From NCBI GenBank assembly GCA_017512365.1, contig JAFWGQ010000034.1:1-64000 (forward strand): a stretch of DNA of 64,000 nt. Reading direction: 5' to 3'. A program made the position numbers and the translations under genes. The DNA is from Mogibacterium sp. (lineage in GTDB: Bacteria > Bacillota > Clostridia > Peptostreptococcales > Anaerovoracaceae). The notes under the pieces are model-generated. The model made no database searches. It was not told the origin of the DNA and saw nothing but the letters and a program-made list of their open reading frames with translations. Shown piece by piece: positions 1 to 64,000 of this stretch; position 1 is the stretch's first letter, and each line of letters starts with the position of its first letter.

Positions 1-42
1 CGAGCGACGCCGTCAACAGACGCCGGGAGCTTCAGCTTTTGA

Positions 43-80
43 GATCGTCAGTCGGGGATTGCGACCCGCCACTGACGATC
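43..80. repeat. Inverted repeat past the end of the trk operon
   Basis: Two perfect 10-base arms, GATCGTCAGT at 43-52 and ACTGACGATC at 71-80, enclose an 18-base loop. It lies just beyond the 3' end of the minus-strand potassium-uptake genes, so it may stop or protect their transcript, but no run of U follows on that strand. A second, weaker GC-rich hairpin (CCGCCT / AGGCGG) occupies about 95-119. The rest of 1-135 shows no convincing gene. Confidence 0.45.
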
Positions 81-135
81 GAATATGGAACCCGCCGCCT
101 ATGCGCACATTGAGGCGGGGGACATCCGGCGTCTG

Positions 136-1602
136 TTATATTGCGGAATCGGACTTCCAGAAGTTCTTCAGGAAGATCATGACGAACGGATAGATCTCGA
201 GACGGCCGGCAATCATCAGCAGACACATGACCGCCTTCGTAAGCGGAGTGAAGTCACTGACCAGAGTCGGAGCTCCCATGTCCGCCATCGTATTGCCCGT
301 ATTGGTCAGCATCGCCTGCGAATACGTGAGAGCCTGCTGCAGGCTCATGTCATCGAGCGAAAGCAGAAGCGCTCCGCCCAGCCAGAAGAGTACGAAGAGC
401 ACGATAAAGACGTTGGCTCTCATCACCTGATCGCTTTTCATCGGCTTTTTGTCAAACGTGAGCGAACGTACGCTGCTTGGATGGATATGCCTGTAGATCC
501 CGAAGGATACGGTCTTGAAGGCTATGATCATGCGCGCGGTCTTGATGCCGCCTCCCGTGGATACCGCGCAGGCTCCCGTAAAGCTCATCAGCAGCAGAAG
601 GAGAACGCAGGCCTTCGGCCAGTGCGAGACATCCGTGATCACATAGCCCGAGGTGGACAGGACCGATACGGTCTGCATCATGACGCGGCCGAACGTCCTC
701 AGAAGATCCCTTCCACCGGTCCCCGCCGCGATGAAAGCCGTGATGACGGCTCCGGCTGCCAGCAGCCTGCAGACATAGACCTTTATCTCGCTGTTGTATC
801 TGATCTCTCCGGCCTTTTTGTTCATTATCAGCAGGAAGAGCATGCAGTTGACCGATCCGAGGAAGGCGAACAGCGTGATCACGGCCTTGATAGGCGCGGA
901 CAGTCCCGTAACGACTCCGTTGCCCATGTGTCTGAGCCCTGATGTGCTGGTGTTGGAAAGCGTCGTCAGGACGGCAGTGAATCCATCCATTCCGGCGATG
1001 ATCAGCATGATGAACTGCAGCAGTGTCAGCAGTATGTATATGATCACCACCTTCCTGTATCCCTTTCTGAAATCGTTGCCGCTCTTGAGGAACGACGGCC
1101 CCGGGAATTCGGTCGACACAAGGCCGTAGCCGAGGTACTGCCTTGTCGGGACGAGTGAAAGCACGGTCATTATTATGCCCACGCCCCCGAGCCAGTTGCA
1201 TGTCGATCTGAGCAGCTGAAGAGAACGCGGCAGCGATGCTGTGTCATATATGCCTACACCCGTAGTCGTCCAGCCCGCCGCCGATTCGAGGACGGCGTCC
1301 GTCACGGAATATCCCGGTATGCTGAAATAGAACACCGGAACTGTCAGCGTGATAAGGAGGATCCAGGTAAAGAATGTGGTCATGTACCATACCCTCGGCC
1401 TCACCTGGACTTCGAGCCCGCCCGATATCTGTCTGCCCGCAAGACCGGCGGCAAAGCAGCAGAGAACCGCGACGCCTGCCGCGAGCGCGGGACGGTCTTC
1501 CCGGAATATCACGGCAGCAAGAAGAGACGGAAGTATGCTCACTCCGAATATCATCAGGGCGTCCGCCAGTATATTAAGGATGAATCTTCTGTTTCTCGTC
1601 AT
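136..1602 (-). CDS. trkH: TrkH/KtrB-family potassium channel subunit, divergent paralogue
   Basis: Membrane pore subunit of a Trk/Ktr K+ uptake system. About ten hydrophobic segments are visible. The four filter loops expected of the family can be found near residues 112-118 (AGWTTTG), 220-228 (NTSTSGL), 320-325 (STSGY) and 438-441 (NTG); the key glycines are kept, but loops 1 and 2 differ from the usual SGFTTTG and ATGGFST. It follows a second trkH with a 4-base TTGA overlap if the TTG at 1617 is used; ATG 1602 is chosen here although neither has a good ribosome site. Last gene of trkA-trkH-trkH. Family assignment is firm; whether it conducts K+ or another ion is open. Confidence 0.9.
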   Translation of the reverse strand: MTRNRRFILNILADALMIFGVSILPSLLAAVIFREDRPALAAGVAVLCCFAAGLAGRQISGGLEVQVRPRVWYMTTFFTWILLITLTVPVFYFSIPGYSVTDAVLESAAGWTTTGVGIYDTASLPRSLQLLRSTCNWLGGVGIIMTVLSLVPTRQYLGYGLVSTEFPGPSFLKSGNDFRKGYRKVVIIYILLTLLQFIMLIIAGMDGFTAVLTTLSNTSTSGLRHMGNGVVTGLSAPIKAVITLFAFLGSVNCMLFLLIMNKKAGEIRYNSEIKVYVCRLLAAGAVITAFIAAGTGGRDLLRTFGRVMMQTVSVLSTSGYVITDVSHWPKACVLLLLLMSFTGACAVSTGGGIKTARMIIAFKTVSFGIYRHIHPSSVRSLTFDKKPMKSDQVMRANVFIVLFVLFWLGGALLLSLDDMSLQQALTYSQAMLTNTGNTMADMGAPTLVSDFTPLTKAVMCLLMIAGRLEIYPFVMIFLKNFWKSDSAI

Positions 1603-1613
1603 CTTTATCAAAA

Positions 1614-3077
1614 TCAAACCCTGTTAGGATCCCAGAAGAACCTCGAGAACAGTATGAAGAAAGTGCTGAGCTCGAGTCTGCCCGCGACCATGACCAGTGA
1701 AAGCACCGCAGTGCTGAAGCTGTCGTAGAAGCTGTATGTGCATACCGGGCCGACCCCGCCGAAGCCCGGACCTACATTGCTTATGCATGAGAGAACGGCG
1801 GTGAAGTTCGTCACGATATCGCCGCATCCGGCGATCGAGATCAGAAAGGTCCCCGCGGCAAGCGTGATCAGATACAGCGTCACGAAAGCGATGATGTGAG
1901 TCACCGTCCCCGAGAGCACCTTCTGCTCTCCGATGGAGATGTCGTTGACGATGTTGCCGTGCAGCTTTATGTTGATCTCCCTCTTGATCATCTTGAAGAG
2001 CACGATGACCCTTATGACCTTTACGCCGCCGGCCGTCGACGAGCTCGAGCCCCCGATGAACATCAGGATGATCAGTATCATTTTGCAGAACACCGGCCAG
2101 AGATCGAAATCGACCGTGGCGTATCCTGTCGTCGTCATTATCGTGATCACCTGGAACGCGGAATCTCGCACGGCCCTGTACAGGCTCACGTATCCGCCCT
2201 TTATCATCAGAGACGCCGCGACCGCGGCCACGGATACCGCGATGATCTTTGCATAGATCCCGAATTCCTCGTTCTTAAGGGCCCTCAGCGGATGGCCCTG
2301 CGCAGCCACGAAGAAGAGTTCGAAATTCGTGCCCGCAAGAAACATGAACACGGTTATGACCCATGTGATGTAGTCGCTGTCGAAGTGCGCTATGCTGTCG
2401 CCGTATGTCGAGAAGCCCCCAGTCGCCATCGTCGTGAAGGCGTGGTTGACGGCATCGTAAAGGCTGAGGCTGCCGCCCATGAGCATCAGGGCCAGCGCCG
2501 CCGTCAGTATGATGTACGCGATATAGAGCCTCTGCGCGGTGCCGGTGAACCTCGACGTGAGCTTGGTCACCGTAGGTCCCGGGGTCTCAGCGCTCGCTAT
2601 GTTCCTGGCCTTGATGCCGAAATGCGGCAGAAGCGCCACGAAGAGCACTATTATGCCCATGCCGCCCAGCCACTGCGTCAGCGATCTCCATAAAAGCACC
2701 GAGCGCGGCAGAGCTTCGACATCATCTATCACCGTGGCTCCGGTGGTAGTAAAGCCCGAGCAGGTCTCAAAAAAAGCGTCAAAAAAGCCCGGTATCGAGC
2801 CCGTAAGGATGTAAGGAACGCAGCCTATGGCGGATGCGATGATCCACGTCGAAGCGACAATAAAATAGGTCTCGCGCGGCTTCATCTCCATGTCGCTCAG
2901 GTCTTCCCTTTTTGCGAAATGCACGATCCCTCCGGTGGCGAAGCACGCGATCATGACAAGAGCAAAAGCTCTGACCGATGATCCTTCACCGTATATCAGA
3001 GCAGTCACAAGCGGGAGCGCAAAACACGCGCCCATCAGATTAAGAAACAATGCGTAAAAATTCGCCAGCCTCTTCAT
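1614..3077 (-). CDS. trkH: TrkH-family potassium uptake protein
   Basis: Integral membrane K+ channel subunit of the Trk/Ktr superfamily, 487 residues, the usual length. All four selectivity-loop motifs are canonical: SGFTTTG near 107, MATGGFST near 217, TTTGYATVD near 315 and SNVGPGFGGVG near 433. It starts 3 bases after trkA ends, so the two are co-translated; TrkA is the cytoplasmic gating partner. A diverged second trkH follows directly. In this family activity depends on TrkA binding nucleotide; nothing in the sequence shows transcriptional control by K+. Confidence 0.96.
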   Translation of the reverse strand: MKRLANFYALFLNLMGACFALPLVTALIYGEGSSVRAFALVMIACFATGGIVHFAKREDLSDMEMKPRETYFIVASTWIIASAIGCVPYILTGSIPGFFDAFFETCSGFTTTGATVIDDVEALPRSVLLWRSLTQWLGGMGIIVLFVALLPHFGIKARNIASAETPGPTVTKLTSRFTGTAQRLYIAYIILTAALALMLMGGSLSLYDAVNHAFTTMATGGFSTYGDSIAHFDSDYITWVITVFMFLAGTNFELFFVAAQGHPLRALKNEEFGIYAKIIAVSVAAVAASLMIKGGYVSLYRAVRDSAFQVITIMTTTGYATVDFDLWPVFCKMILIILMFIGGSSSSTAGGVKVIRVIVLFKMIKREINIKLHGNIVNDISIGEQKVLSGTVTHIIAFVTLYLITLAAGTFLISIAGCGDIVTNFTAVLSCISNVGPGFGGVGPVCTYSFYDSFSTAVLSLVMVAGRLELSTFFILFSRFFWDPNRV

Positions 3078-3080
3078 GTT

Positions 3081-4448
3081 CTATCTTTTTATGCTGAGCC
3101 TCAACGCCGGACGGGTCAGCTTTTCGACATAGCCTATATCGGATACGAGGCACACGATTATGACCCTGTCTCCGTCCTTTATTGTAGTATCGCCGTCAGG
3201 GATTATCGTCTCTGTCCCGCGCCTGATGGCCGCGATGATTATGTGATCAGGCAGCTCCAGGTTCTTCAGCGGGATGTTGAGCATGCTCATCCTTTCGGAC
3301 GCGTATATCTCCATGATCTCTGCCTGGCCCTGGAGCAGTACGGAAGAGAGCACCCTCTTCGAGCCCCGTATGGCCCTGAGTATCGCGCTTGTCGAGATGT
3401 CGAGCGGATTGAGCACTATGTCTATGCCGAGCTTTGAGATAAGCTCCTTATAGCTCTCGTGGCTCACCTTGGAGATGACATCCTCGACGCCGTGGTTCTT
3501 GGCAGTGAGCGCGAGCAGGAGGTTCTCCTCGTCGTAGCCTGTGCAGGTCACGAAAGCGTCCATCTTGTCCAGGTCCTCATCCTCCAGCAGCCTGATGTTG
3601 GCTCCGTCGCCGTTGAGAACCATCACGTTCCTGAGCTTGTTGGTCAGGTAGTGGCAGCGCTGCCTGTCCTCCTCTATCAGCTTTACCTTCGAACCATACT
3701 CCGAAAGGCGCTTTGCAAGATAGAATCCGGTCTTTCCGCCCCCGATTATCATGACCCTGCGCGCGTCGGCGTGATGGAATTTCGAATGGACCTTCTTGCT
3801 GAGCCTGAAGATGGCTTCCTTCTCTCCTATGAGATAGATCAGGTCCTTTTCCTCGATGACATCGTAGCCGTGAGGTATGATGAGCTTGCCGTTTCTGGCT
3901 ATGCCTATGACCAGGAAGTCCGGCTGAAGCGACCTGAACTCGATGAGGTTCTTTCCTGTGACCTCCGGCATCCTGGACGCCTCGAATTCGATAAGCGATA
4001 TCTTGTCGAAGGTGTATATCCCGTTCGAAAGAGTGTATTTGTCTATCAGATATCTGTATATCTCTCCGGTGATCAGAAGATCCGGATTGATGATCATGTC
4101 GATATTGCAGTGCTCCCTGATGAACTCGAGCTGGTTCATGTGCTCCGGGTCCCTGACCCTTGCCGCGACATACCTGCAGCCGAGAGCCTTGGCGAACGAT
4201 GCCGCCAGGATGTTGGTATCGTCCGATGTGGTCGCGCTCAGAAGGAAGTCCGCGCCGCCCGCGTTGACTTCGCGCAGAGTCTCGACCGTCTTGGCGTCTC
4301 CCGCCACGGTCATCACATCGTACTGCTGAGCCAGGCGGCTGAGCTTTTCTTCGTTATTGTCCACCAGCGTAACTTCATAGTCGCCGTCCAGCAGAGCTTC
4401 GACAAGTCGCAGGCCCAGTTTGCCCGCGCCGAGAATGACAATATTCAT
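3081..4448 (-). CDS. trkA: Trk system potassium uptake regulatory protein TrkA
   Basis: Cytoplasmic NAD(H)/nucleotide-binding gating subunit for TrkH. Two tandem RCK halves are visible: an N-terminal Rossmann fold beginning MNIVILGAGKLGLRL and a second one beginning near residue 222 with IIGGGKTGFYLAKRL, each followed by a TrkA-C type domain (the C-terminal one around 370-450). About 455 residues, normal for two-RCK TrkA. The start at 4448 is chosen because the Rossmann strand begins there and AGGGAT lies 9 bases upstream; the longer reading adds 21 residues with no family match. First gene of trkA-trkH-trkH; the 105-base gap upstream must hold its promoter. Confidence 0.96.
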   Translation of the reverse strand: MNIVILGAGKLGLRLVEALLDGDYEVTLVDNNEEKLSRLAQQYDVMTVAGDAKTVETLREVNAGGADFLLSATTSDDTNILAASFAKALGCRYVAARVRDPEHMNQLEFIREHCNIDMIINPDLLITGEIYRYLIDKYTLSNGIYTFDKISLIEFEASRMPEVTGKNLIEFRSLQPDFLVIGIARNGKLIIPHGYDVIEEKDLIYLIGEKEAIFRLSKKVHSKFHHADARRVMIIGGGKTGFYLAKRLSEYGSKVKLIEEDRQRCHYLTNKLRNVMVLNGDGANIRLLEDEDLDKMDAFVTCTGYDEENLLLALTAKNHGVEDVISKVSHESYKELISKLGIDIVLNPLDISTSAILRAIRGSKRVLSSVLLQGQAEIMEIYASERMSMLNIPLKNLELPDHIIIAAIRRGTETIIPDGDTTIKDGDRVIIVCLVSDIGYVEKLTRPALRLSIKR

Positions 4449-4553
4449 CGTTCGTGATCCCTTCGTATCGTTATTTCTGAGCTTTCTTTGCGAGCCCCTG
4501 AATGAAAACATCCCATATTATAGACTTTACTCTGTAAACCTACAAGCTTTTTA

Positions 4554-7500
4554 TCAATCCACCGACTTCAGCGACTCCGTCATGGAGACGTCTTTCAGCC
4601 TTTTCTGCATCGCCAGACCCACGAGGATCGAGAACACGAAGGTGAGTACGACAGCCTGAGCGATGTCAGATCCGCTCACCCTCGTTTCGAAGCAGAGCAT
4701 CTTTATCACGATGTTGTCTACCGCAAAGCCCAGCAGCAGCCTGCCCAGAGGCACTCCCACTATGACAGCGGCCGCAGTCATGAACAGTATCTCTCTGAAC
4801 ACGTATGCGCTCACCTCCGGAGGCCTGAAGCCGAGCACCTTGATCGTGGCTATCTCCCGCGTCCTTTCGGTGATGTTTATGTTGGTGAGATTGAATATCA
4901 CTATGAAGGCGAGAAGAGCCGCTGAGAGCATTATCACTATCGTCACCGCATCCAGGCTCTTCATCATGTCGGCGATATTGTCCTTTACGTCCTGCGAGAG
5001 CTGGACCGCAGCCGTGTCCTTCCAGCCTGCCGCGGCTGTTGCGGAAGCCCTGACAGCAGCCTCGTCCGCCCCGTCGTCCAGCTTCACATACGCGGCATTC
5101 ACTCCGGCCTCCGCGCCGAAGCCCTTCTCATAGGTTTCCGGGCTCATGTATATCATGTCGTTGATGTAGTTGTCCGCGACGGCCGACACCCTTGCCTTCA
5201 TGCTGCGCCATCCGTCTTTTACAACTATCTCATCTCCCTCTTTTATGCCGTAGTCGCGCATCAGCCTCTTTACGATCACGACCTCGCCCTCAGGCGGGAA
5301 CTCTATCGGCTCATCGCCCCTGTGGAGGTCCACATACCGGCCGAAGTCATCAGCCGGAGCCGCTATGCATGTCACCGACGCGTCTTCCTTTGCGGTCTCT
5401 ATGGTCACCTCGCCCTGATGCATGTACATCACGTCTGCAGCTTCCCCTGATCCGGCCAGTTCCTTTTCGAAACTCTTCTGTCCGGCCCCGTCCATGTCCC
5501 TGCTGAACACCACCGTGTAATCGTACAGCGATATCTCATCGAACTGGTTGTCAGCGATCTTCGCGACGGTGGTCCCGATGCCGGCGCCGGCGATTAGAAG
5601 AGCCGTGCAGCCGCTGATTCCCGCCACCATCATGAAGAAGCGCTTTTTGTCCCTGAAGATGTTCCTGATCGACACCTTGTAAAGGAAAGAGATCCTGTTC
5701 CACAGCGATGTGAAGCGCTCAAGCAGTATGCGCTTTCCCGCAGGCGGATTCTTCGGCCTTATGAGTTCCGCCGGAGCCACCCTGAAGTCAGCCGCTATCG
5801 ATACCCATGTCGCGCCCATCGAGCAGATCAGCGCCGCAGCGAGCGAAACGAGGAAGAGCTTCACATCTATCACATACGCGACATCGTCCGAGAAATCGTA
5901 CATCATGCTGTAAGCCTTCCAGATCACTGCGGGAAATATCCTGCAGCCGGCAAAGAAGCCGACCACAGCGCCGAGAAACGCCGCGCTCCCGGAATAGAAC
6001 AGGTACTTGCCCGCAATGGCCGCGTTGCTGTATCCGAGGGCCTTGAGCACGCCCACCTGTCCGCGCTGCTCATCTATCATTCGCGTCATGGTCGTCATGC
6101 ACACAAGGGCCGCGATGAGGAAAAAGAAGACCGGGAACACTACGGCCACTCTGCTCACGATGCCCGAGTTGCTGTCAAACGACGAATATCCCGCGTTCTT
6201 TGTGGCGGACACGGCGTATGATTCACCCGCTTCCATGTCGTCTATCTTCTGCTGAGCCTCCCTGAGGACCTCATTCACTTCCTCGAGCTTCTGCGCAGCT
6301 TCGCTGAACTCCGCTTCCGCCCTCCTTCGCTGATCAGCAAGCTCCGCTCTTCCCGCGTCCAGCTTTTTCTGCTCCTCGCCGAGTCTCGCGATGCCTTTCT
6401 CGGCCTTTTCCAGTCCGTCGTTCGCCTTAGTCAGGCCGCCGTTTATCTGTTTTTTTCCTTTTTCCGCCTCAGCAAGTCTGCTGTCGATGAGGGCTAACCC
6501 CTCCTCTGCCTTTTTTATCTCCGCGTCGACGCCGCGTATCTGCTCATCCAGCGCAGCCGACTGAGCTTCAAGCCCGGTGGTCTGTTCTTCAAGGGCCGCG
6601 ATCTGAGCTGCAGCCTCTTCCGACATTCGCCTCAGCCCGTCCGCCTCAGCTTCGATCCCGGCCGCCTGTTCTTCGAGGGCTGCGACCTGAGCTTCAAGCC
6701 CGGCTGTCTGTTCCTCAAGAGCTGCGATCTGAGCTTCTATCTCCGCCTTACGTGCAGGATCCTCTTCCTTCTCCTCTTCCTTCTCCTCTTCCTGCCTCAG
6801 TTCGGCGATCTGCTCCCCGATCGCTGCGATCTGTCCTCTGAGCCCTTCCGCCCGGGACCTGAGACCGGCGATCTGCTCTTCCAGCTCCGCGATCCGCCCG
6901 TCAAGCTCCTGTTTCTGAGCGGCAGCCTCTTCCGCCTTCTGTCTGAGAAGGGCCGTCTGTCCGTCCAGGCCGTCCTTTGCCTGCACGAGCTGAGCGCTGA
7001 TCTCACCGGCCTTTTTCAGTCCGTCTCCCGCTTTGCGCTTTTCAGCGTTAAGCTTTTCTATACCCTCGTTTACTTCAGACAGTTTTTTGTCGAGTTTTTT
7101 TATGGCATCCAGAGCCTCGATCCTGCCGCCCTCCGCCTTTCTGCGGTTGCTGTCTATCTGCGCCTGACCGTCTGCTATCTTTTTTTCGGCCAAGTCGAAT
7201 TCCTCCTCGGCCATCGCCCGGTTCTCTTCGTACTCGGCAACGCCGTCCTCGTACTCCTGCGTCTTTTCATCCAGCTCTTCCTGTGCTTTTTGCTGTTCGC
7301 TTTCTCTTCTGGCAGCGGTCACCGTCTCCGAAAGCTCCTCCGCGCTTTCCCTGTGCTTCTCCAGCACATCCGCGATGGCGTTTTCGACATCGTCGCTGAA
7401 ATAATCGCCCACGGAACTGAGCTTCACATACATGTCAGTATAGTATTCCGTATCGAAAGCATCCCTGTCGACATAGAAGAAAGCGCTCAGGCTGCCGTTC

Positions 7501-8057
7501 CCGATGTCCGTGAACCCGCGCTGATAATCGAGATACAGCGGAGTGTTCACCGTCCCCACGATCCTGAATTCCCGGACCCTGAAGTCGCTGAGCCTGTCCG
7601 CGTCGTTCTCATCCGTCAGCGTCAGCACATCTCCGATGCTGAAGCCTGAACCGCCCATGCTGTAGGAATCCACAACGCATTCGTCCGCCTTTTGCGGAAG
7701 CCTCCCCTCCACCAGATCCGGCTCATTTATCGATTCCGGCAGGGATATCGCCCTCATCGCCCTGGAATCCCCGTCGCCGGCTCTCACGAGAACATCCCTG
7801 CGGATCGATCCTTCGGCCTCTTCGACCCCGTCCCAGGTCCCGGCTATGCTTACGCTCTCATCGTCTATCCCGTATGAGGAATTGATCTGGTAATCATAGT
7901 AGTTCTGCCTGTTCAGGTAGTCCGAAGCGGTCTTTACCATGCTGTCCCTGCAGATCTTCAGCCCGCTGAAAAACCCCACTCCAAGAGCAACGATCGCGAA
8001 TATCGCGAGATATCTTGCAAGTGAGGTCCTGATTTCCCTGAGTGTGGACTTTACCAT
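4554..8057 (-). CDS. FtsX-like ABC transporter permease with giant coiled coil
   Basis: Permease of a MacB/LolCE-type ABC system. Residues 10-30 form the first membrane helix; a MacB-like periplasmic-type domain and then a coiled coil (about 230-610) follow; two FtsX blocks of three helices lie near 640-780 and 1040-1160, with a second extracytoplasmic domain between. The coiled coil is built from repeating heptads such as AALEEQTAGLEAQ, repeated several times between 6530 and 6760, and includes an acidic stretch rich in E and K. At 1167 residues it is far longer than classical MacB. It overlaps the ATPase gene by 7 bases, so the two form one transporter. The substrate is unknown. Confidence 0.92.
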   Translation of the reverse strand: MVKSTLREIRTSLARYLAIFAIVALGVGFFSGLKICRDSMVKTASDYLNRQNYYDYQINSSYGIDDESVSIAGTWDGVEEAEGSIRRDVLVRAGDGDSRAMRAISLPESINEPDLVEGRLPQKADECVVDSYSMGGSGFSIGDVLTLTDENDADRLSDFRVREFRIVGTVNTPLYLDYQRGFTDIGNGSLSAFFYVDRDAFDTEYYTDMYVKLSSVGDYFSDDVENAIADVLEKHRESAEELSETVTAARRESEQQKAQEELDEKTQEYEDGVAEYEENRAMAEEEFDLAEKKIADGQAQIDSNRRKAEGGRIEALDAIKKLDKKLSEVNEGIEKLNAEKRKAGDGLKKAGEISAQLVQAKDGLDGQTALLRQKAEEAAAQKQELDGRIAELEEQIAGLRSRAEGLRGQIAAIGEQIAELRQEEEKEEEKEEDPARKAEIEAQIAALEEQTAGLEAQVAALEEQAAGIEAEADGLRRMSEEAAAQIAALEEQTTGLEAQSAALDEQIRGVDAEIKKAEEGLALIDSRLAEAEKGKKQINGGLTKANDGLEKAEKGIARLGEEQKKLDAGRAELADQRRRAEAEFSEAAQKLEEVNEVLREAQQKIDDMEAGESYAVSATKNAGYSSFDSNSGIVSRVAVVFPVFFFLIAALVCMTTMTRMIDEQRGQVGVLKALGYSNAAIAGKYLFYSGSAAFLGAVVGFFAGCRIFPAVIWKAYSMMYDFSDDVAYVIDVKLFLVSLAAALICSMGATWVSIAADFRVAPAELIRPKNPPAGKRILLERFTSLWNRISFLYKVSIRNIFRDKKRFFMMVAGISGCTALLIAGAGIGTTVAKIADNQFDEISLYDYTVVFSRDMDGAGQKSFEKELAGSGEAADVMYMHQGEVTIETAKEDASVTCIAAPADDFGRYVDLHRGDEPIEFPPEGEVVIVKRLMRDYGIKEGDEIVVKDGWRSMKARVSAVADNYINDMIYMSPETYEKGFGAEAGVNAAYVKLDDGADEAAVRASATAAAGWKDTAAVQLSQDVKDNIADMMKSLDAVTIVIMLSAALLAFIVIFNLTNINITERTREIATIKVLGFRPPEVSAYVFREILFMTAAAVIVGVPLGRLLLGFAVDNIVIKMLCFETRVSGSDIAQAVVLTFVFSILVGLAMQKRLKDVSMTESLKSVD

Positions 8058-8755
8058 TCTATTCTGCTGACCGGCATCGGCGAACTGTTACGTATCACTT
8101 CAGTCACCCTGCCGCTCCTTACTTTTATGACCCTGTCTGCCATCGGAGTGATCGCTCTGTTGTGAGTGATTATTATCACCGTAGTGCCGGATCTTCTTGA
8201 CTGATCCTGGAGCAGCTGCAGAACGGCCTTGCCCGTGTTGTAGTCGAGGGCGCCGGTTGGCTCGTCGCACAGAAGAAGCTTCGGGTTCTTGGCAAGCGCC
8301 CGCGCTATCGCCACCCTCTGCTGCTCTCCGCCGGAAAGCTGGCCCGGAAAATTCAGCATGCGGTCCTCAAGGCCGACCGCCTTCAGCGTTTCTGCCGGAT
8401 CGAGCGGATCGCTGCATATCTGCGTGGCGAGCGACACGTTCTCGAGCGCAGTCAGGTTCTGCACGAGATTATAGAACTGGAACACGAAGCCTATGTCGTA
8501 GCGGCGGTAGTCCGTGAGCTCGCGGCTGCTCAGACTGCTTATCTCTCTGCCGTCCAGGACAACTCTGCCGCCTGTAAGCGTATCCATGCCTCCGAGTATG
8601 TTCAGAAGAGTCGTCTTGCCCGCTCCGGATTCTCCGACGACTATGGCAAGCTCGCCTTTCGCCACACTGAAAGTCGCGTCCGAGAGCGCTTCGATGTCGA
8701 CCTCTCCGACATGATAGACCTTTCTGACATGCTCGAATACTACGTAGTTTTCCAT
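8051..8755 (-). CDS. ABC transporter ATP-binding protein (MacB/LolD type)
   Basis: Cytoplasmic ATPase that powers the adjacent long permease. Walker [12 protein letters not shown] near residue 42, Q-loop FQFYNL near 92, signature [15 protein letters not shown] near 141, Walker [13 protein letters not shown] near 165 and the switch histidine in IITHN near 199 are all present. About 234 residues. The start MENYVVFEH is chosen since an upstream extension matches nothing in the family. Its stop overlaps the permease start. Proteins of this clade usually drive peptide, lipoprotein or drug export by mechanotransmission rather than classical import. Confidence 0.95.
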
Positions 8756-8766
8756 TTGTATTTCCC

Positions 8767-8964
8767 AAGTGCAAACAAAGCTACTCCGCTCGAAGCTCAC
8801 GGATCTGCCATTGCATCATCAGTCACTTGCGAGCGCGGGGAGTTTTCGCCGTCGCACTGGGTACCGGGACTCCGTCTCAAACATCCAGCCGCTTCGCTTC
8901 ACTCCATCTGTGCAGCTGGCAAGATCCGCTCGCGACTCTCGCCTCGCAGTCTTTGTTTACACTT
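8767..8964. repeat. Imperfect long inverted repeat, MITE-like or structured RNA
   Basis: The gap between the DUF445 gene and the ABC ATPase gene is almost entirely one inverted repeat. The outer 14 bases AAGTGCAAACAAAG (8767-8780) pair with CTTTGTTTACACTT (8951-8964) with one mismatch. The similarity continues inward for about 45 bases with gaps, both arms carrying GGATCT and GCCA. No coding frame is convincing inside. It could be a non-autonomous mobile element or a folded leader of the ABC operon; the sequence alone does not decide. Confidence 0.5.
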
Positions 8965-8966
8965 TG

Positions 8967-9863
8967 CTATATAAAGATATTGATGCTCCCGATAACCAGC
9001 CCTATGAGAGCGCCGAGGTTTACTATCATGTTGAGCTCGGTCTTCATCACCTGCATGACGCCCTTCTCGAGCTCTTCTGCCGGCATGGAGTTTATCTTGT
9101 CCTCTACGACCTGAGCGACATTTATGCGCTTCAGAGCCGAGTTGACCGCGTTCACCACCGACTCCCTGTAGGCGGTCGTGAGCTTCTCTCTCACAGTATC
9201 CCTGTCGTAGCCCGCCAGCCCGAGCACATAAAGAGGCGTTCTCTCTCCGAGGTCGTGTATCCTCGAGGCAGTGATCCCGTGGATCATCTCGGTGCCCTTA
9301 GCCTCGATGAATTCCTCCATGCTCAGCGCCACGCGGTTCATTATCCTTTCGATCAGCCTGTCCGAGACGACGAGAGAAAGCAGAGTAGATTCCATGACCT
9401 GCTCGTTCAGCATGGCCGTGCCCTCCTGCTTTATCGTCTGCGGGATGTCCATCCTTTTGATGGCATCCTTTATCTTGAGAGTAAGCAGCTCCACGACGTT
9501 GTTTTCGAAGGCATCGAATCTCTCTTTGCTCCCCAGCATGACCGCACCGGTGTCCTTTATGTTTTCGCCGAGCACTGCCATCGCCCGGTCGATTATCGGT
9601 TTTTCCACCTCTTCCGTGAGCAGCTTGCCCGAGACGTCCTCTTTGGTAAAGAGCTCGTTCTGCACTATCTCGCCCGCTGATCTTGCCAGACGCGCCTTGC
9701 CCTTTGGTATGGCGCCGGGCGTCAGCGGTATGCGGTACCCGAAGATATACTTCGCCTCGCGCGGAAAGAAGAGCATCTTTACCGCGATCATGTTGGTGAA
9801 GTATCCGATCACCGCTCCGATCAGCGGAGGCAGTATGAATCTGCTTATCAATTCCCAGTTCAT
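8967..9863 (-). CDS. DUF445 family membrane protein
   Basis: DUF445 (YheB-like) protein of unknown function, 298 residues. The N terminus shows the family hallmark: a membrane segment followed by GYFTNMIAVKMLF and then PLTPGAIPKGKARLA near residue 48. A long, mostly helical, amphipathic middle follows, and a final hydrophobic segment ends the protein. It starts 3 bases after the KefB-like antiporter ends, so it is co-transcribed with it and with the YgjP-type gene. In the family these proteins sit at the envelope; no enzymatic motif is seen. Confidence 0.9.
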   Translation of the reverse strand: MNWELISRFILPPLIGAVIGYFTNMIAVKMLFFPREAKYIFGYRIPLTPGAIPKGKARLARSAGEIVQNELFTKEDVSGKLLTEEVEKPIIDRAMAVLGENIKDTGAVMLGSKERFDAFENNVVELLTLKIKDAIKRMDIPQTIKQEGTAMLNEQVMESTLLSLVVSDRLIERIMNRVALSMEEFIEAKGTEMIHGITASRIHDLGERTPLYVLGLAGYDRDTVREKLTTAYRESVVNAVNSALKRINVAQVVEDKINSMPAEELEKGVMQVMKTELNMIVNLGALIGLVIGSINIFI

Positions 9864-9866
9864 TTT

Positions 9867-12155
9867 TTATTCCTCGCAATGTATGCCGGCTTTGCCGAAT
9901 GAATGCGCAACGACGTTCCTGAGGTTGCTGTCGACGCCGACTATCCACAGTATGTCTCCCGTTTCGATCAGCATGTTCGGATCAGGCATGCGCGTAGCGT
10001 ATCCGTCTCTCTCGAGACCGAGTATCATGCATCGTCCGTGCTGGCTGAGGCCGCTCTTCTTTATCGGCTTTCCGACATAGATCTCGGAGCCGCTGACCTT
10101 GATCGCGAGACATTCGAGCGCGTTTTCGTTGTCATCATATCCGGTCTCAAGGTATTCCCTCAGCGTCTGCAGCTTCGGCCTGTCCTTTATGTCCATAACC
10201 TTTATGAACGTCCTGCAGTACTTTTCCTCGCCGATCATGTGCACCATGTCTCCGGTCTGCAGGACCGTCCTCGCGGGAGGCATCGGTATCTTTCTGTCGC
10301 CTTTTTCGATCTTTATCACGTACACGGAGTTGTTCTTTCCCCAGTCGAGATCCAGCAGCGACTTTCCGATAAACGGAGATCCCTCCCGGACCATCCAGAC
10401 GAACACGTGATAGTCCTCATCGAGCCAGAGTCCGGTATCCCGTTCGCCTCCGCGTTCCTCCATGGTCTTCTGGTTGAGGTTCGCGAAGAACCTCGTTTCG
10501 AGCTGGAGGTAATACGTGGCGATGAAATCCGATCTGGATATCATGATTATGCTGAGCGGCAGCAGGAACATTATCAGTATATTGCCTATGCTGAAGAACT
10601 TGTACAGCGGTATGATGGCTATCACCTCGAGTATCACGGCCTTGATGGCGGTCATCACCACAAGAGGCGGCCTGTTGGACAGTCTGTCCATCCACAGCTC
10701 CGTGAACTCCGCGCTGCGCCGCCCCATGAAAGGCCCGGAGAAGAACGCTATCACGATGTAAATGAATATCGTGATGCCGATCTTTGAAGGCATCTCGCCC
10801 ACGGCTTTTTCCAGGAACGGCTGAACGTGCCTGACGGAGGTGATGGTCACGACCAGCAGTATGCTGCCGTATACCGCGATCTTGGTAAAGAAATCCTTTA
10901 TCACGGCCTTCCATTCGGAGCTGTTCTCTTCCTCGACCTGATCGTCTGAGGTGTAGCTGTTTATCCTGTTCCTGAGTTTTTCAGGCATCCTGGCCGTCAG
11001 CTTCGGTATGAGCCTGTCCGCCTGCTTTATGAGCACAGGCGTAGCGATTATGGTGATTATGGACGACGCGACTATTACCGGATAGAGATATCCGTCCATC
11101 ACTCCCAGTGATATCCCCAGGCCCGCGATTATGAATGAGAATTCGCCTATAGGCGCCAGCGATACTCCACCCTTCATGGACGTCTCTATGTCCTGGCCCG
11201 AGAGCATCATGCCTATGGTCGCGAATATGAGCTTGGCTGTCACGGCTATTACGGCGATAGGGATTATCGACGTCCAGCGCTGGACGATGATCGCGGGATC
11301 CACCATCATCCCTACGGAGAGGAAGAAGATGGAGCCGAACATGTCCTTGATGCCTGCGGTGACCCTTTCGACATTGTGCGAATGGCGCGTTCCCGCAAAG
11401 AGCGAGCCTGCTATGAAGGCTCCGAGCTCCATCGAAAACCCGAGTCTCTTGGCCAGAAGCGCCATCAGGAAGCAGAAGCCGATGCTGAGCAGCGTCAGAG
11501 TCTCATCGTTCATCAGTCCCATCGTCCTGTCGAGAAGCGTCGGCACGAAGAATATGCCCAGTATGAGCCACAGCACGAGATAGGTGAGCATCAGAGCCAT
11601 CTGCGCCGGTGAAACTGTTTCGCCCGAGGATCCCTTCGATATGGCGGTCAGCACGACCATCATGAATACCGCGATCACGTCCTCCATGACAAGGGAGCCC
11701 ATGACAAGACTTGCATACTTCTCCTGTTCGAGCCCGAGTTCGCTGAAGCATTTCTGTATCACTACAGTCGAGCTGATCGACAGCATGGCTCCGAGGAATA
11801 TCGCATCCATGGTGGTCATGCCGGCCAGGATGCCGAAGCCGTAGCCTACAGCCATGACGCCGGCCATCTTGACCGCTGCGGATACTATGGCCGTGCTTCC
11901 CACTTCGGTGAGCTTGTTGAAATCGAACTCAAGACCTATGTGGAAAAGTATTATGATCACTCCGATCTCGCTCCACATGTCTATGGAGTCGGCAGACGAA
12001 ACATCCAGGAACAGCGGAAAATGAGGCCCTATTATGAAGCCCGCGAGAATGTATCCCAGGATAGTAGGGAGCTTGAGTTTTCTGAATATGATCGTGACCA
12101 CGGCTGCTGTGGTCAGCATTGCGGCAAGATCGATTATTAGATGCAGTACGTCCAT
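9867..12155 (-). CDS. CPA2 cation:proton antiporter with TrkA-C domains (KefB-like)
   Basis: Monovalent cation/H+ antiporter of the CPA2 family. Residues 1-380 form the 12-helix exchanger domain (starts MDVLHLIIDLAAML, with LPTILGYILAGFIIGP near 28). More membrane helices lie near 425-570, and two TrkA-C (RCK_C) ligand domains close the protein near 600-670 and 685-755. The start at 12155 follows the overlapping stop of the YgjP-type gene (TAATG arrangement), so translation is coupled. About 762 residues; the extra helices between exchanger and TrkA-C make it longer than KefB. The neighbouring trk genes suggest a role in K+ or pH balance, which is inference. Confidence 0.93.
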   Translation of the reverse strand: MDVLHLIIDLAAMLTTAAVVTIIFRKLKLPTILGYILAGFIIGPHFPLFLDVSSADSIDMWSEIGVIIILFHIGLEFDFNKLTEVGSTAIVSAAVKMAGVMAVGYGFGILAGMTTMDAIFLGAMLSISSTVVIQKCFSELGLEQEKYASLVMGSLVMEDVIAVFMMVVLTAISKGSSGETVSPAQMALMLTYLVLWLILGIFFVPTLLDRTMGLMNDETLTLLSIGFCFLMALLAKRLGFSMELGAFIAGSLFAGTRHSHNVERVTAGIKDMFGSIFFLSVGMMVDPAIIVQRWTSIIPIAVIAVTAKLIFATIGMMLSGQDIETSMKGGVSLAPIGEFSFIIAGLGISLGVMDGYLYPVIVASSIITIIATPVLIKQADRLIPKLTARMPEKLRNRINSYTSDDQVEEENSSEWKAVIKDFFTKIAVYGSILLVVTITSVRHVQPFLEKAVGEMPSKIGITIFIYIVIAFFSGPFMGRRSAEFTELWMDRLSNRPPLVVMTAIKAVILEVIAIIPLYKFFSIGNILIMFLLPLSIIMISRSDFIATYYLQLETRFFANLNQKTMEERGGERDTGLWLDEDYHVFVWMVREGSPFIGKSLLDLDWGKNNSVYVIKIEKGDRKIPMPPARTVLQTGDMVHMIGEEKYCRTFIKVMDIKDRPKLQTLREYLETGYDDNENALECLAIKVSGSEIYVGKPIKKSGLSQHGRCMILGLERDGYATRMPDPNMLIETGDILWIVGVDSNLRNVVAHSFGKAGIHCEE

Positions 12156-12706
12156 TATTTGGTCCTCAGTTCTTTGCGGATCTGCTTCCAGCCCGGCATG
12201 TATCTGTCCATCATGGCGTAGAAGTCTTTTCCGTGATCCGGCACTACGGTATGCACCAGTTCGTGCAGTATCACATAGTCGAGCTCGATGTCGGATCTCA
12301 GAGCCAGCATGAGGCTCAGGTTGATGTGCTTTGTCACCGTGTTGCAGCTTCCCCAGCGGGTCTTCATGTCCCTGACGGTCCAGCCGCTGCACCGAAGGCC
12401 GGTGACATCCTCGATGTACGGGAGCCTCTCCGCTATCCTTCTCTTCAGATCTCTGCGCCTTGCTTCCTTCTCCGCCCTTGTCTCAGGCTCGGGATAAGCT
12501 GCCGCTCTTTCGATTATCGCGGCCCTGTTTTTATCTATCCACGGGCGTTTGCTCCTGATGAAGCGTATCACCTCCGTTTCAGGAATGATATAAGGCGCGC
12601 TGACGGCGATGCTGCCGTCCGGCTCCTTAATCCTCATATTCATTCTCCTGATGCGCTTTCTGGTCAGAGAGACCTCGAGCCCGTCTACATAAATCTTTTT
12701 AGTCAT
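12155..12706 (-). CDS. YgjP-type (SprT/DUF45) zinc metallopeptidase
   Basis: M48-family protein of the YgjP/DUF45 group, 183 residues. The C-terminal half holds HELVHTVVPDHGKDFY near residue 142: HExxH with the third histidine 6 residues on, the zinc site of the family. TRWGSC near 115 is also a family signature. The N-terminal part is a beta-rich DUF45 region. It is first in the operon with the antiporter and DUF445 genes. No Shine-Dalgarno is visible before the ATG, and an IS1182 element ends 28 bases upstream, so its original leader may have been lost. Substrate unknown. Confidence 0.9.
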   Translation of the reverse strand: MTKKIYVDGLEVSLTRKRIRRMNMRIKEPDGSIAVSAPYIIPETEVIRFIRSKRPWIDKNRAAIIERAAAYPEPETRAEKEARRRDLKRRIAERLPYIEDVTGLRCSGWTVRDMKTRWGSCNTVTKHINLSLMLALRSDIELDYVILHELVHTVVPDHGKDFYAMMDRYMPGWKQIRKELRTK

Positions 12707-12734
12707 ACATGGTTATTGTACCACAAAAAAAGAA

Positions 12735-12771
12735 GGGGCTGTCGCACTAAGATAGTGTGGCAGCCTCTTAA
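12735..12771 (+). repeat. Left terminal inverted repeat of the IS
   Basis: Starts GGGGCTGTCGCA and continues to TGTGGCAGCCTCTTAA; the nine bases between the two matching blocks differ from the right copy. Matches 14627-14664 in reverse complement. Confidence 0.9.
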
Positions 12772-12774
12772 CAT

Positions 12775-12792
12775 GCCCGCCACGTGGCGGGC
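12775..12792. promoter_or_regulatory. Perfect 18-bp palindrome inside the IS left end
   Basis: GCCCGCCAC followed by its exact complement GTGGCGGGC, then TCTTTT. Placed between the terminal repeat and the transposase, it can fold into a hairpin that would block read-through from outside or hide the transposase leader. Insulating hairpins of this kind are common in insertion sequences. Confidence 0.6.
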
Positions 12793-12896
12793 TCTTTTGA
12801 TACAAGCAACCTGAAGGCCTTGCAAATGCTTGGTTTTATCAAAAAACAAAAAGCTCCGCACCATTAGGACACGGAGTTTGGTGGTAAAATGCAAGT

Positions 12897-14516
12897 ATGC
12901 TAAACCAAAACATTTTACGGCAAAATTATACGTCGTTTTCGAGGCCGTATCAACTAAAACTTCCGCTCGAAATCGGGCATGTAATTCCCGACAACGACTG
13001 CGTGAGGCTCCTGGGTCAATTTGTGGAGGAACTGGATCTAAGCGATCTGTATTCGACCTATTCCAGAGTGAAGGAAAATCAAGTGAGCCCTCGACAGATG
13101 CTGAAGATAATGTTGTATGCCTACCATGAACACAACTACTCCTCAAGAGGCATCGAAAAAGCATGCAGGAGAGACATCAACTACATGTATCTTCTGGAAG
13201 GTAAGTCCGCACCTGACCATGCAACCATAGCACGGTTTCGATCGCTTCATTTCGGGCAGGTCGCAGATAAGTATCTTGCGATGACGGTGAATTACCTGAT
13301 GGATCTCGGAGAGATCAGCGGCAAAGAGATCTTCATCGACGGAACGAAGATAGAGGCCAATGCCAACAAATACACATTTGTCTGGAAGAAAGCTGTAACA
13401 AAGAATCAGGCAAAGCTTCTGGACAAGACCGCGCTGCTGGTTCAGGAGTGTGTTGAGACATACGGTCTTAGAGAGATATGGCGCGGCCAGGTCAAGGAGA
13501 AGCATCTCGGTAAGCTGCTCAAAAAGCTGTATAAGATCAAAGACGAAGAAGGTATTGAGTTCGTGTATGGCAGCGGATGCCGCAAGACACAGCTTCAGAA
13601 GCACATCGAACTGCTTGAGGAATACACAGCGAGACTTAAAGAGTATTCCAGAAAGTTGGAAGTTCTGGGAGACCGCAACAGCTATTCCAAGACCGATCCC
13701 GATGCGACCTTCATGAGAATGAAGGAAGATGCCATGCTGAACGGTCAGCTTAAGCCGGCATACAATCTTCAGCTCGGAGTCGACTCCGGATATATCTCAT
13801 GGCTTACATTATCCCCAAAACCTACGGACACCACCACATTAATACCATTCCTGACCGGTATGGAGGCAACTCTTCATCACAGATATCCTGTAGTCGTAGC
13901 AGATGCAGGCTATGAGAGTGAAGAAAACTACAGTTTTCTCGAGGACCTCGGTATTACCGCAATGATCAAACCATCGAACTTCGAGATCTCAAAGACGCGC
14001 AATTACAAAAAAGACATCAGTCGCAGAGAGAACATGCCGTACAATCCTGACGGCGACTTCTACACATGCATGAACGGCTGCCGTCTATATGCCTGCGGTA
14101 TTCACCACAAGAAAAGTGTAACAGGGTACGTTCGCAAGGTAACAATTTACCGATGCTATGAATGCGACGGATGTCCTCACAAGTCTGAATGCATCAAAGG
14201 CAGGCACTGGAAGACGCCGGAGGAAGAGCGATTCAAAAAGCTCTTTGTGTCGAGGAAGTTCGAGCGGCAGCGTGAGGAATGCCTGGAGCGGATCACCAGT
14301 GAAGAAGGGATTCGGCTCAGAGTCAATCGCAGCATTCAGGCTGAAGGTGCCTTTGCACTGTGGAAAGAAGATGGAGCCTTCCGTCAATTCCTGTGTCGAG
14401 GCCAGGCGAATGTCTACGCCGAAAGTGTATTGATGGCCATCGCTCAGAACATAGACAACCTTCATCGAAGGATACAGAACGGAAAACTTGGGACTCATCT
14501 GTACGAAGTAGCCTAA
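12897..14516 (+). CDS. IS1182 family transposase
   Basis: DDE transposase that moves the element. The N-terminal region (about 1-120) carries the IS1182 signature around SPRQMLKIMLYAYHE and SAPDHATIARFR. Catalytic acids fit the first Asp in FIDGTKIEANANK near 143, the second in VVADAGYESEENY near 334 and the Glu in QAEGAFALWKEDG near 480. A cysteine-rich patch with CYECDGC near 423 is typical of the family. Length 539 residues, full size. The frame is intact, so it may be active. Transcribed on the plus strand, opposite to the genes on both sides. Confidence 0.95.
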   Translation: MLNQNILRQNYTSFSRPYQLKLPLEIGHVIPDNDCVRLLGQFVEELDLSDLYSTYSRVKENQVSPRQMLKIMLYAYHEHNYSSRGIEKACRRDINYMYLLEGKSAPDHATIARFRSLHFGQVADKYLAMTVNYLMDLGEISGKEIFIDGTKIEANANKYTFVWKKAVTKNQAKLLDKTALLVQECVETYGLREIWRGQVKEKHLGKLLKKLYKIKDEEGIEFVYGSGCRKTQLQKHIELLEEYTARLKEYSRKLEVLGDRNSYSKTDPDATFMRMKEDAMLNGQLKPAYNLQLGVDSGYISWLTLSPKPTDTTTLIPFLTGMEATLHHRYPVVVADAGYESEENYSFLEDLGITAMIKPSNFEISKTRNYKKDISRRENMPYNPDGDFYTCMNGCRLYACGIHHKKSVTGYVRKVTIYRCYECDGCPHKSECIKGRHWKTPEEERFKKLFVSRKFERQREECLERITSEEGIRLRVNRSIQAEGAFALWKEDGAFRQFLCRGQANVYAESVLMAIAQNIDNLHRRIQNGKLGTHLYEVA

Positions 14517-14565
14517 GAGATAAAAACTGAATACGTAACGTCGGTTGTTATGCGCAAAAATCAAG

Positions 14566-14620
14566 AAGCAGACTGTCGACGACTGGATCATCTGATCCTG
14601 TCGGAGACTGTCTGCTTTTT
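14566..14620 (+). terminator. Transposase terminator
   Basis: Long imperfect stem: AGCAGAC...GGATC pairs with GATCC...GTCTGCT, followed by TTTTTT. It lies between the transposase stop and the right terminal repeat. Confidence 0.75.
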
Positions 14621-14626
14621 TCCAAG

Positions 14627-14664
14627 TTAAGAGGCTGCCACATTTATTCAAATGCGACAGCCCC
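14627..14664 (-). repeat. Right terminal inverted repeat of the IS
   Basis: Reads TTAAGAGGCTGCCACA and ends TGCGACAGCCCC on the plus strand; reverse complement of the left end with a diverged middle. Confidence 0.9.
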
Positions 14665-14715
14665 ATGCTTTTTTCTGTTTTTTGACCGATCGCCTCCCGG
14701 TCCTTTTCGTGAGGA

Positions 14716-15168
14716 TCAGAACGGATCGGACACCATGACTTTGCCGCCTTCCTGGACGATGATGTTCATGCCGTCCTTCACGTAGTCGAGGAACTCATCT
14801 CCGAGCGAATCGACTACCGGCATCTTGTTGTTTTCCAGCCATACATCAGCCAGTACGGCGCCGGCTGCAGCCAGCGAATCGATAGGATTCGAGAACAGCA
14901 TGCACGCAGGCTGCCTGCCCATCGATGTCGCGCAGTACAGAACGAGTCCGCCCGTCGTCGAGCCTATGGTCTGAGGCAGACACAGCGCCTTGCCGGCCAT
15001 CTGCTTGCCGTAAAGATCCGGATTGTTCTGGTCTCCGCACGTCGCCTTTTTGTCTCCGAACTGCAGCGCCTTCTGGAACGAGGCCAGAGTGTTGAGACCG
15101 CCGCGGGACACGAGCGCCTCAGCGCTTACTCTTCCGGGTACGACTACCCTTCCCTGGAAAGTCTTCAT
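14716..15168 (-). CDS. Aconitase X swivel (small) subunit, DUF126
   Basis: Small swivel-domain subunit of aconitase X, 150 residues. The family pattern is clear: GRVSAEALVSRGGLN near 12, KALCLPQTIGSTTGG near 60 with the catalytic-type serine region, and SNPIDSLAAAGAVLADVW near 92. It begins directly after the large subunit stop. In bacteria characterised AcnX enzymes dehydrate cis-3-hydroxy-L-proline, while archaeal ones act on mevalonate 5-phosphate; the actual substrate here is inferred, not shown. It is the last gene of its operon, next to the insertion sequence. Confidence 0.92.
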   Translation of the reverse strand: MKTFQGRVVVPGRVSAEALVSRGGLNTLASFQKALQFGDKKATCGDQNNPDLYGKQMAGKALCLPQTIGSTTGGLVLYCATSMGRQPACMLFSNPIDSLAAAGAVLADVWLENNKMPVVDSLGDEFLDYVKDGMNIIVQEGGKVMVSDPF

Positions 15169-16473
15169 CTATCTGCCTCCTTTCCTGCTGCGCGTTATCT
15201 GCTCGAGTATCTCATCGTCAGTATAGTAGCGCGCGGATGTGTATGTCCTGAGCTTGTTGCTCGATGTGATCACCGGCATCTTCTCGCTGAGAGGATTGTT
15301 CATGTACATCAGCGGGCATATATACGAGGTGATGACTCCCGTCGCTTTGAGCCTGTCCGCGTACGGGGTCTTTTCGAAGGCTTCGAGCACGTCAGGCGCG
15401 GCTGTGAACACCGTCGGCACGGACACTTTGCCGGCTCCGCTCTTCGCGAGGCCTTCTTCGACCTTGTCCGTCCAGTCCCTGAGCTGCTGCAGGCTCATGT
15501 GCGGGCATCCCATGAAGCAGAGCTTAGGCTGCGCTTCAGGATCCTTCCAGATAACAGGGTACTCCCTGTACACCCTCTCGAGCTCGGCGTCGTCTATCAC
15601 GTAGGTCTTCGCGTCTTTTTTGATGAGCTTCTTCCCGGACTTCTTCGCCTCAGGCGTGAGCCCGTCGACGTGAAAGAGCCCCACGGCTCCGTTCGATGCT
15701 GTGGCAGCTCCGAAGTCCTTGAGGTATGTGCACGCCTCGTCATCGAGCTCGTTCCCGAGCCACTTGTCGAGTCCTGTGATGTACGGAACGTCCTCCATGA
15801 CCTTCATGCCTATGGCCGATCCGAGCAGCTGCGCTTCAGGCTTCTTTGAGGTCTTTACCTCGACTATCCAGTCGGCTTTGCGGCCCTCGTCTGTAAGCAG
15901 CCCGAACTTAGGCACATATCCTATGACCGAGCCCATCAGGTCGATGATGCCGGAATTGCGGTTGCACCTGGCGCCGAGCACGGAATTCGCGTACACGACT
16001 GCCGATGACTCGGACCAGCTGAGCACTTCGCCGAAGCCCGGCTTATTGCCCACCTCATCCATGTAGCAGGTGCAGGTGAAGGCGTTGTCCGAAAGAAGGC
16101 CGAGATCGGCGAGCTGTTTTTCGTAATCCTTCTGTCTGCTGTACATGAAGAGTTTGAACACCACGTCCTGCGCGATGTTCGTCGGCACGTTCGGGTCGAG
16201 CGGCTTCGGATCCACCGTGAATTTCTGTCCGGAAAAAGCTCCCGCCTCGAGCAGCTTGTCCATGAGCTCGTAGACAGGTCCGAGCGCCTTGAGGCCGAAG
16301 GATGTCACGAGGTGGTTGTACTTGCTGCTGATCGGCACCATCTCGGTCGCTCCGAAGAGCTCGCCGTACCTGACCAGCGATTCCATGACCTTCGCGAGCG
16401 TCTCGCCTTTGGAACCCTCAAGTATCGCTTTCTGTTCGTCTGTAAGTTTTACCTTGTATTCCAATACTCTCAT
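15169..16473 (-). CDS. Aconitase X catalytic (large) subunit, DUF521
   Basis: Large subunit of AcnX, 434 residues. Typical pieces: LTDEQKAILEGSKGE at 10, MVPISSKYNHL near 46, a cysteine in FTCTCYMDEVGNKPGFGE near 132, ARCNRNSG near 169, and CFMGCPHMSLQQLRDW near 319. These cysteines match the Fe-S ligands described for the family. It is followed without gap by the small subunit and preceded by a prolyl-tRNA deacylase of the PrdX type, which hints at proline or hydroxyproline metabolism. That link is inference from position only. Confidence 0.92.
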   Translation of the reverse strand: MRVLEYKVKLTDEQKAILEGSKGETLAKVMESLVRYGELFGATEMVPISSKYNHLVTSFGLKALGPVYELMDKLLEAGAFSGQKFTVDPKPLDPNVPTNIAQDVVFKLFMYSRQKDYEKQLADLGLLSDNAFTCTCYMDEVGNKPGFGEVLSWSESSAVVYANSVLGARCNRNSGIIDLMGSVIGYVPKFGLLTDEGRKADWIVEVKTSKKPEAQLLGSAIGMKVMEDVPYITGLDKWLGNELDDEACTYLKDFGAATASNGAVGLFHVDGLTPEAKKSGKKLIKKDAKTYVIDDAELERVYREYPVIWKDPEAQPKLCFMGCPHMSLQQLRDWTDKVEEGLAKSGAGKVSVPTVFTAAPDVLEAFEKTPYADRLKATGVITSYICPLMYMNNPLSEKMPVITSSNKLRTYTSARYYTDDEILEQITRSRKGGR

Positions 16474-16495
16474 CTCCTTTCCCTTTATCTCCAGG

Positions 16496-16984
16496 CTACA
16501 TCTTTACAAAATGCAGTTCGTTGCCGTGAGCCTTTATGAGCTTCGCGACGTCGCGGCAGTTCACGTATACCGTCGCCGTATTGTCGCACGGATGTATGCC
16601 CATGAGCTTGTTCTCGCAGTCCTTGTCGATAAAGACCACGACGTCTTTTTCTTCGTTGTTCAGTATGCCGAAAGGCGTCACCGCTCCTCTGGTGAGCCCC
16701 ATCTTTGCCATGAGGTCATCCTCTGAAGCGAAGGTCAGCGGGCGGGTGTCGTGCTCCTTCCTGAACTCCTTGAGATTGATCTTCTTGTCTTCAAGGCAGG
16801 TGATCAGATAGTATTTGCGCTTCTTGTCATCCCTGATGAAAAGGTTCTTGGCGATCTGCTCCGGATGAGGCAGCCCGCACTCGAGCATCTCATCGATAGT
16901 GTATACCGGCTTGTGTTCAGCGATCTCGTATCTGATCTTTTTGTCATCGAGCAGTTCTACGATATCTTCCTTTGTAAGTGCCAT
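16496..16984 (-). CDS. Prolyl-tRNA deacylase, YbaK/ProXp-ala (PrdX) type
   Basis: Editing enzyme that hydrolyses mischarged Ala-tRNA(Pro). 162 residues, a single YbaK domain. Visible landmarks: IAKNLFIRDDKKRKYYLI near 44 with the conserved lysine, LTRGAVTPFGILN near 97, and GIHPCDNTATV near 128. These fit the ProXp-ala/PrdX group better than YbaK or EbsC. PrdX genes often sit in clostridial proline-reductase clusters; here the neighbours are aconitase X and galM. Starts 13 bases after galM ends on the same strand. Confidence 0.9.
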   Translation of the reverse strand: MALTKEDIVELLDDKKIRYEIAEHKPVYTIDEMLECGLPHPEQIAKNLFIRDDKKRKYYLITCLEDKKINLKEFRKEHDTRPLTFASEDDLMAKMGLTRGAVTPFGILNNEEKDVVVFIDKDCENKLMGIHPCDNTATVYVNCRDVAKLIKAHGNELHFVKM

Positions 16985-16997
16985 GTCATGCCCCCTT

Positions 16998-18125
16998 TTA
17001 TTTTGAAAATCTGTATGTTGTCCGCGATCTGAATACTTCTCCGGCCCGGAGGATGCAGTCCGGAAAGTCCTCCCTGTTGACCGAATCCGGCCAGTACTGC
17101 GTCTCGAAGCACGCCGCGCTCCTCGGTCCGTAGATGACGCCGTCCTTTCCGACCTGGCCCTTCATGAAGTTCGCGGTATAGAACTGAAGGCCCGGCATGT
17201 CGGTCAGCACCTCCATCCGTATGCCCGATTCGCGCGAGAACAGGGACGCGGCTTCCCTGTATGCGCCCTTCTCCCCGGCGATCACGTAGTTGTGGTCATA
17301 GCCTCTGCCGTTCCTGAGCGCGATGAAGTCGGCGTCGATATCGCGTCCGATCATCTTCGGGATCCTGAAATCCATCGGCGTTCCGGCCACGCTTTCGACT
17401 GTGCCGTAAGGCAGCAGATCCGGATCGGACGGAGTGTATCCCTCCGCTTCGATCTGGACGATGTGTCCGAGCACGCTGCCGCTTTCGTGCCCGTTCAGGT
17501 TGAAGTAGCTGTGGTTGGTCAGGCTGAGAGGCGTATCCGCATCGGACCCGGCCAGATAATCTATGTGCAGCTCCCCCTCATCCGTCAGTGTATATGCCAC
17601 CTCGACATGCAGACGGCCCGGGAAGCCCTGATCCATGTCCGGGCTGTCCAGACAGAACACCACCTGTCTGTTCGCTATATTGCTGCGCGCGAGCTGAGAT
17701 ACTCCGTCGCTTATGCTCTCCGGAGCGGACGACGCCAGGATGTCTCTCGAGCTGACCTCTCTGAACGGTATCTTTACGCTCCACAGCCTCTTGCTGTACG
17801 GATCCCTGCCGCCGTGGAGGGCGTTCGGTCCGTTATTGGCCGTAAGAGCGTATTCCTTCCCGTTCAGTGCAAAGCGCGCTCCGCCTATCCTGTTGGCTAC
17901 GCGTCCGACTGTGGCCCCTATCGAGCCGTGTCCCTCTTCATAGCCCGCAGCGTCGTCGTGGCCGAGCACCACGTCCCTCAGGTCTCCGTTCCTGTCAGGC
18001 ACGGCAAGGCTCACAAGAGCTGCGCCGAAGTCCGTCAGAGCAGCCGACATGCCGCTGCTGTTTCTCAGGATATAGAGGCCTGCCGTCCTGCCGTCGTTAA
18101 GTTTTCCGAAAGTGAGCATCTCCAT
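16998..18125 (-). CDS. galM: Aldose 1-epimerase (galactose mutarotase)
   Basis: Interconverts alpha and beta anomers of aldohexoses in the cytoplasm. Catalytic His lies in LTNHSYFNLNGH near 205, substrate residues in GRGYDHNYVI near 273 and the catalytic Glu in CFETQYWPDSVN near 343; GRVANRIGGARF near 74 is also a family motif. At 375 residues it carries an insertion of about 35 residues near 120-155 (around SSRDILASSAPESIS) not found in typical GalM. GGAG lies 8 bases before the ATG. No other galactose genes are nearby, so a general housekeeping role is likely. Confidence 0.93.
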   Translation of the reverse strand: MEMLTFGKLNDGRTAGLYILRNSSGMSAALTDFGAALVSLAVPDRNGDLRDVVLGHDDAAGYEEGHGSIGATVGRVANRIGGARFALNGKEYALTANNGPNALHGGRDPYSKRLWSVKIPFREVSSRDILASSAPESISDGVSQLARSNIANRQVVFCLDSPDMDQGFPGRLHVEVAYTLTDEGELHIDYLAGSDADTPLSLTNHSYFNLNGHESGSVLGHIVQIEAEGYTPSDPDLLPYGTVESVAGTPMDFRIPKMIGRDIDADFIALRNGRGYDHNYVIAGEKGAYREAASLFSRESGIRMEVLTDMPGLQFYTANFMKGQVGKDGVIYGPRSAACFETQYWPDSVNREDFPDCILRAGEVFRSRTTYRFSK

Positions 18126-18151
18126 CTCTTGTCTCCGCCCCGTTCTCAGTC

Positions 18152-19861
18152 CTATCTCTTTGAAAGCGTGCCGAAAAGGTTCCTTCCGATCGACGACCCT
18201 ATATTGCCGCCTATCGTGCGCCCCTTCTTGCCCAGCACGGCCTCTCCTATGGATTTTCCGATCTCCCTGCCTATGGTGCCGCCGGTAGATCTGATGACCT
18301 GCCGGGTCCCGGACCTGCCGAGCAGATTGTCGGCCACGTCGCCTATGGCTGAACCGCCGTCTTCTTCGGTCTGAGCCGCCGCCTTTGTCTTTGCCTTGGT
18401 CTTTTTCTTTGCCGGCGCGGCCTGAACGGGCTCTTCATCGCTTCCGACCTCGTAGTCTATGCTTATCTCAGGCTGTTCCTGCGGCTGTGCCGCCGGGATG
18501 CCCGATGTGTTTCCGTAGACCTGTCCGTCCGGCGCAGTGACTGTCTCAGCCGCCTGCTGCGCCGCTCTGCCGGTGATGACCTCGTAAGCCGAGACATTGT
18601 CCACCATCTCGAGATACTTGGAGTTCAGCGGCGAATTGTCGACAGCGGCCTGTCTCTCCTCATCCGTGATCGCTCCCATGCGGCTCTCAGGAGGCAGGAC
18701 GAAGGCGTGCTCCGCCATTGTCGGAGCGCCCTTTTCGTCGAGCACCGAGACGACCGCCTCGCCCGTCCCGAGGTTCTGCATGAGCTCTTTCGTATCGAAT
18801 GCAGGGTTGACCCTGAAGGCGTCCGCCGCGGCGTTGAGCGCCTTCTGCTCCGCCGGCGTGTACGCGTGCAGGCCGTGCTCTATCTTGTTGCCGAGCTGCG
18901 ACATCACCGCTCCCGGAATGTCTCCCGGGCTCTGGGTGACGAAGAATACAGATACGCCCTTCGAGCGGATCAGCTTGACGACCTGTTCGATCTTTTCGAG
19001 CAGACTCTTCGACGCGTTCTTGAAGAGCAGGTGCGCCTCGTCGAAAAAGAAGACGATCTTCGGCTTTTCGGGATCGCCCACTTCAGGCAGCACTTCGAAG
19101 AGCTCAGAGAGCAGGTAGAGCATGAACGCCGAATACAGCCTCGGCCTGTTTATCAGCGTCTCAGCGTCGAGTATGTTTATGATGCCGCGTCCGTCCGGAG
19201 CGGTCAGGAAGAAGTCCCTTATGTCGATGGCCGGTTCGCCGAAGAACATGTCGGCTCCCTCGGCCTCCATCGCGACTATCGCTCTTATGATGGTAGCCGC
19301 GGACTGCTGGGGGATGTTGCCGTAATCCATCTTGTATTCATCGGAATGGTCGGCCGCGTACTGTATCATCGCCTTCATGTCCTTGGTGTCTGTGAGCATG
19401 AGGCCGAGATCATCCGCGATCTTGAAGATGACCTGCATCAGCTCGGTCTGGGTATCGTTCAGATCGAGGACCTGGCTGAACAGCTGAGGACCCATCTCGG
19501 ACACAGTCGTGCGCAGCGGCGTTCCCTTCTGAGCGTAGATGTCGAAGACGGATACCGGGAAGCCCCTGTACGTGAAGCTGTCCCTTATCCCGAACCTGTC
19601 TATCCTCTTCTGCATGCTCTCGCTGTCTTCGCCCGGCACCGCGATGCCTGCCATGTCGCCCTTGACATCGGACATGAACACCGGCACTCCGATCTCCGAA
19701 AAGCCCTCGGCGAGGACCTTCAGGGTCACGGATTTGCCCGTTCCCGTGGCCCCGCAGATGAAGCCGTGTCTGTTGGCCTTGTCAGGACGCATGCATATCG
19801 CGTCCGCAAGCGTCTCTCCGTCGCCCTTTCTGGCGAACCAGATCATTCCGTTTTCTGTCAT
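18152..19861 (-). CDS. HerA-like ATPase, DUF853 (YjgR)
   Basis: Helicase HerA-like P-loop ATPase of the DUF853/YjgR group, 569 residues. Walker A is GATGTGKSVTLK near 37 and Walker B KIVFFFDEAHLLF near 268, followed by FFVTQSPGDIPG near 302 and an arginine/glutamine-rich motor core. The C-terminal 130 residues are low in complexity: a Q/A/K linker, then a glycine- and arginine-rich tail (for example GGTIGREIGKSIGEA). First gene of the operon with galM, prolyl-tRNA deacylase and aconitase X. The cellular role of this family is not established. Confidence 0.92.
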   Translation of the reverse strand: MTENGMIWFARKGDGETLADAICMRPDKANRHGFICGATGTGKSVTLKVLAEGFSEIGVPVFMSDVKGDMAGIAVPGEDSESMQKRIDRFGIRDSFTYRGFPVSVFDIYAQKGTPLRTTVSEMGPQLFSQVLDLNDTQTELMQVIFKIADDLGLMLTDTKDMKAMIQYAADHSDEYKMDYGNIPQQSAATIIRAIVAMEAEGADMFFGEPAIDIRDFFLTAPDGRGIINILDAETLINRPRLYSAFMLYLLSELFEVLPEVGDPEKPKIVFFFDEAHLLFKNASKSLLEKIEQVVKLIRSKGVSVFFVTQSPGDIPGAVMSQLGNKIEHGLHAYTPAEQKALNAAADAFRVNPAFDTKELMQNLGTGEAVVSVLDEKGAPTMAEHAFVLPPESRMGAITDEERQAAVDNSPLNSKYLEMVDNVSAYEVITGRAAQQAAETVTAPDGQVYGNTSGIPAAQPQEQPEISIDYEVGSDEEPVQAAPAKKKTKAKTKAAAQTEEDGGSAIGDVADNLLGRSGTRQVIRSTGGTIGREIGKSIGEAVLGKKGRTIGGNIGSSIGRNLFGTLSKR

Positions 19862-19955
19862 ATCATGAACCTCCGGTCTCTTTCAGAAGCGTTGCGTCAT
19901 TTTTCTTAATCTTTATATATTTTACCCGTATTTTCCGATAAATGCGATGTGTTTT

Positions 19956-19984
19956 CTTACATTTATATCGAACTTCGGTATAAT
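19956..19984 (+). promoter_or_regulatory. Promoter of the M16C peptidase gene
   Basis: -35 CTTACA at 19956-19961, 17-base spacer, -10 TATAAT at 19979-19984. The start codon follows 28 bases later with AAAGGAG at 19997. The 150-base gap upstream of it separates divergent genes. Confidence 0.7.
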
Positions 19985-20012
19985 AGTAGACGGTACAAAG
20001 GAGAAAAAGCCC

Positions 20013-22883
20013 ATGAAAGAAAAAGACAGACTGCACGGCTTTACCGTGACACGCGTAAGAGATATCGCTGAGATCGAAGGGCGTCTTGTCGAGATGGTCC
20101 ACGACAAAACGGGGGCGCGCCTCGTGTGGGCCGACAACGGCGAAGAGAACAAGCTCTTTTCCGTCGGCTTCAGGACGCTTCCCGAAGACAGCACCGGCGT
20201 ATTCCACATACTCGAGCACTCCGTGCTCTGCGGGTCGGACAGGTTCCCGGTCAAGGAGCCTTTCGTCGAGCTTCTCAAGACCTCGATGAACACCTTCCTC
20301 AACGCGATGACTTATTCGGACAAGACCCTGTATCCGGTATCCAGCCGCATAAAGCAGGATTACCTTAACCTCATGGAGGTGTATCTCGACGCGGTCTTCA
20401 GACCCGCCATCCTCACAGATCCGAACATCTTCTATCAGGAGGGCTGGCACATAGACACGAACGAAGGCAGCCCTGCCTACAAGGGCGTCGTGTTCAACGA
20501 GATGAAGGGCGCGATGTCGGACGTCGATCAGCTGGCCGAGCGCACCATGGGAAAGATGCTCTTCCCCGACAACTGCTACGGATACAACTCGGGCGGCGAT
20601 CCGGACGCCATAGTCGACCTGACATACGATAAGTTCCTGGAGACATACAGAAAGTTCTATCATCCGTCGAATTCGTATTTCTATCTCGACGGCGACATTC
20701 CGCTCGACGAGACGCTTGAGATGATAGATTCATATATCGCGGGTTCGGAGAAGCTGGATGACCTGCCTGAGATCGCGGTGCAGCAGCCTGTTGTTTCAAG
20801 GCGCAGCATGCCTTTCGACGCGGGCGAAGGAGAAGAAAAGGGAGTCGTCGCCTGCGGCCGCATCATAGGCAGCTGGGGGGACAGAGACGAGATGCTGGCT
20901 CTCAGCATCGTTCTCGAGCAGCTCGCCGATTCGAACGAGTCGCCGCTCAAGCGCGCCGTGCTGAGCACGGGGCTCGCTGAGGACATGGAGGTCTACGTAT
21001 CCGACGGCATAGCCCAGCCTTATCTCATGATGATATTCCGCGGCGTCACCGACGCCGAGGGCGATGCGGACAGGCTGCTCGATACAGCATGCGAGGCTGT
21101 GAACAAAGCCGTGTCGGAGGGCATACCATCGAGAGATATCGAAGCTTCGATCAACCAGCTCGACTTCAGGTTCAGGCAGTATCCTGAGCCGCAGGGCCTG
21201 TACAGGGCCAACGCCGCGTTCAGTTCGTGGCTTTATGACGGTGACCCTGCGATCTACCTCACCACCGGAGAGGCGATCGCGAACCTCAGGAAAATGGCCG
21301 CAGAGGACGGCTTTGCCGGGATCGCGAAGGATCTGCTCGGCAGACGGGACGCGTATTCCGTTCTCACTCTGGTCCCGGATCCGGAGTACGGCGAAAAGGA
21401 AGCGAAGGCCGAATCCGATTACGTCGCTGCGACCGTCAGCTCCATGAGCGAGGACGAAAGAGCCGCACTGGAGAAGCTGAACAGCGATCTGCTCAAATGG
21501 CAGCAGACCCCTGACAGCGACGAGGCTCTCGCAACGATACCGAGGCTGGCGCTCTCAGACATAGATCCGATGCCCGAGCTCTTCCCTTCCGTGATCATGA
21601 AGGCCGGAGAAAGCGAAGCGATCTTCCACAGGCTGGCTTCGAACGGCATCGTATACTTCAACGCGTACTTCCCTGTCACAGGTCTCACTCTGGAAGAGCT
21701 GCCGGCAGCCGCTCTGCTCACGGAGCTCTATAAAGATCTTCCTACAGAGAACTACGACGTTCTGGCTCTTCAGAACGAGCTGCGCATGCACGTAGGCGCG
21801 ATGTCCTTCGGCCTCGACATACTCGCGGCCGATGACGATACGAAGGCGTGCACGCCGTGCATCAGAGCAAGGGCCGCGGTCCTTGAAGAAAAGCTCGGCA
21901 AGGCAGAAGAGCTCATGACGGAGATACTCCTGCATACAAGATTCGATGACAGAGATCTGATACGCGAGCTCATAAAGCAGATAGACGAGGAAGGCAAGAG
22001 AGCGGCAGTCTCAGCCGGACACAGGCTGGCTCTTTACGAGGCCAGATCCCGCTGGTCGGCCAGGGACGCTGCTGCAGAAGCTGTCAACGGATACAGCTTC
22101 CTGCAGTACATGCACAGGATGAGCGAAGCGTCTGACGAAGAGATCGACGCCTTCACCGCTTTTGCAAAGGATACTGTGAAAAGCTGCATCAACAGGGACA
22201 ATCTCATCCTCAGCGTCACGGCTTCCGAATACGCTGACCTCGCAGGTCTCGTATCGATGCTGCCTGAAGGAAAAGAACAGCCTCTGAAGGCTCACTACGA
22301 ATCGGATCTGCCTCAGCGCATGGGCATACAGATCCCTTCAGCTGTTTCCTTCTCGGTGCTCTCCTATGACATGTCGGCCGCAAATCTCAGGATGAACGGC
22401 AGCATGTCCGTCGCAGCCAATATCATCGGCCTTGCTCATCTCTGGAACGCCATCAGGGTGCAGGGAGGCGCCTACGGCGCGTCGATGACAGCCGGCAGGA
22501 CGGGCAGTCTGTACTGCTACACATACAGGGATCCGAATCCGGCGCGATCGCTCGGGATACATAAAACGCTGTCTGACTTCCTCGGGGAGTTCGCCTCGGC
22601 GGAGGACGCCGACATAGACGGCTTCATCATCTCGACCATCTCGTCGACAGAACCGCTGCTGTCGCCGGCCGCCAAGGGCAGGGCCGCGGACGACTTCTGG
22701 TTCTCGGGCTTCAAGGACGAGGACCGCATCCGCTTCAGGAAGGAGATGCTCGAAACGAAGCCGGATGACCTTCTGGCACAAAAAGAAGCTCTCCGCCTGA
22801 TGGCAGAGAGCGGCCGCATCTGCGTTGCGGGTCCGAAGAACGCGCTGGCCGAATGCGAAGGCCTCGAGATCTTCGACCTCTGA
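20013..22883 (+). CDS. M16C metallopeptidase (presequence protease-like)
   Basis: Zinc peptidase of the M16C/PitrM subfamily, related to presequence protease and insulinase, 956 residues. The inverted zinc motif HILEHSVLCGS lies near residue 65, with NTFLNAMTYSDKTLYPVSS near 100 as in the family; PNIFYQEGWH near 147 and VVFNEMKGAMSD near 165 are also typical. The C-terminal half contains the second M16 pair, ending with QGGAYGASMTAGR near 825. Start 20013 is set by AAAGGAG and by the family start. Free-standing transcription unit with its own promoter and terminator. Probably degrades peptides in the cytoplasm. Confidence 0.95.
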   Translation: MKEKDRLHGFTVTRVRDIAEIEGRLVEMVHDKTGARLVWADNGEENKLFSVGFRTLPEDSTGVFHILEHSVLCGSDRFPVKEPFVELLKTSMNTFLNAMTYSDKTLYPVSSRIKQDYLNLMEVYLDAVFRPAILTDPNIFYQEGWHIDTNEGSPAYKGVVFNEMKGAMSDVDQLAERTMGKMLFPDNCYGYNSGGDPDAIVDLTYDKFLETYRKFYHPSNSYFYLDGDIPLDETLEMIDSYIAGSEKLDDLPEIAVQQPVVSRRSMPFDAGEGEEKGVVACGRIIGSWGDRDEMLALSIVLEQLADSNESPLKRAVLSTGLAEDMEVYVSDGIAQPYLMMIFRGVTDAEGDADRLLDTACEAVNKAVSEGIPSRDIEASINQLDFRFRQYPEPQGLYRANAAFSSWLYDGDPAIYLTTGEAIANLRKMAAEDGFAGIAKDLLGRRDAYSVLTLVPDPEYGEKEAKAESDYVAATVSSMSEDERAALEKLNSDLLKWQQTPDSDEALATIPRLALSDIDPMPELFPSVIMKAGESEAIFHRLASNGIVYFNAYFPVTGLTLEELPAAALLTELYKDLPTENYDVLALQNELRMHVGAMSFGLDILAADDDTKACTPCIRARAAVLEEKLGKAEELMTEILLHTRFDDRDLIRELIKQIDEEGKRAAVSAGHRLALYEARSRWSARDAAAEAVNGYSFLQYMHRMSEASDEEIDAFTAFAKDTVKSCINRDNLILSVTASEYADLAGLVSMLPEGKEQPLKAHYESDLPQRMGIQIPSAVSFSVLSYDMSAANLRMNGSMSVAANIIGLAHLWNAIRVQGGAYGASMTAGRTGSLYCYTYRDPNPARSLGIHKTLSDFLGEFASAEDADIDGFIISTISSTEPLLSPAAKGRAADDFWFSGFKDEDRIRFRKEMLETKPDDLLAQKEALRLMAESGRICVAGPKNALAECEGLEIFDL

Positions 22884-22903
22884 TCCCCTGTAAGGGCATG
22901 TAT

Positions 22904-22931
22904 CCGGCGGTATCGCTGCCGCCGGTTTTTT
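22904..22931 (+). terminator. Terminator after the M16C peptidase gene
   Basis: Stem CCGGCGG / CCGCCGG with an 8-base loop, followed by TTTTTT. It overlaps the last codon of the convergent PAP2 gene. Confidence 0.85.
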
Positions 22932-23622
22932 AGTTGTCCGAAGCGCCCGGTCCCGCTTTGCCCGCAGACGGCATGACCATGCCGGCGCCGGACGGGGTTA
23001 TCACCCGGGCAAAGACGAGCAGCAGTATCGCGCTGAGCAGCATTCCGCCGATTATGTCTGTCAGCCAGTGTGCTCCGCAGTACAGCCGGCCGCCGACCGC
23101 GACGGCGGTCACGATCACACAGAGGGCCCTTATAAGGCCGGTGAACAGGTCGCTCGCATACCTGTCGATCACCATCATCACCGCGACCATCACGACCGTG
23201 ATCAGAACTGTGTGCGACGAAGGGAATGACGGCTCCGGCGTCGTCTCTCCCTGCATCAGTATTGGTCTGTAGTTTATGACCACCTTCTCGAACAGCACGT
23301 AGCAGCCGATGGTCACGGCAAAGAGACCTCCCATGGCGAGTATCTCCCTGTCCACCTTCATAAGGCTCCTGCGCTTTATGAGCTGCACCAGTCCCGCGAT
23401 CGCGAACACGATGCATATCCCTATCGCGCCGTAGCCTATGAAGTCCGTTATGTCATACCATCTCATGTTGACTCCGGTCATTTCGAGCACCTTCTGATTG
23501 AGATGCGAAAATCCCACCTCTGTGCCGGCAGGCCCTATAGGCGCCACATCATATGTTTTGAGAAGAACGATCTCCCCCAGAAACAGCGCTCCGAAAATCA
23601 TTGCAGCGAGTATCTTTTTCAT
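22930..23622 (-). CDS. PAP2-family membrane phosphatase
   Basis: Integral membrane phosphatase of the PAP2 superfamily, 230 residues, about six helices. The three signature motifs are seen: NYRPI near 132, PSFPSSHTVL near 145 and GGRLYCGAHWLTDIIGG near 182 with the catalytic histidines. Such enzymes act on phosphatidic acid, undecaprenyl pyrophosphate or similar lipids outside the membrane. The substrate cannot be read from the sequence. It shares a strand with the MscS gene 58 bases upstream and could be co-transcribed. Confidence 0.92.
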   Translation of the reverse strand: MKKILAAMIFGALFLGEIVLLKTYDVAPIGPAGTEVGFSHLNQKVLEMTGVNMRWYDITDFIGYGAIGICIVFAIAGLVQLIKRRSLMKVDREILAMGGLFAVTIGCYVLFEKVVINYRPILMQGETTPEPSFPSSHTVLITVVMVAVMMVIDRYASDLFTGLIRALCVIVTAVAVGGRLYCGAHWLTDIIGGMLLSAILLLVFARVITPSGAGMVMPSAGKAGPGASDN

Positions 23623-23680
23623 TGTTGCTTTGCTTTTCTCCTTGATATTTTCATCTTCGATATTTTCATCTTCCGACTGA

Positions 23681-24514
23681 TCACTGCCGGTCGATCCTGA
23701 CCGGCGCGGCCGGCCTCTTTATGCCCGCCTTATTGAGCGCGGCCGGTATGGCTTCCATCAGGGGCTCATACACATCCCAGTAGTCGTCTGTCGCCGTCCA
23801 CACTCTTACGGCGTATGTTATGCCGTCCGTCACGCTGCCGGTCGCGGCGACCACGGGTTCGGGCTCCCTGAGCGCCTTTTCGTTCTCATGCACCGCCTCG
23901 AGCATGATCTCTCTGACCCTGTCGCCCGGTTCGGAAGCGGATATGTCGAAGCTCAGATCCACCCTTCTGAGGTCGGAAGCGGTGGTGTTCGTGACGACGG
24001 AGTTCATCAGCGTCCCGTTAGGTATCATGATGATCCTGTTGTCGAAGGTCCTTATCACCGTATAGACCAGGCTGATGCTCTTCACAAAGCCCTTGTTTCC
24101 GCCGCTCTCGATATAGTCGCCCACGCTGAAAGGCCTGAATATGAGGAGCATGAGTCCTCCGGCGAAATTCGAAAGAGCGCCCTGCAGGGCAAGGCCGATC
24201 GCCGCTCCCGCCGCGGCGAGTATGGCGACCATCGAAGATATAGGGACTCCGAGTTCCGCCACTATGGTCACGAAGAGCGCGGTATACAGGACGGCCTTTA
24301 TGATGTTGCGCACATATATGCGCGCGGTCTCGTCCATCCTGACCATGCTCTTGATCTTTGACAGAGCTTTGAGTATCCAGCTGATCAGGATGCGGCCGAT
24401 GATATATATGACTATGGCCACCAGTATCCTGAGCCCCAGGTCAGTGCCTGAATCGATCAGGTTCTGAGTCATCCTTCCGATCGAGCTTAATTCCTGTTCC
24501 ATCTGTACACTCAC
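23681..24514 (-). CDS. Small-conductance mechanosensitive channel, MscS family
   Basis: Membrane channel that opens under tension to release solutes on hypo-osmotic shock. 277 residues with three N-terminal helices; the pore helix is glycine/alanine rich (AAAGAAIGLALQGALSNFAGG near 95-115), followed by the beta domain with RPFSVGDYIESGG near 127 and IPNGTLMNS near 163, then the alpha/beta C-terminal vestibule. Length and motifs are classical. The trk, CPA2 and MscS genes together show considerable investment in osmotic and ion balance in this region. Confidence 0.95.
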   Translation of the reverse strand: MSVQMEQELSSIGRMTQNLIDSGTDLGLRILVAIVIYIIGRILISWILKALSKIKSMVRMDETARIYVRNIIKAVLYTALFVTIVAELGVPISSMVAILAAAGAAIGLALQGALSNFAGGLMLLIFRPFSVGDYIESGGNKGFVKSISLVYTVIRTFDNRIIMIPNGTLMNSVVTNTTASDLRRVDLSFDISASEPGDRVREIMLEAVHENEKALREPEPVVAATGSVTDGITYAVRVWTATDDYWDVYEPLMEAIPAALNKAGIKRPAAPVRIDRQ

Positions 24515-24632
24515 CTCCCGGTCTGATCCCTTCCGTGCAATCTTAACACTTATGCCGCACTCTGTCCATCCGCGTCCGTCTGCCGCAGCGCTCCCTGCCG
24601 GGACACGCGCCGGCGCCGTATCGCGCGCTTCA

Positions 24633-24661
24633 TTGCCACAGGCAGCGCTAAATGGTACAAT
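24633..24661 (+). promoter_or_regulatory. Promoter of the TagD-like gene
   Basis: -35 TTGCCA at 24633-24638, 17-base spacer, -10 TACAAT at 24656-24661. AGGAG at 24690 precedes the ATG at 24706. Confidence 0.65.
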
Positions 24662-24705
24662 GTCTGCGTCAAAGAAGAAAAAATCGCACAGGAGATCTGC
24701 ATAAA

Positions 24706-25158
24706 ATGAAAAGAGTCATCACATACGGGACATACGACCTTCTGCACTACGGACATATCAACATGCTCAGAAGGGCCAAAGCCTATGGGGATTACCTCAT
24801 AGTCGCCATATCAACGGACGAATTCAACTGGAACAGCAAGCGCAAGAAATGCTACTTCTCATACGAGCAGCGCAAGGCTCTGGTCGAGGCTGTCAGATAT
24901 GTCGATCTCGTCATCCCCGAAGAGAGCTGGGAGCAGAAGAGATCCGACATGCACGAATACCACATAGACACTTTCGTCATCGGAGACGACTGGAAAGGCA
25001 AATTCGATTTCCTTAGGGAAGAGGGCGTGGAAGTCGTGTATCTTGAAAGGACTCCTGAGATCAGCAGCAGCCGGATCAAAAAGGACCTCTACGACGCCAA
25101 TGCCGTCGACGGTGAATCGAAGACCTCCCACGACGATATCGATACGAATCCGAGATAG
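24706..25158 (+). CDS. tagD: Glycerol-3-phosphate cytidylyltransferase
   Basis: Makes CDP-glycerol from CTP and sn-glycerol 3-phosphate, a precursor for teichoic acid or other glycerol-phosphate polymers. About 150 residues. The nucleotidyltransferase motif GTYDLLHYGHINML (HxGH) lies at residues 7-20 and RTPEISSSRIK near 115 is the ISTT-like signature. Start 24706 follows AGGAG; an upstream extension matches nothing. No other teichoic acid genes are in the window, so the polymer is not known. The last 25 residues are acidic and not family-conserved. Confidence 0.92.
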   Translation: MKRVITYGTYDLLHYGHINMLRRAKAYGDYLIVAISTDEFNWNSKRKKCYFSYEQRKALVEAVRYVDLVIPEESWEQKRSDMHEYHIDTFVIGDDWKGKFDFLREEGVEVVYLERTPEISSSRIKKDLYDANAVDGESKTSHDDIDTNPR

Positions 25159-25170
25159 GACTTTTCCCGT

Positions 25171-25378
25171 AATTGGTAAAAAACCGCCCGTCTGAGGTTC
25201 GTGTTTTTACCAATTCATGACAGACAGGCCCGATGATCACCCTTCGGCACGAAGAAGAATGCAAAACAGCTTTGCAATAACCGTTTTCCACGGTTTATCG
25301 TAAAGCTGTTTTCGGATTTCTGCTCTCTTTTCCTGTTGACTGGTAAATATCCTCCTGTTTTTCTGCAGGAAATTTACC
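25171..25378. repeat. Three consecutive stem-loops between convergent genes
   Basis: Hairpin 1 has 12-base perfect arms AATTGGTAAAAA (25171-25182) and TTTTTACCAATT (25204-25215). Hairpin 2 has AAAACAGCTTT (25263-25273) and AAAGCTGTTTT (25302-25312) with a nested inner dyad ATAACCG/CGGTTTAT. Hairpin 3 has GGTAAAT (25342-25348) and ATTTACC (25372-25378). Hairpin 1 can end the tagD transcript. Stems 1 and 3 both carry GGTAAA. The 260-base gap has no gene. Confidence 0.6.
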
Positions 25379-25418
25379 TTTTCTCCGGAAAGTCCTTCCT
25401 TTTTCGCCGGCGGACCCG

Positions 25419-26198
25419 CTAGAACGAAATGATCTCCTGATTGAGATCGTCTACCGTGATGTTCACATTGTGGTAGCGCTCTCTCTTTTCGGTGATGCTG
25501 CCGAAATTGATGGCTTCCTCCGGGCAGTACTGCACGCATGCGCAGCACGAGATGCACTTGTCGCTGAATACGACGGCCTTGCCGACGTATCTGATATTGT
25601 CCATCGGGCAGACCTTCGCGCAGGTGCCGCACATCACGCAGTTGTCGTTGGCCTTCAGTGTCTGGCCCTGCATGCGGGCGATCACCGGCCATCCTGCATG
25701 CTCCGCGTTGTTGACGAGAGCTTTTCCGAGCTTCTTCTCCGTCTTCACCCCGGCCTTGATGTCGCGGGCGAACTTTCCGGCGAAGTGCTCGGATCTCGCC
25801 TGTGCCTCCACAGCGCCCATCTTAGGCATCATGAGGTCGTGCGGGAAGAGCCAGATGCATGTGCACTGGTGGGATACCGCAGCCCAGTAGTCGAGCGGGA
25901 TGAGCTCGTTGAGCTTGTAGAGTCCCTCGCCCTTGTACGCCGCGCACTGCGCGATGCCGAACGTGTATGCGTCAGGGCTTACCCTGATGTCGTGGAGATA
26001 TCTTTCCACATGTCCCGGGAGTCCTCCGCCGTAGCAAGGGAATATGAACCCTACTCTCTTCGCTTCTCTCACGTCCGTGACCGCAGGGTATCTGCGCATC
26101 ATGATGATGTCCGTGTCGCCGAGCTCCTTTGCGATGTTCTTTGCCATGTCGAGGCAGTTGCCTGTGCCCGAATAGCAGAAAATGACGTTCTCTTTCAT
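25419..26198 (-). CDS. EFR1 family flavodoxin-ferredoxin protein
   Basis: Redox protein with an N-terminal flavodoxin-like domain (FCYSGTGNCLDMAKNIA at 6-22, the FMN phosphate loop) and a C-terminal 2x[4Fe-4S] ferredoxin: CVMCGTCAKVCP near 182 and CISCCACVQYCP near 209. About 259 residues. Start 26198 is fixed by AGGAGACAC directly upstream. Members of the EFR1 family probably pass electrons between ferredoxin and flavin pools in anaerobes; the partner is unknown. A TATAAT box lies about 64 bases upstream on this strand. Confidence 0.93.
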   Translation of the reverse strand: MKENVIFCYSGTGNCLDMAKNIAKELGDTDIIMMRRYPAVTDVREAKRVGFIFPCYGGGLPGHVERYLHDIRVSPDAYTFGIAQCAAYKGEGLYKLNELIPLDYWAAVSHQCTCIWLFPHDLMMPKMGAVEAQARSEHFAGKFARDIKAGVKTEKKLGKALVNNAEHAGWPVIARMQGQTLKANDNCVMCGTCAKVCPMDNIRYVGKAVVFSDKCISCCACVQYCPEEAINFGSITEKRERYHNVNITVDDLNQEIISF

Positions 26199-26261
26199 CC
26201 TGTGTCTCCTTTTATGCCGGCGGCCCCAGCCGCCCTTGCCATAATAAATATCTGCACAGCT

Positions 26262-26267
26262 ATTATA
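26262..26267 (-). promoter_or_regulatory. Probable -10 box of the EFR1 gene
   Basis: TATAAT on the minus strand, in a GTGTATAATAG context. No good -35 at 17 bases is seen. Placement fits the EFR1 start at 26198. Confidence 0.45.
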
Positions 26268-26299
26268 CACCACAGAGGACCCAAAAAGCAGAATGGCGG

Positions 26300-26323
26300 A
26301 AACTGTTTTTTTCAAAACAGTTT
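26300..26323. repeat. Short perfect hairpin in a divergent intergenic region
   Basis: AAACTGTTTT and AAAACAGTTT separated by four bases. It lies between the two divergent promoters and may be an operator or a transcription stop from either side. Its AAAACAG arm resembles the second hairpin near 25263. Confidence 0.45.
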
Positions 26324-26376
26324 TCACCGGAGACGGCCTGCCCTACGCGCTCCCGCCGCCTGCAGCTGTTTTGATG

Positions 26377-26405
26377 TTTACAAAGGCAGGACCTCATATT
26401 ATACT
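26377..26405 (+). promoter_or_regulatory. Promoter of the YcxB-like gene
   Basis: -35 TTTACA at 26377-26382, 17-base spacer, -10 TATACT at 26400-26405. The start codon is at 26436 with GGGAGA upstream. Confidence 0.65.
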
Positions 26406-26435
26406 TTGCGTGTCAGAAAAGGGAGAGATTCGAAG

Positions 26436-27245
26436 ATGGCAAAGAACAAGGCAAGAAGGAACAGACCGCAGGATCAGGCGAAGCCGAAGAACGCGTCCGC
26501 AGCAGAGGCGCGGGACCTGAAGGAACAGGAGATCCCGTCAGCCGGAGCGGACGGACCTCAGAAGAATGCCGCAGAGATGGCGGCAGGATCTCAGAATGCT
26601 GCAGAAAAGCCGGCAGAGGCCGCAAAACCCGCTCAGGAAAAAAAGAGCGCGAAGAAGAAGGCCCTTTACAGGGTCGTCACAAAAAAGGACGCGGGCATCA
26701 TAAAGGCCTACATCACCTTCACATACCGCGTCTTACATCCGGGAGTCTCCGCCAGGCTCTTCATCTACGGTCTTCTGATACTTCTTCCCGGAGTATTTTT
26801 CTTCAAGGATCCGTTCTGGAGGATATTCTTCTCAGTGATCGGGATCGCCGTCATGCTGCTGGCATTCTTCCGCCAGTACATCTCGCTCGGGATCACAAAA
26901 AAGAACGATCCGGACTATAAGTCCGGATCGGAATTCACATATGACTTCTATGAGAGCAGCGCCGCTTTCTTCAAAAACGGAGAGCGCTTCTCGCAGCTCG
27001 ATAAATACAAGGACATCACGAACTTCTATTACGATGACGGATACTACTATCTGGCCATAAAGGGACGCGATCTCTTCGTGATCCCGAAGGACAGGTTCAC
27101 CGTCGGCGATCCGGCTGAGTTCGAAGACTTCATATATAAGAAGTCAAAGCACAGCTGCAGATGGATACCGGACAAGTTCGCCGACAAGGTCAGAAAGCGC
27201 CGCGCCGAAAGATCCATCGCCGCCGAAAGGATGTCAAAGCGGTAA
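26436..27245 (+). CDS. YcxB-like membrane protein with charged N-terminal tail
   Basis: Unknown membrane protein of 269 residues. Residues 1-75 are a low-complexity, lysine- and alanine-rich cytoplasmic tail. Two hydrophobic helices lie near 104-142, followed by a soluble beta-rich C-terminal domain (EFTYDFYESSAAFF...YDDGYYYLAIKGRDLFVIPKDRF) that resembles the YcxB-like domain. Start 26436 is given by GGGAGA and the promoter; the frame stays open far upstream, but that stretch lies over the opposing EFR1 gene. A related architecture occurs in the gene at 27871. Confidence 0.8.
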   Translation: MAKNKARRNRPQDQAKPKNASAAEARDLKEQEIPSAGADGPQKNAAEMAAGSQNAAEKPAEAAKPAQEKKSAKKKALYRVVTKKDAGIIKAYITFTYRVLHPGVSARLFIYGLLILLPGVFFFKDPFWRIFFSVIGIAVMLLAFFRQYISLGITKKNDPDYKSGSEFTYDFYESSAAFFKNGERFSQLDKYKDITNFYYDDGYYYLAIKGRDLFVIPKDRFTVGDPAEFEDFIYKKSKHSCRWIPDKFADKVRKRRAERSIAAERMSKR

Positions 27246-27266
27246 GACCCGGCAGTATCGTCTGAG

Positions 27267-27860
27267 TCACAGTCTTGTCGCCAGGATCTCGTCCACGATC
27301 GGATCCAGCGCCGAGGCATCGACTCCGTTGTAGTTTTCCGCGGCTCTTTCATTGATGAGAGCCGCTGTTTCTTCTCCGTAAATGCGCGCCGCGTCCACGA
27401 GGAACTTGTCGAACTGCGGCCCGTCGAGCCTCCTGAGCGAGCTTCGGTCTATGCGGCCCGGCAGTATATAGCAGGAATTCAGTCCCTGATTGCTGCCGCT
27501 CCTGGCCATCACCTTGTTGAGGTAATCCTCGTTCGAAGGATCTCCGAGTCCCACTCCGCAGACGATGATCTTCTTGCCCTCGAGTCCGAAGTTGTGGTGG
27601 TTCTGCCACATCAGGTTGACGCCCCTTATCTCGGCGTCCTTTATCGGTCCGACCCAGATTATGTTCCTGTAAAGCGATACGTATCCGAGGTTCCTCTTGT
27701 CGAACTGTATGGCGTCGCAGCCGAGCCTGTCGATCAGCCACCTCGTGTACTGCTCGCTGCTGCCGTACTTGCCGCTGCACACGGTTATGGTGTCCGGCCT
27801 GACGTTCTCTTCATTCTCGGCGCGTCTCCTGCCCGCTTCCCTGTTTGGATTCCTTGCCAT
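27267..27860 (-). CDS. Flavodoxin-like domain protein
   Basis: Unknown protein of about 197 residues with a flavodoxin-like fold: a first strand TITVCSGKYGSSEQYTRWL near 24 fits the FMN phosphate loop, and KKIIVCGVGLGDPSNEDYL near 95 a later strand and loop. Such proteins in Bacillota are often annotated as flavodoxin domain or protoporphyrinogen oxidase (HemG)-like. The ATG at 27860 is preferred because GAGGTG lies at the right distance; a GTG lies one codon upstream. Starts 10 bases after the membrane protein gene ends. Confidence 0.75.
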   Translation of the reverse strand: MARNPNREAGRRRAENEENVRPDTITVCSGKYGSSEQYTRWLIDRLGCDAIQFDKRNLGYVSLYRNIIWVGPIKDAEIRGVNLMWQNHHNFGLEGKKIIVCGVGLGDPSNEDYLNKVMARSGSNQGLNSCYILPGRIDRSSLRRLDGPQFDKFLVDAARIYGEETAALINERAAENYNGVDASALDPIVDEILATRL

Positions 27861-27870
27861 CACTCACCTC

Positions 27871-28482
27871 TTACAGATGCTCTTCCGAATACTTGTCGCG
27901 GAGCGTGCCGTCGGCCTTCTTTACCTTTTTCTTATACGGCGCGAGAAGGTCGTCGAGATCGTATCTGTCGAAAGGCACGAGAGCGTAGAACTCGCTGACG
28001 TCCTCTTCCGTCTCGTTCTTTCTCGTCTGTATGTTGAGCTTCGCGTCGCCCTCGATCAGCAGGACGCCCGCCGTATCGTCCCTGTATATTTTTTTGATGT
28101 CCTTATCCTTTATATAGTAGGTGCGGAGGGACATCCCCTTCTGGAACTGATAGTACACCGTGTCGTCGTCGGCCTCGAAGTGAGCCATGTGAAATCCCGC
28201 GAACGGCTGCTCCGACACCTTCTTGCCGCGCTTCGACACGAAGATCGCGAGCAGAGCGGTGACCCAGATCGAGATATGCATGGGCAGCTGGCTCATCGTG
28301 GTAGTGCCGCCCCTGACTCTCGTATACACGTAGATTATGCACAGGAATCCGACGGCCATTACCACCCAGGCGGCGGTCCTGTATCTGGCCGAAGATTCCT
28401 CGGCGGACGACCATGCCTGCTTGTACCTGTTTAGCGTGGTGAGGTCGCCCTGATAGATATCGTTGTCCGGATTGAGTTTCAT
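27871..28482 (-). CDS. Two-helix membrane protein, YcxB-like domain
   Basis: Hypothetical membrane protein of 203 residues. Two transmembrane helices (about 38-56 and 70-84) follow a short cytoplasmic N terminus; the C-terminal half is beta-rich (QFQKGMSLRTYYIKDKDIKKIYRDD near 112) and ends with a basic tail. It looks like a shorter relative of the protein at 26436. Co-transcribed with the downstream flavodoxin-like gene. AGGA lies 5 bases before the ATG. Function unknown. Confidence 0.78.
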   Translation of the reverse strand: MKLNPDNDIYQGDLTTLNRYKQAWSSAEESSARYRTAAWVVMAVGFLCIIYVYTRVRGGTTTMSQLPMHISIWVTALLAIFVSKRGKKVSEQPFAGFHMAHFEADDDTVYYQFQKGMSLRTYYIKDKDIKKIYRDDTAGVLLIEGDAKLNIQTRKNETEEDVSEFYALVPFDRYDLDDLLAPYKKKVKKADGTLRDKYSEEHL

Positions 28483-28637
28483 CCCGGTCCTCCTTATATA
28501 TATGAAGATATGAGTTCAGTGCTTTGAGCGGATCCTCCCGGGCCCGTTCCACGGAATTGTACTATATATCTTTTATAAACGCAAAAGCTCCGGCGATCTG
28601 TTTTTCAGCTGAGACCATACTCCGACATCGGTCGCCC

Positions 28638-28682
28638 TGTCGATACAAATCATTAAAACCGTTTTAACAAATTCTATCGACA
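28638..28682. promoter_or_regulatory. Nested dyad, candidate LysR operator
   Basis: Outer arms TGTCGATA (28638-28645) and TATCGACA (28675-28682) enclose an inner dyad TTAAAACCGTTTTAA (28653-28667). It ends about 41 bases upstream of the -35 box of the TSUP gene, a place where LysR-type regulators bind. The regulator would be the LysR protein encoded two genes on. Confidence 0.6.
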
Positions 28683-28723
28683 ATTTCTTAACACGCACCC
28701 TTCACAGAACCGTCACATATTTA

Positions 28724-28751
28724 TTGACTTTGCTTTTAGAGGTGCTATAAT
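28724..28751 (+). promoter_or_regulatory. Strong promoter of the TSUP gene
   Basis: -35 TTGACT at 28724-28729, 16-base spacer, perfect -10 TATAAT at 28746-28751. Leader of about 85 bases with a 6-bp hairpin, then TGGAGG before the ATG. Confidence 0.8.
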
Positions 28752-28844
28752 CTGGTTATACAAATCGTGGAAGCACTGCGCCCTTTTGGGGCCCGCTCCC
28801 GCAGTAAACTATCTCATTATTACATTATTTATGGAGGTTATATT

Positions 28845-29771
28845 ATGATCGTACTGAAAGCTCTTTCGCTTATTGGTCTTGTCCTCTGCGTAGTGCTCAT
28901 GATCAGAAAGCAGAAGCAGATGGCTGCCAACCCTGACAGAGACCCTGTTACAGGTCTTACTTTCAAGGAGACATGGGACAGAGGCATGCAGCCGAAGAAC
29001 CTTATCGCTACTACAATCATCGGTATCGTAGCTAACTTCTTCGACACACTGGGAATCGGTTCCTTCGCTCCGTCGACAACAGCATTCAAGCTGACAAAGT
29101 CGGTAGACGACGTTAACATCCCGGGTACCCTGAACGTAGGCGACACAGTTCCTGTATGCGTAGAGGCCTTCCTGTTCTTCGGATTCGTAGACATGGATCT
29201 TCTCACACTCGTATCCATGATCGTCGCTTCCATCGCAGGCGCATACCTCGCTGCCGGCGTTGTATCGAAGTTCAACCGTAGGAAAGTAAGATACGCTATG
29301 TTCGTAGCTATGTTCATCCTCGCTACAGTCATGCTCTGCAAGGTTCTCGGCGTTGGCCCGTTCGGTGAGATCGGAACAGCTATGGGACTCAGAGGCATCA
29401 AGCTGATCATCGCTATCGTGGTCAACTTCATCCTCGGCGGACTCATGTCCATCGGCGTTGGTCTCTATGCTCCTTGCATGGCTCTCTGCGTACTGCTCGG
29501 ACTCGACACAGGCTGCGCATTCCCTGCTATGATGGGATCCTGCGCTTACCTGATGGCATTCGGTAATGGTCCTAAGTTCATCGCTGAGGGACGTTATGAC
29601 CCTGTTGCATGCTGGACACAGGCTATCGGCGGAGCTGTCGGTGTATGCCTCGCTTACTTCATCGTTAAGAGCATGGACCTCAGAACTCTTACATTCGTTG
29701 TTGTATGCGTCTGCTACATCACATCGTTCCTCTTCCTGCACGATGCTATCAAGAAGGGCGAGGCATTCTAA
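28845..29771 (+). CDS. TSUP/TauE-SafE family permease
   Basis: Integral membrane transporter of 308 residues with about eight helices. The family hallmarks are two related halves; here ATTIIGIVANFFDTLGIGSF near 45 and NFILGGLMSIGVGLYAPCM near 190 match. TSUP proteins export or import small organic or sulfur anions (sulfite, sulfoacetate, formate and the like); the substrate is not evident. Codon use is strikingly different from most neighbours (rich in GCT, GTA and ACA), as expected of a highly expressed gene. Strong promoter, TGGAGG ribosome site, and a LysR gene downstream after a terminator. Confidence 0.85.
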   Translation: MIVLKALSLIGLVLCVVLMIRKQKQMAANPDRDPVTGLTFKETWDRGMQPKNLIATTIIGIVANFFDTLGIGSFAPSTTAFKLTKSVDDVNIPGTLNVGDTVPVCVEAFLFFGFVDMDLLTLVSMIVASIAGAYLAAGVVSKFNRRKVRYAMFVAMFILATVMLCKVLGVGPFGEIGTAMGLRGIKLIIAIVVNFILGGLMSIGVGLYAPCMALCVLLGLDTGCAFPAMMGSCAYLMAFGNGPKFIAEGRYDPVACWTQAIGGAVGVCLAYFIVKSMDLRTLTFVVVCVCYITSFLFLHDAIKKGEAF

Positions 29772-29812
29772 GAACCTCTCCTTTGCGAAATGCAGGACGA
29801 ACACTGAAAAAG

Positions 29813-29853
29813 AAAATACCGGTGGGACATATGCCTCACCGGTATTCTTTTTT
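29813..29853 (+). terminator. Terminator between the TSUP and LysR genes
   Basis: Stem AATACCGGTG (29815-29824) / CACCGGTATT (29837-29846), then CTTTTTT. Only 26 bases remain before the LysR start, so the regulator is probably expressed by partial read-through. Confidence 0.9.
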
Positions 29854-29879
29854 GAAAAGCATGAGACTGTGAGGACAAA

Positions 29880-30770
29880 ATGGATATACTCAAATGCAAA
29901 GCCTTTGTGACATCCGTGGACGAAGGCAGCTTTACCGCCGCAGGCCGTATAATGGGATATACGCCGTCAGGCATCAGCCAGCTGGTGTCCGCGATGGAAT
30001 CCGAATTCGGATTCGCTCTGCTGGTAAGAAAAAGCAACGGCGTGGTCCCGACCAAGCAGGGCGAATACATCTACCCTCTCGTGCAGGAATACATAGACAA
30101 GGAAGCGGCTATATACGAGGCCGCGACCGAGCTCTCGGGCATGTACAAGGGAAATGTAATGATAGCGACCTATGCGAGCATAGCGGCCCACAGGCTGCCT
30201 GCCATCATAAGGGAGTTCACCGATCTGCATCCTTCGATCAATATCCAGATCGAAGAGACCACAAAGAACCGCATAGAAAAGCTTGTGGCATCCGGCAAGG
30301 CCGATCTCTCGTTCTGCTCGAGACTGCCTAACCAGTCATATGAGTGGATACCTTTCGATACCGACGAGATGGTGGCCATACTTCCAAAGGATCACCCAGA
30401 TGCCCGTCTGGAGAGATACCCTATAAAGAACTGCCGCAAGGAAGACATAATCATGCCGAGTGAAGGCGATGACGCCGATGTGAGAGAGCTTCTCAAAAAG
30501 CACGGGATCGTGCCGAACATAAGGCTCACTACACTCGAGAACTATACCGCCATCAACATGGTGGCCAAGGGTCTGGGCATCGGCATCATGAACAAGGGCA
30601 TCACGATAGGATGGGACACTGACACGGCGATACTGCCGCTCGATCCTCCGAGCTCGATAGAACTCGGCATAAGCCTGCCGTCGCTCGATACGGCCGCTCC
30701 GGCTGTGAAGGAGTTCGTCTGCTTCGCGGCTGAAAAGCTGGGGGCAAAGATCGAAGACCGCAGCGCGTAA
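29880..30770 (+). CDS. LysR-family transcriptional regulator
   Basis: DNA-binding regulator of 296 residues: N-terminal winged helix (about 1-60; FVTSVDEGSFTAAGRIMGYTPSGISQLVSAME) and a C-terminal periplasmic-binding-like effector domain (about 90-290). GAGG precedes the ATG. It lies downstream of the TSUP permease on the same strand, separated by a terminator, and likely controls that gene through the nested dyad upstream. Effector unknown. Confidence 0.93.
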   Translation: MDILKCKAFVTSVDEGSFTAAGRIMGYTPSGISQLVSAMESEFGFALLVRKSNGVVPTKQGEYIYPLVQEYIDKEAAIYEAATELSGMYKGNVMIATYASIAAHRLPAIIREFTDLHPSINIQIEETTKNRIEKLVASGKADLSFCSRLPNQSYEWIPFDTDEMVAILPKDHPDARLERYPIKNCRKEDIIMPSEGDDADVRELLKKHGIVPNIRLTTLENYTAINMVAKGLGIGIMNKGITIGWDTDTAILPLDPPSSIELGISLPSLDTAAPAVKEFVCFAAEKLGAKIEDRSA

Positions 30771-30787
30771 AAGAAATGACATTTTAA

Positions 30788-30820
30788 ACGGGCTTCCCAC
30801 ACGGGAGGCCCGTATTTTTA
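30788..30820 (+). terminator. Terminator after the LysR gene
   Basis: Stem ACGGGCTTCCC / GGGAGGCCCGT with one T:G pair and a 4-base loop, then ATTTTTA. Lies between convergent genes. Confidence 0.88.
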
Positions 30821-30841
30821 TCCCATCTGTATCGGCTCTGC

Positions 30842-31807
30842 CTACATGCTGAGTATATCGACTCCTTTGTAGAGGTCGAGATCGACTGTCCTTGTTGACT
30901 CGAGAGCCTCCGCGATGTCCATATCGAAGATCTCGCCGTTTCTGATTCCAATCGCCCTGTTCCTGACTCCCTGCTTTATCAGGTCGATCGCTCTCGCACC
31001 CGACATGGTCGCGAGCATCCTGTCGCGGAAAGTAGGCGAACCTCCGCGCTGCAGATACGACAGGACCACGAGCTTGACATCCCTGCCCGTGCGTTCCGAA
31101 ATGATCTTTACGAGCTCCTTCGAGTCGACAGGAACGCCCTCCGCTTTGATGATTATGTCGTGGAGCTTACCCTCTCTGACGCCGGAAATGACCTTTTCGC
31201 ATACAGCGTCGAGGTCGTTGTCGAGCTCAGGCAGCAGCACAGACTCGGCTCCTCCGGTGATGCCCGCGTAAAGGGCTATATCCCCGCAGCGGCGTCCCAT
31301 CACTTCAATTATGGTCGTCCTCTCGTGAGCGGAGCTCGTATCCCTGATGCGCGTGATACCTTCGAGCACAGTATTTATGGCGGTATCGAAGCCGATCGTC
31401 TCGTCCGTATACGCCAGATCGTTATCTATCGTCCCCGGAAGTCCGATGACATTGACGCCGAAGTTCTGCGAAAACTCCTTTGCTCCGGTGAGAGTGCCGT
31501 CGCCGCCTATGACGATGAGGTTCTCGATCATAAGATCTTTGAGCACGTTGTACGCCTTCTCCATTCCCTCCCTGGTCCTGAAGTGCTCGCTCCTGGCCGT
31601 CTTGAGGATGGTCCCTCCGCGCTGCAGTATATCGCCGACAGACCTTCTGTAAAGCCTCTCGACCTCGCCGTCGATGAGGCCCTCATATCCGCGCTTTATC
31701 CCGTACACTTCCATATCGTGATATATGCCGTATCTCGTGATAGATCTCACTGCCGCATTCATTCCCGGCGCGTCGCCGCCGCTTGTAAGTACACCGATCC
31801 TCTTCAT
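30842..31807 (-). CDS. pfkA: ATP-dependent 6-phosphofructokinase
   Basis: Glycolytic enzyme that phosphorylates fructose 6-phosphate. 321 residues, the bacterial PfkA length. Motifs: TSGGDAPGMNAAVR at 8-21, GGDGTLTGA near 100 (the glycine typical of ATP rather than pyrophosphate use), PGTIDNDLAYTDETIGFDTA near 122 with the catalytic Asp in TIDND, and MGRRCGD near 168. Downstream of a lipoprotein gene by 40 bases, possibly co-transcribed. No pyk gene is adjacent, unlike in many Bacillota. Confidence 0.97.
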   Translation of the reverse strand: MKRIGVLTSGGDAPGMNAAVRSITRYGIYHDMEVYGIKRGYEGLIDGEVERLYRRSVGDILQRGGTILKTARSEHFRTREGMEKAYNVLKDLMIENLIVIGGDGTLTGAKEFSQNFGVNVIGLPGTIDNDLAYTDETIGFDTAINTVLEGITRIRDTSSAHERTTIIEVMGRRCGDIALYAGITGGAESVLLPELDNDLDAVCEKVISGVREGKLHDIIIKAEGVPVDSKELVKIISERTGRDVKLVVLSYLQRGGSPTFRDRMLATMSGARAIDLIKQGVRNRAIGIRNGEIFDMDIAEALESTRTVDLDLYKGVDILSM

Positions 31808-31847
31808 CTTCTTTTTCGTTTCCTTTCCTGTTCGTATATTTAAGACT

Positions 31848-32375
31848 CTATTCTTCTGCGCCCATCTGATCCTGCAGTTCCTTTACCATGGTCCAGATGC
31901 TTCCGGCACTGGTCACCTCATAGTTCTGAGGCCCCCATACAAGATACTGCGCGCTCTCGAAGCGCCAGCCGACGTCCGTGCCGTCCTGCAGTCTGAAGAC
32001 AATGTAGTGGTAGCTGTCTGTGACGCCCATGTCAGACTCTCCGCCTATGGTCATCTGCGAAAGCCTGTTGTAAGCCTCCGTGATCTGATCGGGGTCCGTC
32101 ATCAGGACCTCCGGTCTTGCGCCCATCTCATCGTACATCGCCCGGCATTCGGAAGGGATATTCCCCTCCTCCATGTCCTTCATCAGCTTTGCCGCGCCTT
32201 CGTCATCCTGGAAATACAGTATGGAATCGGACGGTATGTCTCCGCTCAGCTCCGTTCCGCCTCCCGGTGCAGGAGAAGGTCCGGGCGCCGGCGCAGGCTC
32301 CTGCTTCACGGCGCAGGATGCCATGATGGCAGCGCAGAGCGTCAGTACGAGGATCCCTTTCAGTTTCAGCTTCAT
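31848..32375 (-). CDS. Lipoprotein of unknown function
   Basis: Secreted lipoprotein of about 175 residues. A signal peptide (MKLKLKGILVLTLCAAIMASC) ends in a lipobox with Cys at residue 21; a proline-rich linker (PAPAPGPSPAPGGG) follows, then a folded domain of about 140 residues with no recognised family. Start 32375 is set by AAGGAGG. The leader contains a perfect 12-base inverted repeat that touches the ribosome site. It lies between the HD-GYP gene and pfkA. Confidence 0.8.
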   Translation of the reverse strand: MKLKLKGILVLTLCAAIMASCAVKQEPAPAPGPSPAPGGGTELSGDIPSDSILYFQDDEGAAKLMKDMEEGNIPSECRAMYDEMGARPEVLMTDPDQITEAYNRLSQMTIGGESDMGVTDSYHYIVFRLQDGTDVGWRFESAQYLVWGPQNYEVTSAGSIWTMVKELQDQMGAEE

Positions 32376-32388
32376 TTTTGCGTCCTCC

Positions 32389-32429
32389 TTACAGAAGGCT
32401 TTCTCATATTCTATCACAGCCTTCTGTAA
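32389..32429 (-). promoter_or_regulatory. 12-bp inverted repeat at the lipoprotein ribosome site
   Basis: Perfect arms TTACAGAAGGCT and AGCCTTCTGTAA with a 17-base loop. In the minus-strand transcript the downstream arm runs into the AAGGAGG of the lipoprotein gene. Either an operator dyad (a TAGAAT -10-like box lies in the loop) or an RNA hairpin that tunes translation. Confidence 0.55.
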
Positions 32430-32475
32430 TATAAGAGGATGAAATCTGAAGAAGTGTTGCGTTTCTTTTCTTCTG

Positions 32476-34191
32476 TCATTCTCTTTCAGTGGAGTAATAC
32501 GCCTCGAGTTCCGGACGCGCAGCCTCATATGCGGCCTTCAGAGCAGGATCGAACTGTGAGCCCATGCCCTCAAGGATGATGCCGTCGGCCTTTTCAAAGG
32601 AGAATTCCTCCTTGTATACTCTTTTGCTCACGAGGGCGTCGTAGACATCCGCTATCGCCATGATCCTGGCCTCCGGCGGTATCTCCCGGCCCTTCAGCCC
32701 TTCCGGATACCCGGATCCGTCCCAGCGCTCGTGGTGGTAGTGCGCGACGTTCTCGGCAAGCAGGTGGAACTCGTAGTCGTCCGTGGACTTAAGTATCTCG
32801 TGCACGATGCGCGCTCCCTCGGCGGCGTGGGTCTTCATGATCCCGAATTCCTCAGGCGTGAATCGGCCCGGCTTTCGCAGCACCGCGTCATCGACCGCTA
32901 TCTTGCCGAGGTCATGCATAGGAGCGGCCTTTATGAGGTCTTTGCAGAACTTCGGCGTGAGCCTGTAGCCGTCCGGAGCCTCCGGAAGCTTCTTCATGGC
33001 ATCGATAAGTATGCGTACTCCGACGCTCGTCCTCCTTATGTGGCCGCCTGTGGAATTGTCGCGGCTCTCGACCATGGTCGCCATGCTCAGGATGAGGTTG
33101 TCGTGCATCTCGATTATGTGAGCGGTCTTCTCTGCCACCTGGTTCTCGAGGTCGTTGTTGTATTCGTTTATGAGATTGATGTACGCGCGGTCAAGGGTAT
33201 CGTCGGTGATGATCAGCTGGTAGCCCACCTCGCGTTTCCGGCCCTGCAGGTACTGCACGGTGAAAAGGTATATCCTGCTGCCTTTTTCGTAGAAATGCCT
33301 GCTGCCTTCCGAATCCGACGGATCGGCGTCGAAGCTGTCGAGCCACGGCGAGAACATCCTGTCCAGTGTTTCGCTCCTCGAAAGCGGAAGATCCACTGTA
33401 AGATCGTTCAGATCAGGTAGTATCTCCTTTGCCGTATCGTCGCTGCCGAGGTAATTCCTGTCAAGGTCAAAGGATATGAAGCCCGTGCTGTTTGAGCCTG
33501 CGATCGATTCCATCGCAGTCTCGCTCACATCATACAGGCTTATGCGGTAGACTATCGCCAGATAGCACAGCTGGGCGAATACATAACCCGCCGGCACTAT
33601 CTCTCTGGGCGGATCCATCCACTTTCCCGCAAGATAGCATCCCACGCAGACCGCAGCCGGAAGAAAGAGCATCAGGATTATCTTCCGGCTCACCTGGTTT
33701 TTTCGGATGAAGGCGTAGATCAGGGCGCCCAGACTCAGCGCGAAATAGCCGATCACCAGCATGTAGAACACGCTGTGCATCATGCCGTATTCCTTCACAA
33801 GAGTGTATGCGCCTCCGGCCTGCTCAAAGCGATACGATCTGTAGAACAGATCATTTTTACCGATGGTGATGACCGACAGGTATACCACGGAGCTGATGGT
33901 CATGAACATCGTCCGCAGCCACTTCCCGAGTCTGATCCCGCACAGGCTGAACACAGCCAGCATTATGATCAGGTGCAGATAGCAGCCTCCGATATATACG
34001 ATCTTGTACGCGTTGACCGCCGCTTCCGCGGTGCGGGCTTCCGACAGCATCAGATACCCGGCATTGATTATCGGCACGAGGGCGAAGATCAGCGTCAGGT
34101 GGACGTCGTAGTTCTTTCGCCAGTTGAACATGTACAGCCCGCTCAACAGAAGGGCCGCAAGAAAACATATAAGATAAAACAGTTCAGACAT
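32476..34191 (-). CDS. Membrane HD-GYP domain protein, c-di-GMP phosphodiesterase
   Basis: 571 residues. The first 220 contain about seven helices (histidine-kinase-type 7TM N-terminal region), then a PAS-like linker (about 225-330), a short helical connector, and an HD-GYP domain (about 350-560). Catalytic motifs are intact: HDLGK near 427 and HHERWDGSGYPEGLKGREIP near 494. HD-GYP enzymes degrade cyclic di-GMP. It is last in the PadR-DUF1700-DUF4097 operon (12 bases after DUF4097, AGGGG ribosome site), which ties c-di-GMP turnover to that envelope-stress-like unit. Confidence 0.93.
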   Translation of the reverse strand: MSELFYLICFLAALLLSGLYMFNWRKNYDVHLTLIFALVPIINAGYLMLSEARTAEAAVNAYKIVYIGGCYLHLIIMLAVFSLCGIRLGKWLRTMFMTISSVVYLSVITIGKNDLFYRSYRFEQAGGAYTLVKEYGMMHSVFYMLVIGYFALSLGALIYAFIRKNQVSRKIILMLFLPAAVCVGCYLAGKWMDPPREIVPAGYVFAQLCYLAIVYRISLYDVSETAMESIAGSNSTGFISFDLDRNYLGSDDTAKEILPDLNDLTVDLPLSRSETLDRMFSPWLDSFDADPSDSEGSRHFYEKGSRIYLFTVQYLQGRKREVGYQLIITDDTLDRAYINLINEYNNDLENQVAEKTAHIIEMHDNLILSMATMVESRDNSTGGHIRRTSVGVRILIDAMKKLPEAPDGYRLTPKFCKDLIKAAPMHDLGKIAVDDAVLRKPGRFTPEEFGIMKTHAAEGARIVHEILKSTDDYEFHLLAENVAHYHHERWDGSGYPEGLKGREIPPEARIMAIADVYDALVSKRVYKEEFSFEKADGIILEGMGSQFDPALKAAYEAARPELEAYYSTERE

Positions 34192-34203
34192 AATACCCCT
34201 ATT

Positions 34204-35037
34204 TTATGCTGTCAGTTCACCGATTTCAATGTCTCCGGCGTCTGTCCTGACTTTGATCACATCAGAGCCGCCCTGCTGTCTGAAATCGTTTCCGTCGATC
34301 TCGTCTTCGCCGACCTGTATATCGCCGGCATCCGCATGGAGTTCCATCGTATATCCCCTGATGCCCGTGAACGCCTCGATCTCCACAGAGCCCGCGTCGG
34401 CATGCACGTCAGTGACGCCCTTCAACACGCCTGCTACCTCTACGTCTCCCGCATCGGCCTCGATCCTGAGTCCTCCGCTCGTGATGTCCCTGAGGCCGAC
34501 ATCCCCGGCATTCATGTCGATATCCGCGGTCCTGAAGCTCACGCCCTTCATTTCCAGGTCGCAGGCACCGGAGTTCACGCTCACTGATTCCAGCTCCCTG
34601 CTGCCGCAGAACACGATGACCGTCGGCTCGAAGACATTGCTGAAACGGACCTCGTTGTCAGGCTCCGCGTCTATGATGAGTCTGCCTTCTTCGGTCTTCA
34701 CCGAAGGCGCCGTCCTGTTCTTGTCGTATACAACGACCACTTTGCCGTCCAGCGGCTCCACTCCTCCGATGTCTTTGTCATCCAGGATCCCGCTGTAGTA
34801 CTTGCTGCTGACGATCACGATATCCGCATCGCCCCTTGCCTCGATCGAACTGAACTCGTAGTCTCCTTCGATCATCCCGGTCTCTGCAGGTCCGTTGTCC
34901 GGCAGTCTGCCGTTTACGATATCCCTGATCCCGGCGGCTCCGCCGGCTGCGCAGCCGCCTATCGTCAGCACAAGGCCGAGTGTGAACACCACCGCGCACG
35001 TCACGAAGAATTTTGCAGTCTTACTCATGTTCTTCAT
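34204..35037 (-). CDS. DUF4097 beta-repeat lipoprotein
   Basis: 277 residues. The N-terminal hydrophobic segment (about 8-29) ends in TIGGC, so it may be a lipoprotein. The rest is a right-handed beta-helix-like DUF4097 domain with repeated units such as VNSGACDLEMKGVSF, MNAGDVGLRDIT, EADAGDVEVAGV, ADAGSVEIEAF, ADAGDIQVGED and TDAGDIEIGEL. Starts directly after the DUF1700 gene, GGAG 8 bases upstream. Such proteins usually accompany PadR/DUF1700 pairs; their role is unknown. Confidence 0.9.
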   Translation of the reverse strand: MKNMSKTAKFFVTCAVVFTLGLVLTIGGCAAGGAAGIRDIVNGRLPDNGPAETGMIEGDYEFSSIEARGDADIVIVSSKYYSGILDDKDIGGVEPLDGKVVVVYDKNRTAPSVKTEEGRLIIDAEPDNEVRFSNVFEPTVIVFCGSRELESVSVNSGACDLEMKGVSFRTADIDMNAGDVGLRDITSGGLRIEADAGDVEVAGVLKGVTDVHADAGSVEIEAFTGIRGYTMELHADAGDIQVGEDEIDGNDFRQQGGSDVIKVRTDAGDIEIGELTA

Positions 35038-35038
35038 G

Positions 35039-35746
35039 TCACTCCACCTCCACTTCTATCTCATCCGCCGCAAGCTCTCCAGATCCGCCGTTCCCCGGGG
35101 CATCATCCGCAGCAATGTCCGCTGGCGTTCCTCCGCCTGCAGCGCCGGCAATCCCGGACGCCCTCTTCTCTTCGTTTTTCTTTCCGGAGCTTTTCGCAAC
35201 GGACCTTATTATCTCTCTGATTCCGAGGAAGGCTCCGAAGACCGCTGCAGCCGAGGCCGACGCCAGCATGAGTCCGATACCTACCGTCATGAAGCCCCCT
35301 GCCGCAGAGTCCGCAAACGCCGCGATCCCTGCCGCCACAGCCGCTATGCCGGCGATGAGGCACGCGATTATGACGAACAGCACACAGAGTATCATCATGA
35401 ACACGCATATGACGACCGGTATGGCGATCGGCGCCGAACATATCCCTATGAGTATCCACCAGACCGCGGACAGCTTTTTCTTTGTCCCCGGCTTTTCTCC
35501 TCCGGCCGCATCGTCTGCGTCGAGGATCCTGGCCGCGTAGTCGGCCTTTATCTGCGCCGCTATCCTTTTCGGGCTGCCGAATTCCGCCGCCAGGCGCTCC
35601 TCCTCGGCGGCTCTGGCCTCTTCATCAAGACCGTCAGTGGCTTCGTCAAAGCACTCCTCGAAATACTGTGTCGCATCTACTATCTCTTCAGGCGGCAATT
35701 TTGCGAGTTCATCTCTCAAAGCCAGTATGAATTCCTGTCTATTCAT
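35039..35746 (-). CDS. DUF1700 family membrane protein (HAAS domain)
   Basis: About 235 residues. N-terminal HAAS/DUF1700 helical domain (about 1-70: MNRQEFILALRDELAKLPPEEI, then GSPKRIAAQI), followed by about four hydrophobic helices between 95 and 180 and a charged, alanine/glycine-rich tail. It overlaps the end of the PadR gene by 8 bases, and DUF4097 follows. Typical partner of PadR regulators in Bacillota, probably sensing or altering the membrane state. Confidence 0.9.
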   Translation of the reverse strand: MNRQEFILALRDELAKLPPEEIVDATQYFEECFDEATDGLDEEARAAEEERLAAEFGSPKRIAAQIKADYAARILDADDAAGGEKPGTKKKLSAVWWILIGICSAPIAIPVVICVFMMILCVLFVIIACLIAGIAAVAAGIAAFADSAAGGFMTVGIGLMLASASAAAVFGAFLGIREIIRSVAKSSGKKNEEKRASGIAGAAGGGTPADIAADDAPGNGGSGELAADEIEVEVE

Positions 35747-36182
35747 CTGCTGCACCCCCTTCTGCACCTTTCTTACCGCTGTCTGCTTTTGTACTTTTCT
35801 TCTTTGTCTTCCCTGCTTTTTCTTCAGCGGGCTCTTCCTTTTCCTTTTTATCTTCCGCTTTGCCGGATCCGGCCTCAGGACCGTCCAGAAGTCTCTGGAT
35901 CGCGTTCCTGTAGTCGTTCCACTGCTTCATGTAGTCCCTGAGCTTCTCTTCGCCCTTTTCCGTGATCTTGTAATACCTTCTGTTCCTGCCCTGATACGGC
36001 TGATCGTAGGTCTGGCAGAGCTGCTCCTGCTGGAGCCTCCTCAGCACCGGGTACAGCGTCGACTCCGAAACCGTGATCGATTTCTTCATCTCCTGCGTGA
36101 TCTCATATCCGTAGGTGTCCCCCCTGTGTAATATGGCGAGGGCGCATGCGTCGAGCAGGCTGGATTCGATCTTAAATGCCAT
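35739..36182 (-). CDS. PadR-family transcriptional regulator
   Basis: Winged-helix repressor of about 147 residues. The PadR core spans 5-100 (LLDACALAILHRGDTYGYEI, then ESTLYPVLRRLQQEQL near 46). The last 45 residues are a lysine/glutamate-rich tail not typical of the family. Start 36182 has GGAGG upstream. It is first in the operon with DUF1700, DUF4097 and the HD-GYP protein, and a dyad sits between its -35 and -10 boxes, which suggests autorepression. Confidence 0.93.
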   Translation of the reverse strand: MAFKIESSLLDACALAILHRGDTYGYEITQEMKKSITVSESTLYPVLRRLQQEQLCQTYDQPYQGRNRRYYKITEKGEEKLRDYMKQWNDYRNAIQRLLDGPEAGSGKAEDKKEKEEPAEEKAGKTKKKSTKADSGKKGAEGGAADE

Positions 36183-36201
36183 ATGCGCCTCCTTTGTCAT
36201 G

Positions 36202-36251
36202 CAATATTATTTATCTGCCAATACTATATGTCATATAATATTGTTTGTCAA
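36202..36251 (-). promoter_or_regulatory. PadR operon promoter with overlapping operator
   Basis: Minus strand: -35 TTGACA (36246-36251), 17-base spacer, -10 TATAGT (36223-36228). The spacer contains the 13-bp dyad TATATGTCATATA (36225-36237), and arms CAATATTAT (36202-36210) and ATAATATTG (36235-36243) form a wider inverted repeat. Good position for autorepression by PadR. Confidence 0.8.
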
Positions 36252-36286
36252 ATACTTTTTTCAGTTTTCTGAATTTGAATTTTAAG

Positions 36287-36310
36287 AGCGGGGCCGTTAT
36301 CGACCCCGCT
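36287..36310 (-). terminator. Possible terminator of the XRE gene
   Basis: Stem AGCGGGG / CCCCGCT with a 10-base loop; on the minus strand it is followed by CTTAAAATT, a weak U tract. Confidence 0.5.
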
Positions 36311-36337
36311 TCGTTCCTCTCTGCCCCGGCAGCTTTT

Positions 36338-36934
36338 TTACTTTCTGCCCGATCTGCCGATACGGAACAGCCCGTGCCGGTTGCAGTACGCGTATATGTG
36401 CTTCACATAGCCGATCCTGAAGCGAGCTTCGGCGCTTCCCTCAGGATAGAGCTTTTCGAGCTGCACTCCGCGGTCCGACACCGCCGCTATAAACGATATG
36501 AAGTGACCCTTTGTCATCGGATGAACCATGCTCACATGGCACTCGTTCCCGTCTGTCACGGCAGTGATGACATGTTCTTCATCTGTGTCCTCAGCCCCGA
36601 GAGGCGGAAGCGTGATGCCGCAGCAGCTGATGACGGCATCTCCGGAAGTGCAGATGACATTTCCGCATACAGGGCACACGCAGAACCTGCTTTTTTCCAT
36701 GTTGAATGAACGGTTTTCGTTCCTGACATCCTCGCCTGACAGCAGCTCTATGACCGATATCCCCAGCGCCTCCGCCAGAGGCTCGAGCAGGCTTATGTCC
36801 GGAAAGCCTGCCCCGGTCTCCCATTTGCTGACGGCTTTGCCGCTGACATGTATCCTTTCCGCGAGCTCCTCCTGGGTCAGCTTCCTGCTTTCGCGGAGCC
36901 TCTTTACGACGGCTCCCGTGATGTATCTGTCCAT
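36338..36934 (-). CDS. XRE-family regulator with C-terminal cysteine domain
   Basis: About 198 residues. N-terminal helix-turn-helix (about 5-60; RLRESRKLTQEELAERIHVSGKAVSKWETG), then a C-terminal part starting with CPVCGNVICTSGDAVISCCG near 88, a zinc-ribbon-like cysteine set, and a beta-rich domain. Start 36934 is chosen because AGGAGGAAAAAGCA lies directly upstream. The ligand or metal sensed is not known. Confidence 0.88.
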   Translation of the reverse strand: MDRYITGAVVKRLRESRKLTQEELAERIHVSGKAVSKWETGAGFPDISLLEPLAEALGISVIELLSGEDVRNENRSFNMEKSRFCVCPVCGNVICTSGDAVISCCGITLPPLGAEDTDEEHVITAVTDGNECHVSMVHPMTKGHFISFIAAVSDRGVQLEKLYPEGSAEARFRIGYVKHIYAYCNRHGLFRIGRSGRK

Positions 36935-37003
36935 TGCTTTTTCCTCCTTACGACGCAAGGCTATCACAGGACTGCCGCGCGCACTACCCACGCATCGTGG
37001 AGT

Positions 37004-37984
37004 TCACAGCCTGAACCTCTTCATGTCCACATTCCCGTTGTCTTTGAACTCAACGCCCTCCGCTTCGAGCATCTCCCTCTGTTCCGGCCAGCCGGGTACC
37101 GTCCGCCCCGCGCTGTTCACGACTCTGTGGCAGGGATGATCGCCGAAACGGTCGGCCATGCTCATTATCTTTCCGACGAGCCTCGCGTTCTTCGGGCGCC
37201 CGACAGCCTCTGCTATCTGTCCGTATGACATCACTCTGCCCGGAGGTATGCTGTCCGCGACTGCATATACCTCGCGCATGAGGCTCTCGTTCATCACCCC
37301 CGCATTTCCGGAGGTCAGGCGGAAGCTCTCCTCCACAAGGTCCATCACGTCACCGTCATCAAGGCTGTCGTCGAGCGTGACGGATATCCACTTGCTGTGG
37401 TTCATGTGATAGGCAGGGTATATCCCCCTGATCCTGTGAAGAGCCGCAGTCCTGCTCTCATCCGCCTTCAGGTTCAGCACGTCGACGAGGTCTTCATCCC
37501 CGTCTTTGTCCAGCAGCTTCCTTTCGATGTTCATTATGAGACCGAACCATTTATCGCTGCCGCCGTGTCTGAAGACTCCGGCAGGCCCGTACCTGCCTCC
37601 GTCCCACGGAAAGTCCGGCTCCACCCCGTAGCGGCCGAGTATGGCTTCGGCTATGCGGTTGCTCTGGTCCGCTGCAAAGGCGACGTCGCTGCAGCAGCTG
37701 TCAGCGATGTCCTGCAGCAGTTCCGCATACGCCTCCCTCACGGCGCCCACGAAAGCGCCCGTATGGTTCGGCATGCGAAGAGGAAGATACTCATCGCCCG
37801 TCATATTGTCGATCACCCTGCCGCGGACAGTTCCGTTCTCATGTACCCTTATCTCCGCTGTAAAGTCGCCGTCCATGAAGACGCGCGACAAAAACCGGCA
37901 GGCGTCTTTGTCTTCAAATCCGTAATCTGCCAGTTTTCGGGTTTCGAATCTTTTTCTGCTGAATATCTTCTGTTCTATTGTCAT
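37004..37984 (-). CDS. Fusion of MmcQ/YjbR-like domain and MGMT-type alkyltransferase
   Basis: 326 residues. Residues 1-220 look like a MmcQ/YjbR protein (for example SDKWFGLIMNIERKLL near 147, AYHMNHSKWISVTL near 195). Residues 235-326 form an O6-alkylguanine-DNA alkyltransferase-type domain: PPGRVMSYGQIAEAVGRPKNAR near 251 and the active-site PCHRVV near 284. With the cysteine kept, it could repair or flag alkylated DNA. The joined arrangement is unusual. No Shine-Dalgarno is evident before the ATG. Confidence 0.82.
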   Translation of the reverse strand: MTIEQKIFSRKRFETRKLADYGFEDKDACRFLSRVFMDGDFTAEIRVHENGTVRGRVIDNMTGDEYLPLRMPNHTGAFVGAVREAYAELLQDIADSCCSDVAFAADQSNRIAEAILGRYGVEPDFPWDGGRYGPAGVFRHGGSDKWFGLIMNIERKLLDKDGDEDLVDVLNLKADESRTAALHRIRGIYPAYHMNHSKWISVTLDDSLDDGDVMDLVEESFRLTSGNAGVMNESLMREVYAVADSIPPGRVMSYGQIAEAVGRPKNARLVGKIMSMADRFGDHPCHRVVNSAGRTVPGWPEQREMLEAEGVEFKDNGNVDMKRFRL

Positions 37985-38052
37985 AGGTCTTAATTTATCA
38001 GGAACGGCGGGCCGGCTTCATCCGCATTCGCGCCATAGAGCCGGGGCGCAGG

Positions 38053-39039
38053 TCAGGCGCGGCTGACCGCCTTCATGATTTCATGGAAAGCTGCATACAG
38101 GACTCCTGCTACAGGCCATACGATCCAGGTGAACTGCCAGTTCATTGTTATGAAGCTCCAGCCGAGGTATACGGCCGTTGCGACCGCCCAGTATATGCCG
38201 TCGTATCTGGACGCCTTTTTGTCGAGCCTCGTGTATTCACCCTCTTCGAGCAGCTTGTCGTAGCCGCCCTTTCTTATGCATGTCAGGACGATCATCCTGA
38301 CCCCGGCGGCCACCATTCCGAGCAGCACGCAGACTCCGACAACAGGCAGCACATCGCTGTTATTGCTGTAATGCGTAAGCTGCAGGAACAGCAGCGGTAT
38401 GGCCGACACCACGCAGAGCATGATGCCGATGATCAGGAGTCTTCCGTGAGTCTCCGAATACGCGCTGCGGCGTTCTTTCGCCATCCCGCTGACTCCGTAT
38501 TCCGTGTCTATGTTTATCTTTTCGAGATAGTCGTATTTATCCCCGCGTATCGCTGTCATCATGAACATCGCCACCGCGCAGGCCACCATCATGATAAGCA
38601 CGATCGCTCCGGCGATTCCTGCCGTCTCTTCGCCGAGGGATATCTTTCCCGCCTCGGAGAGCCCCGCCAGAAGAATGACCACGATCGGAGACAGGATGCA
38701 GAGCATGACTCCCGTGGATACCATGACGGCGGACTTCTCATTATGCTCGAGGAATGCGCTTGCCTCTTCCATCGATACCGTCCTTACCGTTTCTTCGAGC
38801 CCGTTGTCCACCGGCGCCACATCAGGGGCAGCCGGCGTTTCCATATCGTCTCTGAGAAGGTAGTCGGTGCTGACGCCGAACACCTCCGACATCTGGATTA
38901 TCTTCTTCATGTCAGGGACCGCCTGCGCGCCCTCCCATTTGGATACCGACTGCCGGGATACCCCGAGCCTGTCAGCGAGTTCTTCCTGCGACCAGCCGTT
39001 TTTCTTTCTGTTTTCGATTATCTTGTCTGCAAGTATCAT
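38053..39039 (-). CDS. XRE-family regulator with membrane domain
   Basis: About 328 residues. N-terminal helix-turn-helix (about 5-60; KKNGWSQEELADRLGVSRQSVSKWEGAQ), then a linker, then about six hydrophobic helices in two groups (about 105-160 and 200-320) with a short cytoplasmic loop. Start 39039 has GGAGGAAAAACG upstream; longer readings add unrelated residues. Membrane-anchored XRE proteins of this type are common in Clostridia and probably respond to envelope signals. Targets are unknown. Confidence 0.88.
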   Translation of the reverse strand: MILADKIIENRKKNGWSQEELADRLGVSRQSVSKWEGAQAVPDMKKIIQMSEVFGVSTDYLLRDDMETPAAPDVAPVDNGLEETVRTVSMEEASAFLEHNEKSAVMVSTGVMLCILSPIVVILLAGLSEAGKISLGEETAGIAGAIVLIMMVACAVAMFMMTAIRGDKYDYLEKINIDTEYGVSGMAKERRSAYSETHGRLLIIGIMLCVVSAIPLLFLQLTHYSNNSDVLPVVGVCVLLGMVAAGVRMIVLTCIRKGGYDKLLEEGEYTRLDKKASRYDGIYWAVATAVYLGWSFITMNWQFTWIVWPVAGVLYAAFHEIMKAVSRA

Positions 39040-39116
39040 CGTTTTTCCTCCTCCGCTTCCATAGCGCCGCATCGCGCCGTTTCGCTTTTGCTTTCTGCCA
39101 CAAAAGTACACTTTCA

Positions 39117-39167
39117 GGCGGTTGCGCTCTACCAAGCGGACTTTTCAATCTGTCAACCGGCGGTTGC
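39117..39167. promoter_or_regulatory. Direct GGCGGTTGC repeats and TTGACA upstream of the XRE gene
   Basis: GGCGGTTGC occurs at 39117-39125 and 39159-39167, the second inside a CAACCGGCGGTTG dyad (39154-39166). On the minus strand TTGACA (39151-39156) could be a -35; the matching -10 is weak. Candidate autoregulatory site. Confidence 0.4.
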
Positions 39168-39257
39168 TTTTCGCATAATTACAGGCCCCTGTCGCATCCG
39201 AGGCCTGCAATATCCTGTTTGCTGCTTATTGTCTGTTGTATGCTATTTATTCTTTTG

Positions 39258-40070
39258 CTATTTCTGTTCCGCACTGTACTCCGTGACATCGAGTATCGTC
39301 TCTCCGTCGATCTGCACAGCGCACGGTCTCGAGAATTTCACATAGACCCTGTTGCCTTCGATTATTTTGACCATGTCGGTCAGCTCGACATGCGTGCCCT
39401 TGAATATGCGCGGGAACCTTGCAAGCGACTTCATTTTTGACGGGCAGCTGTATACGACCACGGTCAGCTTCCCCGAGAAGCGGTCCTGTCCCGGAGCAAG
39501 CATCATGCCTCCGCCGCAGTATCTGCCCTTCATGGAAGGCGCCAGCCATACGTTGTCGTATGTATATTCCCTGCCGTCAACCTCGATCCAGGCGGTGCAC
39601 GGCTTGAAAGCGTACAGCAGGCCCTTGATCGCGATCGCTGTATAGTTGATCTTTTTGTTCGGCTTTCCGGCCTTTATCCGGTCGGCCTCCTCGCAGCAGT
39701 ACCCGTCGATACCGAAGCTCATGTTGTTGATGAACCTGTATTCCTTCCCGTTCACCCTCGCGACCGGAAGATTCTTCAGATACCTGTTGAGAAGGACCTC
39801 GTGCCCGGGAGTGTCGCCTATGTCGTAGAGGAAATCGTTGCCCGTCCCGTTCCCGTACAGGTATACGTTGTTTTTGAGAGAGTCCGTGTCGACATGGTTG
39901 ATCAGGTAGTTGATCGTTCCGTCGCCGCCGACGAGAACGACCTCATCCTCATCTTTGAGACCCTGGAAGAATTCAGCGTAATCGAGTTTTGACGCATCGA
40001 TAAGCTCGGCCCCTATGTTGTATTTCAGGATGCCGTTGTTTGCCAGAGGATTATACAGATAGTATTTCAT
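39258..40070 (-). CDS. Diacylglycerol kinase family lipid kinase
   Basis: DAGK_cat protein of 270 residues. GGDGTINYLIN near 48 and GNGTGNDFLYD near 73 are the nucleotide-binding motifs; MSFGIDGYCCEEAD near 117 and GGGMMLAPGQDRFSGKL near 186 complete the fold. In Bacillota such enzymes phosphorylate diacylglycerol or related lipids in lipid recycling. Upstream of it on the same strand lies the lysoplasmalogenase-like gene, another lipid enzyme. Confidence 0.92.
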   Translation of the reverse strand: MKYYLYNPLANNGILKYNIGAELIDASKLDYAEFFQGLKDEDEVVLVGGDGTINYLINHVDTDSLKNNVYLYGNGTGNDFLYDIGDTPGHEVLLNRYLKNLPVARVNGKEYRFINNMSFGIDGYCCEEADRIKAGKPNKKINYTAIAIKGLLYAFKPCTAWIEVDGREYTYDNVWLAPSMKGRYCGGGMMLAPGQDRFSGKLTVVVYSCPSKMKSLARFPRIFKGTHVELTDMVKIIEGNRVYVKFSRPCAVQIDGETILDVTEYSAEQK

Positions 40071-40096
40071 CGTCTCCCTCCTTGATCAGTGCAGTA

Positions 40097-40747
40097 TCAG
40101 TGCAATACCAGTCCCAGTACTATAAGGAACTCGCCGAGCGAGTACGTGAGCATGACAAGAAAATGCGTCTTCAGCCTGCTGTCCTTATTGAAGCGGACGA
40201 AGAAGAGCGCTGTATCCGAGATGTAGAAGAGCAGCGCACCGATGGCCGTGATGGCGGCCGCGCTGCCCGTCGAGCTCATCGAGCGGAACCATGCGAAGCA
40301 GTTCATTCCCCCGTTGATCAGAAGATACAGGAGCATCGGCCAGAACAGCGCCTTCGGCAGATGCGGCTGCAGTTTTTTGAATATGACCGCGGTAGATACC
40401 ACGAACACCAGCGGAAGAACGATCAGGGCAAGCCTGTTCACCTTATCGATGTCGGTCATCCCCGCGTAAGTGATCATGAAGAAGAAGTGGCTTATCATGA
40501 ACGATATGCCGCCTGCGGTGAACCATTTGACGCCGTCAGGGATCAGAAGCACGTCGCCCAGCCACGAAAAAAGCAGCGCGAGCACGACAGTGAGAAGCAC
40601 AGGCTCCGCGCTGAAGCAGTAGAATGCGAGCAGAGTCAGCAGGATGAAGGGCTTCGTCTTCGCGCGAAGGGCCTTGTCCTTTTTGAGCGATGCATAGAGG
40701 TGCACGCCCGTCACTATGAAAAACAATGCAAGTGCTGCCTTATCCAT
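40097..40747 (-). CDS. Lysoplasmalogenase, YhhN family
   Basis: Membrane hydrolase of 216 residues with eight hydrophobic helices. Conserved acidic residues are found in FSWLGDVLLIP near 68 and YISDTALFFVRF near 172. YhhN family enzymes cleave the vinyl-ether bond of lysoplasmalogens; plasmalogens are typical of anaerobic bacteria such as Clostridia. It precedes the lipid kinase gene by 26 bases. Confidence 0.9.
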   Translation of the reverse strand: MDKAALALFFIVTGVHLYASLKKDKALRAKTKPFILLTLLAFYCFSAEPVLLTVVLALLFSWLGDVLLIPDGVKWFTAGGISFMISHFFFMITYAGMTDIDKVNRLALIVLPLVFVVSTAVIFKKLQPHLPKALFWPMLLYLLINGGMNCFAWFRSMSSTGSAAAITAIGALLFYISDTALFFVRFNKDSRLKTHFLVMLTYSLGEFLIVLGLVLH

Positions 40748-40780
40748 GTGTATATTCTACCCCAAAAGGTATTCTGTGCT

Positions 40781-41467
40781 CTACCTCATCCTGAGGCTTT
40801 TCAGATATTCTTTCTGCTCATCCGTTATACGGCGGCTTTCGACGGACTTCTGTATCGCCTTGTTGTGCGTCCATTTGTCAAGGCGCTTTTTCTCGATGAA
40901 AGGAAGAACCGCCTCATGCTGCTTCGCGAGAGCCGTGGCGAAATACCAGGCCCTCATCATGTTCACGTAGTACTCGTCAGAACTTATGGACGCGACCATT
41001 TCAGGGCATGACGGGTCAAAGTCCTCATCGAGGAAGTGCTCCATCAGCATCCCGACGGCAAAGCGGACGGTGTACGTCTCTGAAGATCTCAGCCATTCCT
41101 TTATCTGCTCAAGGAGCTCCGGCCGGTGCTTCCTGAAGACCTTCGGCGACAGCTGGTCGCACGTTGCCCAGTTGTCTATGTGCGGCAGGAAAGCGCAGAC
41201 TCCCTCCATGCACGCGCCGTAGTCCTTCATCGCGGACAGCATGAAGGCGTGCAGCTGGTCTTCATCGAAATACGCGTGAGGCATGTCCCCGAGGAAGTCC
41301 CCGACATCGTCCCTTTTCATGTACTGTTTTGCCATCACCCTGAGCTGAGGGGTCCTGACGCCGATGACCCGTTCCGGATCGACCGTAGGCATCAGCTTTA
41401 TCTGGAATTCCCGGTACCCCGGATCCTGCATGGCAAAGAGTTCTTTTCTTATCTCATGGCCTGTCAT
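40781..41467 (-). CDS. AlkD-type DNA alkylation repair protein
   Basis: HEAT-repeat DNA glycosylase-like protein of about 228 residues. Conserved features: PGYREFQIKLMPTV near 15, RVIGVRTPQLRVMAKQY near 33, CDQLSPKVFRKHR near 118 and SDEYYVNMMRAWYFATALAKQH near 168 with the family tryptophan. ATG 41467 has a short GGA upstream; a GTG start 17 codons earlier (41518) has no ribosome site. Acts on alkylated bases such as 3-methyladenine. It lies near the MGMT-type fusion gene. Confidence 0.9.
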   Translation of the reverse strand: MTGHEIRKELFAMQDPGYREFQIKLMPTVDPERVIGVRTPQLRVMAKQYMKRDDVGDFLGDMPHAYFDEDQLHAFMLSAMKDYGACMEGVCAFLPHIDNWATCDQLSPKVFRKHRPELLEQIKEWLRSSETYTVRFAVGMLMEHFLDEDFDPSCPEMVASISSDEYYVNMMRAWYFATALAKQHEAVLPFIEKKRLDKWTHNKAIQKSVESRRITDEQKEYLKSLRMR

Positions 41468-41600
41468 TTTTCCTGTCCCCGTCTTTTTCTTCAGCACTGT
41501 CACTTCTTCAGCGCTCACTGCGCGTCGTCAAAGTGTTTTCAATGTAATAATATCATATCGCCGCCTTCCCGCCTTACTCCGGCCTCACTTCAAACCCGGG

Positions 41601-41640
41601 AATCCGAGCGGCTTCACCAGATGGAGCACGCTGTCAGTTG
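41601..41640 (-). pseudogene. trmL fragment
   Basis: A 40-base stretch matches 58554-58593 inside the intact trmL gene with one mismatch; the first 35 bases are identical. In the minus frame it reads AATDSVLHLVKPLGF as in TrmL and then runs into a stop. No other part of trmL is nearby. It is a relic or a short duplication. Confidence 0.7.
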
Positions 41641-41689
41641 CGGCCGATGTCCGGCGCCCGGCTCAGAGCGCCAGGCTCAGAGTCTGATC

Positions 41690-42901
41690 TCAGTTTGCTA
41701 CACGCTGATGCACTGTCGGCCCGCCCTTCTCCATGGCCGCGAAGGTATAGCCTTCCTCCTTCGCCCATTCGATTATCTGCGGAAGAGCCTCCGCAGTAGT
41801 GCCCTTTGCGCCGCTGTCGTGCATGAGCACTATATTGTACCGGTTTTTTTTGCATCCTCTTTTGACTGAAGAAACGATCTGTTCGGCGCTTATGCCGTTT
41901 CCCGACGCGTCGCCCGAGTCCACATTCCAGTCTGTGTAATAATAGCCTTCCTTCTGGACTTCGGCCACCAGCTTTGACATGATCCCTTCGCAGATGTCTT
42001 TGCTTACAGTATTTGAGCTGCCACCCGGGAACCGGATCATGAACGGTTCGTAGTTCAGGTCGCTCCGGATATTATCCTCAAGCGACCTGATATTATCCAT
42101 GAAGACCGGAACCGACTCATATATCTCGCCGTACTCGTGCGAATATCCGTGGATCCCTATCGTATGCCCCTGCGCGAGCATCTCTTTCAGCAGATCTATG
42201 TTCTCTTCGCTCCGGTAGTAGCCGATAATAAAGAAAGTCGCAGGCACATCGTATTCCTTCAGTATTCTCAATATCTCCGGCGTTACAGCCTCGCTTGGGC
42301 CGTCATCGAAGGTCAGATAGATGACCTTTTCGGGCTTTACCTCAGGCTCTCCCTCTACAATGACCGTCCGCACTTTTGTCGCTTCGTTTCCGTGTGAATC
42401 CGATACTCTGTATGAGATCGAATATGTCCCGGGATCGTAGGTATCCACGATCCCTTTTGTCTCAACAGACGCCGTCACATCGCCGTCTGAATCGTCCTGC
42501 GCGCTGTACCCCGGGTCTTCAAAGCTGCTGTTCGTCAGGACCTTTATCGTATCTCCCCCGTTAAGTGTTATGACCGGAGGCTCCTTGTCCGTAACTATCA
42601 CGGTCCGTGTCGCGTTTGCCGTCTTTTTCAGAAAGCAGACAGAATAATCGACCGAATATTCTCCCGGCTTCTTTTCATCCAGGTCCGCAGTGACTTCAAC
42701 ACGGTCTGTGATATCCACGAACCGGAATTTCGCTGAATATCCCGGCTCATGATAGCCCTCCTTCACTGAGGTTTCTATCGTTTCTTCACCCCTGAGAGTG
42801 ATGACCGGTTCAGTTATATACCAGATCGCCCCAAGCGACAGAGCGATCAGGATCAAAAAAACAAACACGATAAGCGCGGCTAAGGCAAATCGTCTTTTCA
42901 T
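41690..42901 (-). CDS. Polysaccharide deacetylase with two Ig-like domains
   Basis: Secreted or membrane-anchored protein of 403 residues. One N-terminal helix (about 5-28), two DUF5011 Ig-like repeats (about 33-110 and 111-185; both contain GYSA and end in RTVIV), then a NodB deacetylase domain (about 195-390). Metal site: TFDDGPS near 198 and HGYSHEYGE near 249; RFPGGSSN near 295 and LMHDSG near 362 complete the catalytic set. Probably de-N-acetylates peptidoglycan or another glycan. Confidence 0.93.
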   Translation of the reverse strand: MKRRFALAALIVFVFLILIALSLGAIWYITEPVITLRGEETIETSVKEGYHEPGYSAKFRFVDITDRVEVTADLDEKKPGEYSVDYSVCFLKKTANATRTVIVTDKEPPVITLNGGDTIKVLTNSSFEDPGYSAQDDSDGDVTASVETKGIVDTYDPGTYSISYRVSDSHGNEATKVRTVIVEGEPEVKPEKVIYLTFDDGPSEAVTPEILRILKEYDVPATFFIIGYYRSEENIDLLKEMLAQGHTIGIHGYSHEYGEIYESVPVFMDNIRSLEDNIRSDLNYEPFMIRFPGGSSNTVSKDICEGIMSKLVAEVQKEGYYYTDWNVDSGDASGNGISAEQIVSSVKRGCKKNRYNIVLMHDSGAKGTTAEALPQIIEWAKEEGYTFAAMEKGGPTVHQRVAN

Positions 42902-42922
42902 TCCTGTATTTCCTCTTTCCTT

Positions 42923-43801
42923 TTACAGATCGAACATGCTCATCTGCGTGTATCTTTCCGGCAGTTCGTTCATATACCTGAAGCAGTCGTCCGGCTCTGA
43001 CATCATGCCGCTCTCTTCGCATATCCTGCGAAATATCTTTTTCAGTTCTTTTACATTCGGGCTCGGCAGCTCATACGCGTTGCCGTAAGTCCTTATGTAC
43101 CGTTCCTTCATGCCGGGGAAGTGTCTGTCGAGCGCGGCGTAGTAGTATTCGCGGTCGCCCTCGCGCAGGGTAAGCCCCATTCCGAAATCCATAACGCCCT
43201 TCACGCCCGTCCTGACGCATGCATCGAGTATGGCCGTGATGTTCTCTTCGGTATCATTGATGAACGGCAGGACCGGGGTCATCCAGACGATCGTCGGTAT
43301 GCCTCTTTCCCGCATCATCTCCAGCACCTCGATCCTGCGCTTCGTATTGCACACGTTCGGCTCCAGTATGCTGCATAGCTCATCGTCCCAGGTCGTCAGC
43401 GTCATCTGCACGACGCACTTCGCGGAGCGGTTTATCTCGTCCAGAAGGTCCATGTCCTGAAGGATGCGGTCGGATTTCGTCTGTATGCTTACGCCGAATC
43501 CGTACCTGTTTATTATTTCGAGACATCTCCTCGTGAGGCGGAGCTGCTCCTCGCAGTGCATGTACGGGTCGGACATCGAGCCCGTGCCGATCATGCATTT
43601 CTTTCTTTTTGATCTCAGCGCCTTTTCGAGGAGCTCGGGCGCGTTCTGTTTGACCTCGATGTCTTCAAAAGGATGCGTGAACTGATAGCAGCGGCTCCTG
43701 CTGTCGCAGTAAATACAGCCGTGAGTGCACCCCCGGTAGATGTTCATCCCGCAGCGTCCGCCGTTTGTTGTGAGTATTCCCTTTGCGTCAACAAAATGCA
43801 T
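42923..43801 (-). CDS. SPL-family radical SAM protein
   Basis: About 292 residues. The 4Fe-4S motif CTHGCIYCDSR (CxxxCxxC) lies near residue 23, followed by a TIM-barrel-type domain; IGTGSMSDPYMHCEEQL near 68 is typical of the spore photoproduct lyase-like group. Start 43801 is chosen because the extra 34 residues upstream match nothing and AGGAAAAAC precedes this ATG. Many proteins of this family have no proven reaction; photoproduct repair cannot be assumed. Confidence 0.88.
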   Translation of the reverse strand: MHFVDAKGILTTNGGRCGMNIYRGCTHGCIYCDSRSRCYQFTHPFEDIEVKQNAPELLEKALRSKRKKCMIGTGSMSDPYMHCEEQLRLTRRCLEIINRYGFGVSIQTKSDRILQDMDLLDEINRSAKCVVQMTLTTWDDELCSILEPNVCNTKRRIEVLEMMRERGIPTIVWMTPVLPFINDTEENITAILDACVRTGVKGVMDFGMGLTLREGDREYYYAALDRHFPGMKERYIRTYGNAYELPSPNVKELKKIFRRICEESGMMSEPDDCFRYMNELPERYTQMSMFDL

Positions 43802-43947
43802 GTTTTTCCTGACGTCCTCTCTGCGCCGGTCCGGCCTGCCGCGTATTGCCGTAAGCCGGCAGGACCTGTTTCTAATGCTATGATAGCACATCAACGCAGC
43901 CATTGGGGGGCGCCCCCTCGAAATGGTTCCGATCGTCCTCTTTGCTG

Positions 43948-43994
43948 AGAAAGAAAAGCTGATCCTGACGGAGGCTTTGCTCCATCAGGATCCA
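43948..43994 (-). terminator. Strong terminator of the LVIVD operon
   Basis: Minus strand: stem GATCCTGATGGAG / CTCCGTCAGGATC with one T:G pair and a 6-base loop, followed by AGCTTTTCTTTCT. It lies 36 bases past the LVIVD gene stop, closing the operon that starts near 48542. Confidence 0.88.
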
Positions 43995-44029
43995 TGTATC
44001 ACTGATCAGAGAGGGATAACTCTGTTCGA

Positions 44030-45421
44030 TCAGTCTTCGTATGTTTTGCGAAGGATGTAGAATCCGTCGCTGTTCGCGTCGATGATGATATTGCCCCTGT
44101 CGTCGACTACGATGTCTTCGGTCATGGCCATCATCGGTCCCGGGAACGGGAAGAATTTCTTCGTCGGGTTCGGCGGAATGAAGTATGCCTTCTCCTTGAT
44201 GTAGAAAGGATCGGATACGTCATAGATCCTCAGTCCCGCGGCGAAGTAGCAGTCGTATACCACGTCCGTCCTCTGCTCGAGCCATGGCTTTCCGTCCATA
44301 GGCTCATGCAGGTTATGCGGTCCGAACGGCCCTCCCTTCGAGCCCTCTGCCAGGCAGTAGGTATTGAAGTTAGGAGCCGGGAAGTCCTCAGGGACTTCAG
44401 GATACGGGAACTCCGCTATCAGCACAGGATTCGCCGGATCGCTCACGTCCACCATGTGGATGTTGTTCACAGACTGCGCCTGCGTGACCATCCCGTCCTT
44501 GATGAAGCCGAATCTCTCGCCCTCGTTCGTGACCACGCAGAGGTCTCTTCCCTTCAGCGGAAGAGCCGTGTGAGTCCTTGCTCCGGCGAGCCTGCTCGAG
44601 AAGGCAGGCATGAACCTGAGCTGTCCGAGAGCCTTCGGTCTTGTGAAGTCTGAGACATCGAGCACATACAGTCCGTCTCCGCCGTAGCCGAGATAGGCCT
44701 TGTCGCCGAGCACGAACGGAGGTCCGTGCATCCAGCCTTTGTCCATGAAGTCAGGATTATGAGGAGCCGAGTGGTCCACCTCGCGCCCCGGCACTCCGTA
44801 GATGTACTGATGAGGCGCCCACCAGCGTCCGACCTCTTTGATGTTCTGAGGGTCCGAGATGTCCACGATCCTGTAGATCATACCCTCGTGCTCATCGGCC
44901 TCGGCCGAAAGATGCACATAGTCGCCGCCGTTGTACATGAAGCGGTGGACGCCCATCGAATAAGGGACTCCGCAGTCCCAGTATCCGAGGAACTCAGGAT
45001 TCTCAGGATCCTTTTTGAGGTCGTATACCATTATGCCCTGCAGGCTCTTCATCTTGGCGCGGTCGCCGACCAGCACTCCCGGGCCGCTTCCCGACGTCAG
45101 AGCGAATACCAGCTTGTCGTCGGCGATCTGCAGCTTAGGGATCGACGTCGTAGGATATTCCTCGATGCTGAACGGGCGCCACTTCTTGATGAATACAGGA
45201 TCCCGCGGATCCGTGACATCGCTTATCATGATGCCCACGCCTTCCGGACCTGCCGCGAACGCAGCTCCGTAGAGAAGGTATCTGCCGGACTCCGTGCGGT
45301 AAAGAGCCATCTGGAACATGCCGGCTTTGCCGTCAAGATCGCAGTAGCCGAGCACTTCGAGGTTCTTTATGTATCCGTCGTTGCCTTCGCCTTTCGAATA
45401 AAAATATTTTCCTTTGCCCAT
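44030..45421 (-). CDS. LVIVD-repeat beta-propeller protein
   Basis: 463 residues without a signal peptide. At least six LVIVD-type repeats are seen: GIMISDVTDPRDPVFI, MVYDLKKDPENPEFLG, RIVDISDPQNIKEVG, YVLDVSDFTRPKALG, MVDVSDPANPVLIAE and IYDVSDPFYIKEKAY, which should form a beta-propeller. Many conserved His and Trp residues (HQYIYGVPGREVDHSAPHN near 230) suggest a ligand or metal pocket. CAAGGAGAATCAAA precedes the ATG at 45421. It is the last gene of the LysR-linked operon, probably cytoplasmic. Function unknown. Confidence 0.85.
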   Translation of the reverse strand: MGKGKYFYSKGEGNDGYIKNLEVLGYCDLDGKAGMFQMALYRTESGRYLLYGAAFAAGPEGVGIMISDVTDPRDPVFIKKWRPFSIEEYPTTSIPKLQIADDKLVFALTSGSGPGVLVGDRAKMKSLQGIMVYDLKKDPENPEFLGYWDCGVPYSMGVHRFMYNGGDYVHLSAEADEHEGMIYRIVDISDPQNIKEVGRWWAPHQYIYGVPGREVDHSAPHNPDFMDKGWMHGPPFVLGDKAYLGYGGDGLYVLDVSDFTRPKALGQLRFMPAFSSRLAGARTHTALPLKGRDLCVVTNEGERFGFIKDGMVTQAQSVNNIHMVDVSDPANPVLIAEFPYPEVPEDFPAPNFNTYCLAEGSKGGPFGPHNLHEPMDGKPWLEQRTDVVYDCYFAAGLRIYDVSDPFYIKEKAYFIPPNPTKKFFPFPGPMMAMTEDIVVDDRGNIIIDANSDGFYILRKTYED

Positions 45422-45453
45422 TTTGATTCTCCTTGATGGATGTTGGAAAAAAC

Positions 45454-45939
45454 TTATCTGTTCATCAGCCTGTGGAGCTTGTCCACGAGCGCTCCTATGT
45501 AATACACGCCTACGAGCATCGCCGCGCCGATCTGGACGGTGAGACTCATCAGAGGAGTCGTCCTGTCCAGGTTCATCGCCAGCATCCCTATCGCCCATCC
45601 GGCAAGCCACGAAGGCATATAGAAAAGCGACGGGAGCTTCTGCGATATCACGACTGCCATGAAGCCCAGCACTGCCAGTACCGCGAACAGCGTCACGTCC
45701 GGATCCAGCGGCGTACGCGCCATTACCATTGTGGCTGCGAGAGCCCATATGTCGCCGGCCAGATAGCCGAGCGCGATCCTATGGGCGTCCTCCCATTTGT
45801 TGCCGTTGGCTGCGTAGATGCCCGCCGCTATCAGAGCGACCGGCCCTACGCTGTTGCCGAGGTACGGGCTCGCAACGGCCCATGCCGGAGGCAGCACCGC
45901 TATGAGGAGCGCAAGCGTCAAAATCTCTTTTCTGCTCAT
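45454..45939 (-). CDS. DUF1097 family membrane protein
   Basis: 161 residues with five or six hydrophobic helices, fitting the small DUF1097 (YcdZ-like) family: the N-terminal half has SVGPVALIAAGIYAANGNKWEDAHR near 30, then GYLAGDIWALAATMV. It starts one base after the upstream gene ends (TAGGATG), so translation is coupled. Probably a transporter or membrane partner of the operon. No function is established for the family. Confidence 0.78.
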   Translation of the reverse strand: MSRKEILTLALLIAVLPPAWAVASPYLGNSVGPVALIAAGIYAANGNKWEDAHRIALGYLAGDIWALAATMVMARTPLDPDVTLFAVLAVLGFMAVVISQKLPSLFYMPSWLAGWAIGMLAMNLDRTTPLMSLTVQIGAAMLVGVYYIGALVDKLHRLMNR

Positions 45940-45940
45940 C

Positions 45941-46816
45941 CTATCTCATCGTGATGTATCCGCGGTACTGTGTCAGATTGTCTGATCTGGCGTAATCCGA
46001 CAGGAAGATGCCGCTGATCCCGTAGGATTTCTTGAGATAAGGGAAGTCCTCTGTCTCGGCCCATGCAGGCTTTTTGCACTTCTTTGCAGCTGCTTCGCAT
46101 GCATCGACCCATGCAGTCTGGCACTCGAACCACATCTCTACGATACGGTCGAAGTCGCAGTTGTTGACTTCCTTTTTGATCTTGCTGGATACGCAGCGCG
46201 TGCATCCCTCGTGCGAAGTCCAGGCAGGGATGAACTCCTCTCTGAGCCACTTGTCGCCCTCTTCGGCGCTGACGCCTTCAGGATACTTTACGACGAACTG
46301 CCATCTGTAGTTCGGTCCGTCCTCGACCGTGCGGCCCTCGCCCTTGAAGTCCTCTTCCCACCATACAGGCACGAATGCGAATATGAAAGGAACAGTTCCC
46401 GCGGCCTCGTCGCCCTTTGTGGCTCTTGCGTCATCTCCCTCGAGGTTGACCTCTTCGGATTTTTCGATGCTGTGGGAATGACCCGTGTCAGGGATGTTGT
46501 TCTGCCATACGAGCACGTCCGTCGGGAAGTACTCGGTCAGGACCTTGTGATGGTCACCTGCGAAGCCCAGATCGTTAGGGTTGGCGAGCCAGTAGTGCTC
46601 AGTCATCTGCATCCTTACGGTGCCGAATCTCTCTCCGCCCGGAGGAGTCGGGAGCGCCGGATAGAACGCGTACTTGCTTACGTAAGGTCCGAACTGCGAG
46701 ATGCTGTCCGGAACGTGATATCTGTAGAGCCAGTTCTCGAGTTTGATCCTGTAGTCCTCGTGAGCGAGGTCGACCAGGATTATGCTTCTTACCGGATAAA
46801 ATTCAGGTCTGTTCAT
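45941..46816 (-). CDS. Duplicated alpha/beta-barrel (EthD/ABM-like) protein
   Basis: Unknown soluble protein of 291 residues. Two halves each resemble a dimeric alpha/beta-barrel unit: residues 8-110 (SIILVDLAHEDYRIKLENWL... MQMTEHYWLANP) and 140-250 (PFIFAFVPVWWEEDF... WLREEFIPAWTSHEG). Cys pair CTRC near 200 and several histidines are present. Folds of this type bind small aromatic or polyketide ligands or haem; the match is by pattern only. Followed directly by DUF1097. Confidence 0.7.
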   Translation of the reverse strand: MNRPEFYPVRSIILVDLAHEDYRIKLENWLYRYHVPDSISQFGPYVSKYAFYPALPTPPGGERFGTVRMQMTEHYWLANPNDLGFAGDHHKVLTEYFPTDVLVWQNNIPDTGHSHSIEKSEEVNLEGDDARATKGDEAAGTVPFIFAFVPVWWEEDFKGEGRTVEDGPNYRWQFVVKYPEGVSAEEGDKWLREEFIPAWTSHEGCTRCVSSKIKKEVNNCDFDRIVEMWFECQTAWVDACEAAAKKCKKPAWAETEDFPYLKKSYGISGIFLSDYARSDNLTQYRGYITMR

Positions 46817-46842
46817 TGTTTCTCCTTTCTTCAGGAAAAGGC

Positions 46843-46883
46843 GGGGCCGCCGGCCGCAACTCTGCTGCAGTCCATGCGGCCCC
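46843..46883 (-). repeat. Intercistronic hairpin in the LVIVD operon
   Basis: GGGGCCGC (46843-46850) and GCGGCCCC (46876-46883) with a 25-base loop, between the flavodoxin gene and the next gene. It may set relative expression by processing or partial termination. Confidence 0.5.
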
Positions 46884-46935
46884 TGTAAGTATTTATGAGT
46901 GTTGCTTTATTATGAGGAGCCGTTCCCCGGGTCTG

Positions 46936-47913
46936 TTAATTGCCTTTTGACGGGGATGGTGTAGGCTCGATAACGCTTGTGTAGTGCTCCTTGCGGGCCT
47001 TGAACTCAGGATCCTTGTAGAGGTTCATGAGCCTGCCCTCGTTCTCGAAGATGTCCTGTCCGTGAGCAGCCTTGCCCGAGAGGATGTCGTGAGCATGCCA
47101 TTCTGTCGAAGGATCGAACTTGAATACCATCGCGTCGCCTTCAACTACCAGCTTGCCGCGGAGTCCGCAGAGCTCGCACTCGGCGTCTGTCGTGCCAGGG
47201 AAGATGTAGAAAGCGTTGCCGTGGCAGTGCGGGCATGCACCCTTCTTGCCCTTCCAGAGATCCACATCATCGGAACCCATGATCATCAGGTCGTTGTCGA
47301 TAATGTACTGAGCAGCCTCTACGAGATTTCTTGCCATTTCCTTCGTTCTCTCGATCTTGTCGTCCTGCATGATGACGTCCTTGCACCATGAGAAGTATTC
47401 ATTGTCGATGACCTTCCAGCCCGGGCTCATGGCCAGCATGGCGTGATCAGTCTCTGTCCTGACCGCCCAGTCGGATCCGCCGATAGCGAGGAAGGAGATC
47501 GCCTTCTGTCTGAAGTACTTCATGTCCAGAGGCTCCTTGCCCTGCTCCTTGAGCTTCTCCTGAAGTCCGAGCAGCATGCCTGTGTCGTGTCCAGGGCCCA
47601 TCCTGTCGCAGCAGATGTGGAAGAGTCCGGATCCGCCCGACTCATAGATAGGGTCTACGATGAATACTCCGTCAGCCTCTACCATCTTTTCGTAAAGGGC
47701 TGCGAAATCGTCCTTTCTTGTGCAGACCATGCCCTTGCCCATCACGAGGCTTCTCGAGCAGGCCACGCAGCCTGTGCATGTCTGGAGATCCCAGTCAAAT
47801 GCATGTATGAATTCGATCTCGGCACCGAGCTTTTTGCACTCCTCGAGAGCGACTCTGCACATGGTGTCGTTGTTTCCGTTCTTTGTTCCGTAAGAGATTC
47901 CAAGGATCTTCAT
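46936..47913 (-). CDS. Flavodoxin-fold reductase with C-terminal zinc ribbon
   Basis: 325 residues. The N-terminal half is an NADPH-dependent FMN reductase-like flavodoxin domain (MKILGISYGTKNGNND at 1-16, ADGVFIVDPIYESG near 78) and carries CTGCVAC near 46, a cysteine set like that of iron-sulfur flavoproteins. The C-terminal part has CPHC near 232 and CELC near 253, a rubredoxin-like zinc or iron ribbon. Such a pair is suited to electron transfer. GGAGG precedes the ATG at 47913. Second gene of the operon. Confidence 0.85.
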   Translation of the reverse strand: MKILGISYGTKNGNNDTMCRVALEECKKLGAEIEFIHAFDWDLQTCTGCVACSRSLVMGKGMVCTRKDDFAALYEKMVEADGVFIVDPIYESGGSGLFHICCDRMGPGHDTGMLLGLQEKLKEQGKEPLDMKYFRQKAISFLAIGGSDWAVRTETDHAMLAMSPGWKVIDNEYFSWCKDVIMQDDKIERTKEMARNLVEAAQYIIDNDLMIMGSDDVDLWKGKKGACPHCHGNAFYIFPGTTDAECELCGLRGKLVVEGDAMVFKFDPSTEWHAHDILSGKAAHGQDIFENEGRLMNLYKDPEFKARKEHYTSVIEPTPSPSKGN

Positions 47914-47961
47914 ATTGTTTCCCTCCTGCAATATGCAATATCTTTAGCTGTTATGCTGTTT

Positions 47962-47984
47962 CGATGATATCACCGGCATCATCG
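47962..47984. repeat. Intercistronic hairpin after the 4-TM gene
   Basis: CGATGAT (47962-47968) and ATCATCG (47978-47984), 9-base loop, in the 122-base gap between the first two genes of the operon. No U tract on the coding strand. Confidence 0.4.
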
Positions 47985-48035
47985 AAAAAATGACCGTTTT
48001 CTGAAGTATGTGTGTTTTTTGATCCCTCCGCAGGC

Positions 48036-48542
48036 CTACTCCCGGCCCGGAGCTCCGGGTCCCATCTCAGGCGCCGGCTCGTTGCAGATCGCTCTTGAGC
48101 ATCTGTCAGCGACAGGGTTCCAGAGCATCGCGATGATCAGAGTCGGAATGTAGCATGGTATGAAGCCCTTGAGGCATGATGCGATGTATGGTCCGAACTG
48201 GAATCCGGCAGGCGAGTTGGCCATGCCGATCGCTGTCATGATCAGGTCAAGGATGACGCAGAACACAGCGGCGACCACCATGTTCAGTATGAGTCCGAAC
48301 TTGAATGTTCCCGGCTTTGCGTACTTTGAAGCGACCGCGAATCCCCATCTTTCGGCATGGAGGAAGTTAACGAAGAACGTCACTACGTAGGCTATGCATG
48401 CCATTCTGATGAAGTTAGGTCCGTTCAGGCTTCCCGGCGCGTCGATGTTTGCGAGCGCGAGAGCGACAAGAGTGATAACTAAGCTGAGCGGCAGGTCCAT
48501 GATGAGTGCGTATACCGCTGTCAGTTTTGCGCTTTTCTGCAT
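48036..48542 (-). CDS. Four-helix membrane protein of unknown function
   Basis: 168 residues with four hydrophobic helices (about 12-32, 44-62, 82-105, 122-142) and a hydrophilic C-terminal tail rich in Pro, Gly and Glu. FVNFLHAERWGFAVASKY near 57 is a notable loop. No family is recognised with confidence; the four-helix pattern recalls DUF2798-type proteins. GGGAGAAAG precedes the ATG. First gene of the LysR-linked operon, transcribed from the promoter at 48634. Confidence 0.72.
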   Translation of the reverse strand: MQKSAKLTAVYALIMDLPLSLVITLVALALANIDAPGSLNGPNFIRMACIAYVVTFFVNFLHAERWGFAVASKYAKPGTFKFGLILNMVVAAVFCVILDLIMTAIGMANSPAGFQFGPYIASCLKGFIPCYIPTLIIAMLWNPVADRCSRAICNEPAPEMGPGAPGRE

Positions 48543-48585
48543 GATACTTTCTCCCTTCGAAATCCAGCATTTTCATCTGATAAAA

Positions 48586-48600
48586 AAGACAGACTGTCTT
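48586..48600. repeat. 15-bp palindrome in the operon leader
   Basis: AAGACAG-A-CTGTCTT. On the transcribed strand it is followed by a T run. It could be a second operator or a small hairpin. Confidence 0.4.
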
Positions 48601-48633
48601 GTTGTTTGAATTTTAACAACGGCGGTCTGCCCT

Positions 48634-48662
48634 GTATAATCATTTAAGTGCTGAAGTCTTCA
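48634..48662 (-). promoter_or_regulatory. Promoter of the LVIVD operon
   Basis: Minus strand: -10 TTATAC (48634-48639), 17-base spacer, weak -35 TGAAGA (48657-48662) that overlaps the edge of the palindrome at 48659-48680. A weak -35 touching the regulator site is the usual layout of a LysR-activated promoter. Confidence 0.6.
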
Positions 48663-48680
48663 TAACCATATGGTTATGAA
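48659..48680. promoter_or_regulatory. 22-bp perfect palindrome, candidate LysR operator
   Basis: Half-site TTCATAACCAT followed by its exact complement. It fits the T-N11-A rule of LysR sites, lies between the LysR stop and the operon, and abuts the -35 box. Very likely the binding site of the LysR protein encoded at 48688-49611. Confidence 0.8.
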
Positions 48681-48687
48681 TCAGTAT

Positions 48688-49611
48688 TTACAGCAGTTTC
48701 AGTGTCCTCATTCTTGTTTTTTCTTGTTTTTCTATGACCTCTTTCAGTATGCTCTCCATGGCGAGGACCTGTTCGTCCTCCCTGGACCTGAGCCTCGCGA
48801 CCGAGACGCTGTCCTTCGCGCTGAACGGGATCCAGTCAAGGTCCTCCGCTCCTCTGGCCCACACCCACTCGTCAGCGATGGTGACTCCCATGTTGTTCCT
48901 TACGCAGGTGATGGTCGATTCGTGGTTCTTGACGAAGCGCACATCGGGGATGAAGCCGTAAGGCCGCGTGTAGTTCGAGATCGCCTCGACTATCATGCGG
49001 TCGACTATCTCCCACGGAGCGAGGAAGGTCTCTTCCCTGAAGTCCCTCAGCGTCAGCCCGTCCTTGCCTTTCGAAGCGAGAGGATGCCTGGCCGAGTATA
49101 TGAGTATCTTGCCGATCTCGGCGACATCGCTGTATTCGAATTCGCTGTACTTCATCACGGTGTTCTTCATGGTCACGATGATGTCCAGCGAATCCGTCAG
49201 GAGTCCCGTGGTGAGCTCCTTGACCCCGCAGCAGTTTATGACTACCTCCGAGTCAGGAAACTCCGCCTTGTACTTCTTCATCATCGGCGGGATTATGTTG
49301 AAAAGATCCCAGCCCTCAAGGAAGCCCACTCTCATGACCGCGTTCTTCTTGCCCAGAATGTGGTCGGCCTTGATCCGGGTGTTTATGTACTCGGCCTTGA
49401 AGCGGCTGAAAAGGTCAAAGTACAGGCGCCCCACCTCAGTGAGCTCCGTCCTCTGATTGTTCCTCCTGAAGAGCTTGGCACCCAGCTCCTTTTCGAGCTG
49501 GGATATCTGCCTTGAGATCGCCGGCTGCGATACAAAAAGCTCCTCGGATGTCTTTGTGAAGCTGAGGTTCGTGGCCACAGCCATGAAATAATCTATCTGA
49601 AGATCCGTCAC
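48688..49611 (-). CDS. LysR-family transcriptional regulator
   Basis: 307 residues. Winged-helix N terminus (1-62; MAVATNLSFTKTSEELFVSQ, then PAISRQISQLEKELGAKLFRR) and a substrate-binding effector domain. The GTG start at 49611 is chosen: it overlaps the TGA of the antiporter gene (GTGA) and has AGGGAG upstream; the first residues VTDLQIDYFMAVA fit the family. It faces the same way as the operon it adjoins and probably activates it through the palindrome at 48659. Confidence 0.93.
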   Translation of the reverse strand: MTDLQIDYFMAVATNLSFTKTSEELFVSQPAISRQISQLEKELGAKLFRRNNQRTELTEVGRLYFDLFSRFKAEYINTRIKADHILGKKNAVMRVGFLEGWDLFNIIPPMMKKYKAEFPDSEVVINCCGVKELTTGLLTDSLDIIVTMKNTVMKYSEFEYSDVAEIGKILIYSARHPLASKGKDGLTLRDFREETFLAPWEIVDRMIVEAISNYTRPYGFIPDVRFVKNHESTITCVRNNMGVTIADEWVWARGAEDLDWIPFSAKDSVSVARLRSREDEQVLAMESILKEVIEKQEKTRMRTLKLL

Positions 49612-50894
49612 TGTGTCATCTCCCTGTTCTTCTGTCCGGCAAGCCTCCGGCATATGCCGTCATACACTCTCTTTACCGTCAGGCCCTGAACGACCGTCGT
49701 GAAGAAAGCTATCGCGTAGGTGCATCCCGTCACTATGAAATAGGTCTGTTCAGGCAGCATCTCCCTTGTGCTCATCGCGAGCGCGATCGAAAGTCCGCCG
49801 CGCAGTCCGCCCCAGGTCAGCAGCTCCACAAAGCTGCGCCTGTCATATCCGTCAGGCAGTTCGCCCATGATAAGAGTGGAGACTGCAAGGCTGCCGCTCC
49901 TGGCGATGAGGTTCACGATTATCCCCGCCGCAGCAAGGATGATCACATGCTCCATCTGCAGGATGCGTATAAAGGTAAGACCCAGCATCACATACAGCAG
50001 CGAGTTTAGCAGGAGATCGAGCGTCTCCCATATGGTCGAAAAATGCTTCGTGCGCTCAGCCTGAGCGGTCATTCCACAGCGGCTGCGGAGCGCCGAAAAG
50101 AGTATCCCGCAGACGACCGACGCGATCGCTCCGGAGAAGTCCGCCTTTTCGCAGATCACATATGAGAGCGAGACCGTGAGTACACTTATGAAAAAGCCCA
50201 GCTCCCTGCTCTCCGTGCGCCTGTACAGCTGAAAGCACAGCCATGTCACCACGCAGCCGACCAGAGCGGCTCCGAGCAGTTCCCTTGCCATGATCGAAAA
50301 GAAGCCTCCCTTCCCGTCGCCGGTGACCATGGCCGAGAACACGACGAAGAGCGCGACGCCCACACCGTCGTTGAACAGAGACTCTCCCTGTATAAGGAAG
50401 GAGATGTCTTCAGGCAGGCCGAACTTGCTGAGTATGCCGGTCGCCGCTATAGGATCCGTCGGCGCCACTATGCTCCCGAACATCAGGCACAGCGGAAGTG
50501 TCAGCCCCAGTCCCAGCAGCGCCGACACCCCGTAGAACAGCACCCCGTAGAACACGGCTCCAAGCAGCGTGCATATGATCGAAAGCACCGTGACCTGCCT
50601 CGCCTGTTTCCGGAAGTCCGACAGCCTGAGATGGACTGAGCCTGCAAAGAGCATCAGGCAGAGCACCCCTTCCAGCAGGAAGCCCTCTATGTCAAAAAAG
50701 TGCGCTTTTGCCAGCACATCGCCGGCTCCCTCGCCGCTTATCAGCATGTCCGCCGCAAGCCATATAAAACCTATTATCGATGAGAACAGCAGCAGAGCTA
50801 TCTCATGCGGCATCCGCGTGACCTTTTCATTGAATGTCCCGGTCACACAGACTACCGCCATCGCGACAGTGAAAACAAAAAGCATCCCGTTCAA
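49608..50894 (-). CDS. CPA1-family sodium/proton antiporter
   Basis: Membrane exchanger of 428 residues with about 12 helices. GSIVAPTDPIAATGILSKFGLP near 140 and GESLFNDGVGVALFVVF near 166 are the CPA1 (NhaP/NHE) core motifs with the transport Asp residues, and LLTWGGLRGGLSIALAMS near 362 is a later family motif. TTG at 50894 is the best start: AGGTG lies 5 bases upstream; an ATG three codons later is the alternative. Its stop overlaps the LysR start, so both are co-translated. Why an antiporter travels with this regulator is open. Confidence 0.93.
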   Translation of the reverse strand: MNGMLFVFTVAMAVVCVTGTFNEKVTRMPHEIALLLFSSIIGFIWLAADMLISGEGAGDVLAKAHFFDIEGFLLEGVLCLMLFAGSVHLRLSDFRKQARQVTVLSIICTLLGAVFYGVLFYGVSALLGLGLTLPLCLMFGSIVAPTDPIAATGILSKFGLPEDISFLIQGESLFNDGVGVALFVVFSAMVTGDGKGGFFSIMARELLGAALVGCVVTWLCFQLYRRTESRELGFFISVLTVSLSYVICEKADFSGAIASVVCGILFSALRSRCGMTAQAERTKHFSTIWETLDLLLNSLLYVMLGLTFIRILQMEHVIILAAAGIIVNLIARSGSLAVSTLIMGELPDGYDRRSFVELLTWGGLRGGLSIALAMSTREMLPEQTYFIVTGCTYAIAFFTTVVQGLTVKRVYDGICRRLAGQKNREMTQ

Positions 50895-50922
50895 ATCATC
50901 ACCTCATTTGATCATTCCCTTT

Positions 50923-51424
50923 CTACGCGGCAGGCTCCAGAACGTCATCCTCCGCGTATCCGTAGAAATATTTCTCCGCCAGTTCATCTATCCTGCCGGA
51001 CTCCTTTTCTTTTGCCAGAAAGCCGTTCACATAGTCCAGCAGGTCCTCCGACCCCTTCGGCATGAGAACGCCCAGTTCTCCGTCAGTGAAAGGCTCATGG
51101 ATCAGCGGCGCGGCGAGCCGTTCGTCCTGTCCTGCATAATATCCGGCCTCCATGATCTCCGTGATCATGACGTCCGCCTCGCCCGAAGCGACAAGGCCCG
51201 GGATCTCCTGATTGACATCATGGATGATCAGCGTCGCGTCCGGCAGGTTTTCACGCGCGAACTGTTCGTTGAGCCCGCCGGGATTCTCCATGACGCGCAC
51301 CTCCGGCCGGTTGATGGCGTCAATGCCTGTATATATGCCGGCATCCTGCTGAAAGCAGCAGGCAGGCCGTCATGACGATGAGCATCACGATCCTCGCTGC
51401 TGTCCTGATCCTTTTTCCTGTCAT
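50923..51424 (-). pseudogene. Solute-binding protein gene with internal deletion and frameshift
   Basis: An SBP_bac_3 / cyclohexadienyl-dehydratase-like gene. The 5' end (ATG 51424, GGAGG upstream) encodes a normal lipoprotein signal ending LLLSAGC, but this frame stops 7 codons later. The second lobe continues in another frame from about 51335: GIYTGIDAINRPEVRVMENPGG, then NEQFARENLP and GEADVMITE, which match the C-terminal half of PheC-type proteins. About 100 residues of lobe one are missing. The product cannot be made intact. Confidence 0.82.
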
Positions 51425-51450
51425 TTTTTTCCTCCGGATCTCTGCGATCT

Positions 51451-52890
51451 TCAGAATATCTCGGCGAGCATGCACCTTGCCGAGCCGCCTCCGTATTTTT
51501 CGATGCAGTCCAGGGCGGGTACAATCAGATTCATCTCCGACTCAAGCACCGCGGTCTGGTCCTCTGAAAGACTGTCGTGCGCAGTGCGGGACATGACCAG
51601 GCACGGTTCCCCGTCCCCGCTGCGGAGCTCGAGCATGTTCCCGGCGAAGTGCTCCATCTGATCGATGCTGATCTCCATTATCATCTTTCCCGCATTCCTG
51701 AGAGACTCTCTCACCACTGACCTCTGAACGGGGTCTCTTATCGCTTCCGTGCAGACGACCGCGATCCTGCTCCCGACATGCATCATTACGTTAGTATGGT
51801 ATATCTGAGCTCCGCTCCTGCCGGCGGCGTCAAACAAGAGCGGGCGGTATCCCAGGCGCAGACACAGATATTCCAGCACGGCCGCGCTCGTCCTCGGCGA
51901 TCTGCACGCATAGGCGATCCTGTTCACCCTGTCAAGGACCATGGATCCCGTGCCTTCAAGGAACAGACCCTCGCTCTCGAAGCGAGTGAGATCGACAGTT
52001 CTTCTTACATCAGCGTTCATCCTGACAGCCTCGAGCACAGCCGGATCCCTTTCGAGCCGCCTGTTTTCAGCGAGCATCGGATAGAGCACCAGGGTCCCGT
52101 CGTCATGGACGGAGAACCAGTTGTTCGGAAAGACGGCATCAGGAGTGCGCGGCTCCTCTGTATCCTCCGCAGCGATCACGCTGATCCCGTTCTCTCTCAG
52201 AAGTGCGATATACGCATCCGTCTCCCTGCAGGCCGCCGCGGCTGTGCCGCTCCCCTCTCCTTTTTTCTGAAAGGCGTTGCTTGCGGCTGTCTCTTCATTG
52301 AAGCCGAAGGCGGCCGGTCTGACCATCAGCACGGTGTCTGTCGTCTGCACGGAAGGCCCGGATCCTCTGATGACGCTGTTGTCATACGCCCTGAGTTCGC
52401 AGTTAGCCTGGGAAAAGCACACGAAGTCTTCCCTGTCCATTTCCTCAAAATAGTTGCGTATGATACGGCAGATGCCGCCGTGCGTCACGAGGAGCACGTT
52501 CCTCCCCGCTGTTTCCCTGAGCAGGGAGACCACCCTTGCAGCCATTTCGAAATGCGATTCTGTTCCCGGATATCCCGCGCAGTACTTCCTCTTTGCCTCC
52601 TGAAATCCCCTGTCAGATCTGTCTACGCCCTCGAAGCGCCCGAATTCCTGCTCGATCAGCCTGTCATCGGTCCTGTATCCCGCTCCGGTCTCAGCGGAAA
52701 TGATCTCCGCGGTCTGCCTGGTGCGGCCGAGAGGAGATGCTATGATCTCATCCAGCTCAAGGTCCGCGACCGAGCGCGCCAGTTCACGCGCCTGCCCGGT
52801 CCCTCTGGCGTCAAGGGGTATGTCAGTGCGCCCCAGAACCTTATTCAGAGCGTTCCACTCCGTTTCTCCGTGTCTCGCAACGTAAAGCAT
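51451..52890 (-). CDS. Histidine phosphatase fused to CtlX-type amidinohydrolase
   Basis: 479 residues, two enzymes in one chain. Residues 1-190: phosphoglycerate-mutase-type histidine phosphatase with RHGETEWN at 6-13, EFGRFEGV near 86 and VTHGG near 139. Residues 212-479: CtlX/arginine-deiminase-related hydrolase with FPNNWFSVHDDG near 277, FLEGTGSMVLD near 323, YHTNVMMHVG near 378 and a C-terminal catalytic Cys in SARCMLAEIF. Both catalytic sets look complete. AAAGGAAGCGG precedes the ATG. CtlX hydrolyses citrulline-like ureido or guanidino compounds; the joint substrate is unknown. Confidence 0.88.
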   Translation of the reverse strand: MLYVARHGETEWNALNKVLGRTDIPLDARGTGQARELARSVADLELDEIIASPLGRTRQTAEIISAETGAGYRTDDRLIEQEFGRFEGVDRSDRGFQEAKRKYCAGYPGTESHFEMAARVVSLLRETAGRNVLLVTHGGICRIIRNYFEEMDREDFVCFSQANCELRAYDNSVIRGSGPSVQTTDTVLMVRPAAFGFNEETAASNAFQKKGEGSGTAAAACRETDAYIALLRENGISVIAAEDTEEPRTPDAVFPNNWFSVHDDGTLVLYPMLAENRRLERDPAVLEAVRMNADVRRTVDLTRFESEGLFLEGTGSMVLDRVNRIAYACRSPRTSAAVLEYLCLRLGYRPLLFDAAGRSGAQIYHTNVMMHVGSRIAVVCTEAIRDPVQRSVVRESLRNAGKMIMEISIDQMEHFAGNMLELRSGDGEPCLVMSRTAHDSLSEDQTAVLESEMNLIVPALDCIEKYGGGSARCMLAEIF

Positions 52891-52959
52891 CCGCTTCCTT
52901 TCTGCTGTATCTGCCCGCGATCGCGCGATCCTGCATGATGAAAAAAACACGGACCTGAC

Positions 52960-52988
52960 TTGACACTCACAGCCGGATTTGTTATATT
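52960..52988 (+). promoter_or_regulatory. Promoter of the YgjV gene
   Basis: Perfect -35 TTGACA (52960-52965), 17-base spacer, -10 TATATT (52983-52988). Transcription would begin near 52995, leaving a leader of about 110 bases. Confidence 0.85.
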
Positions 52989-52994
52989 TGCGCC

Positions 52995-53083
52995 TGTCAT
53001 TTATGCCCGTAATCGGACGGGCGATCCACAAACGACCGTAAATCGCACCAATGACACCAGCACGTATCGTGTCATTTTTTTAT
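52995..53083 (+). promoter_or_regulatory. Attenuator leader, candidate riboswitch, of the YgjV gene
   Basis: Segment 1 TGTCATT (52995-53001) can pair with segment 2 AATGACA (53050-53056); segment 2 can instead pair with segment 3 TGTCATT (53070-53076), forming a stem (ATGACAC / GTGTCAT) followed by T7, a terminator. Between segments 1 and 2 lie hairpin GCCCGT-AATCGG-ACGGGC (53005-53022) and a stem GCGAT / ATCGC, making a three-way junction. Mutually exclusive pairing of this kind is the hallmark of transcription-attenuating riboswitches. No known class is recognised. Confidence 0.65.
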
Positions 53084-53104
53084 TGTTTTTGGAGGATCGT
53101 AATA

Positions 53105-53638
53105 ATGAACCTGATACTTATCGGAAACGCCATATCTTTTGCCGGCGCCATGCTCATGGTCGCTGTGGGATTTCTCAAAACGAGAAGGTCCATACTTCTC
53201 ACCCAGTGCTCGATGTTCACTCTGATGGGCACAGCCAACATCATCCTCGGAGGCATGACGGGCGCCATATCATCGCTGGTCAGCATCCTGAGAAACCTGC
53301 TTTGTCTCAAGGGACCTCTTACAGTCCCGATGAAGCTCCTGGTGATAGCCGTACAGGTGATGCTGTCCGCAAGGCTCAACACTCTCGGCTGGATCGGCTG
53401 GCTCCCTATAATATCCGCCTGTTTCTACACATGGATGATCGATGTAAAGGACGAGACCAGGCTCAAGCTGGTACTGATCATCGCCCAGTCCATGTGGTTC
53501 GTCTACGACCTTACGATACAGAACTACGTGGGATTCACCTTCGACATCCTCACGATACTCTCCAACATGTACGGAATAATCAGCCTCAGGGCTTCCCACA
53601 GGGTCGCTCATCACGGCGACGGCGCCGCGGCCATGTAA
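53105..53638 (+). CDS. YgjV-family membrane protein
   Basis: 177 residues with about six hydrophobic helices, an Imp-YgjV (SWEET/PnuC-like clan) protein. The N terminus MNLILIGNAISFAGAMLMVA and the central RNLLCLKGPLT region are typical. GGAGG precedes the ATG. It is likely a small-molecule transporter: a family of unknown substrate placed after an attenuator-type leader. It ends against the convergent kinase gene with GGCC-ATGTAA-GGCC and a T8 run over the stop codon. Confidence 0.85.
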   Translation: MNLILIGNAISFAGAMLMVAVGFLKTRRSILLTQCSMFTLMGTANIILGGMTGAISSLVSILRNLLCLKGPLTVPMKLLVIAVQVMLSARLNTLGWIGWLPIISACFYTWMIDVKDETRLKLVLIIAQSMWFVYDLTIQNYVGFTFDILTILSNMYGIISLRASHRVAHHGDGAAAM

Positions 53639-53649
53639 GGCCGTTTTTT
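53627..53649 (+). terminator. Terminator overlapping the YgjV stop
   Basis: Short stem CGGCC / GGCCG with a 6-base loop containing the stop codon, followed by TTTTTTTT. Confidence 0.65.
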
Positions 53650-56600
53650 TTACTGTTCACGCCTGCCTCTTTCCCAGATCAGCTCCTCCAGCGTCCGGTA
53701 AAGTCTCTCAGGTTCTATAGGCTTTGACAGATGCGCGTTCATGCCCGCCTGCAGCGAACGCTGCACATCTTCATCGAAGGCATTCGCCGTAAGGGCGATT
53801 ATCGGGACCGTTCCGGCATCAGGTCTGTCGAGGGCCCTTATCGCCTGAGCCGCCTCAAGGCCGTCCATCTCAGGCATGCGTATATCCATCAGTATCGCAT
53901 CGTAATATCCCGCAGGGCTGTTCCTGAACATGTCCAGAGCAGCTTTTCCGTTCTCCGCGTGGTCGATCTCCGCCTCGCCCGCCTGTATGATCTTCTTCAT
54001 GATCTCAGCGTTGACTATGACATCTTCGGCCATGAGGATATGCCGCCCCTTCAGTTCAGCCGGTCCTCCCGTTTTGCGCACGTCATTGCCGGCATCTTCG
54101 TCAGCGTGCCCGGATTCGCTGTTGGTCAGCGTGACGACCACCGTAAATTCTGTTCCCGCGCCCTTTTCGGACTCTACGGATATGGTGCCGTTCATGAGCT
54201 CGACGATGCTCTTCGTTATGGCCATGCCGAGTCCCGTGCTGCCGTACTTGCTGTTCCTGCTGCTGTCCTCCTGCGTGAACGGATCGAATATCCTCGGGAT
54301 GAAGGTCTTGTCCATACCCACTCCGGTATCCTTTATGCGGAACCTTATCGAGGAATGATCTTCATATTCAGCCGTCCGCTCTATGCTGAGCGTGACATCC
54401 CCCGGAGGATCAGTGAACTTGACCGCGTTTGAGAGGATGTTTATGAGCACCTGCCTGAGCTTCATGTCGTCACCGATATAGCAGTCGCTGATATCTTCGC
54501 TCACATTGCACTCATAGTGAAGGCCCTTGTCAGCGCACTGAGCCATGACCATGGTATTGATCCGGTCGAGCATTTCCCTGATCGAAAACTCTTCCCTGTG
54601 CAGCACGAGGCGTCCCGATTCTATCCTGCTCATGTCAAGGATATCATTTATGAGGCTCAGCAGATGGCTCGCGCTCTCGTTTATCTTTTCGAGGTATTCG
54701 CGCGTCTCGTCAGGTATCTCGTCATTGCTGAGGGCCAGGCTGTCCAGTCCGATGATGGCGTTCATCGGCGTGCGTATCTCATGGCTCATGTTCGACAGGA
54801 AGGCCGTTTTTGCCTTACTGGCTTCTTCCGCCGTTCCAAGGGCCTCTATGAGGGCCTGGTTCCTCGCCATGGTATCGCGCATCTCCGTATCTATGACCGT
54901 CAGGCCGAGACCGACCGCGTGCACTATGTGATCGTCGCGGTTCTTCGCGTGACGGACGCCGGCCATCCTTATCATCTCGTAATACTCCCTGCCGCTCCTC
55001 TTCACCAGATATCTGTAAGCGATGATCGGCTCGGTCTCCAGAGCCTTGCGTATGTGCTCCGGATCTATGAATGTCAGGAAGCCGTCCCGGTAGCTTTCGG
55101 CAACGTAATTCTCCGCGTACCATGTGAAGCGTTCAAGATACGGGAAATGCACTCCTTCAGGAGTCTGTTCCTGATCATTCGGATCCGCCCTGTAGCAGAC
55201 CGCATCGTCATTGTCCAGGTCGACATGATAGACGCAGCGGTAGTCTGAAGCCAGGGCCGTGATCATCTTGTCCTGCTGCTCGCGGCGCGTCTGCTGTTCA
55301 ACAAGCTTCGCGTTCACTTCCTCCAGCTCCTTACGCGCGTTCTCCTTGTCCTTTATCTCGCGGGAGGAGCGCTTCCTGTCGCGCACCAGGAAGCCGATTA
55401 TGATGCCGGCGACCGCAAGTATCATAAGGCCGAAAAGAACGGCGTTGTCACGTATCATGTCAGTCAGCGAATATGTATACAACTGATCTGTATAATGGTA
55501 AGCCAGGTTCTGAGCGTAGTCGGCTCCCAGGACATTGATTCCCCGGTTCAGAAGCTTGAGCAGTCCCTCGTTCCCTGTCTGCACGCCAAAGCATCTGTCG
55601 TCATCATAGGTCGTCTGCAGCAGGGAAAGTCCCGAATATCTGCTGTTCCTGAGTATGTCATCCGCTCTGAGGCCGTTAAGCGTCGTGCAGCCCGCCTTTC
55701 CGTCCATCACCGCTTTGAGACACGCGTCTATCGACGGATACGCCGTTATCTCCGCGTCGGGATAATGTGTCTTTACAAAATAGTACTGCATGCGGTTGTT
55801 CTCGTTCACCGCGAAATGCTTTGTCTTGTCTTCTGAGAACGCACCCCTGAAGACGAGCTCGGTCGCCGCGGAAACGACAGGCCCTGACTGGAGTATGCCG
55901 TTCTCCTCTGAATAGTACAGGCCTCCTCCCACCGGAAAAGCCGTATCGATCCTGCCCTCTCCGAGCGCCGCCGTCATGTCGTCATAGTTTTCGAAGCTCT
56001 CATATGATACGGACAGATCGTCTATGTCCAGCTCATCCAGCATCTGCGGCACTATATCCTTCACGACGCCTGTTACTTCCCCGGATCCGTCGGTATAGCT
56101 GTACGGGATGTAGTTGTTGAGATATCCGACCCTCAGCTCATCGTGCGAGTCGAGCCACTCTCTTTCCGGTCCGGAAAAGACCCGGCTCGAGATGCTGACC
56201 GGGTAGTACCTGCCCTTCAGGGCATTGACATAGTTCGGTTCATCCGCCGCCAGTTCCGACTGGGCAGCGTTGAGTTTTCTCAGGAGATCCGGTCTCGACC
56301 TGCTTACGCACAGATAGTAGTTTAAGGAACCGAACGCACAGAGAAGCTCCGCGTTGGATCTTCCGTACGCCCCGTCTCCCTCAGCCGCCAGGACATCCAC
56401 CTCGTGCTTATCGAACGCCGCGAACAGCGGTTCATAGTCGCGGAAGGTCACTACTTCCGCCCGGACGCCGCTGCCGTTCAGATAGTCTCTCAGCGCATCC
56501 GCCATGGCGCTGTCGAGGACTCCGATCTTTCTGCCGCTGAGCGTGGCGGGGTCCGCCGTTATCTCATCGTCATCATCGTGCTTTACCAGGTTATAAGTCT

Positions 56601-56997
56601 CGTTCCCCATGGCAGCATCGGGATATCCGATGATGGATCCTCTTTCCTCCGTGCGTGCCAGGCCGGCAAGAAGATCGATCTTTCCGTCCAGGAGCATCTG
56701 ATACAGATCACCGAACTCGCCGTATTCGTATTCATAGCGCCAGCCGGTATATTCCGATATCTTCTGATAGTATTCGTAAGCGTATCCGGTCTTTACGGCG
56801 CCCTCCCGGGCGCCTTCCTCGAACACTTCGTTTTCATAGTAGCCCACCCTCACCGTCTCTTCATCCTGCGCGGCGGCTGAGACGCCGGCAGGGCGGACAA
56901 AAGCCATGCACACGGCAAGACACGCGCACAAGACGATGCGCATCACATTGCCGGATACTCTTTTTTCAACTGTCACGCTTTGTTTTCCCGACATCAT
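53650..56997 (-). CDS. BvgS-like hybrid sensor histidine kinase
   Basis: 1115 residues. Signal/helix (about 20-40), two tandem SBP_bac_3 Venus-flytrap domains (about 45-270 and 278-500), a membrane helix (about 513-535), a coiled coil, a PAS-like region (about 570-700), HisKA with FLSNMSHEIRTPMNAIIGL near 735, HATPase (about 840-955; NILSNAVKF and TGLGMAITKSIVELM) and a receiver domain (about 985-1105; phospho-Asp in ILMDIRMPEMDG). No Hpt domain is seen, so the phosphate must pass to a separate protein. Senses small molecules outside the cell. Confidence 0.94.
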   Translation of the reverse strand: MMSGKQSVTVEKRVSGNVMRIVLCACLAVCMAFVRPAGVSAAAQDEETVRVGYYENEVFEEGAREGAVKTGYAYEYYQKISEYTGWRYEYEYGEFGDLYQMLLDGKIDLLAGLARTEERGSIIGYPDAAMGNETYNLVKHDDDDEITADPATLSGRKIGVLDSAMADALRDYLNGSGVRAEVVTFRDYEPLFAAFDKHEVDVLAAEGDGAYGRSNAELLCAFGSLNYYLCVSRSRPDLLRKLNAAQSELAADEPNYVNALKGRYYPVSISSRVFSGPEREWLDSHDELRVGYLNNYIPYSYTDGSGEVTGVVKDIVPQMLDELDIDDLSVSYESFENYDDMTAALGEGRIDTAFPVGGGLYYSEENGILQSGPVVSAATELVFRGAFSEDKTKHFAVNENNRMQYYFVKTHYPDAEITAYPSIDACLKAVMDGKAGCTTLNGLRADDILRNSRYSGLSLLQTTYDDDRCFGVQTGNEGLLKLLNRGINVLGADYAQNLAYHYTDQLYTYSLTDMIRDNAVLFGLMILAVAGIIIGFLVRDRKRSSREIKDKENARKELEEVNAKLVEQQTRREQQDKMITALASDYRCVYHVDLDNDDAVCYRADPNDQEQTPEGVHFPYLERFTWYAENYVAESYRDGFLTFIDPEHIRKALETEPIIAYRYLVKRSGREYYEMIRMAGVRHAKNRDDHIVHAVGLGLTVIDTEMRDTMARNQALIEALGTAEEASKAKTAFLSNMSHEIRTPMNAIIGLDSLALSNDEIPDETREYLEKINESASHLLSLINDILDMSRIESGRLVLHREEFSIREMLDRINTMVMAQCADKGLHYECNVSEDISDCYIGDDMKLRQVLINILSNAVKFTDPPGDVTLSIERTAEYEDHSSIRFRIKDTGVGMDKTFIPRIFDPFTQEDSSRNSKYGSTGLGMAITKSIVELMNGTISVESEKGAGTEFTVVVTLTNSESGHADEDAGNDVRKTGGPAELKGRHILMAEDVIVNAEIMKKIIQAGEAEIDHAENGKAALDMFRNSPAGYYDAILMDIRMPEMDGLEAAQAIRALDRPDAGTVPIIALTANAFDEDVQRSLQAGMNAHLSKPIEPERLYRTLEELIWERGRREQ

Positions 56998-57099
56998 GTG
57001 CTTACCCGATCTGCTGTATGATCTGTGCGTATCCTTCCGGTCTTCTGCTGTTATTATACCCTATCACGGATATCCTTGCTTTCCCTTTTGCCGGAACAA

Positions 57100-57127
57100 A
57101 GAAAAAAGCACGGCCGTGAGGCCGCGC
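57100..57127 (-). terminator. Terminator of the small membrane protein gene
   Basis: Minus strand: GCGCGGCC-TCAC-GGCCGTGC with one G:T pair, then TTTTTTC. Lies 50 bases past the stop at 57176. Confidence 0.88.
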
Positions 57128-57175
57128 CGCATGTCATGATGATATCCGGCTGCACACGGGGCAGCCGTCTTCCTG

Positions 57176-57355
57176 TCAGAAATATTTTGCAAGCAGATTA
57201 CCGAATGCTTCTCCCAGCGGGACTCTTGCATTCGCGGCTGCGGCACCCAGATCGCTCTGCCCCTGGCTGTTCATGAACAGATATACTGCAACAGCGATGA
57301 TCACGGCAAGAACGATCATCTCGATCACTGTTTTCAACGAATTCTTTTCACTCAT
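57176..57355 (-). CDS. Small single-helix membrane protein, 59 residues
   Basis: A 59-residue protein with an N-terminal basic start (MSEKNSLKT), a transmembrane helix at about 8-28, and a polar C terminus (NSQGQSDLGAAAANARVPLG near 29, ending AKYF). Expression is well supported: -35 TTGTAC, 17-base spacer and -10 TATAAG upstream, AGGAGG before the ATG, and a strong terminator after the stop. No family recognised. It stands alone on the minus strand between the hybrid kinase gene and the metallophosphoesterase gene, so it could be a small regulator or accessory of either. Confidence 0.75.
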   Translation of the reverse strand: MSEKNSLKTVIEMIVLAVIIAVAVYLFMNSQGQSDLGAAAANARVPLGEAFGNLLAKYF

Positions 57356-57378
57356 GGTTCATTCCCTCCTGCCTATAA

Positions 57379-57407
57379 CTTATATCATACCGGCCCCTGC
57401 CGTACAA
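57379..57407 (-). promoter_or_regulatory. Promoter of the small membrane protein gene
   Basis: Minus strand: -35 TTGTAC (57402-57407), 17-base spacer, -10 TATAAG (57379-57384). Confidence 0.6.
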
Positions 57408-57434
57408 GACTCAGGTTCCGGCCGGGGCATTTTT

Positions 57435-58145
57435 TCAGTTGATGCCCCTGAAGCTCCATGTCTCCGTATCGATCATCAGGAACTCCTCCGTTCCGATCGG
57501 CTTTCCCGTCCTGTAGGTCGAGAAAAGATCACAGGACAAAACGCTGCCGCGCCGCTCGAGCTTCTTCACCGGAGTATGCCCGACTACCTGCAGCAGCTCT
57601 GTTTCCCTGTACATCCTGTCCCCGCTGAACTGGGGCCTGAACCATATCGGCGATGCATCATCCCACATCTCATCCCTTCCGAGTCTGTTGAGCCTTTCCA
57701 TAACCGCGCCGGTATCTTCGATGTCCGCATCGCCGGCATGACATTCCGCGAACGACTGAGTGATGCCGCCGTGAACGAAGAGGACATTGTCTATCCTGTG
57801 GACGTATGCCATCCGTCTTTCGACAGGCAGCTCGTTTCTCAGTTCATCGAGTTTTTCATTGACGACATGTATGGCGTCCGGGGAAAAGCCGGTCTCATAC
57901 TGGAGCCACCTGTACGACAGATCGTGGTTGCCGTAGCACCAGAGCGTGTCCGGGAATTCCTTCTGGAAGCGGATGGCCGCATCGAAGGTGTCTTCGTACA
58001 GCTGCAGATCATGCTCTCTGCCCCAGTCATCAGGTATGTCCATCAGGCAGACCGCCCTGTCCGCGACTCCTGTGTCCATTATCTCCATTGCATTGTCGAA
58101 TACCCACGGCTTAAGGTGGACATCCGGTATCACCAGTACTATCAT
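57435..58145 (-). CDS. Metallophosphoesterase
   Basis: Calcineurin-like phosphoesterase of 236 residues. Metal motifs: DVH near 8, a modified second motif MDIPDD near 35 (usual form GDxxD), GNHD near 72, and VHGG near 114 with VGHTP near 190. The family acts on phosphoproteins, nucleotides or polyphosphates; the substrate is not clear. The missing glycine in motif two is worth checking. It starts the minus-strand stretch after trmL, which ends 50 bases upstream. Confidence 0.85.
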   Translation of the reverse strand: MIVLVIPDVHLKPWVFDNAMEIMDTGVADRAVCLMDIPDDWGREHDLQLYEDTFDAAIRFQKEFPDTLWCYGNHDLSYRWLQYETGFSPDAIHVVNEKLDELRNELPVERRMAYVHRIDNVLFVHGGITQSFAECHAGDADIEDTGAVMERLNRLGRDEMWDDASPIWFRPQFSGDRMYRETELLQVVGHTPVKKLERRGSVLSCDLFSTYRTGKPIGTEEFLMIDTETWSFRGIN

Positions 58146-58195
58146 TTGTTATTTATCTCTCCATTCCGCGCTTACGCCGCTCTGTGAATCCTGTC

Positions 58196-58666
58196 CTACT
58201 CCAGTCCCGGGAAGTCCAGCTGCCTCAGCGCCTCAAACAGCACTATGTTCGCCGCGTTCGAAAGATTGAACGATCTCAGGCGGGTATCCCTGCTCATCGG
58301 GATGCGTATCGCCCATTCTTTCCGCGCATCGATGAGCTCGCGCGGAAGGCCGGCTGTCTCGCGCCCGAAAAGTATCATGTCTTCGTCTCTGAACTCTGCC
58401 CGGGTGTAGAGCCTTTCTCCCTTTGTCGTTGCGAGCCACATCCTTCTGTCCCCGTACTCTTCCATAAACCCGGAGAGGCTCTCGTGGATCTCGAGCCTGA
58501 CGTAAGGCCAGTAGTCAAGACCCGCCCGTCTCAGACTTTTTTCATCAAGGCTGAATCCGAGCGGCTTCACCAGATGGAGCACGCTGTCTGTTGCTGCGGC
58601 CGTTCGCGCGATGTTTCCTGTATTCGGAGGTATTTCGGGTTCTACCAGTACGATATGTATAGACAT
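58196..58666 (-). CDS. trmL: tRNA (cytidine/uridine-2'-O-)-methyltransferase TrmL
   Basis: SPOUT methyltransferase of 156 residues that 2'-O-methylates the wobble base of tRNA-Leu. VLVEPEIPPNTGNIARTAAA at 6-25, LVKPLGFSL near 33, LFGRETAGLP near 103 and the knot segment IPMSRDTRLRSFNLSNAANI near 125 with conserved RSFNLSN. Normal length. A 40-base copy of its 5' region is found at 41601. Starts 11 bases after the HAD gene ends, so probably co-transcribed. Confidence 0.95.
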   Translation of the reverse strand: MSIHIVLVEPEIPPNTGNIARTAAATDSVLHLVKPLGFSLDEKSLRRAGLDYWPYVRLEIHESLSGFMEEYGDRRMWLATTKGERLYTRAEFRDEDMILFGRETAGLPRELIDARKEWAIRIPMSRDTRLRSFNLSNAANIVLFEALRQLDFPGLE

Positions 58667-58676
58667 TTATCTTACT

Positions 58677-59345
58677 TTACCATTTCAGGGTGATCAAAGG
58701 TATCTCTTTTGCGCTGTCGATAATAATATCCGCTCTGTACTCCTCCAGCTCCGCTCTCGGCCTGAAGCCCCAGCTCACTCCGACAGCGGTAACTCCGGCA
58801 TTATGCCCGGTCATCATGTCGGTATTCGTATCTCCGAAATACAGGCACTCTTCCTTTTTCGCGCCGTACTTCTCCAGTATCTCAAACACGCCCGAAGGAT
58901 CAGGCTTGATCGGTATCTCATCCGTCTGTCCCTGGATGTGGTCGAAAAAGCCTTTCCCGAATATAGTCTCCACGACGCTCACGGCGCTTTCATGCGGTTT
59001 GTTGGAGAATACGGCGATCCTGATGCCTCTGCTCTTCAGTTCCTCCAGCGCGGGGATGATGCCTTCGTACGGCTCCGCGTGATAGCACGGATCCTCCTGC
59101 ATCCAGTTCCTGCACATGGGAAAGCCTTCCTCCAGATGCGACTCATCGGTATCCCCTGCCGCGGCAAGCGCCCTTTTGAGCGCGTTCTTCAGTCCGTCCC
59201 CGGCAAAATAATTGAACGCTTCTGCAGGCTGCTCCGGCAGTCCGTAGTATGAAAGCGTCATGTTCACCGGTCTCGCAATGGATTCCTGTGTCCTTGCCAG
59301 CGTTCCGTCAAGATCGAATATGCATATTTTTATATTTCCTCCCAT
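58677..59345 (-). CDS. HAD-family phosphatase (phosphoglycolate phosphatase-like)
   Basis: Haloacid dehalogenase-type phosphatase of 222 residues. Motif I IFDLDGTLART at 9-19, a cap domain (about 24-95), motif II VFSNKPHE near 116, motif III lysine in IPIKPDP near 146 and motif IV YFGDTNTDMMTGHNAG near 170. Close to Gph or the pyrophosphatase PpaX. Substrate not determined. The gap of about 250 bases upstream to the PPC gene holds a degraded stretch. Confidence 0.9.
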   Translation of the reverse strand: MGGNIKICIFDLDGTLARTQESIARPVNMTLSYYGLPEQPAEAFNYFAGDGLKNALKRALAAAGDTDESHLEEGFPMCRNWMQEDPCYHAEPYEGIIPALEELKSRGIRIAVFSNKPHESAVSVVETIFGKGFFDHIQGQTDEIPIKPDPSGVFEILEKYGAKKEECLYFGDTNTDMMTGHNAGVTAVGVSWGFRPRAELEEYRADIIIDSAKEIPLITLKW

Positions 59346-59408
59346 GTCCGTCTCCGTTCCGTCCTAAAGTATTATCAGCAGGTTGTTGAGTCCCATTGCC
59401 GGCGAGGA

Positions 59409-59528
59409 TCAGAGCCATCCCGCATACAGCGCGCCCGCCGTTATGCACATCACCGCAGTCAGGATCCACATCAGTCAGAGTCCTGAATCGCCTGCCTCCG
59501 AGAAGCGTATCGGAGACTCTGTGCTGTT
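59409..59528 (-). pseudogene. Possible relic of a sortase-anchored surface protein
   Basis: One minus frame reads FSEAGDSGL, a TGA stop (59475-59477), then LMWILTAVMCITAGALYAGWL and a second stop. A TGDS-like motif followed by a hydrophobic helix is the C-terminal pattern of wall-anchored proteins. No upstream body of such a gene remains. Could be chance; the rest of 59346-59599 holds nothing else. Confidence 0.3.
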
Positions 59529-59599
59529 TTTATCCGGCGTCAGGGACGAAGTCCCGGGCCGGTCCTTTCAGGATCATGCTGTATCGCTGCGAGCCGGGT

Positions 59600-60037
59600 C
59601 TACCTGAAGCTCCAGAAGCCTGTCCCCGTCTCCGGATTGTACTGCCGGTTGATCTTTCCTCCTTTGACCGGTCTCAATTCGATCTCTGCTGTATATAACA
59701 CTGTGATCGATTTGATATGGCCTGCAGAGACGCAGTGTTTATCTCCGTCTTTATATGAGAACACGCCGTGTGTGTGCTGATACAGTCCTTTATGATCATC
59801 GGAGATCACACTCCCTGTAAGCGATACCATTTCCAGCATGCCGCAGATCGTTTGTGTCTCAAAGCTGCCGGTTTCCGGCAGAAACGTCTGTATCTGCGCT
59901 TCGCTGCATCCGCCGATCCCGCTGAATATGGCAGACGGGATCTGTTCTTTCTCACAGATATCCAGGATGCTCCCTATTATCTCATCGCCCTTATCCATCC
60001 GGATATACACCGTGTCGCCGAATTTTCTGTAATCCAT
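59600..60037 (-). CDS. PPC (DUF296) domain protein
   Basis: 145 residues, a single PPC/DUF296 domain. Characteristic pieces: RMDKGDEIIGSILDICEKEQI near 13, SGIGGCSEAQIQ near 39 and HTHGVFSYKDGDKHCVSAGH near 88 with the conserved histidines. In plants the domain is part of AT-hook proteins; bacterial stand-alone forms are of unknown function and form trimers, sometimes with metal. Lies alone between the DUF5662-like and HAD genes on the same strand. Confidence 0.88.
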   Translation of the reverse strand: MDYRKFGDTVYIRMDKGDEIIGSILDICEKEQIPSAIFSGIGGCSEAQIQTFLPETGSFETQTICGMLEMVSLTGSVISDDHKGLYQHTHGVFSYKDGDKHCVSAGHIKSITVLYTAEIELRPVKGGKINRQYNPETGTGFWSFR

Positions 60038-60097
60038 AGTCTTCCTCCTTTTTTATTGTCCCGGATCCTTCATTACAGACCATGATTCTCGATCCTG

Positions 60098-60679
60098 TCA
60101 TCTCTGTCTGTGACCGCTCCCCGAATCGCTGTCCCTGACATGCTCAAGTATCATGTTGAGAGCATTGTCAGGATGCTCGTTTATATATGTCAGTATCTCC
60201 TCGTATATCATTTCTTCTGTGACATCTTCCAGACTGCTGATATACTTCTGTCCCTCTTCATCATCGCCATACGTTGTCGAGCCGGCGATGCCCAGTTCCT
60301 CCATTATGGAGATCAGCCTGTTTCCCGTCTCTTCATCAAGGATCTTCCGGTCCATCAGAAGATTCGTGAAGTCGAATGCATTCAGCGGCTTGTCGGGCTT
60401 GGTATAAGGAGCGCACTCATAATCTATCACAGTCTCGACAAGGTCCTCATATGTTCTCGGCAGATCATTCTCCAGGTGATGAGGCTGAGTATCCACATGC
60501 ATCTCCTGCGCCTCTTTCTGGTCCATGAAAAGATACATCGTCATTTTATCCATGTCGTGGACCGCCGCGCGCATGAGCATCTCTTCTCTCAGAACAGGTT
60601 CATGGATATATCTGCGCACGCAGTACTCAAAGGCTTTTCTGTGCCTGTACGTGTATATGCACCATTTCAGGTTTTTCAT
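60098..60679 (-). CDS. DUF5662-like protein with HD-type histidines
   Basis: Unknown soluble protein of 193 residues, mostly helical. AAVHDMDKMTMYLFMDQKEA near 38 and THHLEN-like QPHHLENDLPRTYEDLVE near 65 give a pattern of His and Asp residues like HD-domain metal sites, as in DUF5662 proteins. The C terminus is acidic, then ends GSGHRQR. The function is unknown. It follows the nucleoside phosphorylase relic on the same strand by 19 bases. Confidence 0.7.
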   Translation of the reverse strand: MKNLKWCIYTYRHRKAFEYCVRRYIHEPVLREEMLMRAAVHDMDKMTMYLFMDQKEAQEMHVDTQPHHLENDLPRTYEDLVETVIDYECAPYTKPDKPLNAFDFTNLLMDRKILDEETGNRLISIMEELGIAGSTTYGDDEEGQKYISSLEDVTEEMIYEEILTYINEHPDNALNMILEHVRDSDSGSGHRQR

Positions 60680-60698
60680 TGCGCCGCCTCTGTTCGTC

Positions 60699-61205
60699 TT
60701 ATCTGTCAGCGATCTTTTTTACCGTGGCACCGACCAGCTTCACCAGATCTTTGCTCATTTTATCGACAGTCTCCTGGACCTCTTCGTGCGAAGTTCCCCC
60801 ACCGGAAACGTTCGGGCAATAGTTGCTCACGCAGTTGAAGCAGAGGACTTTGACCCCCATATGTCTCAGGACGATCGTCTCACAGGCCGTGCTCATCCCG
60901 ACCGTATCGGCTCCGCATGATGCATAGAACTCTGATTCCGCGGCCGTTTCATAGGTCGGTCCGGTCACCTGCAGGTACACGGATTCAGGAAGATCCAGGT
61001 TCAGTTCTTCGTACGGGATGGACTGCACAACTTCGACCTCATCCGCCAGTGGATGGAGACCTGAACCCAGAACGATGCCGACCTCAGGCTCGAATCCTTC
61101 CTTCGGCAGCTTTTTTTCGACTGCCTCCACGACCTCGTCGAGATCGACCTCAGCTACGAGCGGTTCTCTGCACAGAATATCAAAAGCTTTCTGTCCTGTT
61201 ACGAT
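60699..61205 (-). pseudogene. Purine nucleoside phosphorylase with large internal deletion
   Basis: A PNP-type gene reduced to about 145 codons against the usual 270. The first part has EVGIVLGSGLHPLADEVE and SIPYEELN; the next residues jump to LPESVYLQVTGPTYETAAES, VGMSTACETIV and the C-terminal SHEEV region. About 120 residues holding the phosphate and base-binding core are gone. The frame stays open, so a shortened protein could be made. Codons upstream of the GTG at 61130 are open (CREPLVAEVDLDEVV) without a proper start. Not functional as PNP. Confidence 0.85.
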
Positions 61206-61267
61206 CGTACCATCATTTTAATGGAATACCAGGAAATAAACCACGCAGTTCAGAAAAAAAAACTTAT

Positions 61268-61315
61268 AAAACACCGGCCAGAAGGTCATCCGGAATGACC
61301 ATCTGCCGGTGTTTT
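61268..61315 (-). terminator. Strong terminator after the double-glycine peptide gene
   Basis: AAAACACCGGC / GCCGGTGTTTT with an inner GGTCAT / ATGACC stem. On the minus strand it is followed by TTTTATAAGTTTTTTTTT. It may act on both strands. Confidence 0.88.
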
Positions 61316-61341
61316 GTTCATCGCTCATGCAGGCCTGTGCT

Positions 61342-61656
61342 CTACCTTTTTTTACTCATTACATATTTGAGAGCTTCCTCGCGTGTGACCTTCTCGCCGT
61401 TGATGTAATACTTGTTCCTGACAAAGCCGTCATATCTGCATTCCACGCCCGCATCGGCCCAGCACTTCACGACCTCGCGGCGGAGGGCCGGCCTGCAGAT
61501 CAGGTCGATCTCATTTTTCGGACTGCCGAAGCCCATTTTGCTCAGCACTATGCTGTCTCCGGCCAGTTCATCGGAGTTTCCTCCCGATACATTTTCGAGT
61601 TCCTTCTGATCGATCTGCTGCATATCATCTGTCTTATTGTCTTCATCCCTGATCAT
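61342..61656 (-). CDS. Small protein with a double-glycine (RiPP/bacteriocin-type) leader
   Basis: 104 residues. MQQIDQKELENVSGG (residues 12-26) is a classical double-glycine leader, with the conserved spacing of L, E-x-V and GG recognised by peptidase-containing ABC exporters. The following 78 residues contain three cysteines (LICRPALRREVVKCW, then ECRYDGF) and a basic end. AAGGAGATTATC precedes the ATG; a TATAAT box lies at 61683. No exporter or modification enzyme is in the window, so it could be an orphan peptide served elsewhere. Class (bacteriocin, signal, Nif11-like) not determined. Confidence 0.7.
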   Translation of the reverse strand: MIRDEDNKTDDMQQIDQKELENVSGGNSDELAGDSIVLSKMGFGSPKNEIDLICRPALRREVVKCWADAGVECRYDGFVRNKYYINGEKVTREEALKYVMSKKR

Positions 61657-61682
61657 GATAATCTCCTTTTTCTGTATAAAAC

Positions 61683-61688
61683 ATTATA
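61683..61688 (-). promoter_or_regulatory. Probable -10 box of the double-glycine peptide gene
   Basis: TATAAT on the minus strand, 27 bases before the ATG. A 14-bp palindrome AGGCAGTTCTGCCT lies upstream at 61717-61730 and could be an operator. Confidence 0.5.
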
Positions 61689-61813
61689 ACCATCATGTGA
61701 ATACTTTATTCTTTGCAGGCAGTTCTGCCTTCACCTGTTATACAAATATATCATAGATACTGAGACAACGAAAATCAATAAAATCCATCGTCCACTTGCC
61801 TGATCCGAGCATT

Positions 61814-62302
61814 TCATGGATGGGTATCGAGCGATGCAGCTTCGTTCTGCAATGCAGCGTACAGAGCATCATGTTCCTTCTCCCGGGTTATGTCTATCGT
61901 CACGCCTCTGTACTGCACCGGTCTTCCTTCAGGGTCCCGGGACAATACACCCATGCTGCGGTACCACCGGACCGATCCGTCCTTTCTGCAGAAGCGGAAG
62001 TCATGGCCCTTTGTGCTCATGATTTCTTCATCGTAAGCATCGGCATTCAGCTCACTGAAGAGAGCATCCCTGTCTTCCGGGTAAACACCATTCACGAGCG
62101 ATCCGATCTCATCGGGAAAATCATTCCGATCGCTGTAGCCCATCAGCCTGCGGAAGCCGTCTCCCCACTGCACGGATGCCGCAGATCCGTCCGGCGCATA
62201 GCTGATGACCCAGCTTCCCGCCTTTGTAAGATCGGTAAGAAGACGGATCGTTGCGGCCTGTTCTTCTATGCGCTTGTCTTTTTCATCGTTTATCAGGTCC
62301 AT
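61814..62302 (-). CDS. Stand-alone PAS domain protein, possibly a sensor-kinase fragment
   Basis: 162 residues. A short N-terminal coiled coil (DLINDEKDKRIEEQAATIRLL) precedes one PAS_3-type domain (about 28-140; SWVISYAPDG, then FRFCRKDGSVRWYRSMGVLSRDPEGRPVQYRG with the typical PAC ending ITREKEHD). It stops soon after with no output domain. GGGAG precedes the ATG. It might be a truncated kinase or cyclase; no continuation is found downstream on the strand. Confidence 0.75.
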   Translation of the reverse strand: MDLINDEKDKRIEEQAATIRLLTDLTKAGSWVISYAPDGSAASVQWGDGFRRLMGYSDRNDFPDEIGSLVNGVYPEDRDALFSELNADAYDEEIMSTKGHDFRFCRKDGSVRWYRSMGVLSRDPEGRPVQYRGVTIDITREKEHDALYAALQNEAASLDTHP

Positions 62303-62415
62303 AAAGGTCTCCCTTCACACGGGTCCGGTCTGCAGGATACTCCTGTTGTATTCTTTTCACTTATGTTTTCAACTAAGGTTGCCGGTTCAATATCTTCGTC
62401 AATGCCGCGGATCAT
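62293..62415 (-). CDS. Possible 40-residue small ORF
   Basis: ATG 62415 to TGA 62293 reads MIRGIDEDIEPATLVENI and ends GRPLWT. It begins 8 bases after the acylphosphatase stop, with AGGAT upstream, and overlaps the PAS start. It could be a short peptide or the residue of a longer gene. Weak evidence. Confidence 0.3.
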   Translation of the reverse strand: MIRGIDEDIEPATLVENISEKNTTGVSCRPDPCEGRPLWT

Positions 62416-62423
62416 GCTGTGAA

Positions 62424-62702
62424 CTATCCTGCGGCATGGAAGCCCGTCTCATTTTCATTTACAGGAATCGTTTTGACCTGCATATCCTCGATCCGAATAT
62501 ATGTGCCCTTCTCAATAGCTATGATCACATTACTGATCTGCTCTTCTGTCCCCTGGATCTCCATGGTAACAGAACCCCCGGGATCATTCCTGACCCAGCC
62601 TGTCGCTCCGTACATCTCAGCAGCGTGTCTTGCTCTGTATCTGAACCCGACGCCCTGTACCCAGCCATTGAAAACTATATGCTGACGTATAATGTTATCC
62701 AT
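62424..62702 (-). CDS. Acylphosphatase
   Basis: 92-residue enzyme that hydrolyses acyl phosphates. FNGWVQGVGFRYRARHAA at 12-29 holds the catalytic Arg (GFRYR) and GATGWVRNDPGGSVTMEIQG near 32 the catalytic Asn (WVRN). Typical length. It follows the racemase relic by 23 bases on the same strand. Intact and presumably functional. Confidence 0.94.
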   Translation of the reverse strand: MDNIIRQHIVFNGWVQGVGFRYRARHAAEMYGATGWVRNDPGGSVTMEIQGTEEQISNVIIAIEKGTYIRIEDMQVKTIPVNENETGFHAAG

Positions 62703-62725
62703 ATATCGAATAATCTTTTACCGGC

Positions 62726-62975
62726 TTACCAGCAGCCTCTTTTCCTGATCGATACATGCCGCGTTGAGAAGCACTGGAGCAAAGGCATGTAGAACAGGCC
62801 AAAGCTTACGGTGTCGCCCGTCTTCCATTCTCGTCTGCTGTCTGTCACATCCAGGACAGTATGCCCGCTGCAGCCAGAGTCAGCGTGACAGAGCTGCCGC
62901 CGGATACGATCTCAAGCCTGCGGCCGATTGCCTCCTCGATCTGCACGGCGCTCTCTGCCAGATCGCTGATTTGCC
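62726..62975 (-). pseudogene. Relic of an alanine/ornithine racemase-like gene
   Basis: Two blocks in different frames match the end of a fold-III PLP racemase of the ornithine-racemase type. Block 1 (about 62975-62845): EEAIGRRLEIVSGGSSVTLT, like the SGGnSS region. Block 2 (about 62850-62726): DVTDSRREWKTGDTVSF, like the GD...F end of the family. An out-of-frame deletion joins them. No N-terminal half or active-site lysine region is left. The neighbouring DUF5714 frame runs into block 1. Confidence 0.65.
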
Positions 62976-63658
62976 TTTGAAAACGGACAGCGTCTGCCTA
63001 TGCATTGATTGTTTTGTGCAGAATAGCTGCAAACTACAGTGTCCGGCCGTTCCATTTCTATACCGAAATGCTTTTTCACAAAATCAATTGCCGTAAGGAT
63101 AGATATAAAGGAATCACGCTTACAGCAGCGCGGCCCGCCGATCTCACCGATTTTTCCAAGCGCTTCGGAAGTCATCTGATGAGAGAGTGAAAACGGCTCT
63201 GTGGATAAAGGCGTGGAGTTTGAAATAATAGAGATGAACATCCCCGAACTGATTCCGGCTCCGCAGGCGCCCCAGAAGCCGCATGAACCGCCCGGAACAC
63301 TCCTCCCGCGATTCATCATCTCAATCAAGGCTTCATTAAGATCGATATCTCCGCCGGAGTTTTTGTATGCAGTCAGAAGCGCAGCTCCTACCATTACATG
63401 ATGTTCGGGCCCATGCATATGGCAGAACGGCAAGTTCATCATTTTCTCCATGATCTCAACAGGATCCTTTGAAGTTTCTTCCAGCGATAATCTGATAATA
63501 CTGTCCAGCCCCTGTGTGTGACATTCGTTACATACATAATGGCCGTTGATGCATCTCGTCTTACTGTTCTCTTTTTTGTGGCATATCCCGCATTCCATCA
63601 ATGTATCTGTTTCAAGATACTCAAGCGGAGCCTCGCATATCAAGCATTCCTCATTCAT
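62912..63658 (-). CDS. DUF5714 domain protein with anomalous C terminus
   Basis: About 248 residues. N-terminal zinc-binding cysteine region (CLICEAPL at 5, CGICHKK near 23, CINGHYVCNECH near 36), then the DUF5714 core with HMHGPEHHVMVGAALL near 75 and GGSCGFWGACGAGISSG near 117, and CSYSAQNNQCIGRRCP near 205 as in complete members. The last 24 residues are basic and come from the racemase relic in another frame, so the native C terminus has probably been lost or shifted. The start is chosen at MNEECLIC. A family of unknown function, found in anaerobes. Confidence 0.82.
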   Translation of the reverse strand: MNEECLICEAPLEYLETDTLMECGICHKKENSKTRCINGHYVCNECHTQGLDSIIRLSLEETSKDPVEIMEKMMNLPFCHMHGPEHHVMVGAALLTAYKNSGGDIDLNEALIEMMNRGRSVPGGSCGFWGACGAGISSGMFISIISNSTPLSTEPFSLSHQMTSEALGKIGEIGGPRCCKRDSFISILTAIDFVKKHFGIEMERPDTVVCSYSAQNNQCIGRRCPFSKANQRSGRERRADRGGNRPQA

Positions 63659-63876
63659 GATTCCCTCCTGATTCACCTTGTGAATTTACGCAGCACCGGA
63701 GTCTAATGCGCTGTATTATAAACTTCATAATGTTTTACGGCAAGACCTGTCTTTTGACACATCTTACTATAGTTCTGTGTTTTGTTTTGTTTTTTCTGAT
63801 TTTTGACAGCTTCACGAGTCGGGTCGTCACCTCACAATGTGCCGCAGCCTGACCCTCCTTTCCCGATTTGCGATCA
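63659..63876. other. Intergenic region with no gene seen
   Basis: Between the DUF5714 start and the terminator at 63877. A 71-codon open frame on the minus strand here (about 63735-63950) has no ribosome site and runs through the terminator stem, so it is not called. Confidence 0.5.
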
Positions 63877-63910
63877 TAGAAAAAGACCCAGCCGTTATTG
63901 ACTGAGTCTG
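63877..63910 (-). terminator. Terminator of the gene at the right edge
   Basis: Minus strand: AGACTCAG / CTGGGTCT with one T:G pair and a 10-base loop, then TTTTTCT. It lies 16 bases past the stop of the partial gene. Confidence 0.8.
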
Positions 63911-63925
63911 CATGCAGTCCGCGTA

Positions 63926-64000
63926 CTATTTGCTCTGCTGAAACAGCCACTCCATGGCCGCCACACAGTTATATGCGTAATCGAAAGACGCCATATGGTA
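63926..64000 (-). CDS. 3' end of a gene entering from the right
   Basis: The minus frame ending at TAG 63926 reads MASFDYAYNCVAAMEWLFQQ before SK and the stop. A terminator follows. Only about 24 codons are visible, so the product cannot be named. Confidence 0.45.
   Translation of the reverse strand, partial: YHMASFDYAYNCVAAMEWLFQQSK

Follow-up and report, generated by a model that had tools for sequence, protein, structure and literature searches.

A LysR-linked gene block in Mogibacterium sp. encodes homologues of flavone reductase and chalcone isomerase and an LVIVD propeller that is a candidate auronol hydrolase

The window analyzed here, a 64-kb stretch of DNA from Mogibacterium sp., an uncultured gut bacterium (contig JAFWGQ010000034.1), contains five open reading frames, all on the minus strand, with a LysR-family gene upstream of them on the same strand (Table 1). 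The arrangement is real, and the five frames were found where the original prediction had placed a five-gene block on one strand. Hydropathy of the first protein agrees with about four transmembrane segments, as had been proposed, and the fourth protein is indeed a DUF1097 member. The first protein (hereafter the 4-TM protein) did not reach the cut-off of any Pfam family and had no match in NCBIfam; permeation of a substrate or product is possibly its role, which is a guess. For the last gene, encoding an LVIVD protein, a start at the ATG at 45421 agrees better with relatives than does the longer reading frame, and the LysR gene possibly begins at a GTG near 49611, which would make it overlap the stop codon of the antiporter gene that precedes it.

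Table 1. Genes and sequence features of the operon and its flanks. CHI loci are the 80 best-ranked of the 150 identified.
Feature	Positions	Strand	Evidence
LysR-family regulator	48688..49653	-	PF00126 72.1 bits; PF03466 51.7 bits
Perfect 11+11 palindrome (22 bp), candidate LysR operator	48659..48680	.	Lies between LysR and operon
Promoter-like site, TG before second hexamer	48610..48638	-	4 sites in region vs 3.4 expected in shuffles; weak alone
Small protein, about four transmembrane segments	48036..48542	-	Hydropathy; cluster in 19/80 CHI loci
FLR homologue, FMN-dependent ene-reductase by homology	46936..47913	-	PDB 7D38, E 1.5e-78
Bacterial CHI	45941..46816	-	PF18232 166.4 bits vs cut-off 25; PDB 4D06, E 1.6e-92
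DUF1097 membrane protein, optional	45454..45939	-	PF06496 64.9 bits vs cut-off 24.6
LVIVD beta-propeller, candidate metal-dependent auronol (alphitonin) C-C hydrolase	44030..45421	-	PF08309 38.8 bits vs cut-off 20.2
Intrinsic-terminator-like hairpin	43961..43992	-	13 pairs, then T-rich tail

The original prediction held that none of these proteins has a known role; two of the five, however, fall in families whose function is known. The second, previously described as an electron-transfer flavodoxin, is instead like flavone reductase (FLR): its alignment to 7D38 spans residues 1-323 of 325, with an FMN_red domain (PF03358, 56.4 bits) and with the C-terminal domain and tail included, and it is 42% identical to the FLR of Flavonifractor plautii. 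Residues D103, G106, and W149 are kept, and the equivalents of His271 and Ile275 are H284 and I288; mutation of G106, W149, H271, or I275 is reported to have strongly lowered or abolished activity (PMC7862272). The contacts W72, K92, and P307 of the F. plautii enzyme are not kept (A72, S92, and S320 in the window), and the available text of PMC7862272 does not demonstrate that these three are essential. The third protein, formerly read as a ligand-binding barrel, is a bacterial chalcone isomerase (CHI) by its PF18232 and 4D06 matches. A Chalcone_N domain is present, and the match to the CHI of Eubacterium ramulus is full-length (residues 5-291 of 291). The equivalent of the catalytic His33 occurs in all 83 aligned CHI rows and that of Gln101 in 82 of them; the window protein has HxPD like 4D06, and the Asp36 position is Glu in some relatives. 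Both earlier labels thus give way to homologues in which key published residues are retained, and by analogy with the characterized enzymes the two proteins would be expected to have FLR activity and CHI activity (isomerization or ring contraction), respectively.

The neighborhoods of CHI genes were compared across 80 loci, the best of 150 when ranked by likeness to a single CHI; close relatives are included (7/80 from the window's genus, and Oribacterium three times). Genes were labeled by blastp and clustering, with one member per cluster scanned against families. LysR-type matches (blastp, E 1e-15 or better) occur in 42 of these 80 loci. A perfect palindrome like that between the LysR gene and the operon was expected zero times in 100 shuffles of the window. 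Among the 11 loci whose genes include a blastp match to the 4-TM protein, 10 have, near the equivalent position, a relaxed dyad pattern that was composed only after the sequences had been viewed. The sole exception, L155, also has no LysR match. Control by LysR, as predicted, is supported by this dyad but remains putative; the regulator would sense a flavonoid, a hypothetical ligand, probably via the dyad. A promoter and a terminator had been proposed for the ends of the operon, and sites resembling each are present, both weak by themselves because counts of either kind are no higher than in shuffles. The site search of the region reported no minus-strand promoter-like sites inside the five-gene block.

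DUF1097 had been counted as a member of the set; our results showed it to be optional. CHI and LVIVD matches share one contig in all 26 genus genomes that have both, and the gap between them is DUF1097-sized (489-542 bases) in 5 genomes and 7-46 bases in the other 21, which leaves no room for the gene. DUF1097 itself is present in this gap in the window and in two further loci, L054 (genome G402) and L154 (G432). Its candidacy as a core gene was consequently rejected.

Of the claim of a six-repeat LVIVD propeller, the family assignment stands and the repeat number does not, since a motif search gave seven blade landmarks. In an alignment of 45 sequences (the window protein and those from 44 of the 47 CHI loci with LVIVD, three under 440 aa being left out), H159, H232, H284, and H369 are invariant, as are many Glu and Asp residues, and the four His fall between successive blade landmarks. 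The four-His motifs also recur in three distant LVIVD proteins from genomes without CHI. When the LVIVD profile was compared with the PDB, its only matches, and hence its only solved relatives, were two haloalkylphosphorus hydrolase sequences (5HRM and 5IOJ; E 4.7e-10), a likeness that consists of local profile matches alone, to an enzyme with a different substrate. The title of a paper in a reference list describes the Sphingobium enzyme as a binuclear metal center in a seven-bladed propeller. The window protein has no match to PF18089, the phloretin hydrolase family; it may work like phloretin hydrolase (Phy) but belongs to another family, and the activity we propose for it is a prediction. 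LVIVD might instead serve the pathway without catalysis, as a binding or scaffold propeller, as LVIVD is named in an abstract on cell-surface protein repeats (PMC2447325) and no title among the LVIVD literature found reports an LVIVD enzyme. We consider this very unlikely given the four invariant His, the many invariant Glu and Asp, the hydrolase similarity, and a hydropathy profile with no hydrophobic segment of the kind that would indicate the cell surface.

LVIVD follows CHI in its distribution. In one phylum sample, LVIVD (at least 665 bits) and CHI were found in the same 3 of 398 genomes (Fisher 9.6e-8; 1.3e-5 without the window's own genome). Within the genus, presence or absence of the two agrees in 35 of the 36 genomes searched for both. 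The disagreeing genome (G422) has an LVIVD match cut at a contig start and an FLR match 18 bases from a contig end; since both sit at contig ends, its CHI may fall in a gap. This agreement supports, in kind, the proposal of a pathway dedicated to one compound. Across the 80 loci, LVIVD is present in 47, and it stands with FLR and CHI in 13 arrangements, a few of them incomplete where the locus reaches a contig end. The genes were likewise found together outside this family and, in Leptolinea (Chloroflexota), whose locus is among the 13 arrangements, outside the phylum. One genus member (L149) has, in a row, LysR, 4-TM, FLR, CHI, LVIVD, an NTPase, and the alpha, beta, and gamma subunits of an oxidoreductase. 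Where a CHI locus lacks LVIVD, the latter was found elsewhere in 25 of the 32 such genomes searched. Some observations point the other way: LVIVD is remote from CHI in 12 regions drawn from 11 genomes, E. ramulus and two Mogibacterium among them (none with CHI near, only two with FLR near), and genome G518 has an LVIVD match of 762.6 bits with a CHI match of only 21 bits.

Genes for a 2-oxoacid:ferredoxin oxidoreductase occur in 27 of the 80 CHI loci, in 21 of them together with LVIVD, and 24 of the 27 also have a phosphotransbutyrylase- or butyrate-kinase-type gene. For the oxidoreductase whose alpha subunit occurs in 8 loci, the one cluster member scanned scores as an indolepyruvate ferredoxin oxidoreductase alpha subunit (719.5 bits; cut-off 650.9). 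The commoner oxidoreductase, with its alpha subunit in 19 loci, has its best score to VorB, the branched-chain 2-oxoacid type and not an arylpyruvate enzyme. The scanned phosphotransbutyrylase lies above Pfam cut-offs and below those of NCBIfam. Each of the four LVIVD clades in the tree includes oxidoreductase loci. The window's genome has its oxidoreductase on a different contig from the operon, and the 16 kb surrounding that oxidoreductase showed neither phosphotransbutyrylase nor butyrate kinase. Since 39 of 47 genus genomes have the oxidoreductase, some of them without CHI, its being specific to the flavonoid operon in the genus was rejected.

Homology, gene linkage, co-occurrence, and invariant residues support a flavonol pathway, and we regard it as moderately probable that the operon serves flavonol degradation through FLR, CHI, and then LVIVD as an auronol hydrolase, followed by the oxidoreductase and release of arylacetate and ATP. 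The compounds would be flavonoids, most likely flavonols. FLR would reduce flavonols (e.g., quercetin) to flavanonols (taxifolin), which CHI would convert to auronols (alphitonin) by ring contraction via the chalcone and its diketo tautomer. LVIVD, as a hypothetical metal-dependent hydrolase, would cut the aryl-carbonyl bond of the auronol, the products being phloroglucinol and an arylpyruvate such as 3,4-dihydroxyphenylpyruvate. The arylpyruvate, as the presumed substrate of the oxidoreductase, would then yield arylacetyl-CoA, from which phosphotransbutyrylase and butyrate kinase, where present, might form arylacetate and ATP. Overall, quercetin + 2 H2O would give phloroglucinol + 3,4-dihydroxyphenylacetate + CO2, and the reaction would be redox-neutral because the oxidoreductase returns the electrons spent by FLR. 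An alternative is that the operon handles flavones and flavanones, LVIVD hydrolyzing or hydrating the CHI-made chalcone and not an auronol. Both flavones and flavonols are reported substrates of FLR (PMC7862272), and flavanones of CHI (PMC9694015). PF18089 was found in 0/47 genus genomes, by a profile search that does not prove absence; this favors the flavonol reading, but the flavone and flavanone branch too would then need some other cleaving enzyme. Chalcone cleavage yields no 2-oxoacid, yet oxidoreductase genes accompany CHI, and mostly LVIVD, at the frequencies given above; we therefore judge this alternative unlikely.

The flavonol route could also leave LVIVD an auxiliary part, such as ring opening or tautomerization of the auronol, with another hydrolase performing C-C cleavage. 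To weigh this, PF18089 was sought, by the same search as for the genus, in 50 CHI genomes, comprising 32 with a locus lacking LVIVD (all but L151, which shares its genome with L130) and 18 picked for having LVIVD, so that 18 of the 43 LVIVD-positive genomes are positive by selection. PF18089 was present in 33 of the 50: both families occur in 26 genomes, as an auxiliary role would allow, and 17 have LVIVD only, 7 have PF18089 only, and none has neither, which argues against it (Fisher one-sided 0.043, two-sided 0.080, uncorrected for kinship). PF18089 searches can miss a DAPG-hydrolase-like family, because its scores lie near or below the PF18089 threshold. That gene directly adjoins LVIVD in Clostridium puniceum, which favors an auxiliary role and led us to reject LVIVD as its strict replacement; it is nonetheless found in 5/33 CHI loci without LVIVD and 0/47 with it. 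The window and the other available stretches of genus DNA gave no match to the DAPG-hydrolase-like family, and the window operon has no further hydrolase. An auxiliary role thus appears rather improbable, and cleavage of the auronol by LVIVD remains our preferred reading.

Comparison with known flavonoid degraders shows both likeness and difference. In F. plautii, flr and chi have neighboring locus tags (PMC7862272), like the linkage in the window, and in strain ATCC 29863 LVIVD (L096, 3827-5242) is downstream of both, as in the window; no mention of it was found in the passages available on these genes. The window block differs in having LysR, the 4-TM protein, and DUF1097, in its modest FLR identity, and with respect to PF18089, which is found in F. 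plautii (G502) and in none of the 47 genus genomes searched. E. ramulus is reported to convert quercetin via taxifolin and alphitonin to 3,4-dihydroxyphenylacetate (PMC11170127), and both of its genomes searched have CHI, FLR, and LVIVD, as in the window; there, however, LVIVD is apart from CHI, beside a LysR gene, and PF18089 proteins are present. Clostridium butyricum has an operon-like flavonoid-degrading set with FLR, as here (FLR-Fcr-Phy; PMC11868195), but its available description reports no CHI and invokes reductive cleavage and phloretin hydrolase, as opposed to CHI and LVIVD. In Catenibacillus, C. decagia forms 3,4-dihydroxyphenylacetate from quercetin and C. scindens forms 3,4-dihydroxyphenyllactate (PMC11170127). 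C. scindens is said there to lack CHI, yet the first steps are held by those authors to be the same; should this be correct, cleavage of alphitonin would not require LVIVD, and that would count against our reading. Genome G519, probably C. scindens, gave neither a CHI nor an LVIVD match, a result that fits but that leaves the two genes undistinguished.

Phloroglucinol and hydroxyphenylacetic acids are the products when anaerobes split quercetin and other flavonols, with the step after alphitonin assigned to an "unknown enzyme" in a 2025 paper (PMC12203004). Dihydroxyphenylpyruvate has been proposed as a hypothetical product of alphitonin cleavage (PMC11170127), and titles and abstract openings in the open literature named no candidate for the enzyme. 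We tentatively propose, with confidence slightly short of even, that LVIVD is a metal-dependent C-C hydrolase of a new class, with no relation to phloretin hydrolase, that cleaves auronols and that, with FLR, CHI, the oxidoreductase, phosphotransbutyrylase, and butyrate kinase, forms a redox-neutral, ATP-yielding flavonol fermentation that has spread among anaerobic bacteria of different families and phyla. With a named candidate that is widely distributed and whose putative metal ligands are invariant, the alphitonin step becomes directly testable. Moreover, the genes for the oxidoreductase, phosphotransbutyrylase, and butyrate kinase point to flavonols as a possible fuel, beyond a side substrate, which would bear on the polyphenol feeding of ruminants and on gene markers for flavonol degraders.

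The PF18232 protein of the operon matched PDB 4D06 (E 1.6e-92) and, by this homology, is a bacterial chalcone isomerase (CHI); an equivalent of His33, which has a catalytic role in CHI (PMC9694015), was present in 83 of 83 aligned CHI rows. The FMN_red protein matched one PDB sequence (7D38 and three further entries; E 1.5e-78), that of the flavone reductase (FLR) of Flavonifractor plautii (PMC7862272). Mutating G106, W149, H271, or I275 caused a strong decrease or complete loss of FLR activity (PMC7862272), and all four residues are kept in the window's homolog; W72, K92, and P307 are not. The F. plautii flr and chi genes have neighboring locus tags and, among 14 candidates expressed, four of them chi partners, apigenin was converted by FLR only; the assay used apigenin, not alphitonin, and the section describing it leaves the other candidates unnamed (PMC7862272). 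A CHI gene was also observed in Scybalocola faecigallinarum CHK178-757 (locus L131:10001-10831, contig DVIT01000022.1), in contrast to PMC11170127, where no CHI is listed for Catenibacillus faecigallinarum.

Features of the operon and its flanks
Feature	Position	Strand	Remark
LysR	48688-49653	-	
Perfect palindrome	48659-48680		
Promoter-like site	48638-48610	-	site counts not above shuffles
Small membrane protein, ~four TM segments	48036-48542	-	
FMN_red protein (FLR)	46936-47913	-	
PF18232 protein (CHI)	45941-46816	-	
DUF1097	45454-45939	-	
LVIVD protein	44030-45421	-	
Terminator-like hairpin, 13 pairs	43992-43961	-	after LVIVD gene; site counts not above shuffles

The gene block that the original prediction had described as a LysR-controlled operon of unknown function is real, albeit with corrections. 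A relaxed palindrome pattern, written after the sequences had been viewed, matched 10 of 11 loci with the 4-TM gene; L155, the one 4-TM locus without a match, has no LysR match either. The RUG isolate names of the genus relatives suggest a rumen origin. Elsewhere in the window, and all on the minus strand, one ORF (51451-53031) combines a histidine phosphatase domain (PF00300, 136.6 bits) with a DDAH-type amidinohydrolase domain (PF19420, 315.4 bits), a pairing that looks unusual, another (37004-37984) contains both a YjbR domain and an O6-methylguanine-DNA methyltransferase-type DNA-binding domain, and a third (15169-16473) is an aconitase X homolog (PF04412, 312.8 bits).

Within Mogibacterium, LVIVD and CHI agreed in 35 of the 36 genomes searched for both, with LVIVD in 27, CHI in 26 of the 27, and neither in nine. 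In the exception, a contig start truncates the LVIVD match, and only 18 bases separate FLR from the end of a contig. Wherever both occurred, their matches lay on one contig within 550 bases (26/26). In a phylum sample of 398 genomes, CHI was found in three and LVIVD, at 665 bits or more, in the same three; four others had LVIVD matches of 60-201 bits only. A scan of species genomes confirmed 150 CHI places, and among the best 80, LVIVD was present in 47 and FLR in 61; the CHI loci with LVIVD showed 13 gene arrangements, a few of them shortened by contig ends. Of 50 CHI genomes, 18 chosen for LVIVD in the locus and 32 without it there, 43 carried LVIVD somewhere (both E. ramulus strains included), as did 25 of the 32. 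Counting against the proposed role of LVIVD, around LVIVD genes away from CHI (12 regions in 11 genomes) FLR was near in two and CHI in none, and one genome (G518) has LVIVD with a CHI match of just 21 bits. A tree of 48 LVIVD proteins (45 plus three distant rows), built by a quick method with no bootstrap and having long branches at the outgroup, showed four deep clades; the grouping of Leptolinea (Chloroflexota) with F. plautii suggests transfer of LVIVD.

C. decagia forms 3,4-dihydroxyphenylacetate from quercetin, taxifolin, and alphitonin, and for alphitonin cleavage 3,4-dihydroxyphenylpyruvate is given, beside phloroglucinol, as a hypothetical product (PMC11170127); the cleaving enzyme is termed unknown in PMC12203004. 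When all ORFs of the 80 loci were clustered, CHI, FLR, LVIVD, and shadow ORFs were followed by 2-oxoacid:ferredoxin oxidoreductase subunits, a phosphotransbutyrylase-like protein, and butyrate kinase, none of which was named in our hypothesis, formed before the clustering, that alphitonin is the substrate of a hydrolase. Any oxidoreductase subunit occurred in 27 of the 80 loci, phosphotransbutyrylase in 24, and butyrate kinase in 23, and 24 of the 27 also carried one of the latter two. With one member scanned per cluster, the single-chain alpha subunit (8 loci) was assigned to indolepyruvate ferredoxin oxidoreductase alpha (719.5 bits vs. a cut-off of 650.9), while the other (19 loci) scored best as VorB, named for a branched-chain 2-oxoacid (435.9 vs. 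399). Butyrate kinase exceeded its cut-off (440.2 vs. 289.1); phosphotransbutyrylase passed that of Pfam (143.4 vs. 24) but not that of NCBIfam (318.7 vs. 399). Oxidoreductase loci were present in all four LVIVD clades. In L149, a genus member, these genes follow LVIVD, and the window's own genome has a homologous set on another contig (alpha subunit 94%). As a point against the pathway, Mogibacterium uses an oxidoreductase of general type. A P-loop NTPase-like protein that reached the cut-off of no family lies upstream of the oxidoreductase genes (L149:12221-12919 and, in a second locus, L201:6735-7433); its cluster occurs in 19 of the 80 loci, and the protein is also found in the window's own genome.

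Judged by their families, the three enzymes would convert arylpyruvate to arylacetate with a yield of one ATP, and the atom balance closes (quercetin + 2 H2O = phloroglucinol + dihydroxyphenylacetate + CO2). The gene set matches the needs of the flavonol branch, which is favored since chalcone cleavage would give no 2-oxoacid. Alphitonin cleavage by C. scindens, if real as its authors' text allows, may run without LVIVD; LVIVD was not matched in a genome that is probably C. scindens (G519).

Since LVIVD is the only operon protein with neither an assigned role nor predicted membrane segments, it is a strong, testable candidate for the alphitonin-cleaving enzyme. A search for PF18089 (the phloretin/DAPG hydrolase family) gave no match in 47 genus genomes, which does not prove absence, and was positive in 33 of the 50 CHI genomes. 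Both families occurred in 26 of the 50, LVIVD only in 17, PF18089 only in seven, and neither in none, a weak pattern uncorrected for kinship (Fisher, one-sided P = 0.043, two-sided P = 0.080). Among CHI loci, a DAPG-hydrolase-like gene occurred in 5 of the 33 that lack LVIVD and in none of the 47 that have it (Fisher P = 0.0099); in C. puniceum, LVIVD adjoins such a gene. Two members scored 21.1 and 18.6, just under the PF18089 cut-off of 22.7, so this family can escape PF18089 searches. Among the sequences analyzed, six loci carried it, and neither the window nor any genus locus did; members of ~206 aa lie in flavonoid clusters at L088:6389-7021, L090:8047-8664, and L209:9047-9670, the first two alongside an indolepyruvate-type oxidoreductase, and are perhaps a second auronol hydrolase.

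His159, 232, 284, and 369 were invariant in 45 of 45 LVIVD sequences, each between successive blade landmarks. Matches of the LVIVD profile to PDB were limited to two haloalkylphosphorus hydrolase sequences (E 4.7e-10); a cited title describes the Sphingobium enzyme as a seven-bladed propeller with a binuclear metal center. The four-His site is not specific to flavonoids, since three distant LVIVD proteins, encoded in genomes that lack CHI, share the same motifs. These shorter cousins (L185, L186, and L187; ~380 aa), from phylum-sample genomes in which no CHI was found, may represent a wider family of propeller hydrolases; at L185, a flavoprotein-like ORF lies beside the cousin. No prior naming of this enzyme was found in the open-access literature searched, and it may have been named elsewhere. 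The gene set is a predicted flavonoid-degrading cluster of a kind already known, and it includes a candidate for a cleavage step whose enzyme is described as unknown in the literature.
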